This document shows, in pieces, positions 1 through 64,000 of a DNA stretch of 64,000 bases. This DNA comes from a virus, in the IMG/VR virus record IMGVR_UViG_3300046787_000675, positions 62,001 through 126,000 of that record. The stretch is one strand, 5' to 3'. The notes under the pieces were generated by a model that saw nothing but the letters and a program-made list of their open reading frames with translations, was not told where the DNA came from and made no database searches. A program made the translations under genes and the position numbers. Positions within the stretch are counted from its first letter, which is position 1. Each line of letters begins with the position of its first letter.

Positions 1-86
1 AAATTAGGCGGATCCTGCCACCATTGTCCATTGTACAGATAGCAACCGCTATCCTTATGCCGGGCTATAGTTACTGATTTTTTCAT
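1..86 (-). CDS. Partial hypothetical protein, 5' end only
   Basis: A reading frame starts with ATG at 86 and stays open to the window edge, giving 28 codons of a longer gene. An AAGGA ribosome binding site lies 6 bases upstream of the ATG, which supports a real start. The visible N-terminus is basic, then has a YLYNGQWW stretch rich in aromatic residues. The gene follows the small gene at 103-339 in the same direction, with a 16-base gap, so the two are probably cotranscribed. No family is recognised from so short a fragment. Confidence 0.6.
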   Translation of the reverse strand, partial: MKKSVTIARHKDSGCYLYNGQWWQDPPN

Positions 87-102
87 ATTGTGTTCCTTAT
101 TG

Positions 103-339
103 TTAAGTTGTTCTTTTGCCGAAGACTTCTTCTTCGGTTTTATAGCCGCTATATACGGCTGCGTCCTGCAGAGCGTCTATAAGGTGTACAACACCCTGTA
201 TCTTCTCTACAACAGATACATCCTGCACATTCAGACTATGAAGTATCAAGGTATCTTTCTGTACCCGTAGCTGTTCCCAGTCTATGGGTAAATCACTAAA
301 TAAGACTGGAGATAATTCCTCTTCTGTTATTTGATCCAT
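103..339 (-). CDS. Small acidic hypothetical protein (78 aa)
   Basis: The ATG at 339 is preceded by an AAAAGGA-type ribosome binding site. The product is acidic, helical in character and has no membrane segment. It is divergent from the SNF2-like helicase gene that begins at 419, so the 79 bases between them should carry promoters for both directions. No family is recognised. Confidence 0.65.
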   Translation of the reverse strand: MDQITEEELSPVLFSDLPIDWEQLRVQKDTLILHSLNVQDVSVVEKIQGVVHLIDALQDAAVYSGYKTEEEVFGKRTT

Positions 340-418
340 AATAGGTCCTTTTATTTAATTGAATAGGTCGACAAAAGATATGTCGGCTTATATATTATAA
401 AAAATTAAAGTATAAAAA
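340..418. promoter_or_regulatory. Divergent intergenic region with plus-strand promoter candidate
   Basis: This 79-base AT-rich gap separates a leftward small gene from the rightward helicase gene. On the plus strand a TATATATTATAAAA stretch at about 386-401 is a plausible -10-like or phage-specific promoter box. An inverted pair GTCGAC-AAAAGATAT-GTCGGC lies just upstream at about 367-386. No ribosome binding site is obvious before the helicase ATG, unlike most genes here. Assignment rests only on position and composition. Confidence 0.35.
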
Positions 419-1876
419 ATGAGCATCGACAATAAACAATTATTAAGCTTCCTATTTAAACAGGCGGACAATAATAATCTCCTAACTACTTTGCAGTACC
501 AGCAACAGAGAGTAGTGGATAAGATGAATGAGCCCGCTAGAACGGGACTTGTTGTTGCTCATGGGTTGGGGTCAGGTAAAACACTGACAAGTATTGCAGC
601 TATTAATTCTCTTAATTTACCTGCAGATGTTGTGGTTCCTGCGGCTTTAAAAGATAACTATCTTAAAGAACTTAAAAAACATCTAAAAAAAGAACTAGAT
701 ATATCCCTCCATAGTTTACAAAATACAGCATTAAATAAAGGAGAACACTTAAATAAACAGTTATTAGTAGTTGACGAGGCACATAGACTTAGAAATCCGG
801 GCAAAGCATCAACAGCTTTAAAGACACATACACCGTCTAAGATTATGGCATTGACCGCCTCTCCTTTCTATAATCATCCGGCGGATATAGCAAGCCCTAT
901 AAATCTGGTTGCGGGGGAAAATATTTTACCGGAGAATGTTAAAGATTTCGAAGAAAAATACATAACATCTGTCCGTATTCCTCCTAGTTTTCTAGAACGT
1001 CTTCAAGGTATTAAAGGTTATACTGCACAAACTATAAAAGAATCCAACAAAGAAAAACTTCGTAAAATTCTAAATAAGTATGTCGATTATTATCCTGGCT
1101 CGGCCGAAGGTTTTCCGACACGAACAGATGAAACTATAAAAGTCGAAATGTCGCCGGATCAAGTCGAAACATACGATAAAGTAATGAAGGATATACCCCC
1201 AGAACTACTTTATAAAATAAGACAGAATATGCCGGCTAATGCACGCGAGACAGCAAATTTAAATGCCTTTCTTACTGCGGCCAGGCAAGTGTCAAATACT
1301 ACGGCTAAATACACGTCTGCAATAGAGCAACCCAAAATAGATACTGCTGTGTCTTATCTGATGGATCACTTGAAAGAAAATAATAAAAATAAAGCTATAG
1401 TCTATTCTAATTTCCTAGATTCCGGGATTAATCCTTACAAACAAATGCTGGATAAGAATAAAATACCTTATGGGGAATTCACCGGTGAAATGCCGCATGC
1501 TGTACGCGACCAATTAATCAGGGATTACAATAAAGATAAAATAAAAGCTCTTTTATTATCTAGTGCTGGTGGGGAAGGGTTAGATCTTAAGGGTACCAGT
1601 TTAATTCAAATACTCGAACCTCACTGGAATGATGAGAAGATAAAACAGGTAATAGGAAGAGGTATTCGCTATAAAAGTCACGAACACCTCTCCCCAGAAG
1701 AACGGAAAATAAAGATTCAAAAATTTATTTCTACCTTACCTCGTAGCGGCTTGTTACAAAAACTAAGGCTTAAGGATCCGGACACATCTACGGATGAATA
1801 TCTCCAAGAAATGTCGGATAGGAAAGAAAGATTATTGAATCAATTTAGAGAACTTCTTAGCGAGAAAATCTCTTAA
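419..1876 (+). CDS. SNF2/poxvirus-NTPase-like superfamily 2 helicase
   Basis: The protein (485 aa) is a DEAH-box superfamily 2 ATPase. Visible motifs are Walker A GLGSGKT (49-55), motif II DEAH (119-122), motif III TAS (146-148), an AGGEGLDL motif V region (about 383-390) and motif VI VIGRGIRY (411-418). The C-terminal part, with its HWND, IGRGIR and KxxF elements, resembles the SNF2-like helicases of large DNA viruses and phages. It probably translocates on DNA or remodels protein-DNA complexes, but the partner cannot be told from sequence. It is the only plus-strand gene in the left 35 kb and lacks a clear ribosome binding site. Its last 20 bases overlap the end of the convergent gene at 1857-2048. 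Confidence 0.85.
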   Translation: MSIDNKQLLSFLFKQADNNNLLTTLQYQQQRVVDKMNEPARTGLVVAHGLGSGKTLTSIAAINSLNLPADVVVPAALKDNYLKELKKHLKKELDISLHSLQNTALNKGEHLNKQLLVVDEAHRLRNPGKASTALKTHTPSKIMALTASPFYNHPADIASPINLVAGENILPENVKDFEEKYITSVRIPPSFLERLQGIKGYTAQTIKESNKEKLRKILNKYVDYYPGSAEGFPTRTDETIKVEMSPDQVETYDKVMKDIPPELLYKIRQNMPANARETANLNAFLTAARQVSNTTAKYTSAIEQPKIDTAVSYLMDHLKENNKNKAIVYSNFLDSGINPYKQMLDKNKIPYGEFTGEMPHAVRDQLIRDYNKDKIKALLLSSAGGEGLDLKGTSLIQILEPHWNDEKIKQVIGRGIRYKSHEHLSPEERKIKIQKFISTLPRSGLLQKLRLKDPDTSTDEYLQEMSDRKERLLNQFRELLSEKIS

Positions 1877-2048
1877 TTACCTGAGGATCTGTTTCTTCCT
1901 GCAAATCCTCTTCCTTTGGTCCAGAATAACTGTAAAATACGTGTTCGTATTTATATTTTGCGATTGTTATCGCTATATTACGGAACATTCTTTGTGTGGT
2001 TCCCATAACTACAGCAACCAAGACCATCAATACTAATACTGCGTACAT
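1857..2048 (-). CDS. Small single-pass membrane protein (63 aa)
   Basis: The chosen ATG at 2048 has an AAAGGA ribosome binding site. A longer in-frame start at 2090 lacks one and would overlap the 2071-2208 gene. The first 15 or so residues are a strongly hydrophobic Val/Leu/Met segment, consistent with an N-terminal membrane anchor. A basic middle and an acidic, probably cytoplasmic tail follow. It ends convergently with the helicase gene, overlapping it by 20 bases. Function is not recognised. Confidence 0.6.
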   Translation of the reverse strand: MYAVLVLMVLVAVVMGTTQRMFRNIAITIAKYKYEHVFYSYSGPKEEDLQEETDPQVIKRFSR

Positions 2049-2070
2049 ATTTTTTCCTTTTGTTTTTATG

Positions 2071-2208
2071 TTATTTAATAAACCATACAAGTAAATTTGT
2101 ATGGGTGGTAGAGGACAATTTGTGGTTGTCTGCTACAATACCTACTGCCGCTACAACATCGTGTTTGTGGAGCAGTTTTTTTACTTCGTCAATTAATGTC
2201 TGTGCCAT
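2071..2208 (-). CDS. Very small hypothetical protein (45 aa)
   Basis: ATG at 2208 follows a GAGGTG ribosome binding site at good spacing, and the frame runs to a TAA at 2071. The product begins MAQTLIDEVKKLL, an amphipathic helix, followed by a hydrophobic valine-rich stretch. It lies 22 bases ahead of the small membrane protein gene, suggesting cotranscription. No family is recognised. Confidence 0.5.
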   Translation of the reverse strand: MAQTLIDEVKKLLHKHDVVAAVGIVADNHKLSSTTHTNLLVWFIK

Positions 2209-2299
2209 TTAGCACCTCACTTTGTTATGTTTTTTTGTTAAGTTTGTCTCCCTTTAAAAAAGAAAGAAAGACAATGGAGAATCTCACATACTAATTATC

Positions 2300-3232
2300 T
2301 TAATTATGTTTATTTTCAAGTATTTCCGCAACTTTGTCGAAGAAATTCTTATAACACATAGCTAATTTTAAGTAGTTATCGTAACTTGGTTGTGCGTACT
2401 TTTTAATATCTTCCTTTGTAGAATTAAATACATCTTGAATAGTATTATCCGGTACGGGAAATGTTTCTTTTTTACATATTGGAGGTAGACCTCTACCTAT
2501 ATCAATAACCATCTGAGGGTCTTGCATATACATATTGCTTATATGTTTTAGCAACTCCACCCTTTCAATAGATATCCGAATATTGTCTACAGCTTCTGTC
2601 CTTACGCGCTCCAGCGCCCTGTATATTCCGTCAACAGTGCACCTATCCATCACATTAGATGTAAGCAACCACTCAGTTATATTTTTAGCTTGACTAGTAT
2701 AATTTCTGCCGTACTCGTTTCGGAGTTTAGAAATCATTTCTTTAAGGCACTGCGCGTGTTCCTTTTCCAGGGTTATTAAATCACGCGAAGCGGTAACATT
2801 TGTTGCATGTTTTTTATTGTTTTCCCACATTGCGTGTGTGAACGCGACAAATTGATTATTTGGTTTAAAGCCTAAGGGGGAGAAATAACCAATTGACCAT
2901 AAATGCTCAATAATGTAAATTGCTTCCTTAGGAGCTTTAGTTTTCCTTAAAAACCAATTATAAATTACTGATCTAAATCGGGGTAAATATTCTTTACCCG
3001 GATATCTACTGTGTTGTGTACAGAAGTATTCGAATATACCTTCTACTAGTTTTTTGTATGTGGGATAGTCTTCTTTATGTATCTTCACAACATATTCGGT
3101 TATTTCTTTCGCTAAGGGTCTGTTTTTTATATTACGGACTTTTATCAATTCCTTATCATCTACAGTAAAGGATATTGCTGTTTTTATTCCTCTCTCCAAA
3201 GAGGCTTCTAAATTAGGGGGATCATTTACCAT
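2300..3232 (-). CDS. Hypothetical protein (310 aa), unrecognised
   Basis: The ATG at 3232 is preceded by AAAGGA, and the start overlaps the end of the upstream small gene by 11 bases, so the two are translationally linked. The protein is basic and mostly helical in composition, with many Lys, Tyr and Glu residues and no membrane segment or nucleotide-binding loop. It is downstream of the TnpB element in the same direction. I do not recognise a family. Confidence 0.7.
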   Translation of the reverse strand: MVNDPPNLEASLERGIKTAISFTVDDKELIKVRNIKNRPLAKEITEYVVKIHKEDYPTYKKLVEGIFEYFCTQHSRYPGKEYLPRFRSVIYNWFLRKTKAPKEAIYIIEHLWSIGYFSPLGFKPNNQFVAFTHAMWENNKKHATNVTASRDLITLEKEHAQCLKEMISKLRNEYGRNYTSQAKNITEWLLTSNVMDRCTVDGIYRALERVRTEAVDNIRISIERVELLKHISNMYMQDPQMVIDIGRGLPPICKKETFPVPDNTIQDVFNSTKEDIKKYAQPSYDNYLKLAMCYKNFFDKVAEILENKHN

Positions 3233-3395
3233 TGTTTTTTTCCTTTAAGTAAGGGTGTCTTTTTTTTAATTCTCTAATAAATTCCTCAATATCCTGTTTA
3301 GATAAATCACTATGGACTAAATCATCGATTAGAGAGTCCACAGCTACTCTAGTGGAGTCGTCTACGGAAAAACGAAGCGTTATCTTATTTAGCAC
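3222..3395 (-). CDS. Small hypothetical protein next to TnpB element (57 aa)
   Basis: The frame extends upstream to a GTG at 3476 (84 aa), but that extension runs through sequence just after the tnpB stop that may belong to the right end of the element. The internal GTG at 3395 has an AAGGA 12 bases upstream and gives a product with a natural N-terminus, VLNKITLRFSVDD. The rest is acidic and helical, with a Lys-rich end. If the element inserted here, the original 5' end of this gene may have been altered. Function is unknown and the start is uncertain. Confidence 0.5.
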   Translation of the reverse strand: MLNKITLRFSVDDSTRVAVDSLIDDLVHSDLSKQDIEEFIRELKKRHPYLKEKNNGK

Positions 3396-3417
3396 GTTTA
3401 CTCTGCTTCCTTCTTTG

Positions 3418-3600
3418 TGTACTTTTGTACAGTTTTTAAGTTCCTGCTTCGTCCCTTTGCTAACGCAAAGATCCACAGGCTCTTCCGGTTAAGCCAACCG
3501 GGATAAGTTTATAGCTGCATTCAGGTCTCTATTAATTGAAAGACTGCAGCTTGTACATTTATATGTACGCTCGGAAAGTAGTAGCACATCTTTGATGTTC
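3418..3600 (-). ncRNA. Candidate omega RNA at the tnpB 3' end
   Basis: In characterised TnpB systems the guide RNA scaffold comes from the 3' end of tnpB plus the right end of the element, with the guide taken from flanking DNA. By that analogy the RNA would cover the last part of tnpB and the 70 or so bases after it, ending near the hairpin at 3418-3431. The guide would then lie in the sequence running towards lower coordinates. The boundaries are guesses. Confidence 0.25.
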
Positions 3601-4538
3601 CCGCAACCCGAGCAAGTTTTACTGCTTGGGTAGAAACGAGGTGCTTCTACAACTTTCCTGCACTTGTATAATAACTGACGCTTAAACTCGTAGAATCCGC
3701 AATCGGAGATTGCTCTGGATAACCTAGAGTTTTTAAGCATATTCGATACACCTAAAGTTTCTACAACTACAGTGCCGTGGTTTTTGGCTATTGTAGTGGT
3801 AGCTTTATGTATGTTATCGTTGCGTACGCAACTTATTTTGTAATAAAGTTTACGTAACTTAGTTACAGATTTAACCCAGTTCTTAGAACCTTTAAGTTTC
3901 CGGGACATAGCCTTTTGTAGTCTATGCAGCCTTTGGAGGTTAGTCTTAAGCGGTTTAGGGTTAGGTACTTCTGTTTTGTCTGATAGGACAGCTAAAGACT
4001 TAATTCCTAAGTCGATTCCTACAGTTCCTGTAGTAGCTCTTGTATCTTCTATTTCTGTTTGTACGGAAATAGAAAGAAACCATTTATCTCCTTTTCGAGA
4101 AACTGTACCAGACTGGATTTTACCTTCGAAACGAAGGGATTCTGTCATTTTAACTTTACCTATTACAGGTAGCCGAACCTCCTTCCCATTTATAGAAAAC
4201 TTATCGTTGCTTACATAGAAGCTATCTCTCTGCCCTTTCTTCTTAAAAGAAGGGAAAGCAGAGAGCTTGCTAAAGAACTTAGAAAAAGACGCTTTAAGGT
4301 TTGTAAAGGGCTGCTGATTTGCATCTTTAGGAGACTCGTACACCCATTCTGGTTTACTCGCATTCCATTGCTTTTTAAGGGCGTCGATGTTAGGTTTCTC
4401 TCCTTTATCTAAAGCTTCTTTATAACAGGCTAACGCCCAGTTGTAAGTAAACCGAGCAGTACCGCAAGCTTTTGCAAAAGCTTGCTTTTGCTCTGCTGTA
4501 GGTTTAAGTTGGATTAAGTGTGCTCGGTTTAAGTTCAT
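3489..4538 (-). CDS. tnpB: TnpB RNA-guided nuclease (349 aa)
   Basis: This is a compact, apparently intact TnpB, ancestor of Cas12. The RuvC-like active site is complete: D176 in GIDLG, E260 in VVVETLG and D338 in INRDLNAA. A four-cysteine zinc finger (C309, C312, C328, C331) lies between the last two. The N-terminal HTH_OrfB-type region (residues 1-60, with TYNWALACYKEAL) is also typical. In known systems TnpB with omega RNA cuts DNA next to a short target-adjacent motif and so favours retention of the element. No tnpA is present. It sits between phage genes on the same strand, so it could also act in competition between phages. Confidence 0.92.
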   Translation of the reverse strand: MNLNRAHLIQLKPTAEQKQAFAKACGTARFTYNWALACYKEALDKGEKPNIDALKKQWNASKPEWVYESPKDANQQPFTNLKASFSKFFSKLSAFPSFKKKGQRDSFYVSNDKFSINGKEVRLPVIGKVKMTESLRFEGKIQSGTVSRKGDKWFLSISVQTEIEDTRATTGTVGIDLGIKSLAVLSDKTEVPNPKPLKTNLQRLHRLQKAMSRKLKGSKNWVKSVTKLRKLYYKISCVRNDNIHKATTTIAKNHGTVVVETLGVSNMLKNSRLSRAISDCGFYEFKRQLLYKCRKVVEAPRFYPSSKTCSGCGNIKDVLLLSERTYKCTSCSLSINRDLNAAINLSRLA

Positions 4539-4596
4539 AAATTACTGGTAGTTAGGTGTTAAAGGTTGTGGTACTGTGTACATTAAAATACACTAT

Positions 4597-5076
4597 TTAA
4601 GGAGCTAAGTCAAGCTTCTCACATAATTCTTTGAATTTATTCGATTTTACTGAAGTATCCACATAGATATCTAATTGATTCATATGTGTATATTTTACTT
4701 TATTAGTGCTATCCACTGTTTTGAATTCAGGGAATACTTCAGTAGTCTGTGTATTTACGATATATGCTATCTTGGTATACATACATTTATGTAATTCTAA
4801 CACATCTGTTAAATTACATATGTATGTAGGAGGTTTTATTTCTTCGTCTGGTACCATCGTGTCTTCCAGAGGAGGTGCCACATTCATACCTGTAGGTATT
4901 TCTTCGAACTCGACATTTACAATATCTGCTTCTTGATATTCGGTAGTATGTGCCTGGATACGCTCATTCATGCATTTAGCTATATTATCATGAAAATCAG
5001 GGGAGTCGGAAGAAATAGCCTCGATATCATAGAAACTATTATGTAGTCTGGTTATCTTTATTTTGTAGTTTTTCAT
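4597..5076 (-). CDS. Hypothetical protein (159 aa)
   Basis: The start lies inside the end of the upstream gene (38-base overlap), a sign of translational coupling. The product is acidic in the middle, with a PPLEDTMVPDEE segment, and has no membrane segment or known motif. Its stop codon is only a few bases from the candidate left end of the TnpB element. No family is recognised. Confidence 0.65.
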   Translation of the reverse strand: MKNYKIKITRLHNSFYDIEAISSDSPDFHDNIAKCMNERIQAHTTEYQEADIVNVEFEEIPTGMNVAPPLEDTMVPDEEIKPPTYICNLTDVLELHKCMYTKIAYIVNTQTTEVFPEFKTVDSTNKVKYTHMNQLDIYVDTSVKSNKFKELCEKLDLAP

Positions 5077-5371
5077 TTTTATCTCTCAGTTGTTGTAGCC
5101 CTTTTTTGTTATCTCTTAGATGAGTTATGTTCTCAGCCCTTTTAAATTTTCGCACTTCTAAGACAGATAATGTTGCCATTCCTACCGGTCTACTTACGTA
5201 CTTGCCCCTGGATCGCATAATTAACGTTGTAGATAGATTAACTACTAAATCAGGGACATCGTACCATGGTCCGGAAGGATGATATAATTGACCGATATAT
5301 TGCAGTTCTATAATATAAGGCACGCCTCCTAATATTATTCCTATAAAAAGATCAGAACTGCTTTCGGCCAT
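5039..5371 (-). CDS. Hypothetical protein (110 aa)
   Basis: ATG at 5371 has an AAGGA ribosome binding site 10 bases upstream. The N-terminal two thirds look like a small beta-rich domain with hydrophobic strands. The C-terminus is a charged Lys/Asp/Gln-rich helix that overlaps the next gene. A 92-base gap before it contains TTGACA followed closely by TATATT, but the spacing is wrong for a standard promoter. Function is unknown. Confidence 0.6.
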   Translation of the reverse strand: MAESSSDLFIGIILGGVPYIIELQYIGQLYHPSGPWYDVPDLVVNLSTTLIMRSRGKYVSRPVGMATLSVLEVRKFKRAENITHLRDNKKGLQQLRDKNEKLQNKDNQTT

Positions 5372-5463
5372 TAGTTGTATATCCTTGTTATTGAGAGATG
5401 TTAATAAAAATATAATCTGTCAATTTGGGATACACAATAGGTTGCAGAAATAAATATGTATAT

Positions 5464-5742
5464 TTATTGTATTTTATCTGCATGTTTCTCTTTTAACATA
5501 AGATTTATAAAGGAGTCTATAATAGAGTTATCTATCTCTTTGTTTTTATGATCCTTTATGCTGTCCTTTATAAGTATAACATTGTCTTTTTCATCTACAT
5601 GAGTACTGAACTGTATGCACATGGGCTTATCTGTGTCTCTTTGTTCTATTGTACCTGTATCTTCTCTATATTTTATTGTTGTCTCTACTTTCCCTAATCC
5701 AGTAGGTTTAAAATAGAGAACGGCCGTTACAATATGTTTCAC
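5464..5742 (-). CDS. Hypothetical protein (92 aa), GTG start
   Basis: The start is GTG at 5742, chosen because a strong AAAGGAGG ribosome binding site lies 5 bases upstream; it overlaps the preceding gene by 35 bases. The N-terminal half has alternating hydrophobic residues suggesting beta strands, and the C-terminus is a Lys/Asp-rich helix. No family is recognised. Confidence 0.6.
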   Translation of the reverse strand: MKHIVTAVLYFKPTGLGKVETTIKYREDTGTIEQRDTDKPMCIQFSTHVDEKDNVILIKDSIKDHKNKEIDNSIIDSFINLMLKEKHADKIQ

Positions 5743-6034
5743 GTTCCTCCTTTGAGTCTAACTCGGTTATTAGGCTCCCGTCGACTACAGCCTCCCTATC
5801 GGAGGAAGGCTGAATTATTATGGATATTATTTTTAGGTTGTTCATTATGTGTTTATTGATTTCTTCGTCCTTGTTATCAAATTCCTTAGCAAAGGCTTCT
5901 ATGGCTATTCTTTTTATATTCTCTATTTTGTTTTTATGGTTTATACCACAATACACAGGAATCTTATAAAATGTCTCATCTTCGTCTTCATTTAAAGGAG
6001 GTAATCTAACAATGACGTCGTGCTCAATTAACAT
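5708..6034 (-). CDS. Hypothetical protein (108 aa)
   Basis: The frame opens at a TTG (6061), but the ATG at 6034 is the better start: it follows AGAGG at normal spacing and overlaps the stop of the exonuclease gene by 11 bases. The product is acidic, with a beta-rich start and a helical middle. It is probably translated in step with the exonuclease. Function is unknown. Confidence 0.6.
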   Translation of the reverse strand: MLIEHDVIVRLPPLNEDEDETFYKIPVYCGINHKNKIENIKRIAIEAFAKEFDNKDEEINKHIMNNLKIISIIIQPSSDREAVVDGSLITELDSKEERETYCNGRSLF

Positions 6035-6884
6035 ATGTAACCTCTGGAATATCTCCTGCAAGTGCTTTCCTGGCTATATCTTTTGTATCTTCAGGAAAAT
6101 CGTTTTTTATTAACCAATTCAAAAACCCAGGCTGTTGTTTAGCCAAGTCATTTAGAGACATACCAGAATGTTTACCGATACATATTACAATTCTATTTGC
6201 TGAAGTTACCTTGAATATACCTTGCGAGTCATGCCAATTAGGATCTTTAGATAAATCGGCAAGTATCTTATTACTCTCTTCATCGGCGGCATATAATTTT
6301 CGCTGTGCATCTACTACTTTCAAGGTAGATATCACGTCTCCGAGGGCATTATGGGCATCTTCAATCTCTTCACCACAGTATGTTTTTACCGCCGCAGCTA
6401 GAGTTCTAGGATGGTTCCGGATAAATATCTGGAAGGCATCGATAAGATTTCTATTATCTAGATCTATTGTTTTCCCTAATCGCTTAAGGTTATTTTCCAG
6501 AATGTATCGGTCAAACTTATTGGAGTTAAAACCGGCAATATCTACTTGGCTATATTCCTTTCCATTTTTATGTGTCTTGTTGTTAAATATATGTAGTATC
6601 TGTTCAACTACTGCTTCTAAAGGATTCGCGCCGTCTAATTGTGCTTGTGTTATCCCTGTAAGTGTAAGAACCTCGGCGTCAACTTGCATTCCTGGATTAA
6701 CATACACGTTTATAAGTCTATCGTGCAATAGAGATTGTTTATCCTTATAAGCATTTAAGTTTTCAAGGAGGATATTTATATTCTCTCCCGGCCAAATCTT
6801 AAGTGCACATATTTGAATTATTCGTGCTGTTTGCTTATCGAGACCTGTTGTTTCCAAGTCATAGATTACTAAGGGGTTTTCCAT
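6024..6884 (-). CDS. DnaQ/ExoX-like DEDDh 3'-5' exonuclease
   Basis: The protein (286 aa) has all five DEDDh catalytic residues: D9 and E11 in YDLETTGL, D125 in NSNKFDRYIL, and H178 and D183 in DAHNALGDV. The segment from about 222 to 275 (IGKHSGMSLNDLAKQQPGFLNWLI) matches the C-terminal module found in exodeoxyribonuclease X-like proteins. It should degrade DNA or RNA from the 3' end in a metal-dependent way, and may serve in repair, recombination or nucleotide recycling like phage DexA. The ATG is preceded by AAAAAGGA and overlaps the upstream gene by 16 bases. Confidence 0.88.
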   Translation of the reverse strand: MENPLVIYDLETTGLDKQTARIIQICALKIWPGENINILLENLNAYKDKQSLLHDRLINVYVNPGMQVDAEVLTLTGITQAQLDGANPLEAVVEQILHIFNNKTHKNGKEYSQVDIAGFNSNKFDRYILENNLKRLGKTIDLDNRNLIDAFQIFIRNHPRTLAAAVKTYCGEEIEDAHNALGDVISTLKVVDAQRKLYAADEESNKILADLSKDPNWHDSQGIFKVTSANRIVICIGKHSGMSLNDLAKQQPGFLNWLIKNDFPEDTKDIARKALAGDIPEVTYVN

Positions 6885-7579
6885 CCGTTTTCCTTTTTAA
6901 TTTTTTCCCATTCGTTTAAGTTATGTGCATCTAGATATTTAAATCTAAGTGGGCACGATGACATACGAAAAGACATAGCACCTTCAGATAATTCTCTAAA
7001 AAATCTACCGTTTGCTAACAGAAGAATCTTAGCGACTTCCAAGACACTTAGAGGTATAGATATAACACAAGATGTAGCTGTATAATAGATACTGTTTGTT
7101 TTAAAGCCGTATTCCTCAATGTATTGTTTAGTTAAACGAGGAAGCAAACCAAAGATATCTTCTAGTTTTCTAAGTACATCTTCGTGCTCTCTCGCTGTTA
7201 AATAGTGTGTGTCTGGAGTAGGGTTATCTTCCATGAATTTTTTCAATTCTTTTAGATTATTTTTTGTCTGGATAGTTATTAATAATTCATGAGTTATAAC
7301 ATTATTAGATAATAACATATTTGCAGCCACTTCTTCCAGAAAAACAGTTAGATTGCTTCGCAGTACAAAAAAATCCTGCATATCTTCTTTTAACGTCTCG
7401 GTATTTATGTGTTTCTCTTCTAGTTTCTTTCTAGCTGCGCGTTCAGCGGACGTGGCCATAAGAACTAAATATTCATAAACAATATCCCCTACTTCAGCTA
7501 TATTTTTATAAGCTGTACCTGCAAGATGGGATTCTCGCAAGTACTCCACCTGCTTAAGTAGATCGGCTTTTTTATCCAT
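6869..7579 (-). CDS. Hypothetical protein (236 aa)
   Basis: ATG at 7579 follows AAAGGA. The protein is predominantly helical and charged, with a hydrophobic segment near residues 165-190 (YTATSCVISIPLSVLEVAKILLL) that is too mixed to call a membrane helix. It lies between the UvrD-like helicase and the exonuclease, 4 bases after the former and overlapping the latter, so it is probably part of the same DNA-metabolism operon. No family is recognised. Confidence 0.65.
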   Translation of the reverse strand: MDKKADLLKQVEYLRESHLAGTAYKNIAEVGDIVYEYLVLMATSAERAARKKLEEKHINTETLKEDMQDFFVLRSNLTVFLEEVAANMLLSNNVITHELLITIQTKNNLKELKKFMEDNPTPDTHYLTAREHEDVLRKLEDIFGLLPRLTKQYIEEYGFKTNSIYYTATSCVISIPLSVLEVAKILLLANGRFFRELSEGAMSFRMSSCPLRFKYLDAHNLNEWEKIKKENGWKTP

Positions 7580-7583
7580 TCCT

Positions 7584-9200
7584 TTATTCCTTTAATTTTG
7601 TTCTGTAATGATTTTCAATTAAGATGTTTATATCCTCCGGAATATATAACGCTTTTTTGGCTCTTGTACAAGCAACATACAATAAATTAGCTTCTTCTGT
7701 TCTAGAAAAAGAATACACAGTTGGAAGTAGATAATTCTTACTTACCTGTTTATTTTTTCTATTATCAGCCTCAATAAATGTATCAACGAAGTCTGTACTT
7801 ACTTCAACAACATCCCATTCTAGGCCTTTAGATCTATGTGCTGTTGTTAGAAGTATAACTGCTTTGTTTTCGGGGACTGCCTCAATCATTATTTTATTAA
7901 CAAGATTCGGAATGTCTTTCCCGTATCGTGCAGTTACTGATAATAATATCTGTGTAGCTACATCATCCGCCCCGGCAGCATAGGCTGCTAGAGATTTAAC
8001 CGCATCAAATGTTCTAATAAAAGAATTCTTTATATGTGCTTTTTTTCCTTCCGATAAATAGTGGACATCCAATACATCTTGCAATAAATCGGACGGCTTT
8101 CCTCCGGAAAAACCAAATGGGATTTTTTTAGCTAAACATATAGCAGCATTATCGAATAACTTGGCATTAGTACGCGTCAAAACAGTTCGTTTAAGCATTC
8201 CTATTGATGATCCTGGATATACAATATGCACACCCGGAGTAATAAGAGGATCAACTATATCGTTAGTTATGGTAGAGCTTAGCGGTACATCCTCATCCTT
8301 CCAGGACTTAAGGATTTTTGTTGCTAATCCGGCAATATAAGGAGGGAAACGGAATGTATACGAAAGTCTGTATTCTTCTGTTATGTTCTCTATATTGTCA
8401 AAGGCATTACAGCTACCTCTCCAGGAATAGATTTGTTGGTGCGGGTCTCCTACATAAAATTTGCATGAACTGGCTCTATTCACAATATCTAATGTAGCTG
8501 CATTAGCATCTTGTGCTTCGTCGTACATTATGTAGTCGTAATGTTTACCTAAATCCATACCTTTTAATTGATATAACTTTAAATAACCATCGTGTGTTAA
8601 TGGGAACGAATCCTCAAAGCTGATCATAACATTCCAGATATTTTTCGCTATGGTAAGGATGACAGCGTCTGGTATTTGTATACCCAATTTAGTCATATAA
8701 CTGTACGGAATGTTATTTTCATTTATTTCGCGGTCAGCTGATTGAGTATATTTATTAACTGTTAGCCAAGCTATATTTGTTAGGCCCCAGTCGACTATGT
8801 ATCGCGAACACCACAAATATACTTCCGATGACGCCTCTATCTCTTTAGATATTATTTTTCTAAGGATATACTCGACACATGTTTTTATTGATGTTTTATA
8901 AGGGTCGGTTATCATTTTGCCGGCTTCCCGGTATTGAGTACCTACGCTGGCGTATGCCAGTTGATGTGTGGTTACAACAGTAACTGTTCTAGGGAACTTT
9001 TGTTTGGCTTCTACTACAATATCTTTATTGTATGCCAAGTATAGTCCTTTCCACGAAGGCATTTTTTTACTTATGCTTTTAGTTAGTTCTACCAGTATAG
9101 TTGTTTTGCCACATCCGGCATAAGCTTTTATAGCTATTGTGTCGTCTTTATTGTACGACCGCTGGATAACAGCATTCTGTTCTGGTGTGTAGGATTTCAT
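7584..9200 (-). CDS. UvrD/Rep-like superfamily 1 DNA helicase
   Basis: This 538-residue protein shows the SF1A helicase signature: Walker A AYAGCGKT (26-33), motif Ia region QLAYASVG, motif II DEAQD (227-231), motif III GDPHQQIYSWRG (251-262), motif V TTAHRSKGLEWDVV and motif VI LLYVACTRAKKALYI near the C-terminus. It should unwind DNA 3'-5' using ATP and may act in replication restart or in removing proteins from DNA, much as T4 Dda or host UvrD do. It is compact relative to UvrD (about 720 aa). The ATG follows AAAAGGA, and the gene begins a new transcription unit just after the terminator at 9281-9309. Confidence 0.93.
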   Translation of the reverse strand: MKSYTPEQNAVIQRSYNKDDTIAIKAYAGCGKTTILVELTKSISKKMPSWKGLYLAYNKDIVVEAKQKFPRTVTVVTTHQLAYASVGTQYREAGKMITDPYKTSIKTCVEYILRKIISKEIEASSEVYLWCSRYIVDWGLTNIAWLTVNKYTQSADREINENNIPYSYMTKLGIQIPDAVILTIAKNIWNVMISFEDSFPLTHDGYLKLYQLKGMDLGKHYDYIMYDEAQDANAATLDIVNRASSCKFYVGDPHQQIYSWRGSCNAFDNIENITEEYRLSYTFRFPPYIAGLATKILKSWKDEDVPLSSTITNDIVDPLITPGVHIVYPGSSIGMLKRTVLTRTNAKLFDNAAICLAKKIPFGFSGGKPSDLLQDVLDVHYLSEGKKAHIKNSFIRTFDAVKSLAAYAAGADDVATQILLSVTARYGKDIPNLVNKIMIEAVPENKAVILLTTAHRSKGLEWDVVEVSTDFVDTFIEADNRKNKQVSKNYLLPTVYSFSRTEEANLLYVACTRAKKALYIPEDINILIENHYRTKLKE

Positions 9201-9280
9201 TATTATTTTTCCTTTTATGATAAATATAGCCTATATAAATTCTATATCTGGGGTATATTACCTTACCTCATTTATAAATA

Positions 9281-9309
9281 AAAGAGCCGGAGATCTTCTC
9301 CGGCTCTTT
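9281..9309 (-). terminator. Strong intrinsic terminator
   Basis: A perfect 13-base-pair stem, AAAGAGCCGGAGA paired with TCTCCGGCTCTTT around a 3-base loop, is followed on the minus strand by TTTATTTAT. It ends transcription from the 9314-9952 gene and upstream genes before the UvrD-like helicase gene. It also has T residues on the other side, so it could work in both directions. Confidence 0.85.
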
Positions 9310-9313
9310 GTTT

Positions 9314-9952
9314 TTAGCCTATATCTGGATATTCTTCTACAGATTCGTCAGCTGTATATTCAACTAGATCCTTTGCGATTTGCGTAGCAATCTTAATTAG
9401 ATTATCGTCGCTTTCACTAATCGATCTACTCAGAATATCTTTTATTTTTTCAATAGAGTTTTGTAGTTTAACCTGTTTACTGATTCTGTCCACCAAGATA
9501 GGCTTACAACTATCAAAGTTTATAGATTTCAAAACATCTAGTAATTGATTTAATTGGTCAATTGATAGTGTATTTATACCTGTATAAAAGCTATCTACTA
9601 AACGACATAAATCTCGTGATTCTTTGTATACTTCATAGGGTATACCTGATTCGTCAGGGGAATTTACAGGTTCAATTTTATCTTCTTTAAGAAGATCTTC
9701 TTCTGCATATAAAGGTATATTAATATGGTTTTTATCGTTTTCTAAACTAATTTCTATACCGTTATTCGATACAGCGATATTTACATCTACGTGCGTGAAT
9801 ACCCCGTCAGATGTTATTGCCGGTACATTCAGTTTACTCTTTTTAGGTTTACCGTCTGTCATGTTGACTATGGTTAATATTTTGTCTCTGTCTTTTACAG
9901 TTATGTTTTTACCTAACTTATCTACAACAGCATATATCGTTTTTTCTTGCAT
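9314..9952 (-). CDS. Hypothetical protein (212 aa)
   Basis: ATG at 9952 is preceded by AGGAAATAGT. The N-terminal half is beta-rich with repeated Val/Ile strands, followed by an acidic linker (about 88-105) and a helical C-terminal half. It is the last gene of its transcription unit, ending 5 bases before the terminator. I do not recognise a family. Confidence 0.65.
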   Translation of the reverse strand: MQEKTIYAVVDKLGKNITVKDRDKILTIVNMTDGKPKKSKLNVPAITSDGVFTHVDVNIAVSNNGIEISLENDKNHINIPLYAEEDLLKEDKIEPVNSPDESGIPYEVYKESRDLCRLVDSFYTGINTLSIDQLNQLLDVLKSINFDSCKPILVDRISKQVKLQNSIEKIKDILSRSISESDDNLIKIATQIAKDLVEYTADESVEEYPDIG

Positions 9953-9953
9953 A

Positions 9954-10337
9954 CTATTTCCTACTTTCTTTTCCGCTTTTATAATAGGTGTTATAGATTT
10001 TAATCAACTTAGTTTGATTACTCTCTGTAAGCTGTTTCCACTCTTTCCACGTATTTTCCGAAGGAGGGACGTTGTTTTCACCAGAACTACCATGTATATG
10101 TCCTAACCATTTGGCTTTATCTGCCAATATATCCATTATAGATCTATCTTTAACAATATCCTCTTCCTGTTCCTCCGGATTATGTTGTCTTTTTCTTTTG
10201 GGGGGATGTCTATGATTTTTGTTTTTAGGGACATCATCTGTAACGTCTTTAAACCTATTGAGTAACTTGTTTCGTCTTTTCTTGTTACTTAATAATATTT
10301 TTTCATTTCGACCCTCCTCTTTTTTTTCTATGTCCAT
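9954..10337 (-). CDS. Highly basic hypothetical protein (127 aa)
   Basis: The first half is extremely rich in Lys, Arg and Asn, with clusters such as NKKRRNKLLNR and PPKRKRQ, likely disordered and able to bind nucleic acid. The second half is more ordered, with several Trp residues. An AAGG lies upstream of the ATG at 10337. It directly precedes the 9314-9952 gene with one base between them. Function is unknown. Confidence 0.6.
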   Translation of the reverse strand: MDIEKKEEGRNEKILLSNKKRRNKLLNRFKDVTDDVPKNKNHRHPPKRKRQHNPEEQEEDIVKDRSIMDILADKAKWLGHIHGSSGENNVPPSENTWKEWKQLTESNQTKLIKIYNTYYKSGKESRK

Positions 10338-10346
10338 TATTATACC

Positions 10347-10754
10347 TTATTTAGCCATTTTTTTAGGGGGAATATATCCGAGCTCTTCGGCTTTTTTATC
10401 GGAGAGGATATTGAATCCTTTGCGCTCCTCGTCGATTCTCATTGTCCTTTCAATACGATTAGCGTAGTCCGCTAAATTAAGATGAGCCATCGTCTCTTTT
10501 GTTTTTAGATAAACAGTCCCATCGGACGCCTGCCAATGCGTATTGTCCGGGATTTGTTCGACGGCTTGTCTACACTCCTCTTTAAATGTACTGCTTAAGT
10601 GTTTATAGACTGTATCACTAACAACTACCAGTGCTTGTTCTTTGCTACATTTAGTTGTTGTCATTTCTTCGTTTATAAATGCTTCTGTAACGATTTTTAA
10701 AGTGTCCGCTAATGTGTTAACGGAATTAATATAATTTGTTAAATTACTGCTCAT
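10347..10754 (-). CDS. Hypothetical protein (135 aa)
   Basis: ATG at 10754 lies within the end of the RdgC-like gene (11-base overlap) and follows AAGGA, implying coupled translation with it. The product is a soluble helical protein without recognisable motifs. Its position suggests it may work with the RdgC-like protein, but that is inference from neighbourhood only. Confidence 0.62.
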   Translation of the reverse strand: MSSNLTNYINSVNTLADTLKIVTEAFINEEMTTTKCSKEQALVVVSDTVYKHLSSTFKEECRQAVEQIPDNTHWQASDGTVYLKTKETMAHLNLADYANRIERTMRIDEERKGFNILSDKKAEELGYIPPKKMAK

Positions 10755-11823
10755 TTTTGATCCTTGTATTTAACCATTCGGTCATTTCTTTTTTAGTTTC
10801 TTCATAGTTATGTATTGTTTCATTAGCATAGTGTTCAACTAATTCCTGCAATACTTTTTCAAATAGACATAGATTATCCATATGGATAAGCTGAGTATCG
10901 TCTGACGGGTCTGGGTTATCTATACCGGGTAATTGTAATCCGCTTATAGTTCGATTAATAGCATTAAAAGAACATGTGAATAAATCACCATTATCCCCAT
11001 GATAAATATGTAACATAAGAGATGCAGAACAAAGTAATTTACCTTGAGCTAATGCCATGGTTAATTCTTTGGACTGTGTTGGTCTATTCTCTGTTACTTT
11101 TATCTCTTTTCCGGATGTAGTCGAATTATCATCTGCTTTCACAGCTAAAGGTCCGTCTACAGCTGCAACAATAGTGAAATTAGTTGTTTTGATATATCGG
11201 TCGGTCTCTGCCCGGAATAATAACCATGTCAGCATCTCTGCCTCAATACCCTGATGTGATGCTTCGTCTGTATCTACAAGGCTTATTTTATTGTAAGCTT
11301 CGTTGTAAGACGTAAAGAAAAACATATTATCAAAAGATTCACTCAATAAATAAGAAACACTATCTGCTGTCTTTTCTGATGTAGTACAGATAAAGGCTTC
11401 TCCTCTCGAAGGAAATAAAAGCACAGTTACTGTTTTTACTTTTACAGGGGCATCTTTCTCTAATGTTTCTCTTACAGACTCTTTTATCTGTTTTAATTTA
11501 CTCTTAGATACATAAGATACATTGAATTCTTTTTTGAATCCTTCTTCTTGACGTTTAACTAATGCATCCATAGTCCCTTTATCAATCTGTTTTTCTACTG
11601 AGACAAACAGAAAGTTCAAACATCCGCCTATTTCTGTTTTGTCCTCTGTAAATTCGACATCACCAGGGAATGATGCAGACCATCCGCAACCTTCTTTTGT
11701 GATATCTTCTTTTCCGTGTTTTTTTAGTGCCTCGATTATACTTTCAGTATCAGTATATGAGGGAGTCCATCTATAATGGCTGTATCCTATTTTAGGGTAC
11801 TTGTCTTGTGTTTTCTTTCTCAT
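10744..11823 (-). CDS. rdgC: RdgC-like DNA-binding recombination regulator
   Basis: The protein (359 aa) has the RdgC layout: a first domain, then a central basic helix (K-S-K-L-K-Q-I-K-E-S-V-R-E-T-L-E, about 106-122), a PV-x-strand segment, and a second strand/helix unit with TSEKTADSVSYLLSESF, aligning by eye with the AKKAEDTLALLRKSL region of E. coli RdgC. RdgC forms a ring around duplex DNA and blocks RecA-type recombinase loading. With a RecA/UvsX-like gene in the same genome, a role in tuning recombination is plausible. Length is close to the bacterial protein (about 300) with an N-terminal and C-terminal extension. Recognition is by pattern, not by search. Confidence 0.6.
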   Translation of the reverse strand: MRKKTQDKYPKIGYSHYRWTPSYTDTESIIEALKKHGKEDITKEGCGWSASFPGDVEFTEDKTEIGGCLNFLFVSVEKQIDKGTMDALVKRQEEGFKKEFNVSYVSKSKLKQIKESVRETLEKDAPVKVKTVTVLLFPSRGEAFICTTSEKTADSVSYLLSESFDNMFFFTSYNEAYNKISLVDTDEASHQGIEAEMLTWLLFRAETDRYIKTTNFTIVAAVDGPLAVKADDNSTTSGKEIKVTENRPTQSKELTMALAQGKLLCSASLMLHIYHGDNGDLFTCSFNAINRTISGLQLPGIDNPDPSDDTQLIHMDNLCLFEKVLQELVEHYANETIHNYEETKKEMTEWLNTRIKNEQ

Positions 11824-11829
11824 GTTTAC

Positions 11830-11940
11830 TCACTTTTTTGTTTTTGACCATATTACGTGCATATACACCGTAAATACAAGCAACGGATAAAAAATAAAGA
11901 AAGCAAGTATATGTAACACAATGAATAAATAATTGACCAT
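11830..11940 (-). CDS. Very small membrane protein (36 aa)
   Basis: A frame from ATG at 11940 to TGA at 11830 encodes one long hydrophobic helix (residues about 4-26) followed by a short basic tail ending SKTKK, so the C-terminus is probably cytoplasmic. The gene fits exactly between its neighbours, ending 6 bases before the rdgC-like start. The ribosome binding site is weak (AAAG, far upstream). Confidence 0.45.
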   Translation of the reverse strand: MVNYLFIVLHILAFFIFYPLLVFTVYMHVIWSKTKK

Positions 11941-11971
11941 GTTTTTTTTACTTTCTTTATGCTTTTTATTT

Positions 11972-12175
11972 TTATAGTTGGATAAGATGACCATCTACTT
12001 TGATGGTATCTTTTTTATCACTGTCGAAGTCATCATAACTTATAGCTTTTACGGGTTTAAAATTCGTAATATTAAAAAATTGCTGGGTAAATTTTACTCC
12101 GTACTCTTTTTTAAATTTTTCCATTTTTATAATCCGTTTGTCAGTTATATCGGGAACTTCTTTCCAATCTATCAT
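11972..12175 (-). CDS. Small hypothetical protein (67 aa)
   Basis: ATG at 12175 has an AAAGG ribosome binding site 7 bases upstream. The product is charged, with aromatic residues in the middle, and no membrane segment. It is the first gene after the terminator at 12205-12232. No family is recognised. Confidence 0.6.
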   Translation of the reverse strand: MIDWKEVPDITDKRIIKMEKFKKEYGVKFTQQFFNITNFKPVKAISYDDFDSDKKDTIKVDGHLIQL

Positions 12176-12204
12176 ATTTTTTACCTTTCTTTATGTTAAA
12201 TAAA

Positions 12205-12232
12205 AAACCAGCAGTTTTTACATTGCTGGTTT
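12205..12232 (-). terminator. Intrinsic terminator
   Basis: A 9-base-pair stem (AAACCAGCA with TGCTGGTTT, 10-base loop) is followed on the minus strand by a run of T residues (TTTTATTT). It lies 4 bases after the stop of the YopX-like gene and ends that transcription unit. Confidence 0.8.
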
Positions 12233-12236
12233 GTTG

Positions 12237-12821
12237 TTATATAGTATCTACAAAGATATTACCTATTTTTGTAGTTACAGCTGCATATAGAATAGAGATG
12301 CTTAAAGTAGCACATTGCCAGGCTTCTGGGGTTGTTGTTGACAATATCCATCGTTTATTATATCTATCGTAAACAACGTAATAATGCTCTTTATCAGAAT
12401 CCTCGACTATATCGCCATCGTACAACTCCTGTCCTTTCTTATCTCGTGCAAAGGAATTCTCCATAACAATAAACATGTTATCTAGTGGCATTATAAAATA
12501 ATACACACCGGCTATTACTGCTGTTTCGAATGAATGCCAGGAAGATGTATCTTCTCCTGCAGATGCAGGGATCAAAACTTTGTTACCCGATAATAACACC
12601 CCGTAATCCATTTTCTTATATTCCTTATCCCATAACCTGTATACAGCTACTCGATGAGGCATATATGCAGGTGTTTCCGGGAAAGGAAGATTATCTAAGT
12701 TTTCTTTTTTATACTTAGCGTAGTCATTTATAAGAGCATTAAATACAGGAGTGTTTTTTATCTTAGGTACATGAGCTGCGTGTACAATATCTTGTACTTT
12801 TTTACTCGTTGTACTAATCAT
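12237..12821 (-). CDS. YopX-like domain protein (194 aa)
   Basis: The C-terminal part contains the pattern ARDKKGQELYDGDIVEDS followed by YVVYDRYNKRWIL, which matches the core of the phage YopX domain (DKNGKEIYEGDIV followed by a VVFD strand). YopX proteins are common in phage genomes and have no settled function. The N-terminal 115 residues are not recognised. The gene is last in its unit, directly before a terminator. Confidence 0.55.
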   Translation of the reverse strand: MISTTSKKVQDIVHAAHVPKIKNTPVFNALINDYAKYKKENLDNLPFPETPAYMPHRVAVYRLWDKEYKKMDYGVLLSGNKVLIPASAGEDTSSWHSFETAVIAGVYYFIMPLDNMFIVMENSFARDKKGQELYDGDIVEDSDKEHYYVVYDRYNKRWILSTTTPEAWQCATLSISILYAAVTTKIGNIFVDTI

Positions 12822-12840
12822 TGCGAATACGTCTTCGTTT

Positions 12841-13662
12841 TTATTTTACAGTAACAAGATCTTCTGTTTTACATGAAGAGTATTCATCTAGTTTAGTAGG
12901 GAGATCAACAAACTTTAAAACACAAGTATCCTGAGGTTTGGTTTTTTCTGCTTTTACAACAGTCTCTGTTATAAAACTTACTTCCCATCCTTTTGTTCCT
13001 AGAATCGCGGTAAGAACAGATGCATAGAAAGCATATTGGACCTTCAATGTCTCCAGATATTCTTCTGATGTCGCTTTTAAAGAAACATAGATACTTAATT
13101 TATCGTCTTTCACATAATGGTGAATACAATCTACGATCATAGCTATAACACACGATTTTACTTCTGCAATATTAACTGTGTGTATAGTTACACCGTTACC
13201 CTCTTTTAATGCAGGCAAAGAATTAATTAGATTCTGTAACTGGTCGATGTTGTCTGCGGGTTCCCAGAGCTCTGTTTTATTATCTTTTGTACCTACGTCC
13301 GTTACATACGAATAACTACTCCAGGCTCGAATATTTTTACCGTAGTAGGATCCAATATTATCTGTTTGTTGTAATATCATGAGCTGTTCCGGATATAGTT
13401 TTTCACCTTTAACGTAAGCAGCTAAAGATGCCTCGTATTGGCTTTGTGTAGGGAGTTTATCTTCACTGTTTCCTAATACACGTAATAAACGCACGACTAG
13501 TTCGTGACCTAGAGATACAAAGCCTTTAGCTCCGTTTCTATATAATTCAGATAATTTTGTAGATCCATTGATATTCCACAACATTTCCCCTACTGCATCT
13601 ATGGCTGTCTGTTTAGACAGAGCTACACTCAATAAGCCATTTGTTGAATTTATTTTAATCAT
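12841..13662 (-). CDS. Hypothetical protein (273 aa)
   Basis: The start overlaps the previous gene by 4 bases and is preceded by AAAAGGA, so translation is coupled. The protein is acidic to neutral, with a mix of helices and strands, and has several Cys residues in the last third but no paired motif. I recognise no family. Confidence 0.65.
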   Translation of the reverse strand: MIKINSTNGLLSVALSKQTAIDAVGEMLWNINGSTKLSELYRNGAKGFVSLGHELVVRLLRVLGNSEDKLPTQSQYEASLAAYVKGEKLYPEQLMILQQTDNIGSYYGKNIRAWSSYSYVTDVGTKDNKTELWEPADNIDQLQNLINSLPALKEGNGVTIHTVNIAEVKSCVIAMIVDCIHHYVKDDKLSIYVSLKATSEEYLETLKVQYAFYASVLTAILGTKGWEVSFITETVVKAEKTKPQDTCVLKFVDLPTKLDEYSSCKTEDLVTVK

Positions 13663-13946
13663 TCCAGTTCCTTTTCTACTTTGTGTAAGCCGGTCTTTAA
13701 TTTTTTAATTTTTGATGCGGTATACACTTTATTGTTTGTGATTATAGGTATATACCCTATATGTTTGTTCAACATAGGTATATCTATTTTTTCTGCTCGA
13801 ATATAAAACGATGTTATAGTTGTTTCCGGATTATGTATTCCCCCTTCGGCTAATTGTTGTCGGAAAGAAGTGTCATCGGATAATGGATATAACTTTTTAC
13901 TTATCTCTACAAAGCTATTTACATAAGGTAGTTTATTAGTAGTCAT
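13659..13946 (-). CDS. Small basic hypothetical protein (95 aa)
   Basis: ATG at 13946 follows a strong AGGAGGT ribosome binding site. The product is basic and ends in a Lys/Glu-rich helix. It is translationally coupled to the downstream 12841-13662 gene by a 4-base overlap. Function is unknown. Confidence 0.62.
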   Translation of the reverse strand: MTTNKLPYVNSFVEISKKLYPLSDDTSFRQQLAEGGIHNPETTITSFYIRAEKIDIPMLNKHIGYIPIITNNKVYTASKIKKLKTGLHKVEKELE

Positions 13947-13958
13947 GCTCTGTACCTC

Positions 13959-14660
13959 CTAATGTAACGGGTAAGAAATAATTTTATGTTTTGTACTCCA
14001 GCACTCTCGGCAATCCCCGCATACTCCTCCCTGTGTATAGGCCTTACATTCCTGTACGCCTTCTACATTTACTCCGGAGAAAAGTAAGTTAGGTATTCGT
14101 TGAAAATAAGAATACTGCTCTCTAGGATCTTTTCCAATAGTTGTAGCAGATAATCTTATTGTTAAATTCGACGGAATTGTATTACCGGAAGCTAAAAAAG
14201 CCTTAAGTATATTTACCTCTCGTGTAGGCAGCCAATGTCTTACTGTCGGCGTATTTCTAACCACAGACACTATCTTATACAAATGCTGAATACTTTGTAG
14301 GTCACCGGAATCATGCCATCTAAATACAGAGGTATCTTTACCCCTGGGGTTGTTTTTCTTGAAATTTATAAGAAAAGACATAGCAAATACCCAATAAGGC
14401 TTACTAATCGAAATTAGGCGCTTTTTATGGGCATTTACAGTGTTATCAAATACATACCTGCCTTTTAATGCATAGCATTTTGAACACACGCTGTTTTTTA
14501 CTTTCCTTAATTTACTTCCGGTTATGCAGTTTTTTGCTGATATTCCATAACCGTAACCCGGCATCTTAGATGGCTTAGATAAGCCTCCGACATATTCCCA
14601 TGCCGATTTTAGGTTTATGGTTTCCAGATCTAATTCTGTTTGTGTTTGTACTTCTATCAT
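13959..14660 (-). CDS. GP88 family phage protein
   Basis: The protein (233 aa) has the pattern typical of the phage/plasmid gene product 88 family: N-C-x-TGSKL (C45), then SVCSKCYALKGRY (C59, C62), a conserved FRWHDSGDLQS segment, LPTREVNIL, LTIRLSATTIG, and C-terminal cysteines in GGVCGDCRECW. The cysteines suggest a metal or iron-sulfur centre. The family is widespread in phages, but its function is not established. The start has only a weak ribosome binding site. Confidence 0.8.
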   Translation of the reverse strand: MIEVQTQTELDLETINLKSAWEYVGGLSKPSKMPGYGYGISAKNCITGSKLRKVKNSVCSKCYALKGRYVFDNTVNAHKKRLISISKPYWVFAMSFLINFKKNNPRGKDTSVFRWHDSGDLQSIQHLYKIVSVVRNTPTVRHWLPTREVNILKAFLASGNTIPSNLTIRLSATTIGKDPREQYSYFQRIPNLLFSGVNVEGVQECKAYTQGGVCGDCRECWSTKHKIISYPLH

Positions 14661-14745
14661 GTTCTTTTATCATATTACATATTTCCTTTTCTTTATGTTT
14701 ATTCTTTTTTATAATAACGCTTTTAGAGTCCCGTCGGACATATAA

Positions 14746-14772
14746 CCCGGGAAAAAACTAAATTTTCCCGGG
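14746..14772. other. Stable hairpin in intergenic region
   Basis: CCCGGGAAAA and TTTTCCCGGG form a 10-base-pair perfect inverted repeat with a 7-base loop, 8 bases after the stop of the 14781-14954 gene. No T run follows on either strand, so it may be an mRNA-stabilising or processing hairpin, or a weak terminator, between two leftward genes. The rest of the 14661-14780 gap holds a smaller GTCC-GGAC hairpin (about 14729-14740) and an AT-rich TTATTATAAAA box on the minus strand. Confidence 0.6.
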
Positions 14773-14780
14773 CTACAGTT

Positions 14781-14954
14781 TTATCTAGATATACGTGCCA
14801 GCACCGATGTAGATAAGGTCATACTCAAATGCATCGGAAGAACATGTGTTCTATCTTTTTTATATCTATCAATAATTTTTTTATTGCGTTCAGGCAATAA
14901 ATCGATTTCATTTTTTAGTTCCCATTTATAAGGTAGAGTTATTTCGTTTTTCAT
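14781..14954 (-). CDS. Small hypothetical protein (57 aa)
   Basis: ATG at 14954 has an AAGGA ribosome binding site; a longer in-frame start at 15056 is rejected because another small gene with its own strong site occupies that DNA. The product is basic, begins MKNEITLPYKWELKNEI, and has no membrane helix. Function is unknown. Confidence 0.55.
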   Translation of the reverse strand: MKNEITLPYKWELKNEIDLLPERNKKIIDRYKKDRTHVLPMHLSMTLSTSVLARISR

Positions 14955-14965
14955 AATTTTTTTCC

Positions 14966-15073
14966 TTATTTTGTAAAAAGTAAAATTAAAAAAACCAACA
15001 GCGCTGCAAGCGCTAAATATCCCATGTAATAAAATGAGAATCCGAAGAGAAAACAAAGATATAGCTTTGTCAT
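14966..15073 (-). CDS. Very small membrane protein (35 aa)
   Basis: ATG at 15073 follows AAAGGATACAAA, a good ribosome binding site, and the frame ends at TAA 14966. Almost the entire product is hydrophobic, with residues about 4-33 forming one or two membrane-spanning stretches, and it ends in Thr-Lys. It resembles the other tiny membrane proteins in this region only in size and character. Confidence 0.5.
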   Translation of the reverse strand: MTKLYLCFLFGFSFYYMGYLALAALLVFLILLFTK

Positions 15074-15125
15074 TTTGTATCCTTTAATTTATGCGCCTTT
15101 CGGCATTTTTTATTAATAGCAGTTT

Positions 15126-15710
15126 TTATGCTGTCGGAGACAACATAGACTGTAACTTTTCGGCTGCCTCATTACGCGAATCAAATGCTTCACTTACTAA
15201 GACATACGCTCTTTGTTTCCACCCCATAACCCGGAGGCGTTTTATGTCTTCTGCTTTATACACAGATTCTAACATAGATCTATGTACTGCAGCGGCAATA
15301 ATCCACCATTTCCCTTTATTACTCCATAGTTTGAGTTTTATATTGTTGGTAGGTTTAGGGGGCTCAGAAACTACAACAGCATTTTGTAGGTTTATTTTCT
15401 CTGGGGGATTTTTTAGTACGCCTTCTTTTAAGGTCGCAAATACAATTACCTCACCTTCAACTTCTACACCTACATAGAAATTACCCTCTGCTGATGGTCT
15501 GTAGTACTTCCAGTTATCTTTGACAACGGAAGCGACTTCCAGTGCTGCTTTGTAATCTTTGACTTCCAGACTTTCATCAAGAAGTCCGTAAACAAGGGCT
15601 TTCGCCTTATACTCTTGGGGGAGTATTTCCTTTAGTTTACTTACATATTGTTTAGGATTACTGCGGAAATTTAAACAAATTTCCTGTAGTTCTTTGATGT
15701 ATTTGGACAT
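15126..15710 (-). CDS. Hypothetical protein (194 aa)
   Basis: ATG at 15710 follows AAAAAGGA. The N-terminal 70 residues are helical, and the middle is beta-rich with a WSNKGKWWIIAAA segment. The C-terminus is a helical segment rich in Ala and Glu. It follows the zinc-ribbon gene by 41 bases. I recognise no family. Confidence 0.65.
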   Translation of the reverse strand: MSKYIKELQEICLNFRSNPKQYVSKLKEILPQEYKAKALVYGLLDESLEVKDYKAALEVASVVKDNWKYYRPSAEGNFYVGVEVEGEVIVFATLKEGVLKNPPEKINLQNAVVVSEPPKPTNNIKLKLWSNKGKWWIIAAAVHRSMLESVYKAEDIKRLRVMGWKQRAYVLVSEAFDSRNEAAEKLQSMLSPTA

Positions 15711-15751
15711 GTTAGTTCCTTTTTATTATATTACTTCGTTAAGGTGAAGTA

Positions 15752-15916
15752 TTACCTGCAGCGCCTCTTACAAGTTGAAGACGACATCTGCGAAGCCGAT
15801 TTTATATTATCTATAACAAGTGCATTAGATTTACATCTAGTGCACTTGGTAGGTGTTTTATTTACATACTCATAATTTTTACATTTAGAGCATGTATATC
15901 TATAAAGTGCACTCAT
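15752..15916 (-). CDS. Small zinc-ribbon protein (54 aa)
   Basis: The frame from ATG 15916 to TAA 15752 encodes two CxxC knuckles, YTCSKCKNY and TKCTRCKSN, separated by 12 residues, a compact zinc ribbon of the rubredoxin or ribosomal type. A tail with CKRRC follows. AGGAAG lies 7 bases before the ATG. The first 17 bases overlap the end of the initiator-like gene in another frame, suggesting coupled translation. It could bind DNA or RNA beside the initiator, but this is inference. Confidence 0.6.
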   Translation of the reverse strand: MSALYRYTCSKCKNYEYVNKTPTKCTRCKSNALVIDNIKSASQMSSSTCKRRCR

Positions 15917-17195
15917 TTGAAAACTTCCTGCATAAGTATTCTAATCCTTTAGCTTTTATCGTATGTTTATCCTGCCAGAAATCATCATTCTCCACTACAT
16001 TTGCAATATAACGAACTAAGTCAGGCATAGGTGCAGAACTGCGTGTTAAATATTTATCTAGCAAAGAACAAATATATGCTTCCGGTTTTTTAATGGAAGA
16101 CGGCATTATTATCTTTTTACCGGTATATGTCTCCATATACCATATAAAGACATCAGACCGCGTTGTATACTTAGATAAAGCATTGACATCCTTTACAGTG
16201 TTAAGATATCGATTGGCGAGATAAGAATACGAAAGTTTGGTGTCTTTATTTCTGTCTAGGAAATTCTGTATAACTAAAGCAAAGATCTTATGTGCATTCT
16301 GCTCAATTAATTCACTGGAATTACCAAACTCTGAATATATAACCTGGGAAAGGTAATTATCTGTACTGTTTACCAGATATTCAAGAAGAGTATTATAGAT
16401 TTTTCCATCTACCGATATTTCTACAGGAGTCGAAATCATTTCCCTAGCAATTTGACTTAATTTTTCTCGTTGCGAGGATGTGTTAACATCTATAAAAAAT
16501 TTAGGTCTTGGAATCGTTTTCGATTCTACTCTTTTTTCTTTTTTAAGAATAATAGACTCTTTTTTAATTTTACTTGTAGCAGTTTTCTTGTTGCTATCGC
16601 AACAGATAGTAGTTACAGGTTCTTGTTCGGTACAGTTATTACGTGCATTTACAGGTGAATCTACTGTAACTGGATACTCTATATGTAATCCCTGCGGTAG
16701 GGTCTCTACAAAGGGTTTACTATATAGAGTAAGAGTGCGGACATTTTTGTCCTCACTAGATAGGACATTTGTGTCCTCACTAGATAGGACATTTTTGTCC
16801 GCAGTAAATTTTTTTTCTAAATTATTATCAACTAGTGCATTAGATAAATTATTTAAATAAGGTAACATGAACTTATAACAATGAAAAATATAACTGTTTG
16901 TCAGTCCTGCATACCCTTTTCTTCTCTGTCGATTGATTAGTTTTTTGGTACATAATTCCTGCACACATCTTCGTACAGTCCGCTGTGTTTTGTTTGTCAG
17001 TATACTTAATTTATTTATCGACGGGTAGCAGTTACCCAACGAGTCTATATTTTTCTGCAAGGCAGAGTAAACAAGTATTGTCGTCGACGATAATTTTAAT
17101 TCCGGATGCAGTAACCATTCAGGAAATTTATATTCTCGGAATTCTTTAGAGGGGTTTATATCGCCAGTGTATTCTTTTTTATCTGTGATATTCAT
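15900..17195 (-). CDS. Helix-turn-helix replication initiator-like protein (431 aa)
   Basis: Residues about 25-100 form a winged helix-turn-helix of the HTH_36 type (FPEWLLHPELKLSSTTILVYSAL, then NKLSILTNKTQRTVRRCVQEL, then a K-L-I-x-R-x-R wing). This domain is found at the N-terminus of many phage and plasmid replication initiators. A low-complexity middle contains the repeated peptide DxNVLSSE encoded by 24-base repeats. The C-terminal half is a helical domain of unknown family. The gene lies beside a RuvC-like gene at the end of the replication module. Similar placing of repeats inside an initiator gene (as in lambda O) suggests an origin. Confidence 0.6.
   Translation of the reverse strand: MNITDKKEYTGDINPSKEFREYKFPEWLLHPELKLSSTTILVYSALQKNIDSLGNCYPSINKLSILTNKTQRTVRRCVQELCTKKLINRQRRKGYAGLTNSYIFHCYKFMLPYLNNLSNALVDNNLEKKFTADKNVLSSEDTNVLSSEDKNVRTLTLYSKPFVETLPQGLHIEYPVTVDSPVNARNNCTEQEPVTTICCDSNKKTATSKIKKESIILKKEKRVESKTIPRPKFFIDVNTSSQREKLSQIAREMISTPVEISVDGKIYNTLLEYLVNSTDNYLSQVIYSEFGNSSELIEQNAHKIFALVIQNFLDRNKDTKLSYSYLANRYLNTVKDVNALSKYTTRSDVFIWYMETYTGKKIIMPSSIKKPEAYICSLLDKYLTRSSAPMPDLVRYIANVVENDDFWQDKHTIKAKGLEYLCRKFSNECTL
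16739..16800. repeat. Three 24-base iteron-like palindromes
   Basis: Three copies of GGACA-N4-TGTCC begin at 16739, 16763 and 16787, exactly 24 bases apart, separated by TCACTAGATA in both gaps. They lie in the low-complexity middle of the initiator-like gene. The arrangement fits binding sites for a dimeric protein, possibly the product of the surrounding gene, and so a candidate replication origin. Confidence 0.7.
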
Positions 17196-17201
17196 ATTTA
17201 C

Positions 17202-17813
17202 CTATTGCTTATTCAATTTCGATTCCAGGTAACTGTTTTTTGAACCTTTACCTAAAATTCGTTCTTGTTTTTTTATCTTTTCCTGTTTTCTATTTTCTCG
17301 TCTCTCTTTAAATAGATCAGACGCTGTATAGAAAGGATCCCATAGATATGTTTCTAGGCAGTTATTTTCGTATGCTTTATATGCCGCTAATAACGTTCCT
17401 AAAGCCTGCCAGCAATGTGTTGTTATACCTTTTAACTCAATACTATCTTTGCCGTATATTTTTATTACAGCTTGACGTATTGCAGCGTCATTGCCGGCAC
17501 CGCTATTAAGTAATAATTTTCTAACATTTAAACGCGATATACCTATAGGTGCTTTACCGACATTCTCAATAGATGACCAGAACCTGCCCACCCAAAAAGT
17601 AGTATCCAGCACCTCTTGTCCTACAGATCCATATGCCACTATAGATTCAAATACGACTGTAGAAGCATTGTTGTCTTTTAATACGGTCAACATCTCATCG
17701 TTTTTAATTTGCGTTGACCATAATACTTTTGGAGGGTTATACGCTGTATCTACACAAACTGCTGCACTTTTAAAACAGCCGGCATCCACACCTATAAGTA
17801 TCGCGTTTTTCAT
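17202..17813 (-). CDS. RuvC-like Holliday junction resolvase
   Basis: The protein (203 aa) shows the RuvC/RNase H-fold layout: strand with D10 in LIGVDAG, then E56 in VVFESI, and GAGNDAAIRQAV (N108-D109) further on. A Lys/Arg-rich tail follows (ERRENRKQEKIKK). It should cut four-way junctions or branched DNA in recombination and packaging. Length and fold order match phage RuvC-like resolvases. Exact assignment of the last acidic residues needs alignment. Confidence 0.6.
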   Translation of the reverse strand: MKNAILIGVDAGCFKSAAVCVDTAYNPPKVLWSTQIKNDEMLTVLKDNNASTVVFESIVAYGSVGQEVLDTTFWVGRFWSSIENVGKAPIGISRLNVRKLLLNSGAGNDAAIRQAVIKIYGKDSIELKGITTHCWQALGTLLAAYKAYENNCLETYLWDPFYTASDLFKERRENRKQEKIKKQERILGKGSKNSYLESKLNKQ

Positions 17814-17817
17814 ATTA

Positions 17818-18921
17818 TTATGTCAACATGTTATTGATTGCAGCTTTTGCCTTTTCCAACTTTGCGCACACGTCTTCGTAATCTTTTACAGGTACGCCGC
17901 GAGGAATCTTGGCAATGCAGCTGTCTAGCATAGCAAGATAACCGTCTTGACATGCAGCCAACATTTTTAATTTCTCCTGTACAGTAGCTACATCAAGTAA
18001 TTCATAAGGAGCAGGAACACACACCCACCCTTTTTCGATTAATTTATTTGCAGAGTTTATTTCTGCTTTTGACGGAGGATTTTTTGTATCGAAAACAGGC
18101 GTTATTTTAATTTGCCCTGTGCTGTCTTTTGTTATTTCCGGAGAACAAACTGCTTCCATTACACGAGAAACTTTTTCCTTTAGTGTACTTTCTTCCTGTG
18201 TACTCTCTTCTTGTGTACTCTCTTCGAGAAGAGTATCTTCCTCTTCTGTATAGATAAGATCCTCTTTTAATGCATTTTTTGGCGGAGGGGCTGCAGGTTC
18301 CATATCCATATCTGGAAGTATCATTACCGGAGGAGGTAGCATTTCTTCTTTTCTAGTTTCGCCTCTGACTCTTCTTGCTGTTTCCATTTTTTGTTCCTTT
18401 GTTTGTTTTGTTTTGAATATTTCTTTTATTTGGAGATAATCCTCTTTTACCAGCTTTACAGGGCTAACTGCTAATACTCGATAATCATCGTTTATTAGTA
18501 TGTCCATTTTGAAATCTGATATTATTCGACTATCTACATTGATACGATCTAGATCCCCTAATATATGGAAGGTAGGGATAACTTTTACAGGGAGTGTGTG
18601 TTTCTCGAACCGGATATTTGATTTACTGTACAGGAAGCAACCTTCGAGCGCAGTACTTTCCAGTAAAACACTATACAGTTTAGAAGGATTAATTATTTTT
18701 AGAGATGTCTCTATTCCTTCTGTATCTGCGTCAATTTCTCTGTAAACATACAACTCTATGTTATATTTCTTATCATCCGTTTCTACGGGTAATAATATTT
18801 TAAAAATACCTACCAAACTATTTTTATGGAAATCAAGATATACATCTTTAACTCGCTTGTCTACCTTAACTATTTTTAGAAATCTTGTCAAGGCAGGCAA
18901 ATCAAATTTACAGTACTTCAT
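17818..18921 (-). CDS. Hypothetical two-domain protein (367 aa)
   Basis: The start overlaps the stop of the preceding gene (ATGA type). The N-terminal 165 residues form a beta-rich domain. A proline-rich and acidic linker (about 195-250) follows, which includes three near copies of ESTQE, and then a C-terminal helical domain with AKLEKAKAAINN. The linker repeats come from a short 15-base DNA repeat. It sits within the replication and recombination module, but I do not recognise a family. Confidence 0.65.
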   Translation of the reverse strand: MKYCKFDLPALTRFLKIVKVDKRVKDVYLDFHKNSLVGIFKILLPVETDDKKYNIELYVYREIDADTEGIETSLKIINPSKLYSVLLESTALEGCFLYSKSNIRFEKHTLPVKVIPTFHILGDLDRINVDSRIISDFKMDILINDDYRVLAVSPVKLVKEDYLQIKEIFKTKQTKEQKMETARRVRGETRKEEMLPPPVMILPDMDMEPAAPPPKNALKEDLIYTEEEDTLLEESTQEESTQEESTLKEKVSRVMEAVCSPEITKDSTGQIKITPVFDTKNPPSKAEINSANKLIEKGWVCVPAPYELLDVATVQEKLKMLAACQDGYLAMLDSCIAKIPRGVPVKDYEDVCAKLEKAKAAINNMLT

Positions 18922-19682
18922 TTACAATTGTAAGTTATTCCAGATAATATTACTTTACTTATAGAGGACGTGAACCATTCACCAATGATATCTATTTCAG
19001 CAGCTATTACGCCTTTACCGTAAAAATGTTCAAACGGATAAGCCACCTTTCCGTTAAGCATTTTTTCTTTTATTTTATCCGCGATTTCCATTCCTGCTGC
19101 TTGTATATCGGAATTCTCAAGATCCGCCCCTTGTTCCTGTAGCCAGGTACAGGTACTACCTGTTCCCCTTACAAGTAAATTAGTTTTTGTGTCTTCTCGA
19201 ACTAAAAATAATTTAGGGGATTTTTGTTTTATAGCGAACTCTTTTATATCTTCCTCTTCCCGGAGTAACGACAATAGATCTAAGGCACTTTTATCGCCAG
19301 CGCGTTTAACCATTAATTGATTACCGTTCCTGCCTAATTCCAATTTTTTGCAGATTCCTGCTGTAACGAAGCTTTCATCTTCATATATAAACTCCAAAGG
19401 AAGTATATGTCCTTTTCGCCTTCCGGACGTTATCTTGATTATGTTCTTTGTAGCATAAAGAAGTTCTGACCCGCCGGATAAACCTTGTCGTATAATACAA
19501 GGTGATACACGTCTATACACAAATTCATTATTCTCAAATCGAACTATATTAAGGAATAGTAGATCTCCCCGGATATATTTATTTATTTCATCGTTGTATA
19601 TACCCGACCAACAACAATAGGTTTTATCTCTAGAAAGATTCGTCTTGAGATGGTCTAGCATCTCTGTTATTTCTTTTTTCAT
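18918..19682 (-). CDS. Hypothetical protein (254 aa)
   Basis: ATG at 19682 has AAGGA just upstream, even though it lies 53 bases inside the preceding gene, so the overlap looks real. The product is a mixed alpha/beta protein with several scattered Cys residues near the start (TYCCWSG) and in the last third. No family is recognised. Confidence 0.65.
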   Translation of the reverse strand: MKKEITEMLDHLKTNLSRDKTYCCWSGIYNDEINKYIRGDLLFLNIVRFENNEFVYRRVSPCIIRQGLSGGSELLYATKNIIKITSGRRKGHILPLEFIYEDESFVTAGICKKLELGRNGNQLMVKRAGDKSALDLLSLLREEEDIKEFAIKQKSPKLFLVREDTKTNLLVRGTGSTCTWLQEQGADLENSDIQAAGMEIADKIKEKMLNGKVAYPFEHFYGKGVIAAEIDIIGEWFTSSISKVILSGITYNCK

Positions 19683-20613
19683 AAGTATCCTTATATCTAC
19701 CTGCCTTCATACAGAAGAAGCAGACTTTTTTATTATCTTCCCGGAATAAACCAGTATGTCCATGTACACAATTTTCTGTTAAGTTAAATGTCTTATCTAT
19801 GCGAGATAAAGCACAGTAGTCTCTTCCGATAGGACAGGCTGTGCATTTTTTATTTTTAAAAGGAGGGTAGATCCCAGAGCATCCTTTTAATCTTTCTTTA
19901 TTTACTGTTTTGTTGCGTTCTTTCTGGGAATTAGATGTATGAATATCTTCCATGTTGATACCATTAAAGGAAGGCTGCAGAATGGCTGTAAAACACATTC
20001 CTCCTAGATCTTCATCTTCATATTCTTCGTATCTAGGTATCCCTATATCGCGGAGAATGTGTTGAATATATGCTCCGCTTCTTACCATGGTAAATACCAT
20101 TCCAGCCGAAGGCCCGGCTAAAGACAGTAAAGAAAGTAAATGCTTTCTACCTTCCACAGGAAGACGGAGACACTCCTTAACATATAATGGTGCCCAGAGA
20201 TTTGTTTTTCTATCCCATACAATACAGTTTTTAGAATTTATCTCGTGAATATTGCCCGAAATCTTGTATGCCACTTCTTTTATTATGTCAGAGGTATAAC
20301 GCTCAGAAGTATAAGAAGATAAAATACCTATTACAGTTTCCTCTTGATACTTCTTTACGTCATTTATTTCGTCCTCGGCATCTTCATAACGCTCATCCTC
20401 TTCCGTAAAAGGGTTATTAAGCTTATTAGATTTTCTAAGTATAGTGTCGCATATAAATTTAGCAATCTCAAGTAGTGTTTTTCCTACTACATAATCATCC
20501 TGTACACAAAAGACATTTTTAAATACATTTTCAACATCCACCCTTTTTTGTTTTAACTGGTTAATGTTATATTCTGGGTGCTTATTTATATCGAAATGTA
20601 TGTTATTCTTCAT
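19630..20613 (-). CDS. Cysteine-cluster hypothetical protein (327 aa)
   Basis: The C-terminal 90 residues carry many cysteines (GCSGIYPP, KKCTACPIGRDYC, ENCVHGH, KVCFFCMKAG), the kind of spacing seen in zinc or iron-sulfur domains. The N-terminal part is acidic and helical (DEEDERYEDAEDEIND). The start follows AAGG and overlaps the ParB/DUF1016-like gene. It overlaps the downstream gene by 53 bases, which is long for this genome. Function is unknown; a DNA metabolism role is inferred only from context. Confidence 0.65.
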   Translation of the reverse strand: MKNNIHFDINKHPEYNINQLKQKRVDVENVFKNVFCVQDDYVVGKTLLEIAKFICDTILRKSNKLNNPFTEEDERYEDAEDEINDVKKYQEETVIGILSSYTSERYTSDIIKEVAYKISGNIHEINSKNCIVWDRKTNLWAPLYVKECLRLPVEGRKHLLSLLSLAGPSAGMVFTMVRSGAYIQHILRDIGIPRYEEYEDEDLGGMCFTAILQPSFNGINMEDIHTSNSQKERNKTVNKERLKGCSGIYPPFKNKKCTACPIGRDYCALSRIDKTFNLTENCVHGHTGLFREDNKKVCFFCMKAGRYKDTYEKRNNRDARPSQDESF

Positions 20614-21433
20614 ACCTTATACGATCTACTAATTTTTTGTATTGGGTATACATCAAATTTTCTATCCCTTTAATATCTGTACTGTTCTTCAAGGCATCTA
20701 GACTTGATATAAGCCTATCTGCATTTTCAGCTATTTCTTTGACAGATATACACAAGGTATTGAATTGATCGTCGTTTACAACCTTTTCATCGCTGGATAA
20801 ACCTACCATAGTATTTATATGTTTAGCCAACTCTATCAGTTCTTTATTGATTGTATTTAACTGGTTGTTGGTACTTTCAATTTTTTTCTCTGCCTCATTT
20901 ATTTTTGTAGATAGCAGAGCGAAGAACCCTACAGGGTGTTTCGGGGTTATACGTGCGGGTTGTTCATTTAAAGGTTCCTGTTTTCTAACAGGTGTAGATG
21001 TTACCTTTTTCACCAGGTTCTCTGTTTCCCGGACAGACATCTTTTTATCCAACACCTCTTCGATAACTTTTATCCTTTGTTCGTCATTGGATATTTTATT
21101 TATCGAGCGAATCTGACTCCATTCAATACCTTTAGAGATGTACTCCAGCATTGCGTCATGATCTGGGCACCGGGTATAGGCTCTGTGTGCTTCCTCGACC
21201 ATTCTCTTAGATATTTTTTGTCCGGCATTAGTTAGTGCTTCCGCCACTCTATCTGTTATAGCTGTACCGTAGACACCTTCTCTTTTCTGCATCTCACCTA
21301 CGATTCTGCCTATTTGCCAATACCCGTATGCAGCCTGGTACCGAATCATTGTATGGATGTCGCATATTAGTTTTGATGCGTCCTCGAAATTATTCGGGAT
21401 CTTTACATCCTTTAAATTGATTAAATCATTCAC
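20603..21433 (-). CDS. ParB/DUF1016-like DNA-binding protein (276 aa)
   Basis: Residues about 25-95 (AAYGYWQIGRIVGEMQKREG, ISKRMVEEAHRAY) resemble the N-terminal domain of DUF1016/YhcG proteins. The following segment ends in KKMSVRETENLVKK (about 131-144), a motif very like the LSVRETE-LVK end of ParB helix-turn-helix domains. The C-terminal half is a long coiled coil. It could be a DNA-binding partition-like or scaffold protein. No nuclease or CTPase motif is visible. The identification is tentative. Confidence 0.45.
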   Translation of the reverse strand: MNDLINLKDVKIPNNFEDASKLICDIHTMIRYQAAYGYWQIGRIVGEMQKREGVYGTAITDRVAEALTNAGQKISKRMVEEAHRAYTRCPDHDAMLEYISKGIEWSQIRSINKISNDEQRIKVIEEVLDKKMSVRETENLVKKVTSTPVRKQEPLNEQPARITPKHPVGFFALLSTKINEAEKKIESTNNQLNTINKELIELAKHINTMVGLSSDEKVVNDDQFNTLCISVKEIAENADRLISSLDALKNSTDIKGIENLMYTQYKKLVDRIRYEE

Positions 21434-21953
21434 TTTGCATTTCCTTTATGTATACATCTAAGGTGTATATAAAAACATTATTACTATTTTGCGTAGGGAT
21501 TAAAATCCTCGGTATAAGAAATAATGTTTTTCCTCTATGTTGTCCATTATCGTTAGCTAAAACAAAGTATTCTTTGTAGCCTTTTATTTTAAACAAAATT
21601 ATAGGTAGTCCGTCACACTCCTCCCAGACATCAAGTAAAAACTTCCATAGCGGTGTTTTTATAATGTCCTTAGTTAGGATGTTACCTATACTTTTAACTA
21701 AAGAAGGATATACCCGCACACGATTTAAACCGTTTTTAGGGAATATCTCTTTAAGTTCTTTTACGAAGTCGTTCTTTAGATTTTCAACTTCGTACATCCG
21801 ATCTTTTACCTGTTTAGCGGTTAATCCGAAAGCAGGAGCAATAAGAGGATACGCCTTTAATATCGACGAATCCTCTTTATGTTTTTTAGTCTCTGCTTTG
21901 GTTTTTTCGACCGCTAAACTCATCATTTCTTGAGGAGTTAGAGGTCTATCCAT
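21426..21953 (-). CDS. Hypothetical protein (175 aa)
   Basis: The start shares one base with the stop of the recombinase gene and has GGAGA upstream, so it is coupled to it. The N-terminus is helical and charged; the C-terminal half has hydrophobic strands. Immediate proximity to the RecA-like gene suggests an accessory or mediator, but no similarity to T4 UvsY is visible by eye. Confidence 0.62.
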   Translation of the reverse strand: MDRPLTPQEMMSLAVEKTKAETKKHKEDSSILKAYPLIAPAFGLTAKQVKDRMYEVENLKNDFVKELKEIFPKNGLNRVRVYPSLVKSIGNILTKDIIKTPLWKFLLDVWEECDGLPIILFKIKGYKEYFVLANDNGQHRGKTLFLIPRILIPTQNSNNVFIYTLDVYIKEMQSE

Positions 21954-23383
21954 TATTTTCTCCGTCTTGGTTTAATACCTGGTTTCTGGTCTATGTTTTC
22001 CATAGATTCTTCTGGATCACTTGTTGCAGTTCCTAGTTTGTTATCTGACTCTTCCCGGAACTTACCCATTAGAATATTCTTCTCTTCTGCAGATAATTTA
22101 GTACCTGTTCCCGGCGGTTTGAAATCCTGCTTTTTATATTTCTTTTTAGTATTAATCCACAGTATTTTTTTCAATTTACTGTAGAATTCAGGATCTTCTT
22201 CGCAACGGGCAATTATAGCAGCTCCTACTTCCGAAGGACTTACATCCTTTAAACCAAATGTTTTCGAACTGCATTTTGCAGCACTTTCTCTAGTTATATC
22301 TAGGATTGCATTTAATTCTGATGCAGCTACTACAGATTCGCCACTACCCCAACCGACAGTTCCGCCGGCAAGAATATCAACAAGCGCTCTTTCCCAGTCG
22401 AAATCAACAGTAATCGTTGTTCTTTCTTCCTGACTCTCTTTATCTATATAAGAATCCCGGACAGTCTTCATCAACAAACCTATTTGTCGACCTTGCTCCG
22501 AAAAACATGACTTTAATGTTTTTAGAGTAAAACCTTGCCGTTTTTCACCTACACCATGTTTACCTATACTGTTAGCACGGGAAACCTGTATCCATAGAGA
22601 ATACATAAAGTCTTTATGTACGCCCCCTGGAGTATAGATTTCTTTTTTTGCAAAGCCGGACGGAGGGGCTCCACCTTCTTTATTATCATCTTTATCATGG
22701 TTTATGGCCAGAAGTATTGCCGGCCATTTATTGACAAAGTGAGGTACAAATATTTTTAGGTAATGTGTTAAATTACCTGCCTGCTTCATACCTGAATACC
22801 CTGGAACATGTTCTCCTTTTTCTAACGACTTTATTGCGGAGTCTTCTGAAGATAGACATGATAGGGAGTCTACGTAATACAGTAAGGGTATACCGTAACT
22901 AGGATTATCATCCAGTTTCCCTGTCTTAGGATTTTTTATATGGGTCTTAGCACAGACAGATGTCATGGTAGAGCTAATTGTAGTTAGATCACTAAACATA
23001 TCTTCCTGTGTTTTAGGGGCCACACGCCAGAAGTTACCGTCTGCTGTAGGTTTACCCATACCTCTGTAGATACCATGGACTTGGTCCCATGTTGTTTTAT
23101 TTTCTGCATCCACAAAGCCGGTATATCCTCCTTTACCGGAGATAAAGGAAGATAGGAACCATCCGAAAACAGATTTACCTGCCCCTTGTTTACCCGTTAA
23201 GGTAATGGATCTCTCCAGGGGCAGGACATCGATTCCGATTAGAAATTGAAGGGCTAAATATCTAGGAGGGATCTCAATACCATAAGTTAAATTCATGGTA
23301 TCTTGCGTATCTTTTATATACTCACTACCATTCTTCATCTTACAGAATTGATCTATAAGTGCGTTCTCTAGAATTTCATGCAT
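21953..23383 (-). CDS. RecA/UvsX-like recombinase
   Basis: The 476-residue protein is a RecA-fold ATPase: Walker A GKQGAGKS (64-71), GFVDAENKTTWDQV at the position of the RecA catalytic glutamate strand (E94), Walker B LLYYVD (167-172), and an ILLAINHDKDD segment followed by GG at the place of loop L2. It should form filaments on single-stranded DNA and catalyse strand exchange. The basic C-terminus (IKPRRRK) is unusual. Length exceeds T4 UvsX (about 390). It follows the candidate SSB gene and precedes several recombination genes. Confidence 0.85.
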   Translation of the reverse strand: MHEILENALIDQFCKMKNGSEYIKDTQDTMNLTYGIEIPPRYLALQFLIGIDVLPLERSITLTGKQGAGKSVFGWFLSSFISGKGGYTGFVDAENKTTWDQVHGIYRGMGKPTADGNFWRVAPKTQEDMFSDLTTISSTMTSVCAKTHIKNPKTGKLDDNPSYGIPLLYYVDSLSCLSSEDSAIKSLEKGEHVPGYSGMKQAGNLTHYLKIFVPHFVNKWPAILLAINHDKDDNKEGGAPPSGFAKKEIYTPGGVHKDFMYSLWIQVSRANSIGKHGVGEKRQGFTLKTLKSCFSEQGRQIGLLMKTVRDSYIDKESQEERTTITVDFDWERALVDILAGGTVGWGSGESVVAASELNAILDITRESAAKCSSKTFGLKDVSPSEVGAAIIARCEEDPEFYSKLKKILWINTKKKYKKQDFKPPGTGTKLSAEEKNILMGKFREESDNKLGTATSDPEESMENIDQKPGIKPRRRK

Positions 23384-23386
23384 ATC

Positions 23387-25072
23387 TTAGTCCTCGTTAT
23401 CTATTTCACCTGCCATCATACTTGCCGCTAAATCCTCATCGAAAAACTCATCGGAGTCTTCTTCTGGAATAGACATAGGAAGCGGTGGAGGCGGAGGTGT
23501 TTGTGCTTTGCTTCTAGTTGCTGTTACCGGCGGAGGTGTTGCTTGTCCTGCTTTAGGTGCCACGGGTAAACTTGGGAGGTTAGGTAATCCAGGCAAACTT
23601 GCCGGCGCTGCTTTATTAACAGGTGCTGCCGTAGTCTGCTGTGTTTTAGGTAACGCAGGCAAACTCGCAGGTGCAGCTGCTTTAGGGGCAGGTGTTGCAG
23701 TAGTCTGCTGTGTTTTAGGTAGTCCCGGTAATCCTGGAAGTTGCGGAGGTAAAGCCGGACCTCTTTGTACCGCAGCGTTTGGATCTGTATAGGTTGGAGG
23801 AGGCATAGTAGAGGTTTGTGTCGTATTATGTCCCGGCACCTGTTGGTTGTTTCTTTGTAAAGGGTGTACACCTTTCGCAACCATATCCTTTGCCCCATAT
23901 ACAGGATCGGAAATATTTTCGGATGTCCCTATTACAGGAGTGTCTCCGTTTAAATATTCCAGATAAGGAGAATACTGTTTTACATTACGCAACGCAAAAT
24001 CAACAGCTTCCGGCGAGTACACTTTTACAAGTGTTTCCAGTACATCTTCAATAGCAGCAGGCAATAATATTTCATCCCACGTTCTATACACTTGTTTAAG
24101 ATAATCCAATGAGATTGGACAGGCTAAACCGGAATCCTCTAAAGTATATTCGACTTTAGTTGATCCTTGTGCAGCGTTTATCTGTGTATATGCAGTAAGA
24201 ACTACAAGGTTACCGCCTAAACCGATATTACCGAATTTATTGTTCTCGAACGTGGCAATACCTTCTTCATCCATACTGATCATTTGTGCCGGTCTAAGGA
24301 GATTACGTAAGAATGCTGTTACTGCATTTCTAGGAATTATAAGAACGCCTAGTTCCGGAGTATCCAGCTTTACACCGTTCTCCTGATACACTATACATCT
24401 TACCATTACTTCCCTGATACCGGGACCAGATAAAGATATAGGTCGACCATCGGCGCTAATAAAATCATTACCAAGAGGTGATTTATTAGAACAACTGCAA
24501 CTGGCGCAATCCATATTTAACCATTTAAGCCATTTAGCAGGAACGTCAGGTTGTACCTTTACATTCAGTAATTCTTTTGCTTCGAGTAATTTTATATAGA
24601 TATTACGAACAACACGTTGTAGTGGTGACATGTAGTAACTGACAGCTCTACCTTGTCTATCTAACCACCCCAGTTTTGCTCCTTTACTCGGGTCTGCCTC
24701 GTCCTGTAACTCGCCGGCTTCGCTATACCCGTATGTTCCACCGAGGATAGATGCATTAGTCGTACCGCAGCCCTTTAATACATCCGCGGATACTAACCAA
24801 TCCCCCATTTTATCTTGCGGGGATGTCTCATCCGGATACATAACCATGTCTTCTAATGCCACACCATCCTCTGCTATGGAAGGAAGTATCTTGATTAGAG
24901 TTTTATTATATACCGGTGCTTCCGGTTTACTCTTATCTTTATTTTTAGTTACTTTTGAACTAACCAGTCTGTACCCGCATCCGGGTTTTAATACATAGTC
25001 AGTAATAGGCATTAAACTACCTTCTTCCCATGTTTTTGCAGCTTGCTGCTGCGGTCTCGGTCTTCTATACAT
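23387..25072 (-). CDS. Candidate single-strand DNA-binding protein, Pro/Ala-rich
   Basis: This 561-residue protein lies between DNA polymerase and the recombinase, the usual place for a gp32-type protein, and ends in a very acidic tail (DSDEFFDEDL ... GEIDNED) like the protein-recruiting tails of SSBs. The N-terminal 400 residues are a mixed globular domain with a CASCSC cluster that could bind zinc. From about 420 to 535 it is a Pro/Ala/Gln-rich disordered linker built of near repeats (LPKTQQTTA, KAAPASLP). The role as SSB is inferred from context and tail, not from a recognised fold. Confidence 0.4.
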   Translation of the reverse strand: MYRRPRPQQQAAKTWEEGSLMPITDYVLKPGCGYRLVSSKVTKNKDKSKPEAPVYNKTLIKILPSIAEDGVALEDMVMYPDETSPQDKMGDWLVSADVLKGCGTTNASILGGTYGYSEAGELQDEADPSKGAKLGWLDRQGRAVSYYMSPLQRVVRNIYIKLLEAKELLNVKVQPDVPAKWLKWLNMDCASCSCSNKSPLGNDFISADGRPISLSGPGIREVMVRCIVYQENGVKLDTPELGVLIIPRNAVTAFLRNLLRPAQMISMDEEGIATFENNKFGNIGLGGNLVVLTAYTQINAAQGSTKVEYTLEDSGLACPISLDYLKQVYRTWDEILLPAAIEDVLETLVKVYSPEAVDFALRNVKQYSPYLEYLNGDTPVIGTSENISDPVYGAKDMVAKGVHPLQRNNQQVPGHNTTQTSTMPPPTYTDPNAAVQRGPALPPQLPGLPGLPKTQQTTATPAPKAAAPASLPALPKTQQTTAAPVNKAAPASLPGLPNLPSLPVAPKAGQATPPPVTATRSKAQTPPPPPLPMSIPEEDSDEFFDEDLAASMMAGEIDNED

Positions 25073-25083
25073 TTTTTTTTCCT

Positions 25084-27201
25084 TTAATATACTTTTGCTT
25101 TTGGGGGTTTATTTAATTGTAATTGACTCTCGGGTATTTTTAGTTTTTTATCGACTACCCAGCCAAACTCTACAGCATCTTCCCAAATTAATGTTTCCTT
25201 CAATACTGGATGAATAATTTCTTTTGCTTCTTTTCTCCAGCGTCTCATTAAAGTTCCTTCACATTTTAGTCCTGTCACATTCGGTAATACGATGCGCATA
25301 CCAAAAAGCATAAGCTCTTTAATTCTTTTGATTTTTTCTTGTAGCTTCGGGTCGTTCTCCTCTAGTTCAAATAACAATTCGTCGTGCACCATATTTACCA
25401 TTTCGAATCCTTCCAGCCACAAATACCACATAGCGAGTTTTATCCCGTCGGCAACTAATCCCTGGAAAGGATAATTACAGGCAGCACAGTAGCCGGATTT
25501 GGTTTTGATACGGTTTGTTATTGTAGATGCGATATAGGCTTTTTCTATCTTTTTTTCGGTCGAACTTATCTTTACTTCGCGAGTTCCGCCTTCAAGCGGA
25601 GACAGGTGATACTTCATTTCAGGGAAACTTGTTACCCATAAATCCAGTAACTCTTCCGCTTCTTCTATTGTTATATCTACGCCGTAATTTCGAGCATAAG
25701 TAACAAAGGTTTTTGCGGATAATCCTCCCGGTTTTCCGAAGTTTAGGGCTTTTGCTATTTGTCTGTACCATGCTTTTCCTCGAACACCTTCTGAGTCATC
25801 TGCAGGAAGTTTTTCCCAATCCTCATCTGTTGCTCTTTCGAATAACTTGAAGATCTTTTGACCAAGCCATACATGCAGGTCTACTCCGGAATTAATAACA
25901 TCCAGCATCACAGAGAAATTGTACCGCGTGTAACATGTCTGAGCTAAAGCACATAATTCTGCCTGTGAATAGTCGCAGGCGAATAACAGCTTTCCTTCCG
26001 GTGCCTTATATATTCCTCTTAGACCTTCTTTCCTAGGTACGTTTTGGAGATTAGGGTAAGAACACGAAGTTCTACCTGTCTTAACCATGTCCCTGTATGT
26101 AGGGTGTACCCGACCATCCCTGCCTATTCTATCATAAATAATTGTCCCGTCTTCCTGGACAGTATTATCGGACAAATAGGTAATAAGCATTTTATTAAGA
26201 TGCTTATATTCTTTATACAATTTAATGAATGTGTAATCGTTGGGAATAGTTGCCAACGCTTCATCCGTTGTCTTTATCCTGGGTGGTTTAGGAGGTGTAG
26301 CGCGAATTATAGTTCCATCTGCTTTCTTTCTCGCGACAGTACCTTTATTTCCTGCTGTTCTAGGTAGAGTGATATTAAATACTTGTTCCATGAACTCCAG
26401 GCGTCGTTGCAGCTCTTTATCCGAGGACTCTCCCGGACGCCAGTTAAAGTATTCTAATTCTTTTAGCTTTAACTGTATCGAATCGTTAATTTTTGTGTAT
26501 AGGCGCTGTCGTTCGTTACTATCTACATACATTCCCCGTAAGGATATATCGTAGAGAACTAACTTCCCATATAAACATATAAATTCAGTAGGATACTCTC
26601 TATTTAACATCTTATACAATTGACATGTATAAGCTGTATCCAGACAAGCATATACAAGATGCTCTGTTGAAGGCATCCAGTACTTATCTCCATCCATTAA
26701 TTTAAATGTTAATCGTATGTTTTTATCTTTATCTACTTTAATGCGCAACATAGTAAGACATGCATAATCGAGCGACGATAATCCTACAAACGTTCCATGC
26801 GCCATGGTATGTAGTATAAACTTAACCTGGGTATCTATGATTTCTTTATCGAGTAATTTTTTCAAAAGATACCGACAATCTGTTCTAGGATCGCCTAATA
26901 CAAAAATATCAAAAGGAGCATTATGAAATATCCATTTACTTCCCGGGTTATTTTCATCGAGTTCCCGGAAGTAATCCCCCCAGTAGGCTACATGTACTAT
27001 ATGTATAACCCCAGCATTATCGTCGCATACTGTAGCTAATACAGGTATTATAGGAGACCCTTTTTGTATTTCTTCGGTCTCCGAGTCAATACCTATAAAA
27101 TCAGCATTTTTTATTGGTTTAGTCACCCCTGGTATATACCACTCAGCACTATATGATTTGTCCCGGGTATGTATTGGTATGACGTAACTATCTACCGACA
27201 T
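25084..27201 (-). CDS. polA: Family A DNA polymerase with proofreading exonuclease
   Basis: The 705-residue protein has the 3'-5' exonuclease residues D39 and E41 (IGIDSETEE), D98 (HNAPFDIF) and a D188 segment (YACLDTAYTC). The polymerase motifs follow: A at D410 (LLFACDYSQAEL), B at 480-489 (RQIAKALNFG) and C HDE at 606-608. Phenylalanine occupies the position of the T7 Tyr526 in motif B. There is no 5'-3' exonuclease domain, so it is T7-like in layout. It overlaps the primase gene by 10 bases and is the likely replicative polymerase of the phage. Confidence 0.95.
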   Translation of the reverse strand: MSVDSYVIPIHTRDKSYSAEWYIPGVTKPIKNADFIGIDSETEEIQKGSPIIPVLATVCDDNAGVIHIVHVAYWGDYFRELDENNPGSKWIFHNAPFDIFVLGDPRTDCRYLLKKLLDKEIIDTQVKFILHTMAHGTFVGLSSLDYACLTMLRIKVDKDKNIRLTFKLMDGDKYWMPSTEHLVYACLDTAYTCQLYKMLNREYPTEFICLYGKLVLYDISLRGMYVDSNERQRLYTKINDSIQLKLKELEYFNWRPGESSDKELQRRLEFMEQVFNITLPRTAGNKGTVARKKADGTIIRATPPKPPRIKTTDEALATIPNDYTFIKLYKEYKHLNKMLITYLSDNTVQEDGTIIYDRIGRDGRVHPTYRDMVKTGRTSCSYPNLQNVPRKEGLRGIYKAPEGKLLFACDYSQAELCALAQTCYTRYNFSVMLDVINSGVDLHVWLGQKIFKLFERATDEDWEKLPADDSEGVRGKAWYRQIAKALNFGKPGGLSAKTFVTYARNYGVDITIEEAEELLDLWVTSFPEMKYHLSPLEGGTREVKISSTEKKIEKAYIASTITNRIKTKSGYCAACNYPFQGLVADGIKLAMWYLWLEGFEMVNMVHDELLFELEENDPKLQEKIKRIKELMLFGMRIVLPNVTGLKCEGTLMRRWRKEAKEIIHPVLKETLIWEDAVEFGWVVDKKLKIPESQLQLNKPPKAKVY

Positions 27202-28322
27202 AATTTTCTAGCTTCTGTTATTAGGTTAGTGATCTCTTCTCTAGAGTAGTTATCCGGGTCGTAACCCTCGGCTAATCTCAATGCAGTTATTCCGTTTTTG
27301 AATATTTTCTGCTCTCTACATATTGTTTCAATCTCTTTTGCTTTTGCATACGCTTCCGCTTCCCCGTCAAAAACTATAACGCAGGAGGCAAAAGAACCCC
27401 ACACTAGTTTTAATATTTTTAACTGTTCTTCAGAAACAGATTTTCCGAATGTAGCTACGGCGTTTTTACCTATGCGCCATACATCTGTTACTCCCTCAAC
27501 TATTACAAGATCTGTACAGTAAGATGCAGCAGACATGTTATATAACCATTGAGACTTACCTTCTGTAGTTACCGATAAAGGAGGGAATATGTATTTTTTA
27601 TTCAGATGTTTAATAGGGTGAGGTTTTATAGCCCGGGCTTGCCAACCTATTATTTTATATGCCCGTGTTATAGGTATCAGTAATCTGTCGTCCCAGGATA
27701 TAATATCTTTCCCGGTTTGACCCGTCCATAATTTACTTCCTTTCGGCAGGTACCGAACATCGAAATCAGCATCCAATTCTGAAGGCGTGTACCTTCTTGA
27801 ATAGATATACTGTATTACTTCTTCCGGAACAAGGGGAGAGGTTAGAGGGTAGTTCACCGGTAAATCTACCTTATCGATAAGACCACCAAAATATTTACCT
27901 GGTTTTGTCTTTATTATCTGTTCCGGGGATATTTTGTATCCTTCTTCTACAATCTGTTTAAGTAAAGGATTAAGATAACACCCTTCATTCTTACAGTCAT
28001 ATACAAGACCAAATAGATACCATCCACCGCTTTTCTCGATGCCTGTTTTTTTGCATTTTGTTTTCGATGTAGATGTTTTCGTACCGGTAAAGTGCGAGAT
28101 ATATAACCGTTTTCGGGTGTCTCCGCAATTAGGACAATCTACATGGTATGTCTCTCCCCAATCAGATACTTTGGCATAGGGTTTTGTTTTATCTTGTTTA
28201 AACCTACCTATTGCAACTTCCGACGGGCAGCTATATGCCCCCTCTTTTCCTACACCTGTAACCTCTACATATTTGAACCGATTAACTAATGCTGTATATA
28301 GACCTGGATTGCGTATTTCCAT
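27192..28322 (-). CDS. DnaG/TOPRIM-type primase
   Basis: The protein (376 aa) has an N-terminal zinc-binding area: CPNC (C63, C66) and later C110/C115 in DCKNEGC. It is followed by a central domain and a TOPRIM fold with LVIVEGVTDVWRIG (E276), FGKS and VIVFDGEAEAYAKA (D319). It should make RNA primers for DNA synthesis. It is directly coupled to the DnaB-like helicase gene upstream and polymerase downstream, giving a T4/T7-like replisome operon with separate helicase and primase. Confidence 0.88.
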   Translation of the reverse strand: MEIRNPGLYTALVNRFKYVEVTGVGKEGAYSCPSEVAIGRFKQDKTKPYAKVSDWGETYHVDCPNCGDTRKRLYISHFTGTKTSTSKTKCKKTGIEKSGGWYLFGLVYDCKNEGCYLNPLLKQIVEEGYKISPEQIIKTKPGKYFGGLIDKVDLPVNYPLTSPLVPEEVIQYIYSRRYTPSELDADFDVRYLPKGSKLWTGQTGKDIISWDDRLLIPITRAYKIIGWQARAIKPHPIKHLNKKYIFPPLSVTTEGKSQWLYNMSAASYCTDLVIVEGVTDVWRIGKNAVATFGKSVSEEQLKILKLVWGSFASCVIVFDGEAEAYAKAKEIETICREQKIFKNGITALRLAEGYDPDNYSREEITNLITEARKLCR

Positions 28323-29767
28323 TATAATCCTCCTAGATCTAGTTTTCGTTGTCCGGACATTATATTCGTTATATCCGCATGATAGGAATTAACATCGCTA
28401 TCGAAGTTGTCCGGATCTTCGAACCGACAGAATGCACCATTTAATTTTTGCTTCCGGGTTGTTTTTGCCGTCGATCTCGCTTTATCCGTATGTACGGTAG
28501 CAATGTTATCACTATCCCTATTTCCTATTATAAAACAAAAGTCGAACATATTAGGGAATGTTTTATTTTCCTGCGCATGTGCACCGGTCAATTTTGCTTT
28601 AGGACCTTTCTCATTGGCAACACCCGATAACTGGTGTAGAACTATAATAGGACAGTTAAATTCCTCGGCAAACTGTTTAAGTTTGTGCAGGTTATCTCTA
28701 TCGTGTCTTCTTGCTTGTGGATCTGATTTTATTGAAGGATTGTTTATATTTAACTGGTCGGATAACCTGCCCCACCAATCTATGACTATACATCCCGGAG
28801 GTTCATTATTCGCTATATCCTTATGCACCTCTTCGAATAAACCGTCGAGCGATTGATATTTAGTAGTAGATACATCTGCAAACTTAGAATATTTAAGATA
28901 ACGCGGTTTAGCCTTTGTAAGTAACTCTTTTGTATCTGCAGGTACAGCCTTCCAACCTGCAGAGAAAACCTTACGTTGTAACCCTGTGGCCAGGCAACAG
29001 AACCTTATAAACAAATCACCTTTTAATTTCTGCTCTGTTGAATAATACCAGCAATTTCTAGATGTAGCGACACATGCTGCTAAGATCATACAGCCTATGG
29101 TTGATTTACCTCCGCCGGACGGTGCCAGAATACCTATTAATTCGCCGGGTGCTACGCCGCCGTCTAACATCTCATCTATAAACTTAACACCTATAGATTT
29201 ACGCATAGCTGCAGCAAGCATCTCCTCAAAATCTTGTGCGAAGATAGGTTCTACTTTAGCCCGGGTAAACGGGTCGTTTTCGTATTTTAAAACATATTTT
29301 TTTGCTCGTTCGTAAATATCATCTACTTCAAGATCTTCAGCACCGGTTAGCTCAGTTTTAAACGAGTTACTTATAAAAGATACATAATCTGATTTAATTA
29401 TGGTTATAACGTCATCGTTATTTATTTCCGTTACAGGAGCATTGAATGCATAACGAATAAAATCAGTGTAATATAATGTATCTGCTTCAGATAACTCGTA
29501 GTAGGTAAACCACGCCGGCATATCCAGTGTATATGAAGATAGATTCGGTAGCTTGTGTGTCCTCTCATAATACATATTCATATAATTAAATATTATATTA
29601 GCGAATGGGTAATTATTGAAATATCCCATCTCCAATAATAATTCTTTGGAGGCCTCATATAAAGCTTGATCACGCATTACATGTCGAATTACAGTTTTTA
29701 CATCTCTGTAATCGGAGTCACTGTCTCTTCCGCTACCGAAAGAAGTCAGCGAAAAATTGTCGGGCAT
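28322..29767 (-). CDS. DnaB-type replicative DNA helicase
   Basis: The 481-residue protein has the RecA-like DnaB core: Walker A APSGGGKST (215-223), a YYSTEQ strand at 241-246, Walker B CIVIDWW (D330), and IVLHQLSGVAN for motif H3/H4 with sensor-like residues. The N-terminal 170 residues are helical, as in DnaB and T4 gp41. It should unwind the fork 5'-3' as a hexamer. A short acidic/basic tail ends the protein. The start overlaps the previous gene by 35 bases. Confidence 0.9.
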   Translation of the reverse strand: MPDNFSLTSFGSGRDSDSDYRDVKTVIRHVMRDQALYEASKELLLEMGYFNNYPFANIIFNYMNMYYERTHKLPNLSSYTLDMPAWFTYYELSEADTLYYTDFIRYAFNAPVTEINNDDVITIIKSDYVSFISNSFKTELTGAEDLEVDDIYERAKKYVLKYENDPFTRAKVEPIFAQDFEEMLAAAMRKSIGVKFIDEMLDGGVAPGELIGILAPSGGGKSTIGCMILAACVATSRNCWYYSTEQKLKGDLFIRFCCLATGLQRKVFSAGWKAVPADTKELLTKAKPRYLKYSKFADVSTTKYQSLDGLFEEVHKDIANNEPPGCIVIDWWGRLSDQLNINNPSIKSDPQARRHDRDNLHKLKQFAEEFNCPIIVLHQLSGVANEKGPKAKLTGAHAQENKTFPNMFDFCFIIGNRDSDNIATVHTDKARSTAKTTRKQKLNGAFCRFEDPDNFDSDVNSYHADITNIMSGQRKLDLGGL

Positions 29768-30371
29768 ATTCGTTTTCTCCTTCGTTTTGTTTTATTTTTT
29801 CAGTTAGCAGAGGACAAACTATAACCATTTCTGGTGATATTCTATAGTGCTCTCCGATCGCAACGGACAATTTAAAAAATATATCATCTATGAATTTTTT
29901 AGGTAAACTATGCCAGTAGATGCATAGTGTTTCGGCAAGTTGCCAGGGTCCAAGTTGCACTTGTCTATTGCCTATTATTTGCTCAACAGACATACCCATC
30001 TCTTCCCACATCCTTATATTTTCCAAAGCGACATTAAAACTTATCTGCATACGCTGTAGTCTTGTTTTTTTAAAGTCCATGAAATCTTTAACTATTTCTT
30101 TAGAGCACATTGCTGCGTAGTAATTTGCTCGTTGTCTATTCTTTTCATCGTCATCATGAAAGAAACAATAATAGCCTGCGTACTCCATACCGGAATAACC
30201 GACCTTCTTTAGGTAATTATCAATAGGTGCCATTATTTCTAAATTTTCTTTCCGTCGTGTCTTGTGCGGATACCCGCCTAATTTCTCTACCGCTTCCGAT
30301 ATCGAAATAGACAGGTTTAAAAATTTAGATAAACTCCCAAGGTTGTTTAATACTCCATCGTTGTTCCGCAT
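29733..30371 (-). CDS. Hypothetical protein between UvsW-like and DnaB-like genes (212 aa)
   Basis: The product is helical and rich in aromatic residues, with no membrane segment. Its gene overlaps the UvsW-like gene by 47 bases and the helicase gene by 35 bases, so all three are translationally linked. The ribosome binding site for ATG 30371 is weak; an internal ATG at 30233 is possible. The position next to a replicative helicase is where helicase loaders sometimes lie, but no loader motif is recognised. Confidence 0.55.
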   Translation of the reverse strand: MRNNDGVLNNLGSLSKFLNLSISISEAVEKLGGYPHKTRRKENLEIMAPIDNYLKKVGYSGMEYAGYYCFFHDDDEKNRQRANYYAAMCSKEIVKDFMDFKKTRLQRMQISFNVALENIRMWEEMGMSVEQIIGNRQVQLGPWQLAETLCIYWHSLPKKFIDDIFFKLSVAIGEHYRISPEMVIVCPLLTEKIKQNEGENEYARQFFADFFR

Positions 30372-31782
30372 AGTGTTTTATTCTTTTTTTAGATTTAACT
30401 AGAAACCCGTCACCGAAGTCATCTAGAAAATCGTATACTATTCCTTTTTCTTTTCCCGGAGCCACTCTACTTAACCGACCAACTATTTGTATTGCATCAA
30501 TAGACCCGCCACTTCCGTCTGCACGGATAAGCACATTTAAGTTAGGGAAGTCGACTCCCTCTCGCCATGCCGGTGTAGCTATAACTTTCTTTATTGCGCC
30601 GGCGCGGAATAGCTTTTTCATTCGTGTTAGATCTATATTTCTAATGTTATCTATAAACGGTTTAGTGTCTGTTACTAAACCTAATTTACAGAATTCAGCC
30701 CACTTCTCGTTACCTTCAACAGTATTCGGAATACCTCTATGGGCTATGTAGAAATCCGGCAATAACAAACGCAAGAATAAAGCATGTTCTAAAGTTTTGA
30801 CAAGTATAATAATGCTGTCTTCTTTATGTTTATTTGCTGCCCGGGCAATGGTTTGATTTCTGACATCATTTCGCCAATAACCATATCTTGCTCGCTTTGT
30901 ATCGGAGACATTTCGCTGCTTATCCATTGGCCAAGATGACCATGGCATTACAGTTTTAACAGCGACTATACGTGCTTCGATAGGGCAGACAAGATCAAGA
31001 TTTTCCGCTTGCTGATAAGACACAGTGTATCGTATCGGACCCAGCATTGCTATTATCTCTAAATCACACCCATCTGGTCTACCGTCAGGGGATGCAGATA
31101 AACCGTATTTACGACACTCTATTCTGCTTATAAGAGGTAATTGAATGTCGGATGCGCACCCATGGCACTCATCATAAATAAAAATATCCGGCCAGTTAGA
31201 AGGGAGCTTGTGTAAACTTTTAGATGTTATTACGGCCACTCTACAGGAAGGTTTAAATCCTTTACCCCCTGAAACCATGTGAACTTCTGCGGGTTTAGGA
31301 ACATTCTCTTTTATCCGGCTATATATCTCTTCAAGTACAGCAGCTCTAGTTGTAACTATTGCTATCCTTAATGTAGGATACATTTTTACCATCTGTACAA
31401 TCAAGTAAGTTTTACCAAAACCAGGAGGACATTCTATAATACCCATGCGATTTTTTATTACGACATCAAGAGCTTCGGGCTGAAGCTCTCTCAGTTCGCC
31501 GATATTACTTTTATCTGCAGGTTCTAAGGCCGGTCGATCATCTACAATATTTAAAGTATATCCCTTCTCTTTCAAGTGCTCAACAGCAATTTCCAGTACG
31601 CCTTCGTATGTAATGGCGGAGTTATCTTTGGCTACAGTGTATATTGTCCTTAATTCGGACGTAAACCCATAAGGCCACTTCATTGATTTCTTAACTTTTT
31701 TATAGCTAAGTACAGTAGATAACGACGCCACCCATGGCTTTATATGGACTATTCCTTTAGATACGTAGATGTTGATTAACAT
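30325..31782 (-). CDS. UvsW-like superfamily 2 DNA helicase
   Basis: The protein (485 aa) shows Walker A PPGFGKT (119-125), motif II DECH (204-207), motif III SAS in YGLSASPDG, and C-terminal motifs AWREGVDFPN (V) and QIVGRLSRVAPGK (VI). This is the T4 UvsW type of helicase, which anneals or unwinds branched DNA and drives branch migration in recombination-dependent replication. It lies directly downstream of the gp46-like gene, overlapping it by 7 bases, which matches its expected work with the gp46/gp47 nuclease. Confidence 0.88.
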   Translation of the reverse strand: MLINIYVSKGIVHIKPWVASLSTVLSYKKVKKSMKWPYGFTSELRTIYTVAKDNSAITYEGVLEIAVEHLKEKGYTLNIVDDRPALEPADKSNIGELRELQPEALDVVIKNRMGIIECPPGFGKTYLIVQMVKMYPTLRIAIVTTRAAVLEEIYSRIKENVPKPAEVHMVSGGKGFKPSCRVAVITSKSLHKLPSNWPDIFIYDECHGCASDIQLPLISRIECRKYGLSASPDGRPDGCDLEIIAMLGPIRYTVSYQQAENLDLVCPIEARIVAVKTVMPWSSWPMDKQRNVSDTKRARYGYWRNDVRNQTIARAANKHKEDSIIILVKTLEHALFLRLLLPDFYIAHRGIPNTVEGNEKWAEFCKLGLVTDTKPFIDNIRNIDLTRMKKLFRAGAIKKVIATPAWREGVDFPNLNVLIRADGSGGSIDAIQIVGRLSRVAPGKEKGIVYDFLDDFGDGFLVKSKKRIKHYAEQRWSIKQPWEFI

Positions 31783-33842
31783 TGCGCTAATTCCTCCATA
31801 TCTATTACTTGAGACTTAGCTGCCTCCATTTCCGGAGAGTGCGTAGGAATTATAATGTATAATCCTTTCTCGGCATATGTCCGGGCAATCTTTAGAACTT
31901 CGATAAGTCCGCGTAGTGCTTCATTATCGAGACCTTCTGTAGGCTCGTCCAATACAATAAGAGGGAGATTAGAACCTTTAACCTCGGCAATAGCTAATCT
32001 GTACGCCATTGCCAGTGCCATTTGTTCGCCGCCAGATAATAACCCTGCCCGGAAATCCGGATTAGTGGGTTTGGATGCACGGAACTCGAAATCAGCATCT
32101 ATCCACGCGGTGTAATCTTTACCGAAGTGAGTTAGATAAGCATCGATGATCGCGTTCAATGCGCCTAGAGCAGTCTGCATAACTCTTTTTTGTAAGTTAT
32201 CTTTATGCAATAGTTTTCTGGCATTCTCGAATTTCTCTAAGGTAGTTATTACAGAGCTTCTTTTTTCCTGCTCGGATTTGTACTCTGTCAGTCTCCGTGT
32301 TTCAGCTTTTATCTCTGCATCGATAGCACTAATATTAGAATTTATATTACTTAATTCTGTTCTTAGCTGTTCGATTTGCTGTTTAAATTTAACGGCTGCG
32401 TCTATCTCTTCTGCCGTAGAGAAAGGCTGAGACTGGGCATTGGCAAGGTTGGCTTGAGCAGTAGTCAAAGTATCTTTAAGAGATTGACCATAACTTATAA
32501 GCCTGTTATACTCGCTGGTAGCGGTATAATAAGCTGTCCATTCTTTTTGGATTTCTGCTACTTCTGCTTCATCGAAATTATCGAGACCCTCGTTGATAAG
32601 CGGTTGAATTTGTAACTTGGCAGTATTTAACCTGTTTTTGGCTAAATTGAAATTATTTAGTTTAACCGTGTAAGCACCTACCTTGGAAGTATAATCTGTC
32701 ATCTCTCTATTGTAGCTTAACTTTCTGTCTTCTACCGCTTTCTTTAAGGTGGTAAGCTCGACAGTTATATCTTCTACAGATCTTGTTAAAACATGTGGTC
32801 GTTTACATGTAGGACACACCCCTTCTTTTGCTAACCGGTATAATGCAGTCAAAGAAGAGATTTCCTGATCTTCAGGAAAAGCAGGTTCCGTAGGTTTAAC
32901 CGGGGCTTTTTCCTGTTCGACGCTTTTCCATTTATCCACTTCCGCAGTCTGTGTAGCTACGTCTTTCTGTAGGTGTAAGAATTGTTGTTTCTTCCTTACC
33001 TTATCCAGAGCATCTGTTGCCAATTCTCTCGTAGGGGCGACAGGGGCCGTTAATATATTAGCACAGAAACTATTATACTTAGCTGTAGCGTCGTCGACTT
33101 TAGCCTGTACTAATGCAATACTATGTGCTAATTGAGTTTGTGACGGTTTAGCTAGAATAGCCTCATATGTAGGTGCTGCTTTAGTATGTTCCTCATAACT
33201 GGCTTTATACGCTGTTAGGAGTTCATCTACCTTTACCCTGCTTTCTTGTAGCTGCGCTATTCTTTCCTCAGTCTCTTTAATAGCTACAAGTCTATCAACA
33301 TAATTAGGCAGTTTATTCTGATAATCCAGTAACATACCGCGAAGTTTCTCTGCTCTTTCCGTTTCAAATAGTTGTTGGAAATATGTCATTCTCTCGGAAT
33401 GCGTCATCTCAATAACATCTGTTAATTTCTTTTGAGCAGAAAAACATGTCTTATATAATGTTGAAGCTGACATACCAAGCATTTCAAAAACACGGTCATT
33501 GGCTTCTGATTGCTGTAAAGCCACTTTAGGCTCGATGTTATCTACAGATCTTAACGATACGGCGCTGTTATGTAGATTCCGAATTAATTCGTACTCCCTA
33601 CCGTTATAATTAAAATATAGAGCAGTGTAACCTGAGCTTGCTGTCCAAGCTAATAATTCTTTCTTTATTTGTTTTTTAGGAGGTGTTTCTCCTGTCAAAG
33701 AAAAGTATAACAAGGTATGGGTAAAGTTTGATTTACCGCATCCGTTTTTACCTACTACTATGGTGATACCTGTAGTAAATTCCATTACAGTGTCATAATG
33801 TTGACACCCATTTTTTACCTTAAGTTTTTTTAAGGTTATCAT
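31776..33842 (-). CDS. SbcC/Rad50-like gp46 ATPase subunit
   Basis: The 688-residue protein has an SMC-type ATPase head split by a coiled coil. Walker A VVGKNGCGKS is at 29-38. A long coiled coil (about 170-560) is centred on a zinc-hook CPTC (about 340), with LSGGEQMALAMAYRLA as the ABC signature and LPLIVLDEPTEGLD as Walker B near the C-terminus. Together with the gp47-like nuclease it should process DNA ends for recombination and replication. It is longer than T4 gp46 (about 560) and shorter than SbcC. Confidence 0.94.
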   Translation of the reverse strand: MITLKKLKVKNGCQHYDTVMEFTTGITIVVGKNGCGKSNFTHTLLYFSLTGETPPKKQIKKELLAWTASSGYTALYFNYNGREYELIRNLHNSAVSLRSVDNIEPKVALQQSEANDRVFEMLGMSASTLYKTCFSAQKKLTDVIEMTHSERMTYFQQLFETERAEKLRGMLLDYQNKLPNYVDRLVAIKETEERIAQLQESRVKVDELLTAYKASYEEHTKAAPTYEAILAKPSQTQLAHSIALVQAKVDDATAKYNSFCANILTAPVAPTRELATDALDKVRKKQQFLHLQKDVATQTAEVDKWKSVEQEKAPVKPTEPAFPEDQEISSLTALYRLAKEGVCPTCKRPHVLTRSVEDITVELTTLKKAVEDRKLSYNREMTDYTSKVGAYTVKLNNFNLAKNRLNTAKLQIQPLINEGLDNFDEAEVAEIQKEWTAYYTATSEYNRLISYGQSLKDTLTTAQANLANAQSQPFSTAEEIDAAVKFKQQIEQLRTELSNINSNISAIDAEIKAETRRLTEYKSEQEKRSSVITTLEKFENARKLLHKDNLQKRVMQTALGALNAIIDAYLTHFGKDYTAWIDADFEFRASKPTNPDFRAGLLSGGEQMALAMAYRLAIAEVKGSNLPLIVLDEPTEGLDNEALRGLIEVLKIARTYAEKGLYIIIPTHSPEMEAAKSQVIDMEELAQC

Positions 33843-33878
33843 ATTTTCCCTCGCTGAAAAATATCTAGTGTTAGATAT

Positions 33879-34967
33879 TTAAATTATGCATTTTTTGAAT
33901 TCGTCTTCTAGAATATCTAGCGGATTTTGCGCCATCAATAGGGACAACACAAAAGTACAGGTATCCGGATAGGTTTCCCTAAATGCTTCCACCTCCTGTT
34001 CCAGGGAAGTTTCTGTTTTACCGGCTAAGATTTCGAATTTTCTCTCTGCTGTCATTATACAGCCTGTGTTGGATTTCTTCTCGTGCACGTGCACGGATCC
34101 TTGTAACAGAGAACACACAGAATCTGCGAGTGCAGCTTCCGTACTTGTATACAGGAGAGATAGATGCGGGATTAACTCTTTAGTAGATGCCATTGCTTTT
34201 ATCTCTTCTGCGATAGCCACAGGATCATCATCTTTTTTACCGTTTAGAGCGTAATCCAGAACATGTCGGGTTTTGATAGGCATAAATACCCATTCCCGCG
34301 GAGACTCAGATGTTATTCGCATCAATCCATGTGGTCCTATCTGATCCAGTGCACAGGGGTGTAATGGTCCAGGAGAAACAATCATGGTTCCTTTAGAATT
34401 CTTTACAATGCTTGTTTTATGGACATCTCCTACAAAAACATTAAATACATTGCTAGGTATGTCTTCTTTATCCAGATCATAAGATCCTTCAAAACCCAAT
34501 AAATGTTTAAACGCACAGTGTAGGTATAAAATGTCACAAGGAGGTACCCGTTCCAATTCCTCCTTGAGAATCGGTCTAGGTACCCAGTTAAGACCATAAA
34601 CAGTAAAATCACCTATTTTGGTTAGTTTTTTGTTTAGCGGTATACCTCCGAAAACACCTACATGACCTATGTTTGATTTTCTGCATACGTCATGGTTTCC
34701 GTTTATGTAATACGTTTTTATTCCGAGTTTATACAGCTCAGAGATAAAATTACGTATTGCAAGAGCCGTATCATCCTCAATGGCTTTCTTGTCTGTTATA
34801 TCTCCTCCGAGAATAACAGCTTTGTTTCTGTCGGGGACAATGTTATCGTTAATGATAACTTCCCGAGCACTCAACAAGGCATTAAAGGAATCCCCATAGA
34901 ATTCCTCGCGTCTGCTCCAAGAATAGCCATTTAAGTGTAAATCGGCTAAATTATATAGTACTGTCAT
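33879..34967 (-). CDS. SbcD/Mre11-like gp47 nuclease subunit
   Basis: The protein (362 aa) is a calcineurin-like metallophosphoesterase. It has D9 and H11 (LADLHLN), GGDITD (D56), ING-N-HD (91-93), an LHCAFKHLLG histidine and VGDVHKT. These are the metal ligands of Mre11/SbcD nucleases. It pairs with the gp46-like gene downstream, separated by 36 bases, to form the end-processing complex. Its end overlaps nothing downstream; its start overlaps the membrane protein gene by 4 bases. Confidence 0.92.
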   Translation of the reverse strand: MTVLYNLADLHLNGYSWSRREEFYGDSFNALLSAREVIINDNIVPDRNKAVILGGDITDKKAIEDDTALAIRNFISELYKLGIKTYYINGNHDVCRKSNIGHVGVFGGIPLNKKLTKIGDFTVYGLNWVPRPILKEELERVPPCDILYLHCAFKHLLGFEGSYDLDKEDIPSNVFNVFVGDVHKTSIVKNSKGTMIVSPGPLHPCALDQIGPHGLMRITSESPREWVFMPIKTRHVLDYALNGKKDDDPVAIAEEIKAMASTKELIPHLSLLYTSTEAALADSVCSLLQGSVHVHEKKSNTGCIMTAERKFEILAGKTETSLEQEVEAFRETYPDTCTFVLSLLMAQNPLDILEDEFKKCII

Positions 34968-35377
34968 ACTTCCTTATAATATTTATTTATTAATTTCGCA
35001 TATGCTTTTTTACATATACGTTTTTCTACTGGGCGCGGTGGGACTAATAAAAATACAATCCCGAAAGATAACCATATAGAGAACACAACAGGTATCAGAA
35101 AAGGAAATACATAAAATAACCAGATCGCTCCGATTAAACATAGTATCGTTTCCGTCAGGGTATCTTTAAACCCGTACTTTATGTCTGTTACTGCAGTGCA
35201 TAACCCTATAAATATCAATAACACAATAGCCCATACTGTGTCATCTAGGGTCGGTTGTCTTATGGTGTTCAATACTGCTATTATATTAGCATGTATTAGA
35301 AAAAAAGGATGTATAAAGATAGACATCAAAAAGATCCTAATCTTATATATCCCTATTTTTTTGTTATTATTATTCAT
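34964..35377 (-). CDS. Integral membrane protein (137 aa)
   Basis: Three to four hydrophobic stretches (about 13-38, 48-65, 78-95 and 96-113) predict a multi-pass membrane protein with a basic C-terminus. The end overlaps the gp47-like gene by 4 bases. The start shares an ATGA with the 35374-35541 gene stop. It is near the front of the replication operon, and its role is unknown. No holin family is recognised. Confidence 0.65.
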   Translation of the reverse strand: MNNNNKKIGIYKIRIFLMSIFIHPFFLIHANIIAVLNTIRQPTLDDTVWAIVLLIFIGLCTAVTDIKYGFKDTLTETILCLIGAIWLFYVFPFLIPVVFSIWLSFGIVFLLVPPRPVEKRICKKAYAKLINKYYKEV

Positions 35378-35541
35378 CTCAGTGTTTGACCTCGATTATC
35401 CGGACTATCAACAGGGTCTGTTACCTTCTTTTTTTCGACAGGTCTAGAGTGGGAATATAACCTCCCGGTAATAAACCTAGATTTTTCGTGAAAGAAGTGC
35501 ATGTCTTGTTTTTTTCGTCGTAGATAAGGGTCATTCCTCAT
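35374..35541 (-). CDS. Small basic protein, first gene of leftward operon (55 aa)
   Basis: The frame from ATG 35541 to TGA 35374 is preceded by GGAG at good spacing, and its stop overlaps the next start (ATGA), which argues that it is translated. The product is strongly basic at the start (YLRRKKQ, then FHEKSRFITGR) and lacks hydrophobic segments. As the first gene after the control region it could be an early regulator, but this is only position-based. Confidence 0.55.
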   Translation of the reverse strand: MRNDPYLRRKKQDMHFFHEKSRFITGRLYSHSRPVEKKKVTDPVDSPDNRGQTLR

Positions 35542-35758
35542 TTTATTTCTCCATATTTTTCCTCTTTAACTTAATGTTTTTTTATTATAAGTCAACGCTA
35601 CTATTTTGTGCTAAAAATAGGCGTTTTTACTGCTTTTGTGCCACAGCTAAGGCATACGCATTATATTATGACATAAATTTGGCAAAAATTAAGGGTATTT
35701 TTTGCTATAAGGGGTATATGGCTATATATTAAGGAAAAACAGCAAAAGAGTGGGTTAA
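35542..35758. promoter_or_regulatory. Divergent control region between replication operon and plus-strand genes
   Basis: This 217-base AT-rich gap lies between the leftward replication operon and two rightward genes. It holds a direct repeat TTTTGTGC (35604 and 35634) and an inverted repeat GCAAAAA/TTTTTGC (35682-35688 with 35699-35705). On the minus strand a TTGACT directly followed by TATAAT occurs at about 35585-35596. On the plus strand GGCTATATATTAAGG (about 35722-35736) may serve as a promoter element. It probably contains promoters in both directions and operator sites; an origin cannot be excluded. Confidence 0.5.
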
Positions 35759-36040
35759 ATGTTTGAAAGATTGCAAAAAAAAGCTATAAATTTCACTAAA
35801 GCGATGGTGGAAGCGGAAAAACACTTCAGAGATACAGGCGAAGTACAAGTTAGTCGAGAGGAATACCAAGATAGAGTAAAAATCTGTCAAAGTTGTGATT
35901 TGTACGAGAAATTCGCTAAAGATGAATGCGGTGAATGTCTTTGCTACGTAAAAACACTAAAAGCTTGGGGAGCAGCCTGGCACTGCCCATTATATAAATG
36001 GCCAGGAGATGAATTAAAAATAAATAACGAAAAGGAATGA
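35759..36040 (+). CDS. Zinc-ribbon phage protein (93 aa)
   Basis: The protein has CQSCDLYE (C44, C47), then DECGECLCYV, then CPLYKWPGD near the end, a cysteine pattern recurring in many large-phage small proteins that end in a C-P-x-x-K-W motif. The N-terminal 40 residues form a helix. It likely binds zinc, possibly to contact nucleic acid or proteins. It is one of only three plus-strand genes here and is followed after 3 bases by the next. The ribosome binding site is a weak GAGTGGG. Confidence 0.65.
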   Translation: MFERLQKKAINFTKAMVEAEKHFRDTGEVQVSREEYQDRVKICQSCDLYEKFAKDECGECLCYVKTLKAWGAAWHCPLYKWPGDELKINNEKE

Positions 36041-36043
36041 TAT

Positions 36044-36601
36044 ATGTCTATTCAAAGTAAACAACTAGCTCATGATAGAGCGCAGGACCAAATCGAACAC
36101 ATGTGGGCAGAGGACGGTGTTATACATGTAATTGATAAAAAAGGTACAAGACATATGTACACGGTTAAAGAAGCAGCGCAGAAAGCCGTCCTTATAAATC
36201 AGCAATTGGAAGCAATTGATAAAATACAAAGAAACCCTGCTTTAGCGAGTCAATCTTTAAAGAATCAACTGGATAGAGGTAATGCTTTTGTAACAAAAGT
36301 GATCGAACTGTGTAAGATAGCGAAAAGACAACAACAAAGCTCTAATAAACAAGATAAAACTAGTTTATTGAATAATTTCCTTGAAGGTAAAGATCCTAAC
36401 GGGAATAAAATTAAAATAACCGATGAAGATAAGTTAATAGAGTTATATAAGTCGGAATTCTTTACATTGGATTATAGCGATATACGAGATGTTCTTAGAT
36501 CTAAATCATTGGCGGAAGAACATAAGAAACCTTTCCTAAGCAGAATGCACACCCAGAAGGTAGCAGAAGCTAATAACTTTAAACCGACGTTGATTGTTTA
36601 A
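36044..36601 (+). CDS. Hypothetical protein (185 aa), plus strand
   Basis: ATG at 36044 follows AAAAGGA. The protein is basic, helical and soluble, with HVIDKKGTRHMYTV near the N-terminus and a long Gln/Lys-rich helix in the middle. It runs against the virion operon, and its last 23 bases overlap the end of the convergent 36579-37241 gene. Function is unknown. Confidence 0.65.
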   Translation: MSIQSKQLAHDRAQDQIEHMWAEDGVIHVIDKKGTRHMYTVKEAAQKAVLINQQLEAIDKIQRNPALASQSLKNQLDRGNAFVTKVIELCKIAKRQQQSSNKQDKTSLLNNFLEGKDPNGNKIKITDEDKLIELYKSEFFTLDYSDIRDVLRSKSLAEEHKKPFLSRMHTQKVAEANNFKPTLIV

Positions 36602-37241
36602 TTGAGTCAAGCCACTCGCTTTTTATAGGTAGAGTGGTTAACTGATTCATATATTCGTTTAGAATTCTTTTATTATTATCTTCTAGGGCGTATATCGATT
36701 CTTGCTGCATTTCCCAGAATGTTTTTTCCATTATCTCATCCCCATCGTAGTTATCATAGATCCTATCTATCTCGGGATCTATCGGGACAAATTTCAATAT
36801 TCTGGGAACTTTTTTAATACCTTCTTGTTGAAGAAGAACACCTATGTATGTTTTTATATCGTCGGAGAACTCTTCTGGGTTATAATCGTCCCCTAATAGA
36901 AGACTTACCTCTGTTATTGCCCATAGAATATCGTCCAGGTCTGCAGGTATCCATTCACTACTTAATATAACCCCTCTATTTAATGAGTTAGCTATTGCAG
37001 TAAATGCATAGATGTCTTTGAAGAACATATTGGAGTTTAGAATGGATATACCTGTTAATATTCTATCGAGCATCATATTATTAGGCAAAATACGCATGTC
37101 TTTGCGCAAAGCCATTTCAAATATATCCGCCTCCCAGTCTAAACATTCTGAACCGAACTCCTCGAGGACTAAAGCTAAGGCAGTTGTACAGAATAATTCC
37201 GGGTTATTTAGGATCTCTGCTTTAGATAGTGGTTGACTCAT
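36579..37241 (-). CDS. Acidic hypothetical protein, last gene of virion module (220 aa)
   Basis: The product is acidic, helical and without membrane segments. The gene follows the 37245-38279 gene by 3 bases in what looks like the distal end of the leftward virion operon, and ends convergently with a plus-strand gene. I recognise no family. A virion role is inferred from position only. Confidence 0.65.
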   Translation of the reverse strand: MSQPLSKAEILNNPELFCTTALALVLEEFGSECLDWEADIFEMALRKDMRILPNNMMLDRILTGISILNSNMFFKDIYAFTAIANSLNRGVILSSEWIPADLDDILWAITEVSLLLGDDYNPEEFSDDIKTYIGVLLQQEGIKKVPRILKFVPIDPEIDRIYDNYDGDEIMEKTFWEMQQESIYALEDNNKRILNEYMNQLTTLPIKSEWLDSIKQSTSV

Positions 37242-37244
37242 CGT

Positions 37245-38279
37245 TTACCTTTTAGCAAATGCGTCGATGTATTTTTCCAGCTCTTTTGCAGAGTTTACGG
37301 ATAAAGATTCTATAGCTTCTTTTAAATTAGGGATATCCGTGATTCCAAAGACATCGGATAAGAAGGTTTTTACCTTGTCTTGATTAAATTGACCCAGGCT
37401 AAAGTGTCTACCATTTGCTGTCTTGATAAGATTAGTATTGTATTCATCTATTTCACACATTGCAAATTTATACAGTTTGTGTTCTGGAGGTGTAAATTTA
37501 TCGGAATATTTATGTGTTAAGGAAGCGTGCCTGTCTACAGCGTCCAATGCCGAAGCAATATTCGATATAACATCGGCAGCGATAATACCTGTTTCAGCTG
37601 CAGAGTCCATGGCAACTTTCTCTAACAATAACATAGATTCTACATGTTTAGGGTGGGTGTGTTGGATAGCTACACGGCGTACATTTATCGCTTCTTTAAC
37701 ATCCTTTAGATCAGACACAGCATATCCAGCCGTTTTCTGTAGTGAGATAACTTTATCCCTGCCTAAATCGAAGTTTAACACTGTAGCGGTGGCTAACGCC
37801 TGCTGAGCTACTTCTTTCCTGATATTATATGTGTGATGTCCTGGCGTCAATATATCATTCGCGATCTTTTGTAGATCCTCGATAGTATCAACAGGGATAT
37901 CCGCATATACTTTATCACCGTCTTTATATTTAATGGAGATACCGTTACTTGCTATTTTCTCTAGTCGCTGTGCCGGTTTAAAAGAATCAAACGGCATATT
38001 GTATAGCTCACATACTTCTTTTATTTTATCGACTACTTCCTGTCTTACCTGGACACCTTCCATAGCTTGTTTCTGTATGTAAGATGCGGACAACCATGTG
38101 TCAGCTTTACTGGCAATAGGAAACATACGCAATACGCTATCAGCAAATTGATTTCTGTTAAGTTTATTGATATTGTCTTCATCTGTTAAGGATGCTTCCT
38201 TAACGAAATCTGGCATAGGGTTTTCACTTACTATTTTATAAAAATAGGATTTGTTTTTATCTTTGATGTAATCAATCAT
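37245..38279 (-). CDS. Hypothetical protein, possible virion-associated (344 aa)
   Basis: ATG at 38279 follows AGAGGA. The protein is helical and rich in Ala, Lys and Asp, with a basic/aromatic N-terminus (MIDYIKDKNKSYFYK). It has no recognised catalytic motif. It starts after a 60-base gap with a candidate promoter box, so it may form a separate unit with the 36579-37241 gene. Confidence 0.65.
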   Translation of the reverse strand: MIDYIKDKNKSYFYKIVSENPMPDFVKEASLTDEDNINKLNRNQFADSVLRMFPIASKADTWLSASYIQKQAMEGVQVRQEVVDKIKEVCELYNMPFDSFKPAQRLEKIASNGISIKYKDGDKVYADIPVDTIEDLQKIANDILTPGHHTYNIRKEVAQQALATATVLNFDLGRDKVISLQKTAGYAVSDLKDVKEAINVRRVAIQHTHPKHVESMLLLEKVAMDSAAETGIIAADVISNIASALDAVDRHASLTHKYSDKFTPPEHKLYKFAMCEIDEYNTNLIKTANGRHFSLGQFNQDKVKTFLSDVFGITDIPNLKEAIESLSVNSAKELEKYIDAFAKR

Positions 38280-38339
38280 TTTATGGTCCTCTGTTATTCT
38301 TTTATACTATATAAGAGTTGTCATTTAAATCCAACACCG
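38280..38339 (-). promoter_or_regulatory. Gap with candidate AGTATAAAA promoter box
   Basis: On the minus strand this gap reads AGTATAAAAG at 38299-38308, about 20 bases ahead of the next start codon. The same AGTATAAAA appears in the gap at 42351-42359. Similar TTATAAAA boxes occur before other genes. It could be a phage promoter element read by the phage sigma factor, but no transcription data are available. Confidence 0.3.
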
Positions 38340-41300
38340 CTAAAAATATTTAATAATCAAATCGGACAAATATTGATCTCTCTCGCTATTTGTCAGAACA
38401 CGATTAAATAAAAGTATTTCTGCATAGTCGTATTGTCCGAAGTTAACCCCTATCGGGTCATCGTCCCGGACTAACGCACCGAATGTCAGGGTATCGTGGT
38501 CTACGGCATGGTCGGCTATATCTGTGTATTGTACCGTTTCGCTATTTATACGGAACGAAAGTAAATTACCGTTTAACTTTACATTGAATATATGAAGATT
38601 GTCCCCTACATCTGATGTATCGTTTATAACTTGCGGGATAAATGCCGCTGAGCGAATACTTGCAACGGAACCATTACTTAGATCTGTGTCTCTTGTACTT
38701 ATATATGAGTAAGAGTTGTTATTAGTATATTCCAACCAGTTCATAGCCGGAGTAAACGGCAAGGTACTACTATTTCTAATTACGAGAATAGCCTCCCATG
38801 TATTTCCGTCAAATACTGGAGCAGCACCATTTGCCTGGAAGTATTCGTTTAGACCATAACATCTAAGGGTATCATTCCCATTATACACTGCTGGTATTTG
38901 ATCAGGTCCTCCTACCGTCGTTACTACGTGTCCATTAGGAGATATATCGGTAAAACCGCTATTTCCTTCTATATGTAATGCAAGGGCATTTGGAGAAGAG
39001 ATAAATAAGTCATCAACATCAATTTCACTACCGGTAGTAGAGATGCTCCCAAAAGACGTCCCATCAGATGCGTTTAATGAAATATCAAGAAGTGTATCGT
39101 CGTTAGCTGTCATTTCCAATATCATAACAGCACCGCTTAATATAGCCGGAGACATAACAAATATATCTTTCGGTAGATTCTGATTGTATAATGTTTTTAT
39201 TTCCAGAGAAGTTAATCGTCTGGTGAACATAGATACAAAACACATGCTACCTACAAAATAATCGTCCATGGTTACAGGATTATAACCTATACACAAATCT
39301 GCGGTAGATATTATCGGGGCGGTTATAGTTCCTGTTTCAGTCTGTGTTACAGGTACTTCTATTCCGTCTATGTATATCTTAAAGACGTTGAAAGCATTCC
39401 AATCAACCGCAATACAATGCCATACATTATCGTTAAAGGTATCGTCTGTTGAGTATTCCTTTATTTCAGTATCAGCATCTTGACTTACTCTTGCGTATAT
39501 CTTTCCAAGAGCCATATAAATACTGTAATTATCTACTCCTGCTCCGGACGACATTTTGTTTATCAACTGCATTGTAGCGCTCGATACTGTTTTAATCCAC
39601 ATAACATGGGTTCTGTTACCGTCGCGAATATCAAGTAATACTGTGCTTGGAACAGTTACATAATTATCTACACCGTCAAATAGGAATGTCCCGAACTTTA
39701 AAGTCGACTCAACATTTATAAATGAACCTGTAATAGTTGGTACATTGATAAGTGTCGGGTTATGTTCGTAACCAGAATAATCTTCAAACTCCCTACCTAC
39801 AGCAATACCTGAATTAAGAGGTAGTGCAAGAACATAGTTGTTTCTAAAAGACGTATTATATCGCCATGGCTGTTTTGCTACAGTAGAATTATACAGTGTA
39901 GTTACATTACTTGGAGACAGCGCTGAATTAAATATCATAACTTCTGTCATGGATCCTTCCCATAATCCAGTACCAACATCCATAGCACCTACTAAGACAT
40001 TTGCTGTAGTGTTATGGATATCAGATGTATAAGGTACACTATCTTCTTCTATAGCGTCAACATATAATTTTACATCAGCCCCATCATATGTTCCTACTAA
40101 ATGATACCACGTATTTATTGTCGGTGTAATAGATGATACTGCTTCGGCATCTGCTGTACCTAAACCGTCACTAAATACTCTAAATACAAATGCACCGGCA
40201 ACATGCGCTAAATACCAACCGCGTTGATCACTTGAAGGTAGATGCTTCGAAATAGCATACATTGAACTTAATGTATCTAAATATACCCAACAAGAAACGG
40301 TTATATTATCTGTTATCTGTAAAGGAGTAGGGTTACCCACATCCAGATACTGGTCTACTCCATCTAGATAAAGGGTATTTACAAGTTCCTCTTCCGGAGT
40401 TACAGATTCACTTATACTACTGCCTCCGTCGCTACCTCCTGGCGGTCCTTCAGTAGATTCCCCACTACTACTACCACTACCGCCGCCTCCGCCGCCTCCT
40501 CCGCCGCCTCCATCGGAGGAAGAAGGAGGATCAGGCTCACAAGTAGCACAATCAGGATGGGTATCAGGTCCTTTCAAAATAAATGTAGTTTGTTCGCACG
40601 TAGCTGCGTCACACCAAGCTTGTTCTGTATTATTTGCAGCAGGTCGCTGATAACATCCGCCGTTTTGAAATAATACTGGTCCTGGGTTATAATTCCAGGA
40701 TTTTACAATATATGCCGGCCCAGCTCCTTGTTTACCTGCACAAGCCTGCCATTTAACGTTATAATTCTGTATAGCACGCGCACAATCGCATACAGTAGCG
40801 TGGGCCACTGCTGCGCCGCCTATATTCGGGGGATCTACTGTCCCTTCTAGTAACTCAAAACAGTTACCTAGATATGATATTATTGTTGGTTTACCTAATG
40901 CTGCCCAGTTAGCAAACGTCAGAATGAGGTCAGGTTCGCAATTTTTATATTCTTTAAACTTTATGTTTTTCTCTAGACATAAATCACAAGGTGCTAGAGG
41001 ATCTATATTATCGATACCTCCAAGGTCAATAGTAACATCACTGTAGACATGTGTTTCATCTTCTAGTGTATATTCTACAAAAACATAACAATTACCATTT
41101 ACCCCTTTAAAACTTTGATTTACATTAAGAAATACTGTATTTGGATCGAATATGTATATATCTAAAGGATTTTCGCAGTTATGCCATTTTTGGTTTTTAC
41201 CTATTGTGTCGTCGCACTCAGCACAATTTTCAAAAGAATCAGCAGTAATAACAGTTGGGGGATCGTTTGTTAATTCCTCAGTCCTATAGTAACAAACACC

Positions 41301-41345
41301 TTCTACTTTTATAACATTTCCTAAATTAGGCGCATTTATAGACAT
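38340..41345 (-). CDS. Large LamG-domain tail fibre or adhesin (1001 aa)
   Basis: The N-terminal 275 residues contain cysteine-rich modules of the kind seen in neighbouring genes (G-x-CY, then C-x-x-C). A Gly/Ser-rich hinge with a run of eleven glycines follows. Then come two laminin-G/concanavalin-like domains (about 325-490 with LDGVDQYLDVG and WYHLVGTYDG; about 545-705 with FDGVDNYVTVP and WHCIAVDW) and a third, more divergent lectin-like domain ending at the C-terminus. Such domains bind sugars, so this is a strong receptor-binding or host-adhesion candidate. A clear AAGGA precedes the start. It is the last large gene of the fibre cluster. Confidence 0.78.
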   Translation of the reverse strand: MSINAPNLGNVIKVEGVCYYRTEELTNDPPTVITADSFENCAECDDTIGKNQKWHNCENPLDIYIFDPNTVFLNVNQSFKGVNGNCYVFVEYTLEDETHVYSDVTIDLGGIDNIDPLAPCDLCLEKNIKFKEYKNCEPDLILTFANWAALGKPTIISYLGNCFELLEGTVDPPNIGGAAVAHATVCDCARAIQNYNVKWQACAGKQGAGPAYIVKSWNYNPGPVLFQNGGCYQRPAANNTEQAWCDAATCEQTTFILKGPDTHPDCATCEPDPPSSSDGGGGGGGGGGGSGSSSGESTEGPPGGSDGGSSISESVTPEEELVNTLYLDGVDQYLDVGNPTPLQITDNITVSCWVYLDTLSSMYAISKHLPSSDQRGWYLAHVAGAFVFRVFSDGLGTADAEAVSSITPTINTWYHLVGTYDGADVKLYVDAIEEDSVPYTSDIHNTTANVLVGAMDVGTGLWEGSMTEVMIFNSALSPSNVTTLYNSTVAKQPWRYNTSFRNNYVLALPLNSGIAVGREFEDYSGYEHNPTLINVPTITGSFINVESTLKFGTFLFDGVDNYVTVPSTVLLDIRDGNRTHVMWIKTVSSATMQLINKMSSGAGVDNYSIYMALGKIYARVSQDADTEIKEYSTDDTFNDNVWHCIAVDWNAFNVFKIYIDGIEVPVTQTETGTITAPIISTADLCIGYNPVTMDDYFVGSMCFVSMFTRRLTSLEIKTLYNQNLPKDIFVMSPAILSGAVMILEMTANDDTLLDISLNASDGTSFGSISTTGSEIDVDDLFISSPNALALHIEGNSGFTDISPNGHVVTTVGGPDQIPAVYNGNDTLRCYGLNEYFQANGAAPVFDGNTWEAILVIRNSSTLPFTPAMNWLEYTNNNSYSYISTRDTDLSNGSVASIRSAAFIPQVINDTSDVGDNLHIFNVKLNGNLLSFRINSETVQYTDIADHAVDHDTLTFGALVRDDDPIGVNFGQYDYAEILLFNRVLTNSERDQYLSDLIIKYF

Positions 41346-41351
41346 ATGTAT

Positions 41352-41882
41352 TTATCCTTGAAAAAAATAATCTCTAATACTGTCGTCAGTAAAATGATTA
41401 TAAGTTAGTAATGCAGTATCTGCAGTTTTATTGTTCATTATCTTATTATGTAGTTTAAAGTCTTGGACTACGTAGTTTATAGTTCTATTCATCAGTTCTT
41501 CTGTAGTAAAGATCATCGCGACAGTATCTGCTCTATAAAAGCCCTGATCTGTTGTATTAGGGTCATCGTCATAGACCTCCATATCAGTAACCGAGGCAAT
41601 GGTCTCTAATACCCTATTTGGATAAATTGTAAATTCAGGGACTACTTCGTATTCTGGTAAAGGAGGCATGACAGATATAGGATCCGGTAAAGATCCGCAC
41701 GGAACATATCTACCTACACGTTGTCGAGGTATACAGTTTTCCGGGGCGCGACATAGTAGGTCGTCTTGACATACAAATATTTTTAGATCCGATGTCTCTC
41801 CGTCATAACTGTGTTCTGTCTTAAATACAGCTAGAAAACTATATTCGTGTAATTCATATATTCTGTATATCTTTAATTGCAT
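41352..41882 (-). CDS. Hypothetical fibre-cluster protein (176 aa)
   Basis: The product has three cysteines near residues 38-55 and several beta-strand-like segments. It overlaps the upstream gene by one base and precedes the LamG protein gene by 6 bases. Probably a virion component from context; no family is recognised. Confidence 0.6.
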   Translation of the reverse strand: MQLKIYRIYELHEYSFLAVFKTEHSYDGETSDLKIFVCQDDLLCRAPENCIPRQRVGRYVPCGSLPDPISVMPPLPEYEVVPEFTIYPNRVLETIASVTDMEVYDDDPNTTDQGFYRADTVAMIFTTEELMNRTINYVVQDFKLHNKIMNNKTADTALLTYNHFTDDSIRDYFFQG

Positions 41883-42292
41883 TAGCAGCCATCTCCCGGT
41901 ACTATTTCTAGATTTGTAGGGGGGATGTTATTCAGACGAGTTATATCTGCTATTAAGATAGTAATTTGCTGTTCCATTAGTTTCCATGTATCTTCTAAAA
42001 ATGATCTAGATGTATGAACTATATCGATGTAATGTTTTCGGAAAAAAGGATTTTCAACGGAAGGATAGTCTTTAGGGAACGCTATTAATTCCTGGTACGA
42101 CGCGATATTTACAAAGATAGCATTTTCTTTACCTTCTTTATATAACGGGACTCCAGGATACATTTGGTAGACGAATATCTCGCCAGGTATATTATTCGTT
42201 GTTTCTTGTACCCATACCTTTAGCCGCCATCGCTTAGGGCCTTGTGTAGTTGATACAAATTCTTTACTTACTTTAAAAAAACTATTACTCAT
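41882..42292 (-). CDS. Hypothetical fibre-cluster protein (136 aa)
   Basis: ATG at 42292 has GGAAAATA and AAGGA upstream. The N-terminal half is beta-rich with Trp-containing strands (RWRLKVWVQ); the C-terminal third is a coiled-coil-like helix. It is coupled to the next gene by a one-base overlap. Probably a virion accessory protein; no family is recognised. Confidence 0.6.
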   Translation of the reverse strand: MSNSFFKVSKEFVSTTQGPKRWRLKVWVQETTNNIPGEIFVYQMYPGVPLYKEGKENAIFVNIASYQELIAFPKDYPSVENPFFRKHYIDIVHTSRSFLEDTWKLMEQQITILIADITRLNNIPPTNLEIVPGDGC

Positions 42293-42368
42293 TATTTTCC
42301 GTCTATCCTTTTTATAACTATACTGTCAGTAACTCTACTTGCCTACTTTATTTTATACTACATCCTTA
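42293..42368 (-). promoter_or_regulatory. Gap with AGTATAAAA-like promoter candidates
   Basis: The minus strand of this gap contains AGTATAAAA (42351-42359) and, closer to the start, TTATAAAAAGGA. The first matches the box at 38299-38308. Both may mark a promoter within the late cluster. Confidence 0.3.
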
Positions 42369-43097
42369 CTAACTTACAACAAACGGGTTTGCAATTATAT
42401 ATGTATTGTCCGGTGAAGGAGAACAGATAAAACCTGCACTAACTATACCACTTGGTATTGCCGTCCATGTACCTATCGGGTCCAGTCCTTCTATATAGGA
42501 CAATGCTCCACCGAATGAATATTCCCATCTACATAATGTTTCATTAAAAGTTATCTCTGTGTATACTCCTGCTGTAGACCTTGTCCCGCATAAAGACCCG
42601 GAACCATCATAATCATTAATATTTCTGCTTAATGTTCCTCCGTATGTATTCAATGCAGTATTGGTTAATGTACCGGAAAGAATTTGTATTTCTCTAGGAA
42701 CATTAGCTGCTGTTCTGTATTGTATTTCGAAAGATATAGATAAACTACTTGGATATGTTACTATACCACAGTTACAGGTACAATCATCCTCAGTAAAATC
42801 CTCAATAAAAATTGTAGGTACCACTATTGACTCCTCTATAAATTTATAACAATCTCCGGCTAAAGGATATGTTATAAATTCTGCAGTCGTATCAAGTGTA
42901 ACATAGATTACAGTTTCCGGAAAACCGCATAATATATACTTTCTAGATAATATAGAATCAGCACAACATGATTCACAGGTATTGAACTCCCCCTGAAAAG
43001 TACCGGTATCCGGTGGACCTGCAGCCACAGTTGTTCTCTGATAACAGACACCATCTACACGTATAAATGCACCTAGATCTGGAAACACTTTAGGCAT
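42369..43097 (-). CDS. Cysteine-rich module virion protein (242 aa)
   Basis: The N-terminus has a module shared with the 38340, 43207 and 47691 genes: V-x-G-x-CY, about 25 residues, CESCC, then a strand and another CYKF followed by DDCTCNC. The rest is beta-rich, with two more cysteines. Paired cysteines suggest disulfides or metal binding in a protein exposed on the particle. The gene lies in the fibre cluster. The ribosome binding site is weak (GAAGAGAG). Confidence 0.6.
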   Translation of the reverse strand: MPKVFPDLGAFIRVDGVCYQRTTVAAGPPDTGTFQGEFNTCESCCADSILSRKYILCGFPETVIYVTLDTTAEFITYPLAGDCYKFIEESIVVPTIFIEDFTEDDCTCNCGIVTYPSSLSISFEIQYRTAANVPREIQILSGTLTNTALNTYGGTLSRNINDYDGSGSLCGTRSTAGVYTEITFNETLCRWEYSFGGALSYIEGLDPIGTWTAIPSGIVSAGFICSPSPDNTYIIANPFVVS

Positions 43098-43206
43098 ATT
43101 GAGTAAACTCTCTTCATTGTTTTAATTATATAATATAGTTCAACAGCAAATAATAAACTATAACCGTATAAATACTTTTTAAATATAACATTTTAATTCA
43201 TCTTTA
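43098..43206 (-). promoter_or_regulatory. AT-rich gap, possible promoter
   Basis: This 109-base gap reads on the minus strand TTGAAC followed by TATATTATATAATT, and further upstream TATTTATACGG. A promoter for the 42369-43097 gene is plausible. I see no hairpin terminator and no small gene in it. Confidence 0.3.
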
Positions 43207-44883
43207 TCAAAAATAACTGGTTCCTAATGGATCCCAGAGAACTTCAACACCAATAGTTACAGGTGTACATCCTGATGGTCCTGGTGAAGGATCCCCTAAA
43301 CTTATAGTACCACTATAAGAATCCCCTTCTCCGAATGGGAGGGATATAGCAGGAGAGGCGTAGGCTTGTTGTGTAAATTCTAGACCTAAAGCTGGATTGT
43401 TATAAATAAGGACGGTAAATGGAAATTGATATCCGGGATCCGGTGATATATCTCCGCCTCCAAAACCGCATGGGTTTGAATCCGTAGCGGTTATATTCCA
43501 TACCGCCCCGCCGTAAGATTCTCCTGAGTATGATTGTCGTCTGTGCCCATTAGCTATGTAATCAACACCGTTATATGTAACTTTAATATTCCATCTAGGG
43601 AATGGGTTTGTATCTGTGTCACAATCTGTACAGTTCAGATATCCTATCATAGTTTCTACCTGTTCTGGTGTTAATACAGGGTCACTTGTATATGTAAAAC
43701 CACCAAATTCATAACATACTCCATCATATTTCCATGCACCTACAGATCCCCAATCCTCATCATAAGAATCTAGGGTAGCATCTAAAGCTACGTATAGAGG
43801 TGTACCACCACCACAAGGGACAAAGTATTGTACTTCTGGAGGACATCCTTCTGAATAACAACTCCCAGACCCACTCATATCAATAGGTGTCCACGTTACC
43901 GCATCAGGAGTACCTCCATAAGTATAGACGCCTGTAGAAGTATAGCATTGCCCATCTATCATAATAATAAAGTATTCACCATTATATATTCGATAACAGT
44001 CTATACCTAGATCTGTAGAGAGTATATTGACAGTGGTAAGATAATCAGAGCAACTAGAAAATTGTATAGTACAAGCACAACTACAATCATCTATTGTATA
44101 AGGATCCGTAGTATCCACAGCCGTCATACTGTAATCGACGAATTCAAAACAAGTTCCGTAATATGTTATAGTAGCTGCTGGTGACGGTACTATAGGTACG
44201 AATATAGAGTAGATGTGATCACAATCAATGTACTCTAATGAATTACCTGCAGGAGTACTAGAAGAACTACTAGCGCAGCACTCTTCATAGTTGTAATATA
44301 TTTCAGAAGACGAGGAACTATCAGCGCAGCACTCTTCATAGTTGTAATATATTTCAGAAGACGAGGAACTATCTTGAGAAGATAATGATTGAGAACTGCA
44401 TTCAGAATAAACATAAATAGGTGTAGATGAGCTTGATGAACTATGCGAACTGTCTGAACTAGTAACGGATGAGCCATCTCCGCTACATTCAGAATAAACA
44501 TAAATAAGCTCTGATGATGAATAAGATGATGACTCTGAAGGCTGACTAGAAGGTGTATTACTGCTACCGCTACATTCAGAATAAACATATATCGGTTCTG
44601 AAGATGAAGAGGATGGGACAGTAGAAGACTGGCTAGACGGAGTACTGCTTCCTTCACTACATTCAGAATAAATATAGATAAGCTCAGACGACCCTGATCC
44701 AGAACTATCTTGGCTTGAGCTATATTGACTTGAACTATCCGAACTAGGATTATTGGATGTATCTGAGCTACTAGAGGCACATATTAATATTCCCGAACCA
44801 TCACATCTTAATTGACAACTGCCATCCTCGACAAGGATAGCAACATTCTCTATTGTTTTTCCTCCCGCACCTATAAATGCCAT
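43207..44883 (-). CDS. Ser/Cys-repeat virion protein (558 aa)
   Basis: The first 30 residues are a small domain. Residues about 35-215 are extremely Ser-rich and built of repeated units carrying IYVYSECS or EIYYNYEECC. The unit is 29 residues long in four copies, then 17 residues in two. The remaining 340 residues contain several cysteine-rich modules (CYEF, DDCSCAC, CGGGTPLYVALD, CTDCD) like those of neighbouring genes. The repeats may form a flexible, disulfide-linked stalk. A strong AAAGGAGAG precedes the ATG. Likely an exposed tail or fibre protein. Confidence 0.65.
   Translation of the reverse strand: MAFIGAGGKTIENVAILVEDGSCQLRCDGSGILICASSSSDTSNNPSSDSSSQYSSSQDSSGSGSSELIYIYSECSEGSSTPSSQSSTVPSSSSSEPIYVYSECSGSSNTPSSQPSESSSYSSSELIYVYSECSGDGSSVTSSDSSHSSSSSSTPIYVYSECSSQSLSSQDSSSSSEIYYNYEECCADSSSSSEIYYNYEECCASSSSSTPAGNSLEYIDCDHIYSIFVPIVPSPAATITYYGTCFEFVDYSMTAVDTTDPYTIDDCSCACTIQFSSCSDYLTTVNILSTDLGIDCYRIYNGEYFIIMIDGQCYTSTGVYTYGGTPDAVTWTPIDMSGSGSCYSEGCPPEVQYFVPCGGGTPLYVALDATLDSYDEDWGSVGAWKYDGVCYEFGGFTYTSDPVLTPEQVETMIGYLNCTDCDTDTNPFPRWNIKVTYNGVDYIANGHRRQSYSGESYGGAVWNITATDSNPCGFGGGDISPDPGYQFPFTVLIYNNPALGLEFTQQAYASPAISLPFGEGDSYSGTISLGDPSPGPSGCTPVTIGVEVLWDPLGTSYF
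44272..44373 (-). repeat. Two identical 51-base tandem repeats
   Basis: Two direct copies, 44272-44322 and 44323-44373, appear identical and encode a 17-residue unit containing EIYYNYEECC. They lie at the 3' end of the Ser/Cys-rich stretch of the 43207-44883 gene and adjoin the 87-base repeats. Confidence 0.8.
44399..44746 (-). repeat. 87-base periodic Ser/Cys coding repeats, four copies
   Basis: The plus-strand core CATTCAGAATAAA begins at 44399, 44486, 44573 and 44660, exactly 87 bases (29 codons) apart. Each unit encodes an IYVYSECS-type core followed by about 20 mostly Ser, Thr, Gln and Pro residues. The cores are conserved, while the Ser-rich spacers vary. The repeats are prone to recombination and copy-number change. 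Confidence 0.8.
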
Positions 44884-44894
44884 AACACTCTCCT

Positions 44895-46178
44895 TTAGCA
44901 GCAGTATTTAACTTTTGCGTCATAAGTGTTATTAGGAAGCTCTAATACATAACATACATGAATAGGGGAATCACATGCCGCTAAAGCCAAGGCTAATTCA
45001 GCAGTTAAGAAGGCATTGTTTATTGCGTCCTCAAAAGTAGGACCATTTTCTGTTACTTCCGTACTTGTTCCTCCAGGAGGGCATATATCCACATCAGGAG
45101 GACATATATTATTACAAGGTGCAAGTCCTAGAACAGCAGCTGCGTCATCACACGTATTTCCTTTACCGTCTGGAGCTACAGGTGCGGCAAAACCGTCAAC
45201 TAAAACAACATTACCTTGGTAATCGGTATTAATAACCAATACCTCCGGATCATCCGGCGGAACCTCATAATTATTACCTGCAAATGGACCTGGACGAGGA
45301 GGTAAGACATCCCATTGAATATCCGATAATTTACCGTCGTGTATAACTAGATTCGCCCAGTAAACTTTTAGTGTTCCTGCCTCGGTACATCCTATATCCA
45401 CAACTACCGGGATAAGACCTAAAGGTTCTTTCTTGGCTCCGGCTGTGTCTGGTGCCGCGTCATGCGTATCTATTCGTGGCCATAAAGGAAACTCCAGATA
45501 ACGCATCGTATATTTACCTGGTTCATTAGGATCCGGAAGACAACACCATCTAGGGTATCCGGATTGGCGTTGGAAGCTCTCATCCCTATCTACTTGTCTA
45601 AGGGTGTAATCTTTTTCTGGCCTTTCTCTCCGTTGTAAGTGTAACTCGCCATTTACCACCTCCGCTATAATACTGTTCTCTTTACCATCCGGACAACAGG
45701 TATTAGGCAAAGGAGGACCGTCTGGATTTTTTTCTCGGACACTAAAAGGTAATGGTGTAACTGTTGTGGGTATATAAAACCATGGAAGAGGATCGATTGT
45801 CGGGAATCGCGGTCTACCGGTAATTAACCGAATCATGTCTATGCCGTCCCCTTGACAGAAACACTGATCGGCATATATAAGGATGGCTTCTTTTTCCGGT
45901 GTACTTAATTTGTTCCACAGGTTAGGGTAATCCGGATCATATGACACACCGTCCAACACAGAATAATTATCATTAAAAGGAATAGTATCGATGTCGGACT
46001 GTTCTCCGAAATGATAAGGGAAACTGGCAAGATGTTCTGAACTTGGCGGGTAAACATAACATGTAGGTTTCTCAAACGGTGTTAAGATAAAACTATCGTA
46101 ACATTCGTTCGTGTTCCCTACATCTCTGTATACGGCACCGTTGCCTATGTTAAAAGGTGACCCATATAATCTGCGCAC
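44895..46178 (-). CDS. Cysteine-rich hypothetical virion protein (427 aa)
   Basis: The start is a GTG at 46178 with AAAAGG upstream. The protein is rich in Pro, Asp and Cys, with pairs such as TCCPDG, RWCCLPD, NNICPPDVDICPPGG and a C-terminal KYCC. No repeat or catalytic motif is seen. The neighbourhood implies a fibre or structural role. It is not clearly homologous to its neighbours by eye. Confidence 0.6.
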   Translation of the reverse strand: MRRLYGSPFNIGNGAVYRDVGNTNECYDSFILTPFEKPTCYVYPPSSEHLASFPYHFGEQSDIDTIPFNDNYSVLDGVSYDPDYPNLWNKLSTPEKEAILIYADQCFCQGDGIDMIRLITGRPRFPTIDPLPWFYIPTTVTPLPFSVREKNPDGPPLPNTCCPDGKENSIIAEVVNGELHLQRRERPEKDYTLRQVDRDESFQRQSGYPRWCCLPDPNEPGKYTMRYLEFPLWPRIDTHDAAPDTAGAKKEPLGLIPVVVDIGCTEAGTLKVYWANLVIHDGKLSDIQWDVLPPRPGPFAGNNYEVPPDDPEVLVINTDYQGNVVLVDGFAAPVAPDGKGNTCDDAAAVLGLAPCNNICPPDVDICPPGGTSTEVTENGPTFEDAINNAFLTAELALALAACDSPIHVCYVLELPNNTYDAKVKYCC

Positions 46179-46181
46179 GAG

Positions 46182-46970
46182 TTACTGCCTTTTTCTTATC
46201 TTTATGCTGCCTGGTTCTTTATCAATATATAACGCTGATGAAACTTCTAAAGGAATGTCACCGTTTACCGGTAACAGACCGTTTATAACATATACTCCGT
46301 CGGGTAGAGAATTAATAGTTGGTTCTTCACACATTTCAGGATTTGTATTACCTAAATTAGGCATTTTACCTTTACCTATTCCTTGAGATGCTGTGAATGT
46401 TAAATTGTTATCTTCATAAGAAACAACACAGTTATATCCATCCTTAAACTTTATGACATCTGTAGGGAGATCTTGGATATTGAGAATATCGATTAGTGTG
46501 TCTGTATCTTCAACACTGTTACACCGTGTTATGTTTTGAAATACTATCGCCTCAATAAATTCTATATGCCATTGCACTCTTGCTGACTCTATTTCTAGGG
46601 GAGTATTAATAGGGAACAAAGAAGTAGATATAGGCGTTTTATAAGATAATACACCCGACACATAACCGCCTAAAGATCCGACAGTTATTATATCTCCTTT
46701 AATTGTTACATCCGGTAGAATAAATGTATAATCCCAGTAGTCTCCATTAATATAAATAGATCTAAAATTTAAAGTAACTTCGTTAGATGCTTCCGTCGCG
46801 GACATTAAATAAGTTATAGGATAATCAACCGGAGTTGTTGTATCGGTAGGTTCTCCCTGTATTACGATGTATATGTCTAATATACTTGCGGCAAATGTTT
46901 TTATGTCCCCCGATAAAATAGGGACAAAAGGATAATCTCCCTGGGATGAAAAATGTCTATTTAAACTCAT
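46182..46970 (-). CDS. Tail-fibre-like paralog A (262 aa)
   Basis: It belongs by eye to a set of fibre-cluster paralogs. The N-terminus (LNRHFSSQGDYPFVPILSGD) resembles the NQxF-x-FPL start of 48313 and 50347, and the C-terminal part has VYVINGLLPVNGDIPL, a version of the ING-x-x-P-x-x-x-G motif common in phage fibre proteins. The fold is probably beta-rich. It overlaps the next gene by 4 bases. Confidence 0.6.
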   Translation of the reverse strand: MSLNRHFSSQGDYPFVPILSGDIKTFAASILDIYIVIQGEPTDTTTPVDYPITYLMSATEASNEVTLNFRSIYINGDYWDYTFILPDVTIKGDIITVGSLGGYVSGVLSYKTPISTSLFPINTPLEIESARVQWHIEFIEAIVFQNITRCNSVEDTDTLIDILNIQDLPTDVIKFKDGYNCVVSYEDNNLTFTASQGIGKGKMPNLGNTNPEMCEEPTINSLPDGVYVINGLLPVNGDIPLEVSSALYIDKEPGSIKIRKRQ

Positions 46971-47680
46971 GAAGTTATATCCTTAGCTTGTTGGAATATT
47001 AAGGCTTTATTAGTCTTTATCCTTAGGTTTGCCTCAGGCGTAGCGTTCAACCATATATGTTTGCTTGTTACACCGTTTACACTTTTTATCTGTCCTTGTG
47101 AAGAATCAACAAGAGACGGGTCTTCACCTAATACATCCAGAGACAACACATTGTCATCCAGAGTCCATTGAACACCGTGCCGGGCTATAATATTAACTGC
47201 TCCCCATGCTGCTTGATTATCTGTGTGAATGTATCGTATAAAAGATGTACGATAGACTTTGCAGGTGTCTATATGTAAGGTAGCCTCGCCTGGAACAATA
47301 TTGAAATATCTCCCTTGTGCATTTGTTACTAATCTTCCGGCTCCTAAACTATCTAGGACCAATATACCTATATTTAGTCCTGCATCGTTATAGACATTTG
47401 CTTTTGTGTCTCCGGAAGCAAAAACGCACACGCCTGCGTTTTTGTTATCTGCATCTGTAAAAATTAATTTTATCTCGTTTTCTTCGCCGTATGTCCCGTC
47501 TATTACAGTTAAACTTATAGGTAAGGTAACCGGCGATTTAAAATAAAAATGTGCATCCAGGAAAACATCGTTACCGATGTATAACTCGTCCAGTTCTTCT
47601 CGGAAGAACGCGTCGAACGGATAAGGAACCGTTAATACAGTATCTCTAAAACTCTGGTTTCTAATTACGTAATTAGGCAT
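46967..47680 (-). CDS. Tail-fibre-like paralog B (237 aa)
   Basis: A second member of the fibre paralog set, with N-terminal NQSFRDTVLTVPYPFD and a C-terminal IKSVNGVTSKHIWLNA segment. It is beta-rich and lacks cysteine clusters. A strong AAAGGAG precedes the start. Probably a distal tail or baseplate-attached protein; the exact role is unknown. Confidence 0.6.
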   Translation of the reverse strand: MPNYVIRNQSFRDTVLTVPYPFDAFFREELDELYIGNDVFLDAHFYFKSPVTLPISLTVIDGTYGEENEIKLIFTDADNKNAGVCVFASGDTKANVYNDAGLNIGILVLDSLGAGRLVTNAQGRYFNIVPGEATLHIDTCKVYRTSFIRYIHTDNQAAWGAVNIIARHGVQWTLDDNVLSLDVLGEDPSLVDSSQGQIKSVNGVTSKHIWLNATPEANLRIKTNKALIFQQAKDITS

Positions 47681-47690
47681 AAAAACTCCT

Positions 47691-48302
47691 TTAGACTACA
47701 ACAGTCCAACCTCTACTTATTAAAATATCTATGTAGGCGTCACCTACAACACTTGGCGGAGCATTATTATCTATATTCAGTATGCCGCCTGTTTTGTTAT
47801 GGGATACAAGTGTAGAGAGAAGATTGTCAATACTCAACATATTGAGACTATTATTGTTAATGATTATTGTTGTTATATTTATAAAGTTTGACAAATCAAT
47901 AGTTGTTATTTCCATACCGGCAGCTACTATACCGGTAAAGTGCTCAAGGTTACCTTCGTCGACAACATTAATGTTATTAGGTGTGCTTACATATAAATGT
48001 GATGGGTTATTGGTTTCATCTACAGGTGAACTGTCATTCCATTCCCATTTTAATACATCTGTGTTATCTGTTCCGACTACAAAATTTATATCTGTAGCGT
48101 CTGAAGAGAATAGAAAAACAGAAGGGAGATCCCCACAATCAGAACTGCAACTAGAAGATATTCCCATGCAGTCTTCGCAGGACTCATGAGTACTATCTAT
48201 AATTGTGTGTGTTATAGGACCGGAAACTACTTCGGCAAGTTCGTAGCATTGACCTTCATGTTTAATAAATCTTGCTCCGGTATAAGGGACGAATATATCC
48301 AT
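47691..48302 (-). CDS. Leucine-rich-repeat-like protein with cysteine module (203 aa)
   Basis: The N-terminal 60 residues are a cysteine module (GQCYEL, CEDC, SSCSSDCGD). Residues about 110-165 show spaced Leu/Ile/Asn positions (ITTIDLSNFINITTIIINNNSLNMLSID) typical of a short leucine-rich repeat solenoid, ending with GGILNIDNN. Such a domain in a phage particle could mediate binding. AAGGA precedes the ATG. LRR proteins are uncommon in tail clusters. The assignment is by pattern only. Confidence 0.55.
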   Translation of the reverse strand: MDIFVPYTGARFIKHEGQCYELAEVVSGPITHTIIDSTHESCEDCMGISSSCSSDCGDLPSVFLFSSDATDINFVVGTDNTDVLKWEWNDSSPVDETNNPSHLYVSTPNNINVVDEGNLEHFTGIVAAGMEITTIDLSNFINITTIIINNNSLNMLSIDNLLSTLVSHNKTGGILNIDNNAPPSVVGDAYIDILISRGWTVVV

Positions 48303-48312
48303 AAATTTTTCC

Positions 48313-49239
48313 TTACTCGCTACTGCTGCTAGAAGAGTTATCTATATGGGTATATAGGGTCCCTACTTCATTATTGTTCTCATTATAAATTACCTCTTTA
48401 TAGATATTTTGACAAGATGGCTCCTCTGGGGTCTCAGATGACTCCGATGATTCGGAAGGGGCACATGGATCGTCTTCATTAGGTTGAGCAGGGAAATAAA
48501 TATCTAGAGGTAACGATATATTGTCTCCTGCTCCTTCGTCTCCCCTATCGATATCTGTACTGTTTACAGGGGCGCATTCTTCCATACACCCTATAATATC
48601 AATATCTATGTTTCCGTTTTCGTCGGGCGGAGTATTTGCAATAGTGTATATAAGCGGGTCTTGATTTACTTTTACATCTCTATCAAGAAACGATACTAAA
48701 CTGAGTTCATCTAATTCATCGTCATTCCTATCTATAAAAATATTACTACCTTCAATAGTTATGTTTAACAATGAATTCGCGCTTAATAGTTTAAGTGCGT
48801 TATCCAATGAATAAGTCAAACCGTTTATTTCTATTGTATATGTTGTAGACATATTAGGTGCAGATATAACTACCTCATCTTCTAACGCGACACTTACCTG
48901 TCCACTATAATAACCTTGTCTTTCCAGTGCGCCCGGCCCGAACATAACATACCCGTGACCTAATACATCCATTTCCAGAGGATAGATTAAACCCGGCTGA
49001 GGATCCTCTACAAGAACATATGCTATCGGGATATTATTGGTTAAGTCTTCTAAAATGACAACAACAAATCCTATACCTACACGCAAGCATGTTAAAACAG
49101 GCTGTATAGATGGAGGGACTGTTAAAGATAACCCTGTTAATATATCGTTAGGGATATCTTCTGTATGGGTATCAATTAGAGGAAATTTAACGTCTGCATT
49201 ATTACTATATAAATTAGGATTTTCTGACATATTAGGCAC
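48313..49239 (-). CDS. Tail-fibre-like paralog C with Ser-rich end (308 aa)
   Basis: The N-terminus (NLYSNNADVKFPLIDT, LTGLSLTVP) and the internal IANTPPDENGNIDIDIIG motif place it with the fibre-like paralogs. It has a C-terminal Ser/Glu-rich region (SSESSE-TPEE, then a Ser run). The two Ser-rich parts resemble the linkers of the 43207-44883 protein. AGGAAG precedes the ATG, which overlaps the upstream gene by 8 bases. Confidence 0.6.
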   Translation of the reverse strand: MPNMSENPNLYSNNADVKFPLIDTHTEDIPNDILTGLSLTVPPSIQPVLTCLRVGIGFVVVILEDLTNNIPIAYVLVEDPQPGLIYPLEMDVLGHGYVMFGPGALERQGYYSGQVSVALEDEVVISAPNMSTTYTIEINGLTYSLDNALKLLSANSLLNITIEGSNIFIDRNDDELDELSLVSFLDRDVKVNQDPLIYTIANTPPDENGNIDIDIIGCMEECAPVNSTDIDRGDEGAGDNISLPLDIYFPAQPNEDDPCAPSESSESSETPEEPSCQNIYKEVIYNENNNEVGTLYTHIDNSSSSSSE

Positions 49240-50347
49240 TTCCTGAGCTACCGTCCGGCGGACGGAAATAAACTATGTTTGTTAGTGTTATATTACTTCC
49301 GATATGCGTTACACTAAATGTAGTTGTCACTTGAATTAATATCTGATCGGGAGAATCGTTAAACAAGGATGTATTAGTTATCATTAATACAACATCCCCG
49401 AATATCTCGTCCCCTGAAGCAAGAGATCCTGCATCTAAGTCAACCTCAACTGTGTTACCTGTAAAAGCCGGTCCTGAAAGTAATGGGGCATTAGTAGCGT
49501 TCTCTCTACTTACTACCCTTACTTCAGTGTTTCCAGGAGCAATACCGTTCCAGGTAAAATAACTCATTCCCGATTTACGAAGGAATGTGAATTTAACATT
49601 TATAGTTATTGGTCCAACGGACGACGGGGATATATTCCGATAATAAGCCGCGGCAGATATAGATTGACCAAATGATTGGGCACTGGCTTTTACACTTTGT
49701 TTATGAACAAGGTAGTTCCAATAATTTAAGGCAGTTAACGCCTGTACATATATACCGGAGAAGTTTTCTAACGGAGCACCGTCCGGAGCTACCGGAATAG
49801 TGTTTGTTATGGTGTCACCGGTTAGCTTCCATATGTATTGAATCATTTCGTCTATTCTATCTAAGTAAGTCTGGAAAGTCTCGTATGTAGGGCAGTCTAT
49901 ACAAGGGCCACATATATCTAATAGTGTTAAAAGATTTTCTCCTTGAATGTAATTACTGCAGCTGTCTGTTGTAAGAAACGAAACACCCAGTAAGTCTTCA
50001 GGCGGGGTCGATGCGATTTTAGTATAATACAATACTGCGTCTGTAAATGTCCAAGCATCTCCTTCCGGAGTAACATTAGTCTCGACGTCTAAATATGGAC
50101 CGGATATATTACCTCCCTCTATCATATTTTTTAAGGCAAGATATTTCTGTACATAGTATAGATTGCTTGTCTGTGCTGTATTCAGCGTTATAGATGCCAG
50201 TGCTATATCGGCATCTAACTCTATGCTTCCCTGACTATCTAGTCGTATAATTCTATTAGTGCAATCAATTAAGTCTCCATTTTTCTTTAGAATTTTTATC
50301 GTCGGGAGTAAGCGTACTGTGGAATCCGGATTAAAATCATCATACAT
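49232..50347 (-). CDS. Hypothetical virion protein (371 aa)
   Basis: The N-terminal 130 residues look like a beta domain. A CGPCIDCPTYETF segment (about 147-160) begins a helical stretch, and the C-terminal half is beta-rich. The CxxCxxC stretch could bind a metal or form disulfides. The start shares one base with the upstream stop. Probably a distal tail component; no family is recognised. Confidence 0.6.
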   Translation of the reverse strand: MYDDFNPDSTVRLLPTIKILKKNGDLIDCTNRIIRLDSQGSIELDADIALASITLNTAQTSNLYYVQKYLALKNMIEGGNISGPYLDVETNVTPEGDAWTFTDAVLYYTKIASTPPEDLLGVSFLTTDSCSNYIQGENLLTLLDICGPCIDCPTYETFQTYLDRIDEMIQYIWKLTGDTITNTIPVAPDGAPLENFSGIYVQALTALNYWNYLVHKQSVKASAQSFGQSISAAAYYRNISPSSVGPITINVKFTFLRKSGMSYFTWNGIAPGNTEVRVVSRENATNAPLLSGPAFTGNTVEVDLDAGSLASGDEIFGDVVLMITNTSLFNDSPDQILIQVTTTFSVTHIGSNITLTNIVYFRPPDGSSGSA

Positions 50348-51288
50348 TATAAAGTATTCCCCAAACTCAAAAGTTTATTCTGTACATCATTGATTATATC
50401 GCGTGTCGCGTCGTAGGCGCGTTGGAGCTGACTATATCTTAAATTAAGGGCAGTTATAGATTCTTTAATAGCCGCGATATTAGGATCCTCTGGACAACAG
50501 GGAGTAGCACACGGGTTCCCTATAGTTATACCAGCAGCCTGGTTGATTATTTCCGTACAGTCCGCCGCGAGAACTTCGAAGTTTCGAGTTAGATCAGGTA
50601 ACAGACCGTTAATGCTTCGAATAGGTACACCAAGTTCATTAGTTAAAGCATCTATAACATCCTGATCAGAATTGATAGTTGTGCTGTTGACATTAGGCGT
50701 GACATCGATTGTGATTATAGATTCGTCTCCGGAAGATTGTACATCTAGTGATACATTGGCTCCTTCCTTGAATATAATTGTACCGGATAGTAATCTATCG
50801 CCTATTGCAAGATACTGTACGTTAATTAATCCTCTAGCTATGCGTGTAGGACTTATGTAGGTGCTTGATGGATCAAACCTCCAGACACCTAATTTAGTAG
50901 AAGTCTCTGCGGCATTACCTATGATTATTTGACCGGTACAGATATATAAGGCAGCTAATGGTCCGGTTAATTGAACTCTGCTAGGAGTAAAGATATAAGC
51001 CTGTTGTAAAGACGTGTTAACTAATATGTTTTTAAATACACCTATCGGTTCCGGGGTAGACGGGTCGTCATAACCTATCGCGATGTCTATATGTGCTCGT
51101 CGCGCAATTATGTAATGAATATAAAACTTCTCTACATCTATTTGCGGTATATTAGGTACACACATGTACAAATCCGTTATAAGGGATGTAGGGAGCTTAA
51201 ACGATCCTGATATATCCTCTCCCGGAGATTCATCCTTAAGAGGAAATGACCGGTGCATGTTCTGGTCGCAAAATTCCTGGTAAATCAT
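50347..51288 (-). CDS. Tail-fibre-like paralog D with coiled-coil end (313 aa)
   Basis: The N-terminus (FCDQNMHRSFPLKDE, LPTSLITDLYM) and IRSINGLLPDLTRN motif (about 220-233) align with the other fibre-like paralogs. A CATPCCPED cluster follows, and the last 45 residues are a coiled coil (ITALNLRYSQLQRAYD), suggesting trimerisation. AAAGGAAGG precedes the start. Confidence 0.6.
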   Translation of the reverse strand: MIYQEFCDQNMHRSFPLKDESPGEDISGSFKLPTSLITDLYMCVPNIPQIDVEKFYIHYIIARRAHIDIAIGYDDPSTPEPIGVFKNILVNTSLQQAYIFTPSRVQLTGPLAALYICTGQIIIGNAAETSTKLGVWRFDPSSTYISPTRIARGLINVQYLAIGDRLLSGTIIFKEGANVSLDVQSSGDESIITIDVTPNVNSTTINSDQDVIDALTNELGVPIRSINGLLPDLTRNFEVLAADCTEIINQAAGITIGNPCATPCCPEDPNIAAIKESITALNLRYSQLQRAYDATRDIINDVQNKLLSLGNTL

Positions 51289-51299
51289 CTAACCTTCCT

Positions 51300-52850
51300 T
51301 TATACTTGTATTAAGATAATACCTGTAGCTACGATATTTATAGGGTCATCAGGGTTATCCGCGGTAAGAACATAATTAAGCATTCCCCTAGAAGCACCTG
51401 TTAGAGGTATATCTGCTGACGCGACATAATAAATATCTCCGGCAGAAACCGAGCCAGGTATATTAGGTAGAGCTATAACTGTATCTGCTCCTGGAGTAAC
51501 GCCCGATACATTTGGAGTAGGAACTAAACTATAAGAACATTCCGGGGCAGGCTGATTAGCTACAGGGCTAATTATCTGACAGAATATTTTAGCAGTGTAT
51601 GTCCCGCTTCCGAAATCCGGTAATAAACACCGGCAATGTACACTGGATAATCTGTTTATAGGTAGCTGTGTTATTACATGGACGCCTTCTACCGAAGTTA
51701 CAGAGTTATTTAAATTTAGTACCTGTGCTGGGATAGCTAAATTATTAAACAAAGATGAACCGACGGTAATTACATTACTTCCATTAGGACCACTAGCCGT
51801 TACAGTTATCCCGGCTCCTGCCTGTACCTTAGTGACTACTTTGGCAATCTTAACAGCACGCGTTATAGCATTAATAGATATTACGGCGGTACCCGTAGGG
51901 GTATCTTCTGAAGTAGTATAATCAATAGTGTTTATTGTTACTCTGCCATTAGAATTAATAATGTTTAGTGCAGCCGGCGTAGATGTACGGATAGAATGTA
52001 GGAGTGCCATATCCTTAACATCGGCTGATAAAACATTTAACTCAATATCCTGATCAGGTGGAGTTACATCTGTAAACCAAATACCGTTTTCATCTTTAAA
52101 TATTAAATCCTCAAATAAGTGAGTACCTGTATCGCGTCCTATAAAAGTAGCATCACCAACACCAGCAAGTATTGCCTCAACTAAATTAACATCGATAGCG
52201 TGTAAAGTTGTGAAGGCATAACCATATGTTGCCCCCGCAGGAGGATCACTAAAAGAACCTGCAGGTAACCATTCTCCTTCCAGTAATAGAAAAGACATAT
52301 GTGTATGTGTTATAGGCTCGTGTTGGGGAGGGAAGACGCGAATAACTCCGTCCGAGTAGTATTCCAATACCCTTACACCCATTGCCGGTTTAGTTTTTAT
52401 AACCGTACCTTCAACAGAGTTGGACAAGAAGTAAATACCTGCCGACGGAGTAATGCTGTTAAACAGTCTTGTTTGGGCTGGGCTATCTAATTCCGCAATA
52501 CCTTCGATAAGAACATCGGCTACATAATCAGTAGTTTTATTGATTATTACGCCGGTAAATATTGAACTATCTGCAGGAGTAGCTTGTTGATTAGCATTTA
52601 AGATATCCCATTTAGATAAAGCTTTTTTATGTAAAAGAGTAGCGTTATCCAGGTAAACAACATGACCGGGTAAAGAGGTGCTCTCTACAGGGATATTTTT
52701 TAAAACTAACTGCTGTCCTGCTTTTATTGAATCCAGTAGATTTTTTAATACTACGGTTCTTTCTGCCAAGATGTTAACAGGGGAATTTACGCTTTTAGCT
52801 TTTAAAGGATCCCCGTTTACAACTTGTGGTACTGATACTGTCCAACTCAT
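51300..52850 (-). CDS. Phage tail or fibre protein (516 aa)
   Basis: The N-terminus (VSVPQVVNGDPLKAKSVNSPVNILAERTVVLKNLLDSI) has a pattern seen in several large-phage fibre or adhesin proteins: a VVNG, a VN-x-P turn and a helix. The rest is beta-rich with Gly/Thr turns. A strong AAGGAG precedes the ATG. It lies between baseplate genes and the fibre paralogs, so a baseplate-attached fibre or connector is likely. Confidence 0.6.
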   Translation of the reverse strand: MSWTVSVPQVVNGDPLKAKSVNSPVNILAERTVVLKNLLDSIKAGQQLVLKNIPVESTSLPGHVVYLDNATLLHKKALSKWDILNANQQATPADSSIFTGVIINKTTDYVADVLIEGIAELDSPAQTRLFNSITPSAGIYFLSNSVEGTVIKTKPAMGVRVLEYYSDGVIRVFPPQHEPITHTHMSFLLLEGEWLPAGSFSDPPAGATYGYAFTTLHAIDVNLVEAILAGVGDATFIGRDTGTHLFEDLIFKDENGIWFTDVTPPDQDIELNVLSADVKDMALLHSIRTSTPAALNIINSNGRVTINTIDYTTSEDTPTGTAVISINAITRAVKIAKVVTKVQAGAGITVTASGPNGSNVITVGSSLFNNLAIPAQVLNLNNSVTSVEGVHVITQLPINRLSSVHCRCLLPDFGSGTYTAKIFCQIISPVANQPAPECSYSLVPTPNVSGVTPGADTVIALPNIPGSVSAGDIYYVASADIPLTGASRGMLNYVLTADNPDDPINIVATGIILIQV

Positions 52851-52860
52851 TTAAATCTCC

Positions 52861-53445
52861 TTACGGTTGTTCCCATGTTTGTGCCCAGCGGACGCCTACT
52901 TGGGCTCCGGCTAATATAGTCACTTCTTCTAATATACCTACAAGATCAGCAAATAATACAGAGGAGTACATTATATCGTTAGCCATATCATCCGGGTCTA
53001 GATAACATAGAGCGGCACCGTATACCTTACTTACGCCGGCTGTAACTTCGTTACCGGAAATAGGAACAGCTGCGTTGTTATCGGAGATAGCTATAAAAGT
53101 CGCTTTATTGCTATTGTAGGTACTTTCATCGGACGAACTTAAAGAAGGTGTAGCCGCCAGAGGTACACGCATAAAACTCTTAGTGTTATCCGAGGCTGTT
53201 GTCTGGTAATAATCTACAGTTCTATCTACCAGGGGTGTCGTTTCATTTAACGGCGAGGAAGCATTACTATACGCGATGTACATGCCGTTTATGAATTTAT
53301 TCCCTACCATAGCCTGTGCGATTAAATCCATACCGGAGTTAACTATAAGGTTACGTTTTGTTAGTATTACCTTGTCGCCTTCTGCGGTGCGTACAAAAAC
53401 TTCTATATCGCCTCGCATTCCATTACTGTGTTTCTCTTTTATCAT
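52861..53445 (-). CDS. Hypothetical virion protein (194 aa)
   Basis: The protein is beta-rich (GDIEVFVRTAEGDKVILTKRN), with many Ser, Asn and Thr residues in the middle, and ends in a short Trp/Gln-rich tail. It has the look of a small fibre or tail-tip protein. It lies 11 bases before the 51300-52850 gene. No family is recognised. Confidence 0.6.
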   Translation of the reverse strand: MIKEKHSNGMRGDIEVFVRTAEGDKVILTKRNLIVNSGMDLIAQAMVGNKFINGMYIAYSNASSPLNETTPLVDRTVDYYQTTASDNTKSFMRVPLAATPSLSSSDESTYNSNKATFIAISDNNAAVPISGNEVTAGVSKVYGAALCYLDPDDMANDIMYSSVLFADLVGILEEVTILAGAQVGVRWAQTWEQP

Positions 53446-53457
53446 TTTATCGATCCT

Positions 53458-54990
53458 CTAAAAATTCCCTACGGGAGCTAATAATTCTGTTTTCGATCCT
53501 GCTTCCAATTCATCTACCTCTGCAATATAAAAGACATCTAAGGATTCGGATGAATTCCCTGTGTATATCTCCTCTAGTATCGGTAATTCCTTACTTAGAA
53601 ATAAAGTAGTTCCGGCAGGAATTAATGATCGTATGTTTTTAAAAATCTGAGAAGATAAGCCGTCTTCAAAAATTTCGTTGTTTAGCTTTATAAATAAACT
53701 GTTAGTCTGTAAATACAAATCCCTAAGCTCTTCAAACGGATTTATGTTTTCCGGTATTTTTCCGTATTTTAATTTGAGCTGCTCGAAAAAAGTCATCCCG
53801 TTCTCGTCTCGGGTATTTAATCGTGTCATAAGATCTTCGACATCTTTAGGGTGACCGCCGACAGCAAACCTGTAATGGGTGTACGGTAAATTATCGATAA
53901 AGTCCGTAGCTTCTCCCTCGGGAATTATTTTTGTTATGTTGCCGTTTCTGTTTCGGACTATGAAGTTTAAACCGTCGCGCTCTAAACTATACCAACCTTT
54001 AGGTTTATATGTTTCTACCGGCATACGTTCGTTTAAGAAATGGATACCTCCGCCGTGTTGCAGATATATGTAGCCCTTATCGATTGTCAATCCTGCTAGA
54101 AAAGAAGATTCTAATACTTCGGTACCGTACCGAATATCAAATGCATCGAATATAAGTGTATAAGGATAAATTGTCTTACCTACAGCAGTTAAAACAGTAG
54201 TTTCTTTAGGAGCAATATATAAGTTATTATCTGTCTGGACACAAACGCTATCTCCTTCTTCGTAGATATCCTTGACTACGCCTTCCTCTGTTACAGGATC
54301 TACACCAGTGAGTAAACAAAATAAGGAATGCAGCCGGGCAGTAGTTAAGCCGTTAACGCGGATGTCCCAGACTAAATTTATCACCTCTTTTACTTTCTCG
54401 TCGTTATATCCGGATATCCCTATTATGCTTCCGAAAAAATTACAGATGTCGTTCTGATCTTCTAGCGTATTAAATCCCCATAGACTAAACGCGGTATAGG
54501 TTTGTGTTCCGTCGTTTATAATTATCTTTTTTATATCGGGGTTATCAATAGGGTTATTTTTAAATTTTAACCAGCCATTAGTTACAGTGTAATCTACATC
54601 GAGAGTTAGGACGCTGGAAGGTGAAGCTATTGAAATGGATAAATAAGGTGGGATGAAGTTACCTATCTTAAAGGACGGCGATAAAGGATAAACATCGTTG
54701 GTGTCGTATGTTATGCCTGCCTGGTTATAAGTTATATCTCCGCCGTATTTGTATTCATCTGTATCCATATCTTTTGTAGAGAAATTAAATAACCGCGTAT
54801 TATGCAATTTATATACAGGTATATCTGTGCGGGAAAGATACTTCTTTAATACCTGCTCCAGATATATTGTTGTCTGGGCGCGAATAGCTACAGACGTTGT
54901 GTAAGCATCGATATACGACGTATTACTGTAAAAGGATGTCCAGAAAAACCCGAGTGCTTTTTTTAACTCTTTTATTGTATCTTGTATCAT
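53458..54990 (-). CDS. Baseplate-region structural protein (510 aa)
   Basis: A large mixed protein directly after the gpJ/gp6-like gene, 4 bases apart, in the position where wedge and tail-tip proteins are found. The first 55 residues are helical (DTIKELKKALGFFW), and the middle is beta-rich. A helical segment (NPFEELRDLYLQTNSLF) lies near residue 420. No defining motif is seen, so the exact baseplate role is inferred from order. Confidence 0.6.
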   Translation of the reverse strand: MIQDTIKELKKALGFFWTSFYSNTSYIDAYTTSVAIRAQTTIYLEQVLKKYLSRTDIPVYKLHNTRLFNFSTKDMDTDEYKYGGDITYNQAGITYDTNDVYPLSPSFKIGNFIPPYLSISIASPSSVLTLDVDYTVTNGWLKFKNNPIDNPDIKKIIINDGTQTYTAFSLWGFNTLEDQNDICNFFGSIIGISGYNDEKVKEVINLVWDIRVNGLTTARLHSLFCLLTGVDPVTEEGVVKDIYEEGDSVCVQTDNNLYIAPKETTVLTAVGKTIYPYTLIFDAFDIRYGTEVLESSFLAGLTIDKGYIYLQHGGGIHFLNERMPVETYKPKGWYSLERDGLNFIVRNRNGNITKIIPEGEATDFIDNLPYTHYRFAVGGHPKDVEDLMTRLNTRDENGMTFFEQLKLKYGKIPENINPFEELRDLYLQTNSLFIKLNNEIFEDGLSSQIFKNIRSLIPAGTTLFLSKELPILEEIYTGNSSESLDVFYIAEVDELEAGSKTELLAPVGNF

Positions 54991-54994
54991 TGAC

Positions 54995-56551
54995 TTATAC
55001 TTCCTTTAGGGAAACATCTATAAGATCCAGGCTAGAAAAGAATTTAACATTTCCTGCCGTTACACCTTCGAATTCTACTGGTACCTCAATATTATTATTG
55101 TCGGAGGTGTGTCCAATAGTACCGTCCGGTAAATAAATTGTTCCGTGCATTCTTATAGGCATTTTAACATTTGCAGAAGGGAATAATTTTTTTATCGCAT
55201 AAACTACATCCGATGCGGGGAACGAAGATTTACCTGCTTTCTGTGTATTGACCGCAGCAGCTATTTCGGATTTTATAGAGGTTATATCCGGAGGAACAAC
55301 ACCGGAAAAATAATCTACAGAAACTCCTATTGATATTTCAATAGGTATAAAAGCTTTAATAAGTATATCGCCTATAGCTGTCTGTATCTCGTTATCTTCG
55401 ATATAAGTCTGCAGTTCGTCTATGTTAGGCATATATAATATCTCTAGAATATAATCCTTAGTCGTATCTACAGTAGCTTCCGTGTTCTCGTCGAAAAAAT
55501 AAACAGATAGAATCTGGTACCGGCTATACCGCGCTTCCTGTTCGTTTTTTATATATGGTCTGGTATTCGTACTGCTATATCCCAATACATGTTGGATGGG
55601 GGTATCTATTATATTTGTTCCAGAACGTATGCTTTTTACAGCGTAGGCACCGGCATATAAAGACGAAGGAACGGTAACTGTCCATTGTGTACCTTCTACA
55701 CGGGTAGCTGTCAAAGGAATCAATATCTTCTGTATAACTGGGTTAGTGCTTACATATGCATCGGATCGTCCTCCGCTCGATATACCTGTTACTGGATGTC
55801 TATCGCGGATTTGTACTTCATCGCCGAAACCAAATACTTGTACATCAAGAACATTATAAGGCGAATTAGTGAGCAGGGATCTGATATTGTCTTTACCCGT
55901 GGCGGATTCAGCTGTGATTCCTAATTTTGCGCGGTCTATGAGGTCTTCTGTTGTTTCCGGTAAACTACCTCCGCTGAAGGTAGACGATGTCTCCATTTTC
56001 TTAATATATGTCGAAGATAGGTTATGTGTGCATACTTGTCCTGGAGACAACACAATATCTGTAGGTTGTTTGCTTATTACTTCGATCTGCATTACCCTGG
56101 TTGTGTTATTAACCTCTAATGCCTTGATATAAGACACCTGTGTAGTATCCTGTTCTGTAATCAAACCTAAAGCACCTATAAATGTAGTTGTCGGAGAAAA
56201 TTGTATACCTGCGCATGTTATAATTGTTCCCGCGGGTATAGCAACAGAAGAGGCTCCTGAAAAATAAACAGATATAAAACCTGTTGAGCGTGTACCTTCT
56301 TTACGAGTAACATTGAAATTTGAGAGAAGTAAATCTACAAGCTCTTCGTCTGGACTATCCGAATTTAATACCTGGAACAATGACATATTATTCTTCAATG
56401 TATCTATTTCAGTATCTCTATTACTTAAATTAACAGCCCATGGTTTAATAATCTGCTCATGGAATACGCCTCCTATAGACCAATCATAGGTAGGGAAATA
56501 TTCTTCTAATGTTCTCTTTAATTCTTCTTCATTTTCTTTTAGCGTAGCCAT
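54995..56551 (-). CDS. Baseplate J/gp6-like protein
   Basis: The protein (518 aa) has the gpJ-type core at about 80-120 (RSTGFISVYFSGASSVAIPAGTIITCAGIQF), the phrase typical of baseplate J/T4 gp6-like wedge proteins. This is followed by a long mixed domain and a segment with GKSSFPASDVVYAIKKLFP (about 440-460), matching the PIRL-type end region. It should form the baseplate wedge ring of a contractile tail. It lies immediately downstream of the gp25-like gene, the normal order. AGGA precedes the ATG. Confidence 0.85.
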   Translation of the reverse strand: MATLKENEEELKRTLEEYFPTYDWSIGGVFHEQIIKPWAVNLSNRDTEIDTLKNNMSLFQVLNSDSPDEELVDLLLSNFNVTRKEGTRSTGFISVYFSGASSVAIPAGTIITCAGIQFSPTTTFIGALGLITEQDTTQVSYIKALEVNNTTRVMQIEVISKQPTDIVLSPGQVCTHNLSSTYIKKMETSSTFSGGSLPETTEDLIDRAKLGITAESATGKDNIRSLLTNSPYNVLDVQVFGFGDEVQIRDRHPVTGISSGGRSDAYVSTNPVIQKILIPLTATRVEGTQWTVTVPSSLYAGAYAVKSIRSGTNIIDTPIQHVLGYSSTNTRPYIKNEQEARYSRYQILSVYFFDENTEATVDTTKDYILEILYMPNIDELQTYIEDNEIQTAIGDILIKAFIPIEISIGVSVDYFSGVVPPDITSIKSEIAAAVNTQKAGKSSFPASDVVYAIKKLFPSANVKMPIRMHGTIYLPDGTIGHTSDNNNIEVPVEFEGVTAGNVKFFSSLDLIDVSLKEV

Positions 56552-56554
56552 ATG

Positions 56555-56977
56555 TTAATCCTTCTGCACCTGCTGTAATGTTTTAGGCATAATTACTGTT
56601 AATTCACTGCCCGCTGCTGTCTTTAATGTTATTTCTATACTTAAATAATCTACATCCTGTTTAGTGACTCGTAATGTATAATTGGCTATTTTCTCATCGT
56701 CAGGTGTAGATGTTGTGTAGCTCTCATCTAATTGTTGAAGTACATTATTACATGCTATTCTTAATGTTCCGTCCGCACCTGCGATATCCGCTACACTAAT
56801 AACGTTTCTAACAGCGGGAATAGTGGTACCTCTACCAAAAGGATCTGTTTTTATATCTGTCAATAATAATATCATGAACCTTTGTACTAATTTAGCAACA
56901 CCTGTTATAAATGTACCGTTCATATCTAAGTCCGGGGTACTATCTTTAATATTACCTAAAATGTTTATATCGTACAT
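56555..56977 (-). CDS. gp25/GPW-like baseplate wedge protein
   Basis: The protein (140 aa) contains KLVQRFMILLLTDIKTDPFGRG (about 31-52), a version of the L-L-x-T-x-x-G...PxFG segment conserved in gp25/GPW family proteins, which start the tail sheath on the baseplate. The order gp25-like then gpJ-like is the common wedge pair of contractile tails. It overlaps the upstream gene by one base. The identification rests on this motif and on gene order. Confidence 0.7.
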   Translation of the reverse strand: MYDINILGNIKDSTPDLDMNGTFITGVAKLVQRFMILLLTDIKTDPFGRGTTIPAVRNVISVADIAGADGTLRIACNNVLQQLDESYTTSTPDDEKIANYTLRVTKQDVDYLSIEITLKTAAGSELTVIMPKTLQQVQKD

Positions 56978-57372
56978 TATACTGTCTCTAAATTATTTAT
57001 AAATTCTGTTCCGGTAACTATCCCTATATTACTCAATTGTGTACCTAACGGTCCTTCGACGATACCTATATTTCTCTTGTAATTAACGATATTTAACCGG
57101 CGTTTTAACCTACTGCCTTTTCTTAAATTTTCCTGCCTCTGTATCGATAACATAAAAGCAAATGCTTCCTGTATACCGGTAAATTGTCCTTCAGTAGTAG
57201 AATTAGTTGAACCCATATACCCTTGTAATTCTTTCAATATATCCGCTGTAAACTCTTCTGTTAAAGATTCAGGAAATATATCTGTCAGATAGGATGGGCT
57301 ACCATTCAATACGTTTTTATATTGTGTTTCGAAGTAGGTTATTAACTTACTGCAGGCTTCTTGTACCGTCAT
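56977..57372 (-). CDS. Hypothetical baseplate-cluster protein (131 aa)
   Basis: A helical N-terminal half (EACSKLITYFETQYKNVLNG) is followed by a Lys/Arg-rich patch (LRKGSRLKRRLN). It overlaps the sigma factor gene by 26 bases and the gp25-like gene by one, so all are translated together. Likely a small structural or assembly protein; no family is recognised. Confidence 0.6.
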   Translation of the reverse strand: MTVQEACSKLITYFETQYKNVLNGSPSYLTDIFPESLTEEFTADILKELQGYMGSTNSTTEGQFTGIQEAFAFMLSIQRQENLRKGSRLKRRLNIVNYKRNIGIVEGPLGTQLSNIGIVTGTEFINNLETV

Positions 57373-58072
57373 TAAATCCCTCCTCTAGCTTCTTGGTTAT
57401 TGTAGATATTCTGGAACTTACAGCCGGGGCACTTACCCCTAATTTTTTTGCGATAACGTGTTTAGGTAACATTTCTTTACCTCCGTAACCTGTAGTCCAT
57501 TCTAGAACTTTTTTATTTGTATCGTCGAGATCGTGATACACATAATCCATCCATACCTGCTCCGGTGTTTTACCTGTGCCGGTAGTTATCTGTACTCCTT
57601 TGTCATCGAATAGCTCAGGACTTTCTGCTACTTGTTTTGCTTTCTGTACGCGCTTAGGAGATATCTTAAAAACATCGGCAATAGTCTGGTCGGAAGGAAC
57701 AACTCCATGTATATCTAAGTAATCTTTCTCGAACTCGTAAATCTTATGCCTATCAAGTCTAACCTGTTCCGGAATATGTATTGCGCTGGAGCGTTCGGCT
57801 TTATAACGGTGTAATCCTTTTAAATTGTTATATATGTGTGTAGGCAGAGCTGTTCCTTTACTTGGGTCGTAACTATTCAATGAGTTTGCTGCAATAATGT
57901 AAGCTCTTATTTTTAAAGAAGGACTACCAAAGGAATTCAACGCGGTTTCTATTATAGGCGTTAATTTACGCAGAAGATTATTATAATTTTCTTTAGTTGG
58001 TTTATTTTTCCACTGAGCATATTCATCCAGCGGTTTATTTTTTTGTTCAGTATATTCGTTTAGTTTAGGCAT
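57347..58072 (-). CDS. Phage-encoded sigma-70 family factor
   Basis: The 241-residue protein has the sigma layout: a region 2-like helical unit (about 28-95) with AANSLNSYDPSKGTALPTHIYNNLKG, the sigma region 2.2-2.4 pattern of A...FDPSKG-x-F-x-x-Y. Then comes a region 3-like part (GVVPSDQTIADVFKISPKRVQKAKQ) and a region 4 helix-turn-helix at about 200-232 (LPKHVIAKKLGVSAPAVSSRISTITKKL). It should bind host core RNA polymerase and direct it to phage promoters. It lies inside the baseplate operon, 1 base after the hub-like gene, so it would be made along with late proteins. GGAGAG precedes the ATG. Confidence 0.85.
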   Translation of the reverse strand: MPKLNEYTEQKNKPLDEYAQWKNKPTKENYNNLLRKLTPIIETALNSFGSPSLKIRAYIIAANSLNSYDPSKGTALPTHIYNNLKGLHRYKAERSSAIHIPEQVRLDRHKIYEFEKDYLDIHGVVPSDQTIADVFKISPKRVQKAKQVAESPELFDDKGVQITTGTGKTPEQVWMDYVYHDLDDTNKKVLEWTTGYGGKEMLPKHVIAKKLGVSAPAVSSRISTITKKLEEGFNDGTRSLQ

Positions 58073-59574
58073 TATAACAACTCTCCGTTAAGTTTTACAC
58101 CTTTCCATAAAGTACTGTATATTGGGTGATTCTCAAAGGTAACATCATCATTCTTGTTATCTTGCTCGTTTCGTAACGCACTTATATCTATGCCTGTGGT
58201 TAATGAACCGTTTTGCTGGGTCATATCCGCAGTTATTACTACCTTTGTAGCCATACCATATAATGTGTCTCCTATAAATGATACTGACTCGGCATCAGTA
58301 TTCTTAAACTTTATATTTGTACCCGGCATTATATCTGTTCTAAATGAAGTACTTATTTGTCCGGCGCGTTTTCGCAATTTAAGAAATGAGTACATTACTT
58401 TTGTAACTTCTTGACCTACAGATGTTATATAATCCTCTATTGATTTACCACCTGTAGCTACATCTTTTTTGTTAACTGCTCCTTTATTATCTTTATCAAC
58501 TTTTCCAGAACGTGAGCTATACATCACACTGGCGTGAGGGTATACCCATTCAGGTAAAGAACGGAAATGATAATATTTACCTTTTTCCCCTCTTAGATTT
58601 TCTCCGCCTTGACCTTCTAATGGGGGGAACGCGATGCGGATGCTATCAGTATTTACTGAAGGTGCTAAAGGAGCCCTGCAGATCACACCGTCAACCGGTT
58701 CCTTAGTTGCTCGCCCACTAGAATTCAACAACCATAGATTGTAATCGTTAGGAGTTAATTCAATAGCATGTTGTCTTCCTAATGCTAAAGTGTTGGCTAT
58801 GTATATGCCGTTATTATAGGGTACTAAACTTAGAAACATGTATTCTGCGACTTTCCTTAGTGCTTCCCAGTTATTGGTTACCGACCATGCCTCTCTGTAT
58901 TTCCGGGCTATGGATGTAATCAAGGTATCTGACCCTATAGACAATTTACTGATGTCAGCACCTTCGTATAGTTTTATAAAATCAAGATATTTAATAATTG
59001 CAGGATCGCCGGCAACAGACGCAGCATTAGACGCCGCCTCTTTTATAACCGCTGGGATAAAAGAACCGGAAATACCTTTTGAATCTAAAATAAACATAAA
59101 ATCAGAATATGATTCTATATTGACATTTGCATTATCTGCTACTGTTCCTGTCTGGACAAATAGAGCGACTATATTTTCTCTAACACTTATGAAATCGTTA
59201 TCTCCCACATATGCCATAGAAGTAGCTGGACTACCTGCAAGTCTTCGGAGTTTATGTTCTATTTGCACCTCTAACGATGTTATACTTTTAAAAGGTGTAG
59301 TGCTATCAGCACCGGATATTCCTGTAATGAATCCGTCAAGAAGTAAATGGTCATCATCATTGACAACTAAATGCAGTTCGCACGCCCCTCCTTCTATCAG
59401 GTTTTTAATAGGCGTAATAGTTTTGAGGTCATCCAGAGACGTGCCTGTGGCCAACATAATATCTGCTCTCGGTAGCTCGTCTAATTCGTAGGTAACTTGT
59501 AGACGGGCAATAGGGAACTTCTCATTGTTCGTCAATAGATAGGCGTCACCTACATCTATGTACGTAATATCCAT
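58072..59574 (-). CDS. Baseplate hub or tail protein (gp27/gpD-like region)
   Basis: A 500-residue protein between the tape measure region and the gp25/gpJ pair, where contractile-tail phages carry hub and gpD-like proteins. The N-terminal beta-rich part (SLEVQIEHKLRRL) and the following mixed domain would fit a hub. A Lys/Asp-rich loop (SGKVDKDNKGAVNKKDV) is near residue 360. No lysozyme or clear gp27 motif is recognised; the assignment is from gene order. Confidence 0.55.
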   Translation of the reverse strand: MDITYIDVGDAYLLTNNEKFPIARLQVTYELDELPRADIMLATGTSLDDLKTITPIKNLIEGGACELHLVVNDDDHLLLDGFITGISGADSTTPFKSITSLEVQIEHKLRRLAGSPATSMAYVGDNDFISVRENIVALFVQTGTVADNANVNIESYSDFMFILDSKGISGSFIPAVIKEAASNAASVAGDPAIIKYLDFIKLYEGADISKLSIGSDTLITSIARKYREAWSVTNNWEALRKVAEYMFLSLVPYNNGIYIANTLALGRQHAIELTPNDYNLWLLNSSGRATKEPVDGVICRAPLAPSVNTDSIRIAFPPLEGQGGENLRGEKGKYYHFRSLPEWVYPHASVMYSSRSGKVDKDNKGAVNKKDVATGGKSIEDYITSVGQEVTKVMYSFLKLRKRAGQISTSFRTDIMPGTNIKFKNTDAESVSFIGDTLYGMATKVVITADMTQQNGSLTTGIDISALRNEQDNKNDDVTFENHPIYSTLWKGVKLNGELL

Positions 59575-60279
59575 TTATTTACATGTCTCCAGTATATCCA
59601 TTATGTATGCTGCTAATTGATCTACCCAATTAGGTTCGTCTCTATAAATAGATTCTAGGTATTTATCTTTAAAGGTATATTCTGTTTTTTTAACATTATT
59701 AAATATGGTCTCCCAATTAACGGTCATTGTATTTATTATTTCCATACCTATAGAGAAAGATGAAGGTATACCCGACCGCAACCTAAACCAGAGTTTATTA
59801 TCTACTATATATAATTTATTAGACTGTCCGTTTGTGAATGTTATGGCTTGTACTTCCGACGTTAAACCTTTGTTATCCGAATAAGGAGTATAGGTTAATG
59901 TATCTCCTCCTGTAACATCTGCAGATATTCTAAGACGAGATATATCGATACCCCCATCATTATAAAGCTGGATAGGGACAACACTATTGTATTTGAATCC
60001 CGGGGAAGGAAAAAGTAATGCTGACCTTGTGTAGCTCTGAACCTCTTCAAATGCCAATAGTCGATCTCTAAGAGCAGATCTAAGAACTAGTTTTATAGTC
60101 TCTTCAATATAAAAAGATCTATACATATCGTCTCTACCTACTTCTCTAGGGATAAGTGTATCTATTTGTTTTTTGCACGCTCCCTTATAAATAAACGGCG
60201 AAAACCTCCGAGCATATCTCTCGTCTGTTATTTTCTCCCCTTTAGCTAATATACCCCACGCTCTATTAATTTCTGCCAT
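59575..60279 (-). CDS. Hypothetical tail or baseplate protein (234 aa)
   Basis: The product has basic, helical N- and C-terminal ends (MAEINRAWGILAKGEKITDE; NWVDQLAAYIMDILETCK) around a beta-rich core. It overlaps the upstream gene by 14 bases and stops one base before the hub-like gene. Gene order suggests a baseplate or tail-tube-associated protein; no family is recognised. Confidence 0.58.
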   Translation of the reverse strand: MAEINRAWGILAKGEKITDERYARRFSPFIYKGACKKQIDTLIPREVGRDDMYRSFYIEETIKLVLRSALRDRLLAFEEVQSYTRSALLFPSPGFKYNSVVPIQLYNDGGIDISRLRISADVTGGDTLTYTPYSDNKGLTSEVQAITFTNGQSNKLYIVDNKLWFRLRSGIPSSFSIGMEIINTMTVNWETIFNNVKKTEYTFKDKYLESIYRDEPNWVDQLAAYIMDILETCK

Positions 60280-60721
60280 TGTTAAATTCCTGTATACGAC
60301 CTATAAAATCTATTTTAAACGTATTACCTTCTACATTATCTTTACTATAATTACCTATATCCATGCTTGTTGCCCAACCAGATAAAACAATTTTGTTAAA
60401 TGACATTTGTATAGGTGTTCGTTTATTTGTTATTTTTATTGCGCGATAGAACGCCATAAAAGGAGGGATCTCGGAGTCACTATTTTCACATGCACTTGTT
60501 ATATTTATACCTTCCAACGTAAATACCCCTAATCTATCGTTAAATACATTGATAAATGCGCGAGACCCTAAGCTATATAGTATTTGGAAGTTAGGAGACA
60601 GATTACCTTTTATATCTGTTATCCATGTATTCGCCCCGTTCAGCTCGTTAATAACTAGTCGGACAGGGGAAGATGCACTAATCTCTCCTATCTCTGTCGA
60701 GGAAAAATAATCGTTCTTCAT
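60266..60721 (-). CDS. Hypothetical tail protein (151 aa)
   Basis: A beta-rich protein with a short N-terminal strand (VRLVINELNGANTWITDI), lying immediately after the tape measure gene (4-base overlap). Small proteins at this place often cap or start the tail tube. The pattern is not enough to call a tube or LysM protein. No family is recognised. Confidence 0.58.
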   Translation of the reverse strand: MKNDYFSSTEIGEISASSPVRLVINELNGANTWITDIKGNLSPNFQILYSLGSRAFINVFNDRLGVFTLEGINITSACENSDSEIPPFMAFYRAIKITNKRTPIQMSFNKIVLSGWATSMDIGNYSKDNVEGNTFKIDFIGRIQEFNNGRN

Positions 60722-63150
60722 GGTCTATTCCCTAATTTATATTTCATTAAACTTAGTATTTCATCTAGGGCATCGGCCATTCTATTAGATGCCCCACCTC
60801 CGTTTTTTTCTCGCATATTTGCCTCTTTTTTCTGGAAGCCTTCGAACTCGTCCCGTGACATTTTTTCAGTCTTCCAAAACTCTGTAGCGGCTTCTTCTAA
60901 ATCCATTGTATTATTGCGGAGGTAATCTGCCCTGGCTTTAGCTACATTTCTTATCCTATTAGCTTTCTCTCTTTCTGCAGCATATTCAGGACCTTCTTTT
61001 TCATCGCCTTCAATAGATACGAAGTCTTGTATATCTGCTGTTCGTTCTAAACTAAGTATAGTTTTAGCTCTTTTTTCTAGATCGACATCTTCTACTTTAG
61101 TATCTTTAAATGATCCTTGCTTTAATTCATTTATAACTTTTTCTCTTTTTATACGTCCATACTCTTCCGGACTAACTTCTTCTAAGAAAGACTCGATGTT
61201 CTCTAATCGTTTAGCCGGATCTTTTTCACGTATAATTTTATTTGCCTTTACAGCTTGCTCTTCTGTTAACTGTCCTGTTATAAGACCGGAATAGGCTCGA
61301 TAAAGACCTTCCTGTAACATTGCAGGGTCAGCACCGTCAAGGGTAGCAACCTGCTCTACGTCCGCAGCTAATGCAGACATATCTACATCGACATCCCCCA
61401 GAATAGTTTTTATAAAGCTCCCAACACTGTCAGTAGATTTAGGATCTGTTAAAGCTTTACTTAGTGCGCGTAACCCACCAATAGCTCCTTTACCACTTGT
61501 AATATCACTTAAAGCTACACGGAACTCAGCTTGACCCATTAATCGAGATTTTTCTGCTGTTGCATTATAGGATTTTATTATTCTATCTGCGTCGCGTGTT
61601 CCTGTTCCAAGTCCCATTGCCTGCGCACTTTTATTATCATTTCCTATGAACTTCCCTATCGTTTCTTCTATTTCTATATTTGAATAATTTTTTTCTTGTA
61701 AGGCAGAACGTATTGAATCAACTGTTATAGCTCCTTCAATAGAATCTACAATAGAAGTGTCCTTACCTCTGTTTTGTAAAATATCTTTTAAATTTTGTCT
61801 CCTGGATTTATCGAAACTATCGAGAGTAGCACCTAAGGCTATATCTGTAGCTGCGCCGGAAGATCTAAAACGCATAGCTGTATTTGTATTAGATAGATTT
61901 TGTATAGTTGCTGTAGAGATATCTTCGTTTCCTGTTTTTGCTCTAAGTTCGCGAACTATCTCGTCGTTAGTTAAATTTACACCTCTACCATTAAGGGATT
62001 TAACAAATTCATTAGCCTCTTCGTCTGTTTTACCCGAAGCGATAAGATAAGCATATGCGCCGGATATGTTTCGAGCTAAGACACTTTGTTGTGCTTTTGT
62101 AACCTGTGTTGTTATTGCGTTACGTGTTGCTACTTCATTAGAGAATTTATCATCGCCGCCGGCAATCCGCATAGTTCCTAAAAGTAATGCTGTATCCTGC
62201 GCATTACTAAATGCCCCGAACGAGTCTGTACCTATTTGATTAGATATTTGAGCAGACATATTAGATAAGGCGACTAACTGTCTATTTGTATGTCCTGTTG
62301 CGAATCCGGTACCGGCTAATTTTCTTAATATGTCGGAAGACAAATCACCCATAGAAGATTGATAATTGGTGCCAGTTAATGCATTGGCTTGGTCTATAAG
62401 ATCCATGACATCGCCGTCAAAAAACTCTTGTAGTGATTTTATTGTTTTTGCCATTCCGCGAGTTGCCTGCTTTGCTTGTTCAATATCACCCGTGTATTGT
62501 CCTGTACGGGATAGTTCTGCAGTTATTTGACCGACTTCTTTACCGGTGAAGCCTTCGTACTCTTCCATGTTAGTAAAGTAATCACTTACTATAGTTGACC
62601 CTATTGTCTTGGCTCGTTCATTTAAACGTGTTTGTAATATGGTCTCTTCTTCCCCTAAACCAATAGCAGGGGCTGCGCCGAGATATCTGGATGCTTCCTC
62701 TATACCTTGCAATAGCTCCAGGGGCTTGTGTGTATTGAATTGCATCTTGCTAAGAAAATTAGTTATCCCGAAACCAGAAGAGGCACTTGCTGCCTCTTCA
62801 GGACTTAAACCGAATATATTCGTATGAATTCGTGCATTTTGAATCCGTAGCTGTTCATCCATAACAGACCTAGATCCAGACATTAAATTATCCATGAATG
62901 TTGTATTCATAGAATGATAGGCGTGTATACCTGGGTTTATACCAAAATTTCTACCGTTAAGATAATAAGGTGCACCGGCCAAAGAGAAACCGCCCATTCC
63001 TTCTACTCTCCCGCGTAATAGGTTTGTAGCTATCGGCTGTAATAAATTAGTTAGTTGCTGAGTTAATGCTGGATCGCCTACAACATTCGATAATACCTGT
63101 TGTAATAACGGCCCTAGATTATCTACACTTGGTTGTTGGTATGACGACAT
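60718..63150 (-). CDS. Tape measure protein candidate (810 aa)
   Basis: The protein is long, almost entirely alpha-helical and rich in Ala, Leu, Asp, Lys and Glu, with many coiled-coil-like stretches. It lies directly downstream of the frameshifted tail chaperone pair, exactly where tape measure genes are found. The N-terminal 90 residues are more Gly/Asn-rich. No lysozyme or transglycosylase motif is seen. If about 1.5 angstrom of tail per residue applies, the tail would be roughly 120 nm long, an inference from length only. Confidence 0.75.
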   Translation of the reverse strand: MSSYQQPSVDNLGPLLQQVLSNVVGDPALTQQLTNLLQPIATNLLRGRVEGMGGFSLAGAPYYLNGRNFGINPGIHAYHSMNTTFMDNLMSGSRSVMDEQLRIQNARIHTNIFGLSPEEAASASSGFGITNFLSKMQFNTHKPLELLQGIEEASRYLGAAPAIGLGEEETILQTRLNERAKTIGSTIVSDYFTNMEEYEGFTGKEVGQITAELSRTGQYTGDIEQAKQATRGMAKTIKSLQEFFDGDVMDLIDQANALTGTNYQSSMGDLSSDILRKLAGTGFATGHTNRQLVALSNMSAQISNQIGTDSFGAFSNAQDTALLLGTMRIAGGDDKFSNEVATRNAITTQVTKAQQSVLARNISGAYAYLIASGKTDEEANEFVKSLNGRGVNLTNDEIVRELRAKTGNEDISTATIQNLSNTNTAMRFRSSGAATDIALGATLDSFDKSRRQNLKDILQNRGKDTSIVDSIEGAITVDSIRSALQEKNYSNIEIEETIGKFIGNDNKSAQAMGLGTGTRDADRIIKSYNATAEKSRLMGQAEFRVALSDITSGKGAIGGLRALSKALTDPKSTDSVGSFIKTILGDVDVDMSALAADVEQVATLDGADPAMLQEGLYRAYSGLITGQLTEEQAVKANKIIREKDPAKRLENIESFLEEVSPEEYGRIKREKVINELKQGSFKDTKVEDVDLEKRAKTILSLERTADIQDFVSIEGDEKEGPEYAAEREKANRIRNVAKARADYLRNNTMDLEEAATEFWKTEKMSRDEFEGFQKKEANMREKNGGGASNRMADALDEILSLMKYKLGNRP

Positions 63151-63548
63151 TATTTGTTACCTTTCTTTTTTTCTTTCTGTTCGCGATACAATGTCATTAT
63201 TCTGCTATAATACTCTTGAACTTTTACAGGGTCACTAGTATCTAATTCAGTATTAAACTTACCTTGTACTTTTTTAAGTTTTTTATAATCTAACCAAGGT
63301 AACTCCTCTAATGTATATCCTTTATTTATTTTATCCCATAGATTTAATCTTTTTTGATGGGAGATATTAAACATCGACACACTATCCAACTGAAGTCGCA
63401 TATAATTAGAAAATATCTGACGTTCGATATCATCTATAACAAGAGACTCTCTAATTATGGATTTTTTATATTTTTTTGAAACGGTACTGAAGTCTAAGGC
63501 TTTAGTAGTGTGTGCTCTTATCGCCAGACGAGTCCAGCGTTCTGATAA
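63150..63548 (-). CDS. Tail chaperone gpT-like half, reached by -1 frameshift
   Basis: This frame is open from 63548 to the stop at 63150 (132 codons), in the -1 frame relative to the 63518-64000 gene. The only ATG near its start (63401) has no ribosome binding site, and the upstream part overlaps the previous gene. If ribosomes slip at 63548-63554 the product is a fusion like lambda gpGT: the gpG-like part through codon 63548, then 132 residues of a basic, helical tail-chaperone half. The region sits directly before the tape measure gene, the usual site of gpG/gpGT pairs. Confidence 0.75.
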   Translation of the reverse strand, partial: LSERWTRLAIRAHTTKALDFSTVSKKYKKSIIRESLVIDDIERQIFSNYMRLQLDSVSMFNISHQKRLNLWDKINKGYTLEELPWLDYKKLKKVQGKFNTELDTSDPVKVQEYYSRIMTLYREQKEKKKGNK

Positions 63549-64000
63549 AAATTTTCGTCGAAGGCACCCTCCGACGCTGCCGCTATAATTGAATGGAATG
63601 TTATAAGAGCCTTAAATACCAGTACCTGTCTTGTTTCGGTTACTCCTCCAAATCTTTTAGCGAATTCAGAGGTAGCTTCTTCCCAGGTAGGGAATTCCTT
63701 TATAGCAGGTAAATTATATGTTTTTTTATCTTGATCCACTTTTATAGCTGTAACACTGTAGAGGGCTTGTATCTTCCGGGAGATAGTCATCGATTCTACA
63801 TAATTACGCTCTTTTACAGTATAGATAAGGCGCATAACTTCTTCTGTTATGGTATCTGTCTGTTCGCGGAAGCTTACTACGAAATTACCGTTAAACAGGG
63901 AAATATCTTTTTCGTATGGTTTATTTGCCAAAATACATCTTAAATATTCTTTCTGTTCCGGTTCGACTAATTTCGGGGTAGGATTTCTAATATCCCATTG
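63518..64000 (-). CDS. Tail assembly chaperone gpG-like, 5' end outside window
   Basis: The frame is open without interruption from the window edge to the stop at 63518. A TTG at 63931 is a possible start but lacks a ribosome binding site, and open codons continue upstream (VEPEQKEYLRCILANK), so the real start is beyond 64000. The visible 160 residues are a mixed alpha/beta protein with NGNFVVSFREQTDTITEEV and a helical second half. With the -1 frame it forms a gpG/gpGT-type pair before the tape measure. Confidence 0.75.
   Translation of the reverse strand, partial: QWDIRNPTPKLVEPEQKEYLRCILANKPYEKDISLFNGNFVVSFREQTDTITEEVMRLIYTVKERNYVESMTISRKIQALYSVTAIKVDQDKKTYNLPAIKEFPTWEEATSEFAKRFGGVTETRQVLVFKALITFHSIIAAASEGAFDENFYQNAGLVWR
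63548..63554 (-). other. Programmed -1 ribosomal frameshift site (A-AAT-TTT)
   Basis: On the coding strand the zero-frame codons read GAA AAT TTT TAT, which contains the canonical slippery heptamer A-AAU-UUU in correct phase. Slipping back one base after TTT enters the open frame that ends at 63150. The zero frame itself stops 27 bases later at 63518. A GC-rich stretch follows (CGCTGGACTCGTCTGGCG), but no convincing stimulatory stem could be drawn by eye. Confidence 0.75.

Follow-up and report, generated by a model that had tools for sequence, protein, structure and literature searches.

The three GGACA-N4-TGTCC palindromes located within an O-like replication initiator gene of a 160-kb phage are very probably (at an estimated probability of about 0.93) iterons recognised by the protein that this gene encodes, since the same palindrome is found in the initiator genes of dozens of phages, where it is read in all three frames, and since the helix with which the protein is expected to read DNA allows its sequence to be predicted. 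The iterons and the adjoining A+T-rich segment likely make up the replication origin of the phage, embedded in the initiator gene, and replication would then start at the array. The analysed window is a stretch of 64,000 nucleotides corresponding to bases 62,001–126,000 of the IMG/VR virus record IMGVR_UViG_3300046787_000675, the full length of which is 160,705 bp.

The palindrome array and the initiator gene

The sequence scan confirmed the description in the first-pass annotation of three palindromes spaced exactly 24 bases apart and separated twice by the same spacer: perfect copies start at positions 16739, 16763 and 16787 (period 24 bp), each matching GGACANNNNTGTCC exactly, and the spacer TCACTAGATA occurs twice (Table 1). 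In the sense of the minus-strand gene, the repeat is ADKNVLSSEDTNVLSSEDKNVR, and the extended iteron sites are, in gene order, CGGACAAAAATGTCCT, AGGACACAAATGTCCT and AGGACAAAAATGTCCG. The entire 160,705-bp record contains no other exact copies of the palindrome; a scan for arrays of at least three X4-N6-X4' palindromes 14–48 bp apart returned this array as its single match in the record, and block-shuffled genomes contained no such arrays in 20 trials. The repeat units are 96% and 83% identical, and this near-identity indicates that the copies were generated by duplication; the third copy, the most diverged one (83% identity overall), has kept both palindrome arms and changed in the flank. The chance of finding three palindromes, given the peptide and the codon usage of the phage, was calculated as about 1e-8 with the copies taken as independent, a figure that overstates the case because tandem duplication makes them non-independent; among 20,000 synonymous redraws, none contained even two palindromes. 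All three copies lie in one reading frame, and the peptides that they encode are almost identical, so conservation of DNA and conservation of peptide are inseparable from the locus alone. The peptide DxNVLSSE, which had been assigned to the repeat, is encoded by the first two units, whereas the third unit ends in DKNVR. Terminator-like matches were also observed at the array (16739–16800, plus strand).

The gene itself had been described as carrying an initiator-type winged helix-turn-helix (HTH), and independent searches bear this out. The Pfam family HTH_36 (PF13730) matches residues 34–87 with 26.9 bits against a gathering cut-off of 25, the PHROGs annotated as "replication initiation protein" and "replication initiation O-like" match residues about 25–210, and AlphaFold2 modelling predicted the winged HTH confidently (pLDDT 84–98). 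The palindromes lie just downstream of this domain within the gene, and the segment encoded by the repeats (residues 132–153) is predicted, with low confidence, to have no regular structure. A Foldseek search with the winged HTH revealed, as best matches, the N-terminal domains of RepA_N plasmid initiators and of DnaD; the best PDB matches were 4pql, 4pt7 and 5kbj, which we take to be RepA_N proteins, with a Rep–DNA complex among them. The E-values of these matches were 1e-3 or worse, which points to resemblance of fold and leaves family membership unproven. The RepA_N domain (PF06970) was absent from the Pfam matches of the protein at E ≤ 0.01, the resemblance thus being in fold alone; DnaD_N scored below its Pfam cut-off (17.8 bits against 27), the domain of the present protein resembling 2v79 in fold, and a PDB sequence search revealed generic HTH proteins only. 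No sequence relatives of the C-terminal region were found, and neither tblastn in phages nor a pattern scan revealed close relatives of the whole protein.

Table 1. Features of the initiator locus; positions are those of the window.
Feature	Position	Strand	Basis
O-like replication initiator gene, 431 aa (P0001)	15900..17195	-	Pfam HTH_36, PHROGs, AlphaFold2
Helical C-terminal region, residues 239–427; presumed partner-recruiting domain	15915..16481	-	AlphaFold2 helices, low to medium confidence
Second A+T-rich segment, purine/pyrimidine strand asymmetry, other side of array	16520..16579	.	98.9th percentile; putative function
Putative iteron 3 (gene order), GGACAAAAATGTCC	16739..16752	.	Exact palindrome match
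Putative iteron 2, GGACACAAATGTCC	16763..16776	.	Exact palindrome match
Putative iteron 1 (gene order), GGACAAAAATGTCC	16787..16800	.	Exact palindrome match
85% A+T segment adjoining iterons, candidate DNA-unwinding element	16805..16864	.	Composition; putative function
Winged helix-turn-helix DNA-binding domain, residues about 22–110	16866..17132	-	HTH_36, AlphaFold2, Foldseek
Recognition helix, residues 71–83, QRTVRRCVQELCT; R72, R75, R76	16947..16985	-	AlphaFold2 helix; covariation in relatives
RuvC-like Holliday junction resolvase, next gene upstream in operon	17202..17813	-	phrog_1770, E 2e-10

The 60-bp segment that adjoins the array is the A+T maximum of the gene and lies at the 99.96th percentile of the record. 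This flank is 5' of the array, and the 3' side is of ordinary composition until the second A+T-rich region (16520–16599) is reached; in relatives, most arrays are likewise adjoined by an A+T-rich segment (median 92nd percentile), which, however, lies 3' of them. This reversal is the main anatomical oddity of the locus and counts against an origin, as does the number of iterons, three being at the low end. The GC skew is monotonic over the whole record and marks no origin at the array, and no other array in the 160,705 bp suggests a second origin. The 60 bp located 3' of the relatives' arrays (L006–L125) often contain short periodic motifs, such as AATAATACAAG, AACTAGAACCA and AGATATTACA, which perhaps represent a conserved element for unwinding or for single-strand loading.

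The gene beside the initiator encodes the RuvC-like resolvase and not a recognisable helicase loader, and several nearby ORFs have no family match. The neighbourhood encodes an A-family DNA polymerase (PolA), a DnaG-like primase, a DnaB-like helicase and other helicases, and the presence of a baseplate wedge protein indicates a contractile tail. Other observations in the window include a protein with DUF1016_N and a ParB-type HTH (20603–21433) encoded close to the replication genes, a weak thymidylate synthase-like match (12841–13662, phrog_160), a 69-bp tandem repeat (23580–23721) within a 561-aa ORF without a Pfam match (23387–25072), 51-bp and 87-bp tandem repeats (44264–44685) within a 558-aa ORF (43207–44883) and a 1001-aa protein of the structural region (38340–41345) with a match to a TafC-like fimbrial domain below the curated cut-off.

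The palindrome in other phages

A scan of 2.9 million viral contigs for palindrome pairs 18–48 bp apart, which used the DNA pattern only and no protein information, revealed such pairs in at least 120 contigs. Among the matches listed, the palindromes lie inside a winged-HTH ORF in 84 contigs, 84 of the 88 winged-HTH ORFs in these loci (detected with a model built in the present analysis) carry the palindrome, and its density in such ORFs is about 39-fold that found elsewhere in the loci. In these genes, the palindrome occurs in three frames, giving DKNV-, RTKMS- and GQKCP-like peptides, e.g., RTKMSEKSGQKCPKKTDKNV in L007; the 75 non-redundant arrays among the matches listed show phases of 125/59/24, and 49 of them use more than one frame. 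The occurrence of the same palindrome in all three frames with differing peptides indicates selection on DNA and not on the peptide. The spacings, again among the matches listed, fall into the classes of 20–25 (68), 31–34 (20) and 42–47 bp (19), with the intermediate classes of 26–30 (2) and 35–41 bp (4) almost empty, and are evenly spread modulo 3 (46/39/33), which points to phasing with the helical turns of DNA rather than with codons. This is the opposite of a peptide kept without its DNA palindromes, the pattern that the first-pass annotation had named as contrary to its proposal: the palindrome is kept, and the frame and the peptide change.

In contigs of bacterial genomes with the same pattern, 6 of 118 loci have it in winged-HTH initiator genes, and the remaining spacings are unphased. 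The GGACAN4TGTCC pairs outside winged-HTH genes (112 of the 118 loci, L216–L333, no helical phasing) are frequent in assemblies of Verrucomicrobia, Planctomycetes, Acidobacteria and Fimbriimonadales, and apparently represent an unrelated repeat family.

A further sample, for which the palindrome was not a criterion, was obtained by scanning for similarity to the winged-HTH protein and comprised 66 distinct initiators; GGACAN4TGTCC with at most one mismatch occurs in it at 0.37 per kb inside the initiator gene vs. 0.012 per kb outside, a 30-fold difference. Most of the relatives selected by homology have, at this place, palindromes that share the geometry but differ in sequence, and 35 non-redundant linkers contain 37 repeated palindromes, where synonymous recoding predicts 2. 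Twenty diverse winged-HTH domains, when aligned together, proved too variable for scanning, and therefore subfamily alignments were used. The distant matches Pavtok, SfV and Bacillus phage EZ-2018a contain no array of the 5-N6-5 geometry, which is thus not universal in the superfamily.

Recognition helix and iteron half-site

In the relatives, residues 72, 75 and 76 of the recognition helix track the half-site of the iterons. The homology sample includes the helix/half-site pairs ERTIRRW–CGGAC, KETISRR–TTGAC, KVTISRR–TTAAC, QKTVSRW–GTGAC, RTISAR–TAGAA, DRSIRSW–CGGAA and KTSISTW–TTAAA. The simplest rule suggested by these sequences is that the fifth base of the half-site is C when the residue aligned with R76 is Arg, and A when it is any other. 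The rule was drawn from one scan, fixed and then tested in three later scans with other seeds. The test sets, restricted to less than 85% domain similarity, comprise 40 cases of Arg with C, 3 of Arg without C, 1 of another residue with C and 22 of another residue without C (Fisher 2.7e-13, a value that overstates the significance because related sequences are statistically non-independent). The A5 subfamily separates completely (C or not C: 23/0 with Arg vs. 0/9 with other residues); the A4 test set and the training set come from one broad family, and the A6 scan is non-discriminating for the rule, nearly all its members having Arg or Lys at position 76. Lys76 is ambiguous, its behaviour differing between subfamilies.

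The helix of the window protein reads R72-T-V-R75-R76, and the half-site of this class, GGAC, is the one observed in the array. The half-sites are xGGAC in all 16 relatives that have R75-R76, a comparison that is not fully blind, some of these relatives coming from seeds first found via the GGAC palindrome (A5, A6), and L135, L148 and L206 coming from the A2 scan, part of the seeds of which had likewise been derived from the palindrome. Covariation of helix and half-site offers the best indirect evidence that the protein binds these sites. It is fairly likely that the three helix residues constitute a readable code for the iteron half-sites, which the HTH_36 initiators of very diverse phages carry in any frame of the linker of their own gene; GGAC-N6-GTCC would then be one recurrent word of this code, and the present 160-kb phage, which has its own replisome, would use it. 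The code seems to be unreported, and a full-text search of the open-access literature found no paper on the palindrome or on a helix-to-iteron code. The origins of most sequenced phages are unmapped. If the code is true, origins and their sequence specificity could be deduced from the protein sequence alone, and, if binding agrees, sequence data could serve to predict the origins of many phages and phage-derived plasmids as well as their incompatibility groups.

Proposed mechanism, alternatives and known systems

The first-pass annotation had proposed a candidate origin with iterons bound by the initiator, and this is still the best reading in view of the specificity for the gene and the half-site that follows the recognition helix. 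A symmetric dimer of the N-terminal winged HTH would bind each 16-bp palindrome, R72, R75 and R76 reading the GGAC half-sites, as the covariation suggests; the spacing of two helical turns would allow the dimers to stack on one face of the DNA in an O-some-like complex. The A+T-rich stretch at 16805–16864 may then melt, and the C-terminal region may recruit the DnaB-like helicase and primase of the phage; the peptide encoded by the repeats would be a tolerated, unstructured linker.

The covariation implies site-specific binding by the winged HTH just as well if the array is an operator, at which the protein binds its own gene for autoregulation or an elongation block and not primarily as an origin, and iteron proteins often autoregulate. 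The array, however, lies about 400 bp into the gene, far from the start codon, in a region with no promoter signal above chance, an A+T-rich segment adjoins it, the protein families concerned are annotated as replication initiators, and such sites serve as origins in the lambda, SPP1 and pSK41 precedents; a primary role as an operator is therefore unlikely. The array strand does fold into an extended hairpin (z = -7.5 in single-strand folding), as an element acting in RNA or single-stranded DNA, i.e., in mRNA regulation or as a single-strand origin, would require instead of double-stranded protein sites, but any tandem array of palindromes folds in this way, Rfam has no match for the array, and neither helical phasing nor covariation of half-site and recognition helix is expected of an RNA element, which makes a hairpin function very unlikely.

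The one frame and nearly identical peptide of the three copies would also suit a conserved DKNV-type linker motif that binds a partner, with the palindromes as a by-product; this is hardly credible, given that relatives carry the same DNA in all three frames at spacings that are not a multiple of three, that repeated palindromes greatly exceed the synonymous expectation (37 vs. 2) and that the linker is predicted to lack regular structure. Chance or a recent tandem duplication without function, for which the three near-identical units might speak, is negligible as an explanation, the array being unique in 160 kb and absent from the shuffles, and the exact motif recurring in initiator genes of unrelated phages. 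These last three explanations (hairpin, peptide and chance) were set aside on the basis of frames and spacing, the synonymous test, the shuffles, Rfam and folding.

The reading of the palindromes as iterons of an origin inside the initiator gene had been supported in the first-pass annotation by lambda O and by several lactococcal phages. The lambda comparison holds; the lactococcal parallel was not confirmed for TP901-1, whose rep gene showed no convincing iterons with the 5-N6-5 palindrome caller, and lambda O, SPP1 gp38/oriL and the RepA_N plasmids are better precedents. Lambda O shares with the present protein the N-terminal DNA-binding domain, and ori-lambda has four palindromic iterons in the middle of the gene with an A+T-rich segment alongside; its iterons are 20, 24 and 23 bp apart and therefore lie in different reading frames. 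Unlike here, the lambda iterons have another sequence and arm spacing (ATCCCTCAAAACGAGGGA type), and the different arm spacing explains the weak score of lambda with the 5-N6-5 caller; the A+T-rich side is reversed in the present phage, and O adjoins the helicase loader P and relies on host enzymes, while this phage has PolA, primase and a DnaB-like helicase of its own.

SPP1 gp38 binds direct repeats inside gene 38 (oriL), where an AT-rich unwinding element is present (PMC6316719), so that the placement of the initiator's repeats within its own gene together with such an element is shared; SPP1 differs in having oriR about 13 kb away, while a second array was not found here, and in its loader gp39. 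In RepA_N plasmids, the origin is located centrally within rep, and the linker that it encodes can be dispensed with; in pPR9, an HTH_36 domain with its origin replaced the RepA_N module, the rep region replicating autonomously (PMC5703833, which also describes the structures 4pql, 4pt7 and 5kbj). The RepA_N plasmids (pSK41) and pPR9/pUSA03 thus resemble the present locus in the winged-HTH fold, which is the best PDB match, and in the central origin; they differ in the repeat sequence, in the RepA_N Pfam domain, undetected here, and in being plasmids and not phages. In the rep gene of pUSA03, an HTH-type chimera and sister of pPR9, a 23-bp repeat, TGTCAAAAGGACACGTCTAGAAA, located at the corresponding place, is read in three frames (L568:431–740).

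The likeness extends further in Staphylococcus phage 77 and Lactobacillus phage c5, which have HTH_36, the 5-N6-5 geometry, mostly 22–24 bp spacing and the array just after the winged HTH, but differ in the half-sites (TTGAC and TTAAC vs. GGAC), consistent with E72/V72 and S75 in their recognition helices; the c5 helix, with V72, S75 and R76, is paired with TTAAC, as the rule expects. Dozens of unrelated phages have their initiator gene marked by a DNA pattern that was spotted by eye. An origin within the initiator gene is a known design, represented by lambda O, SPP1 gp38 and the RepA_N plasmids, to which this locus adds a further case, one that would place an origin of the lambda/SPP1 style in a large contractile-tailed phage with its own polymerase, primase and helicase.
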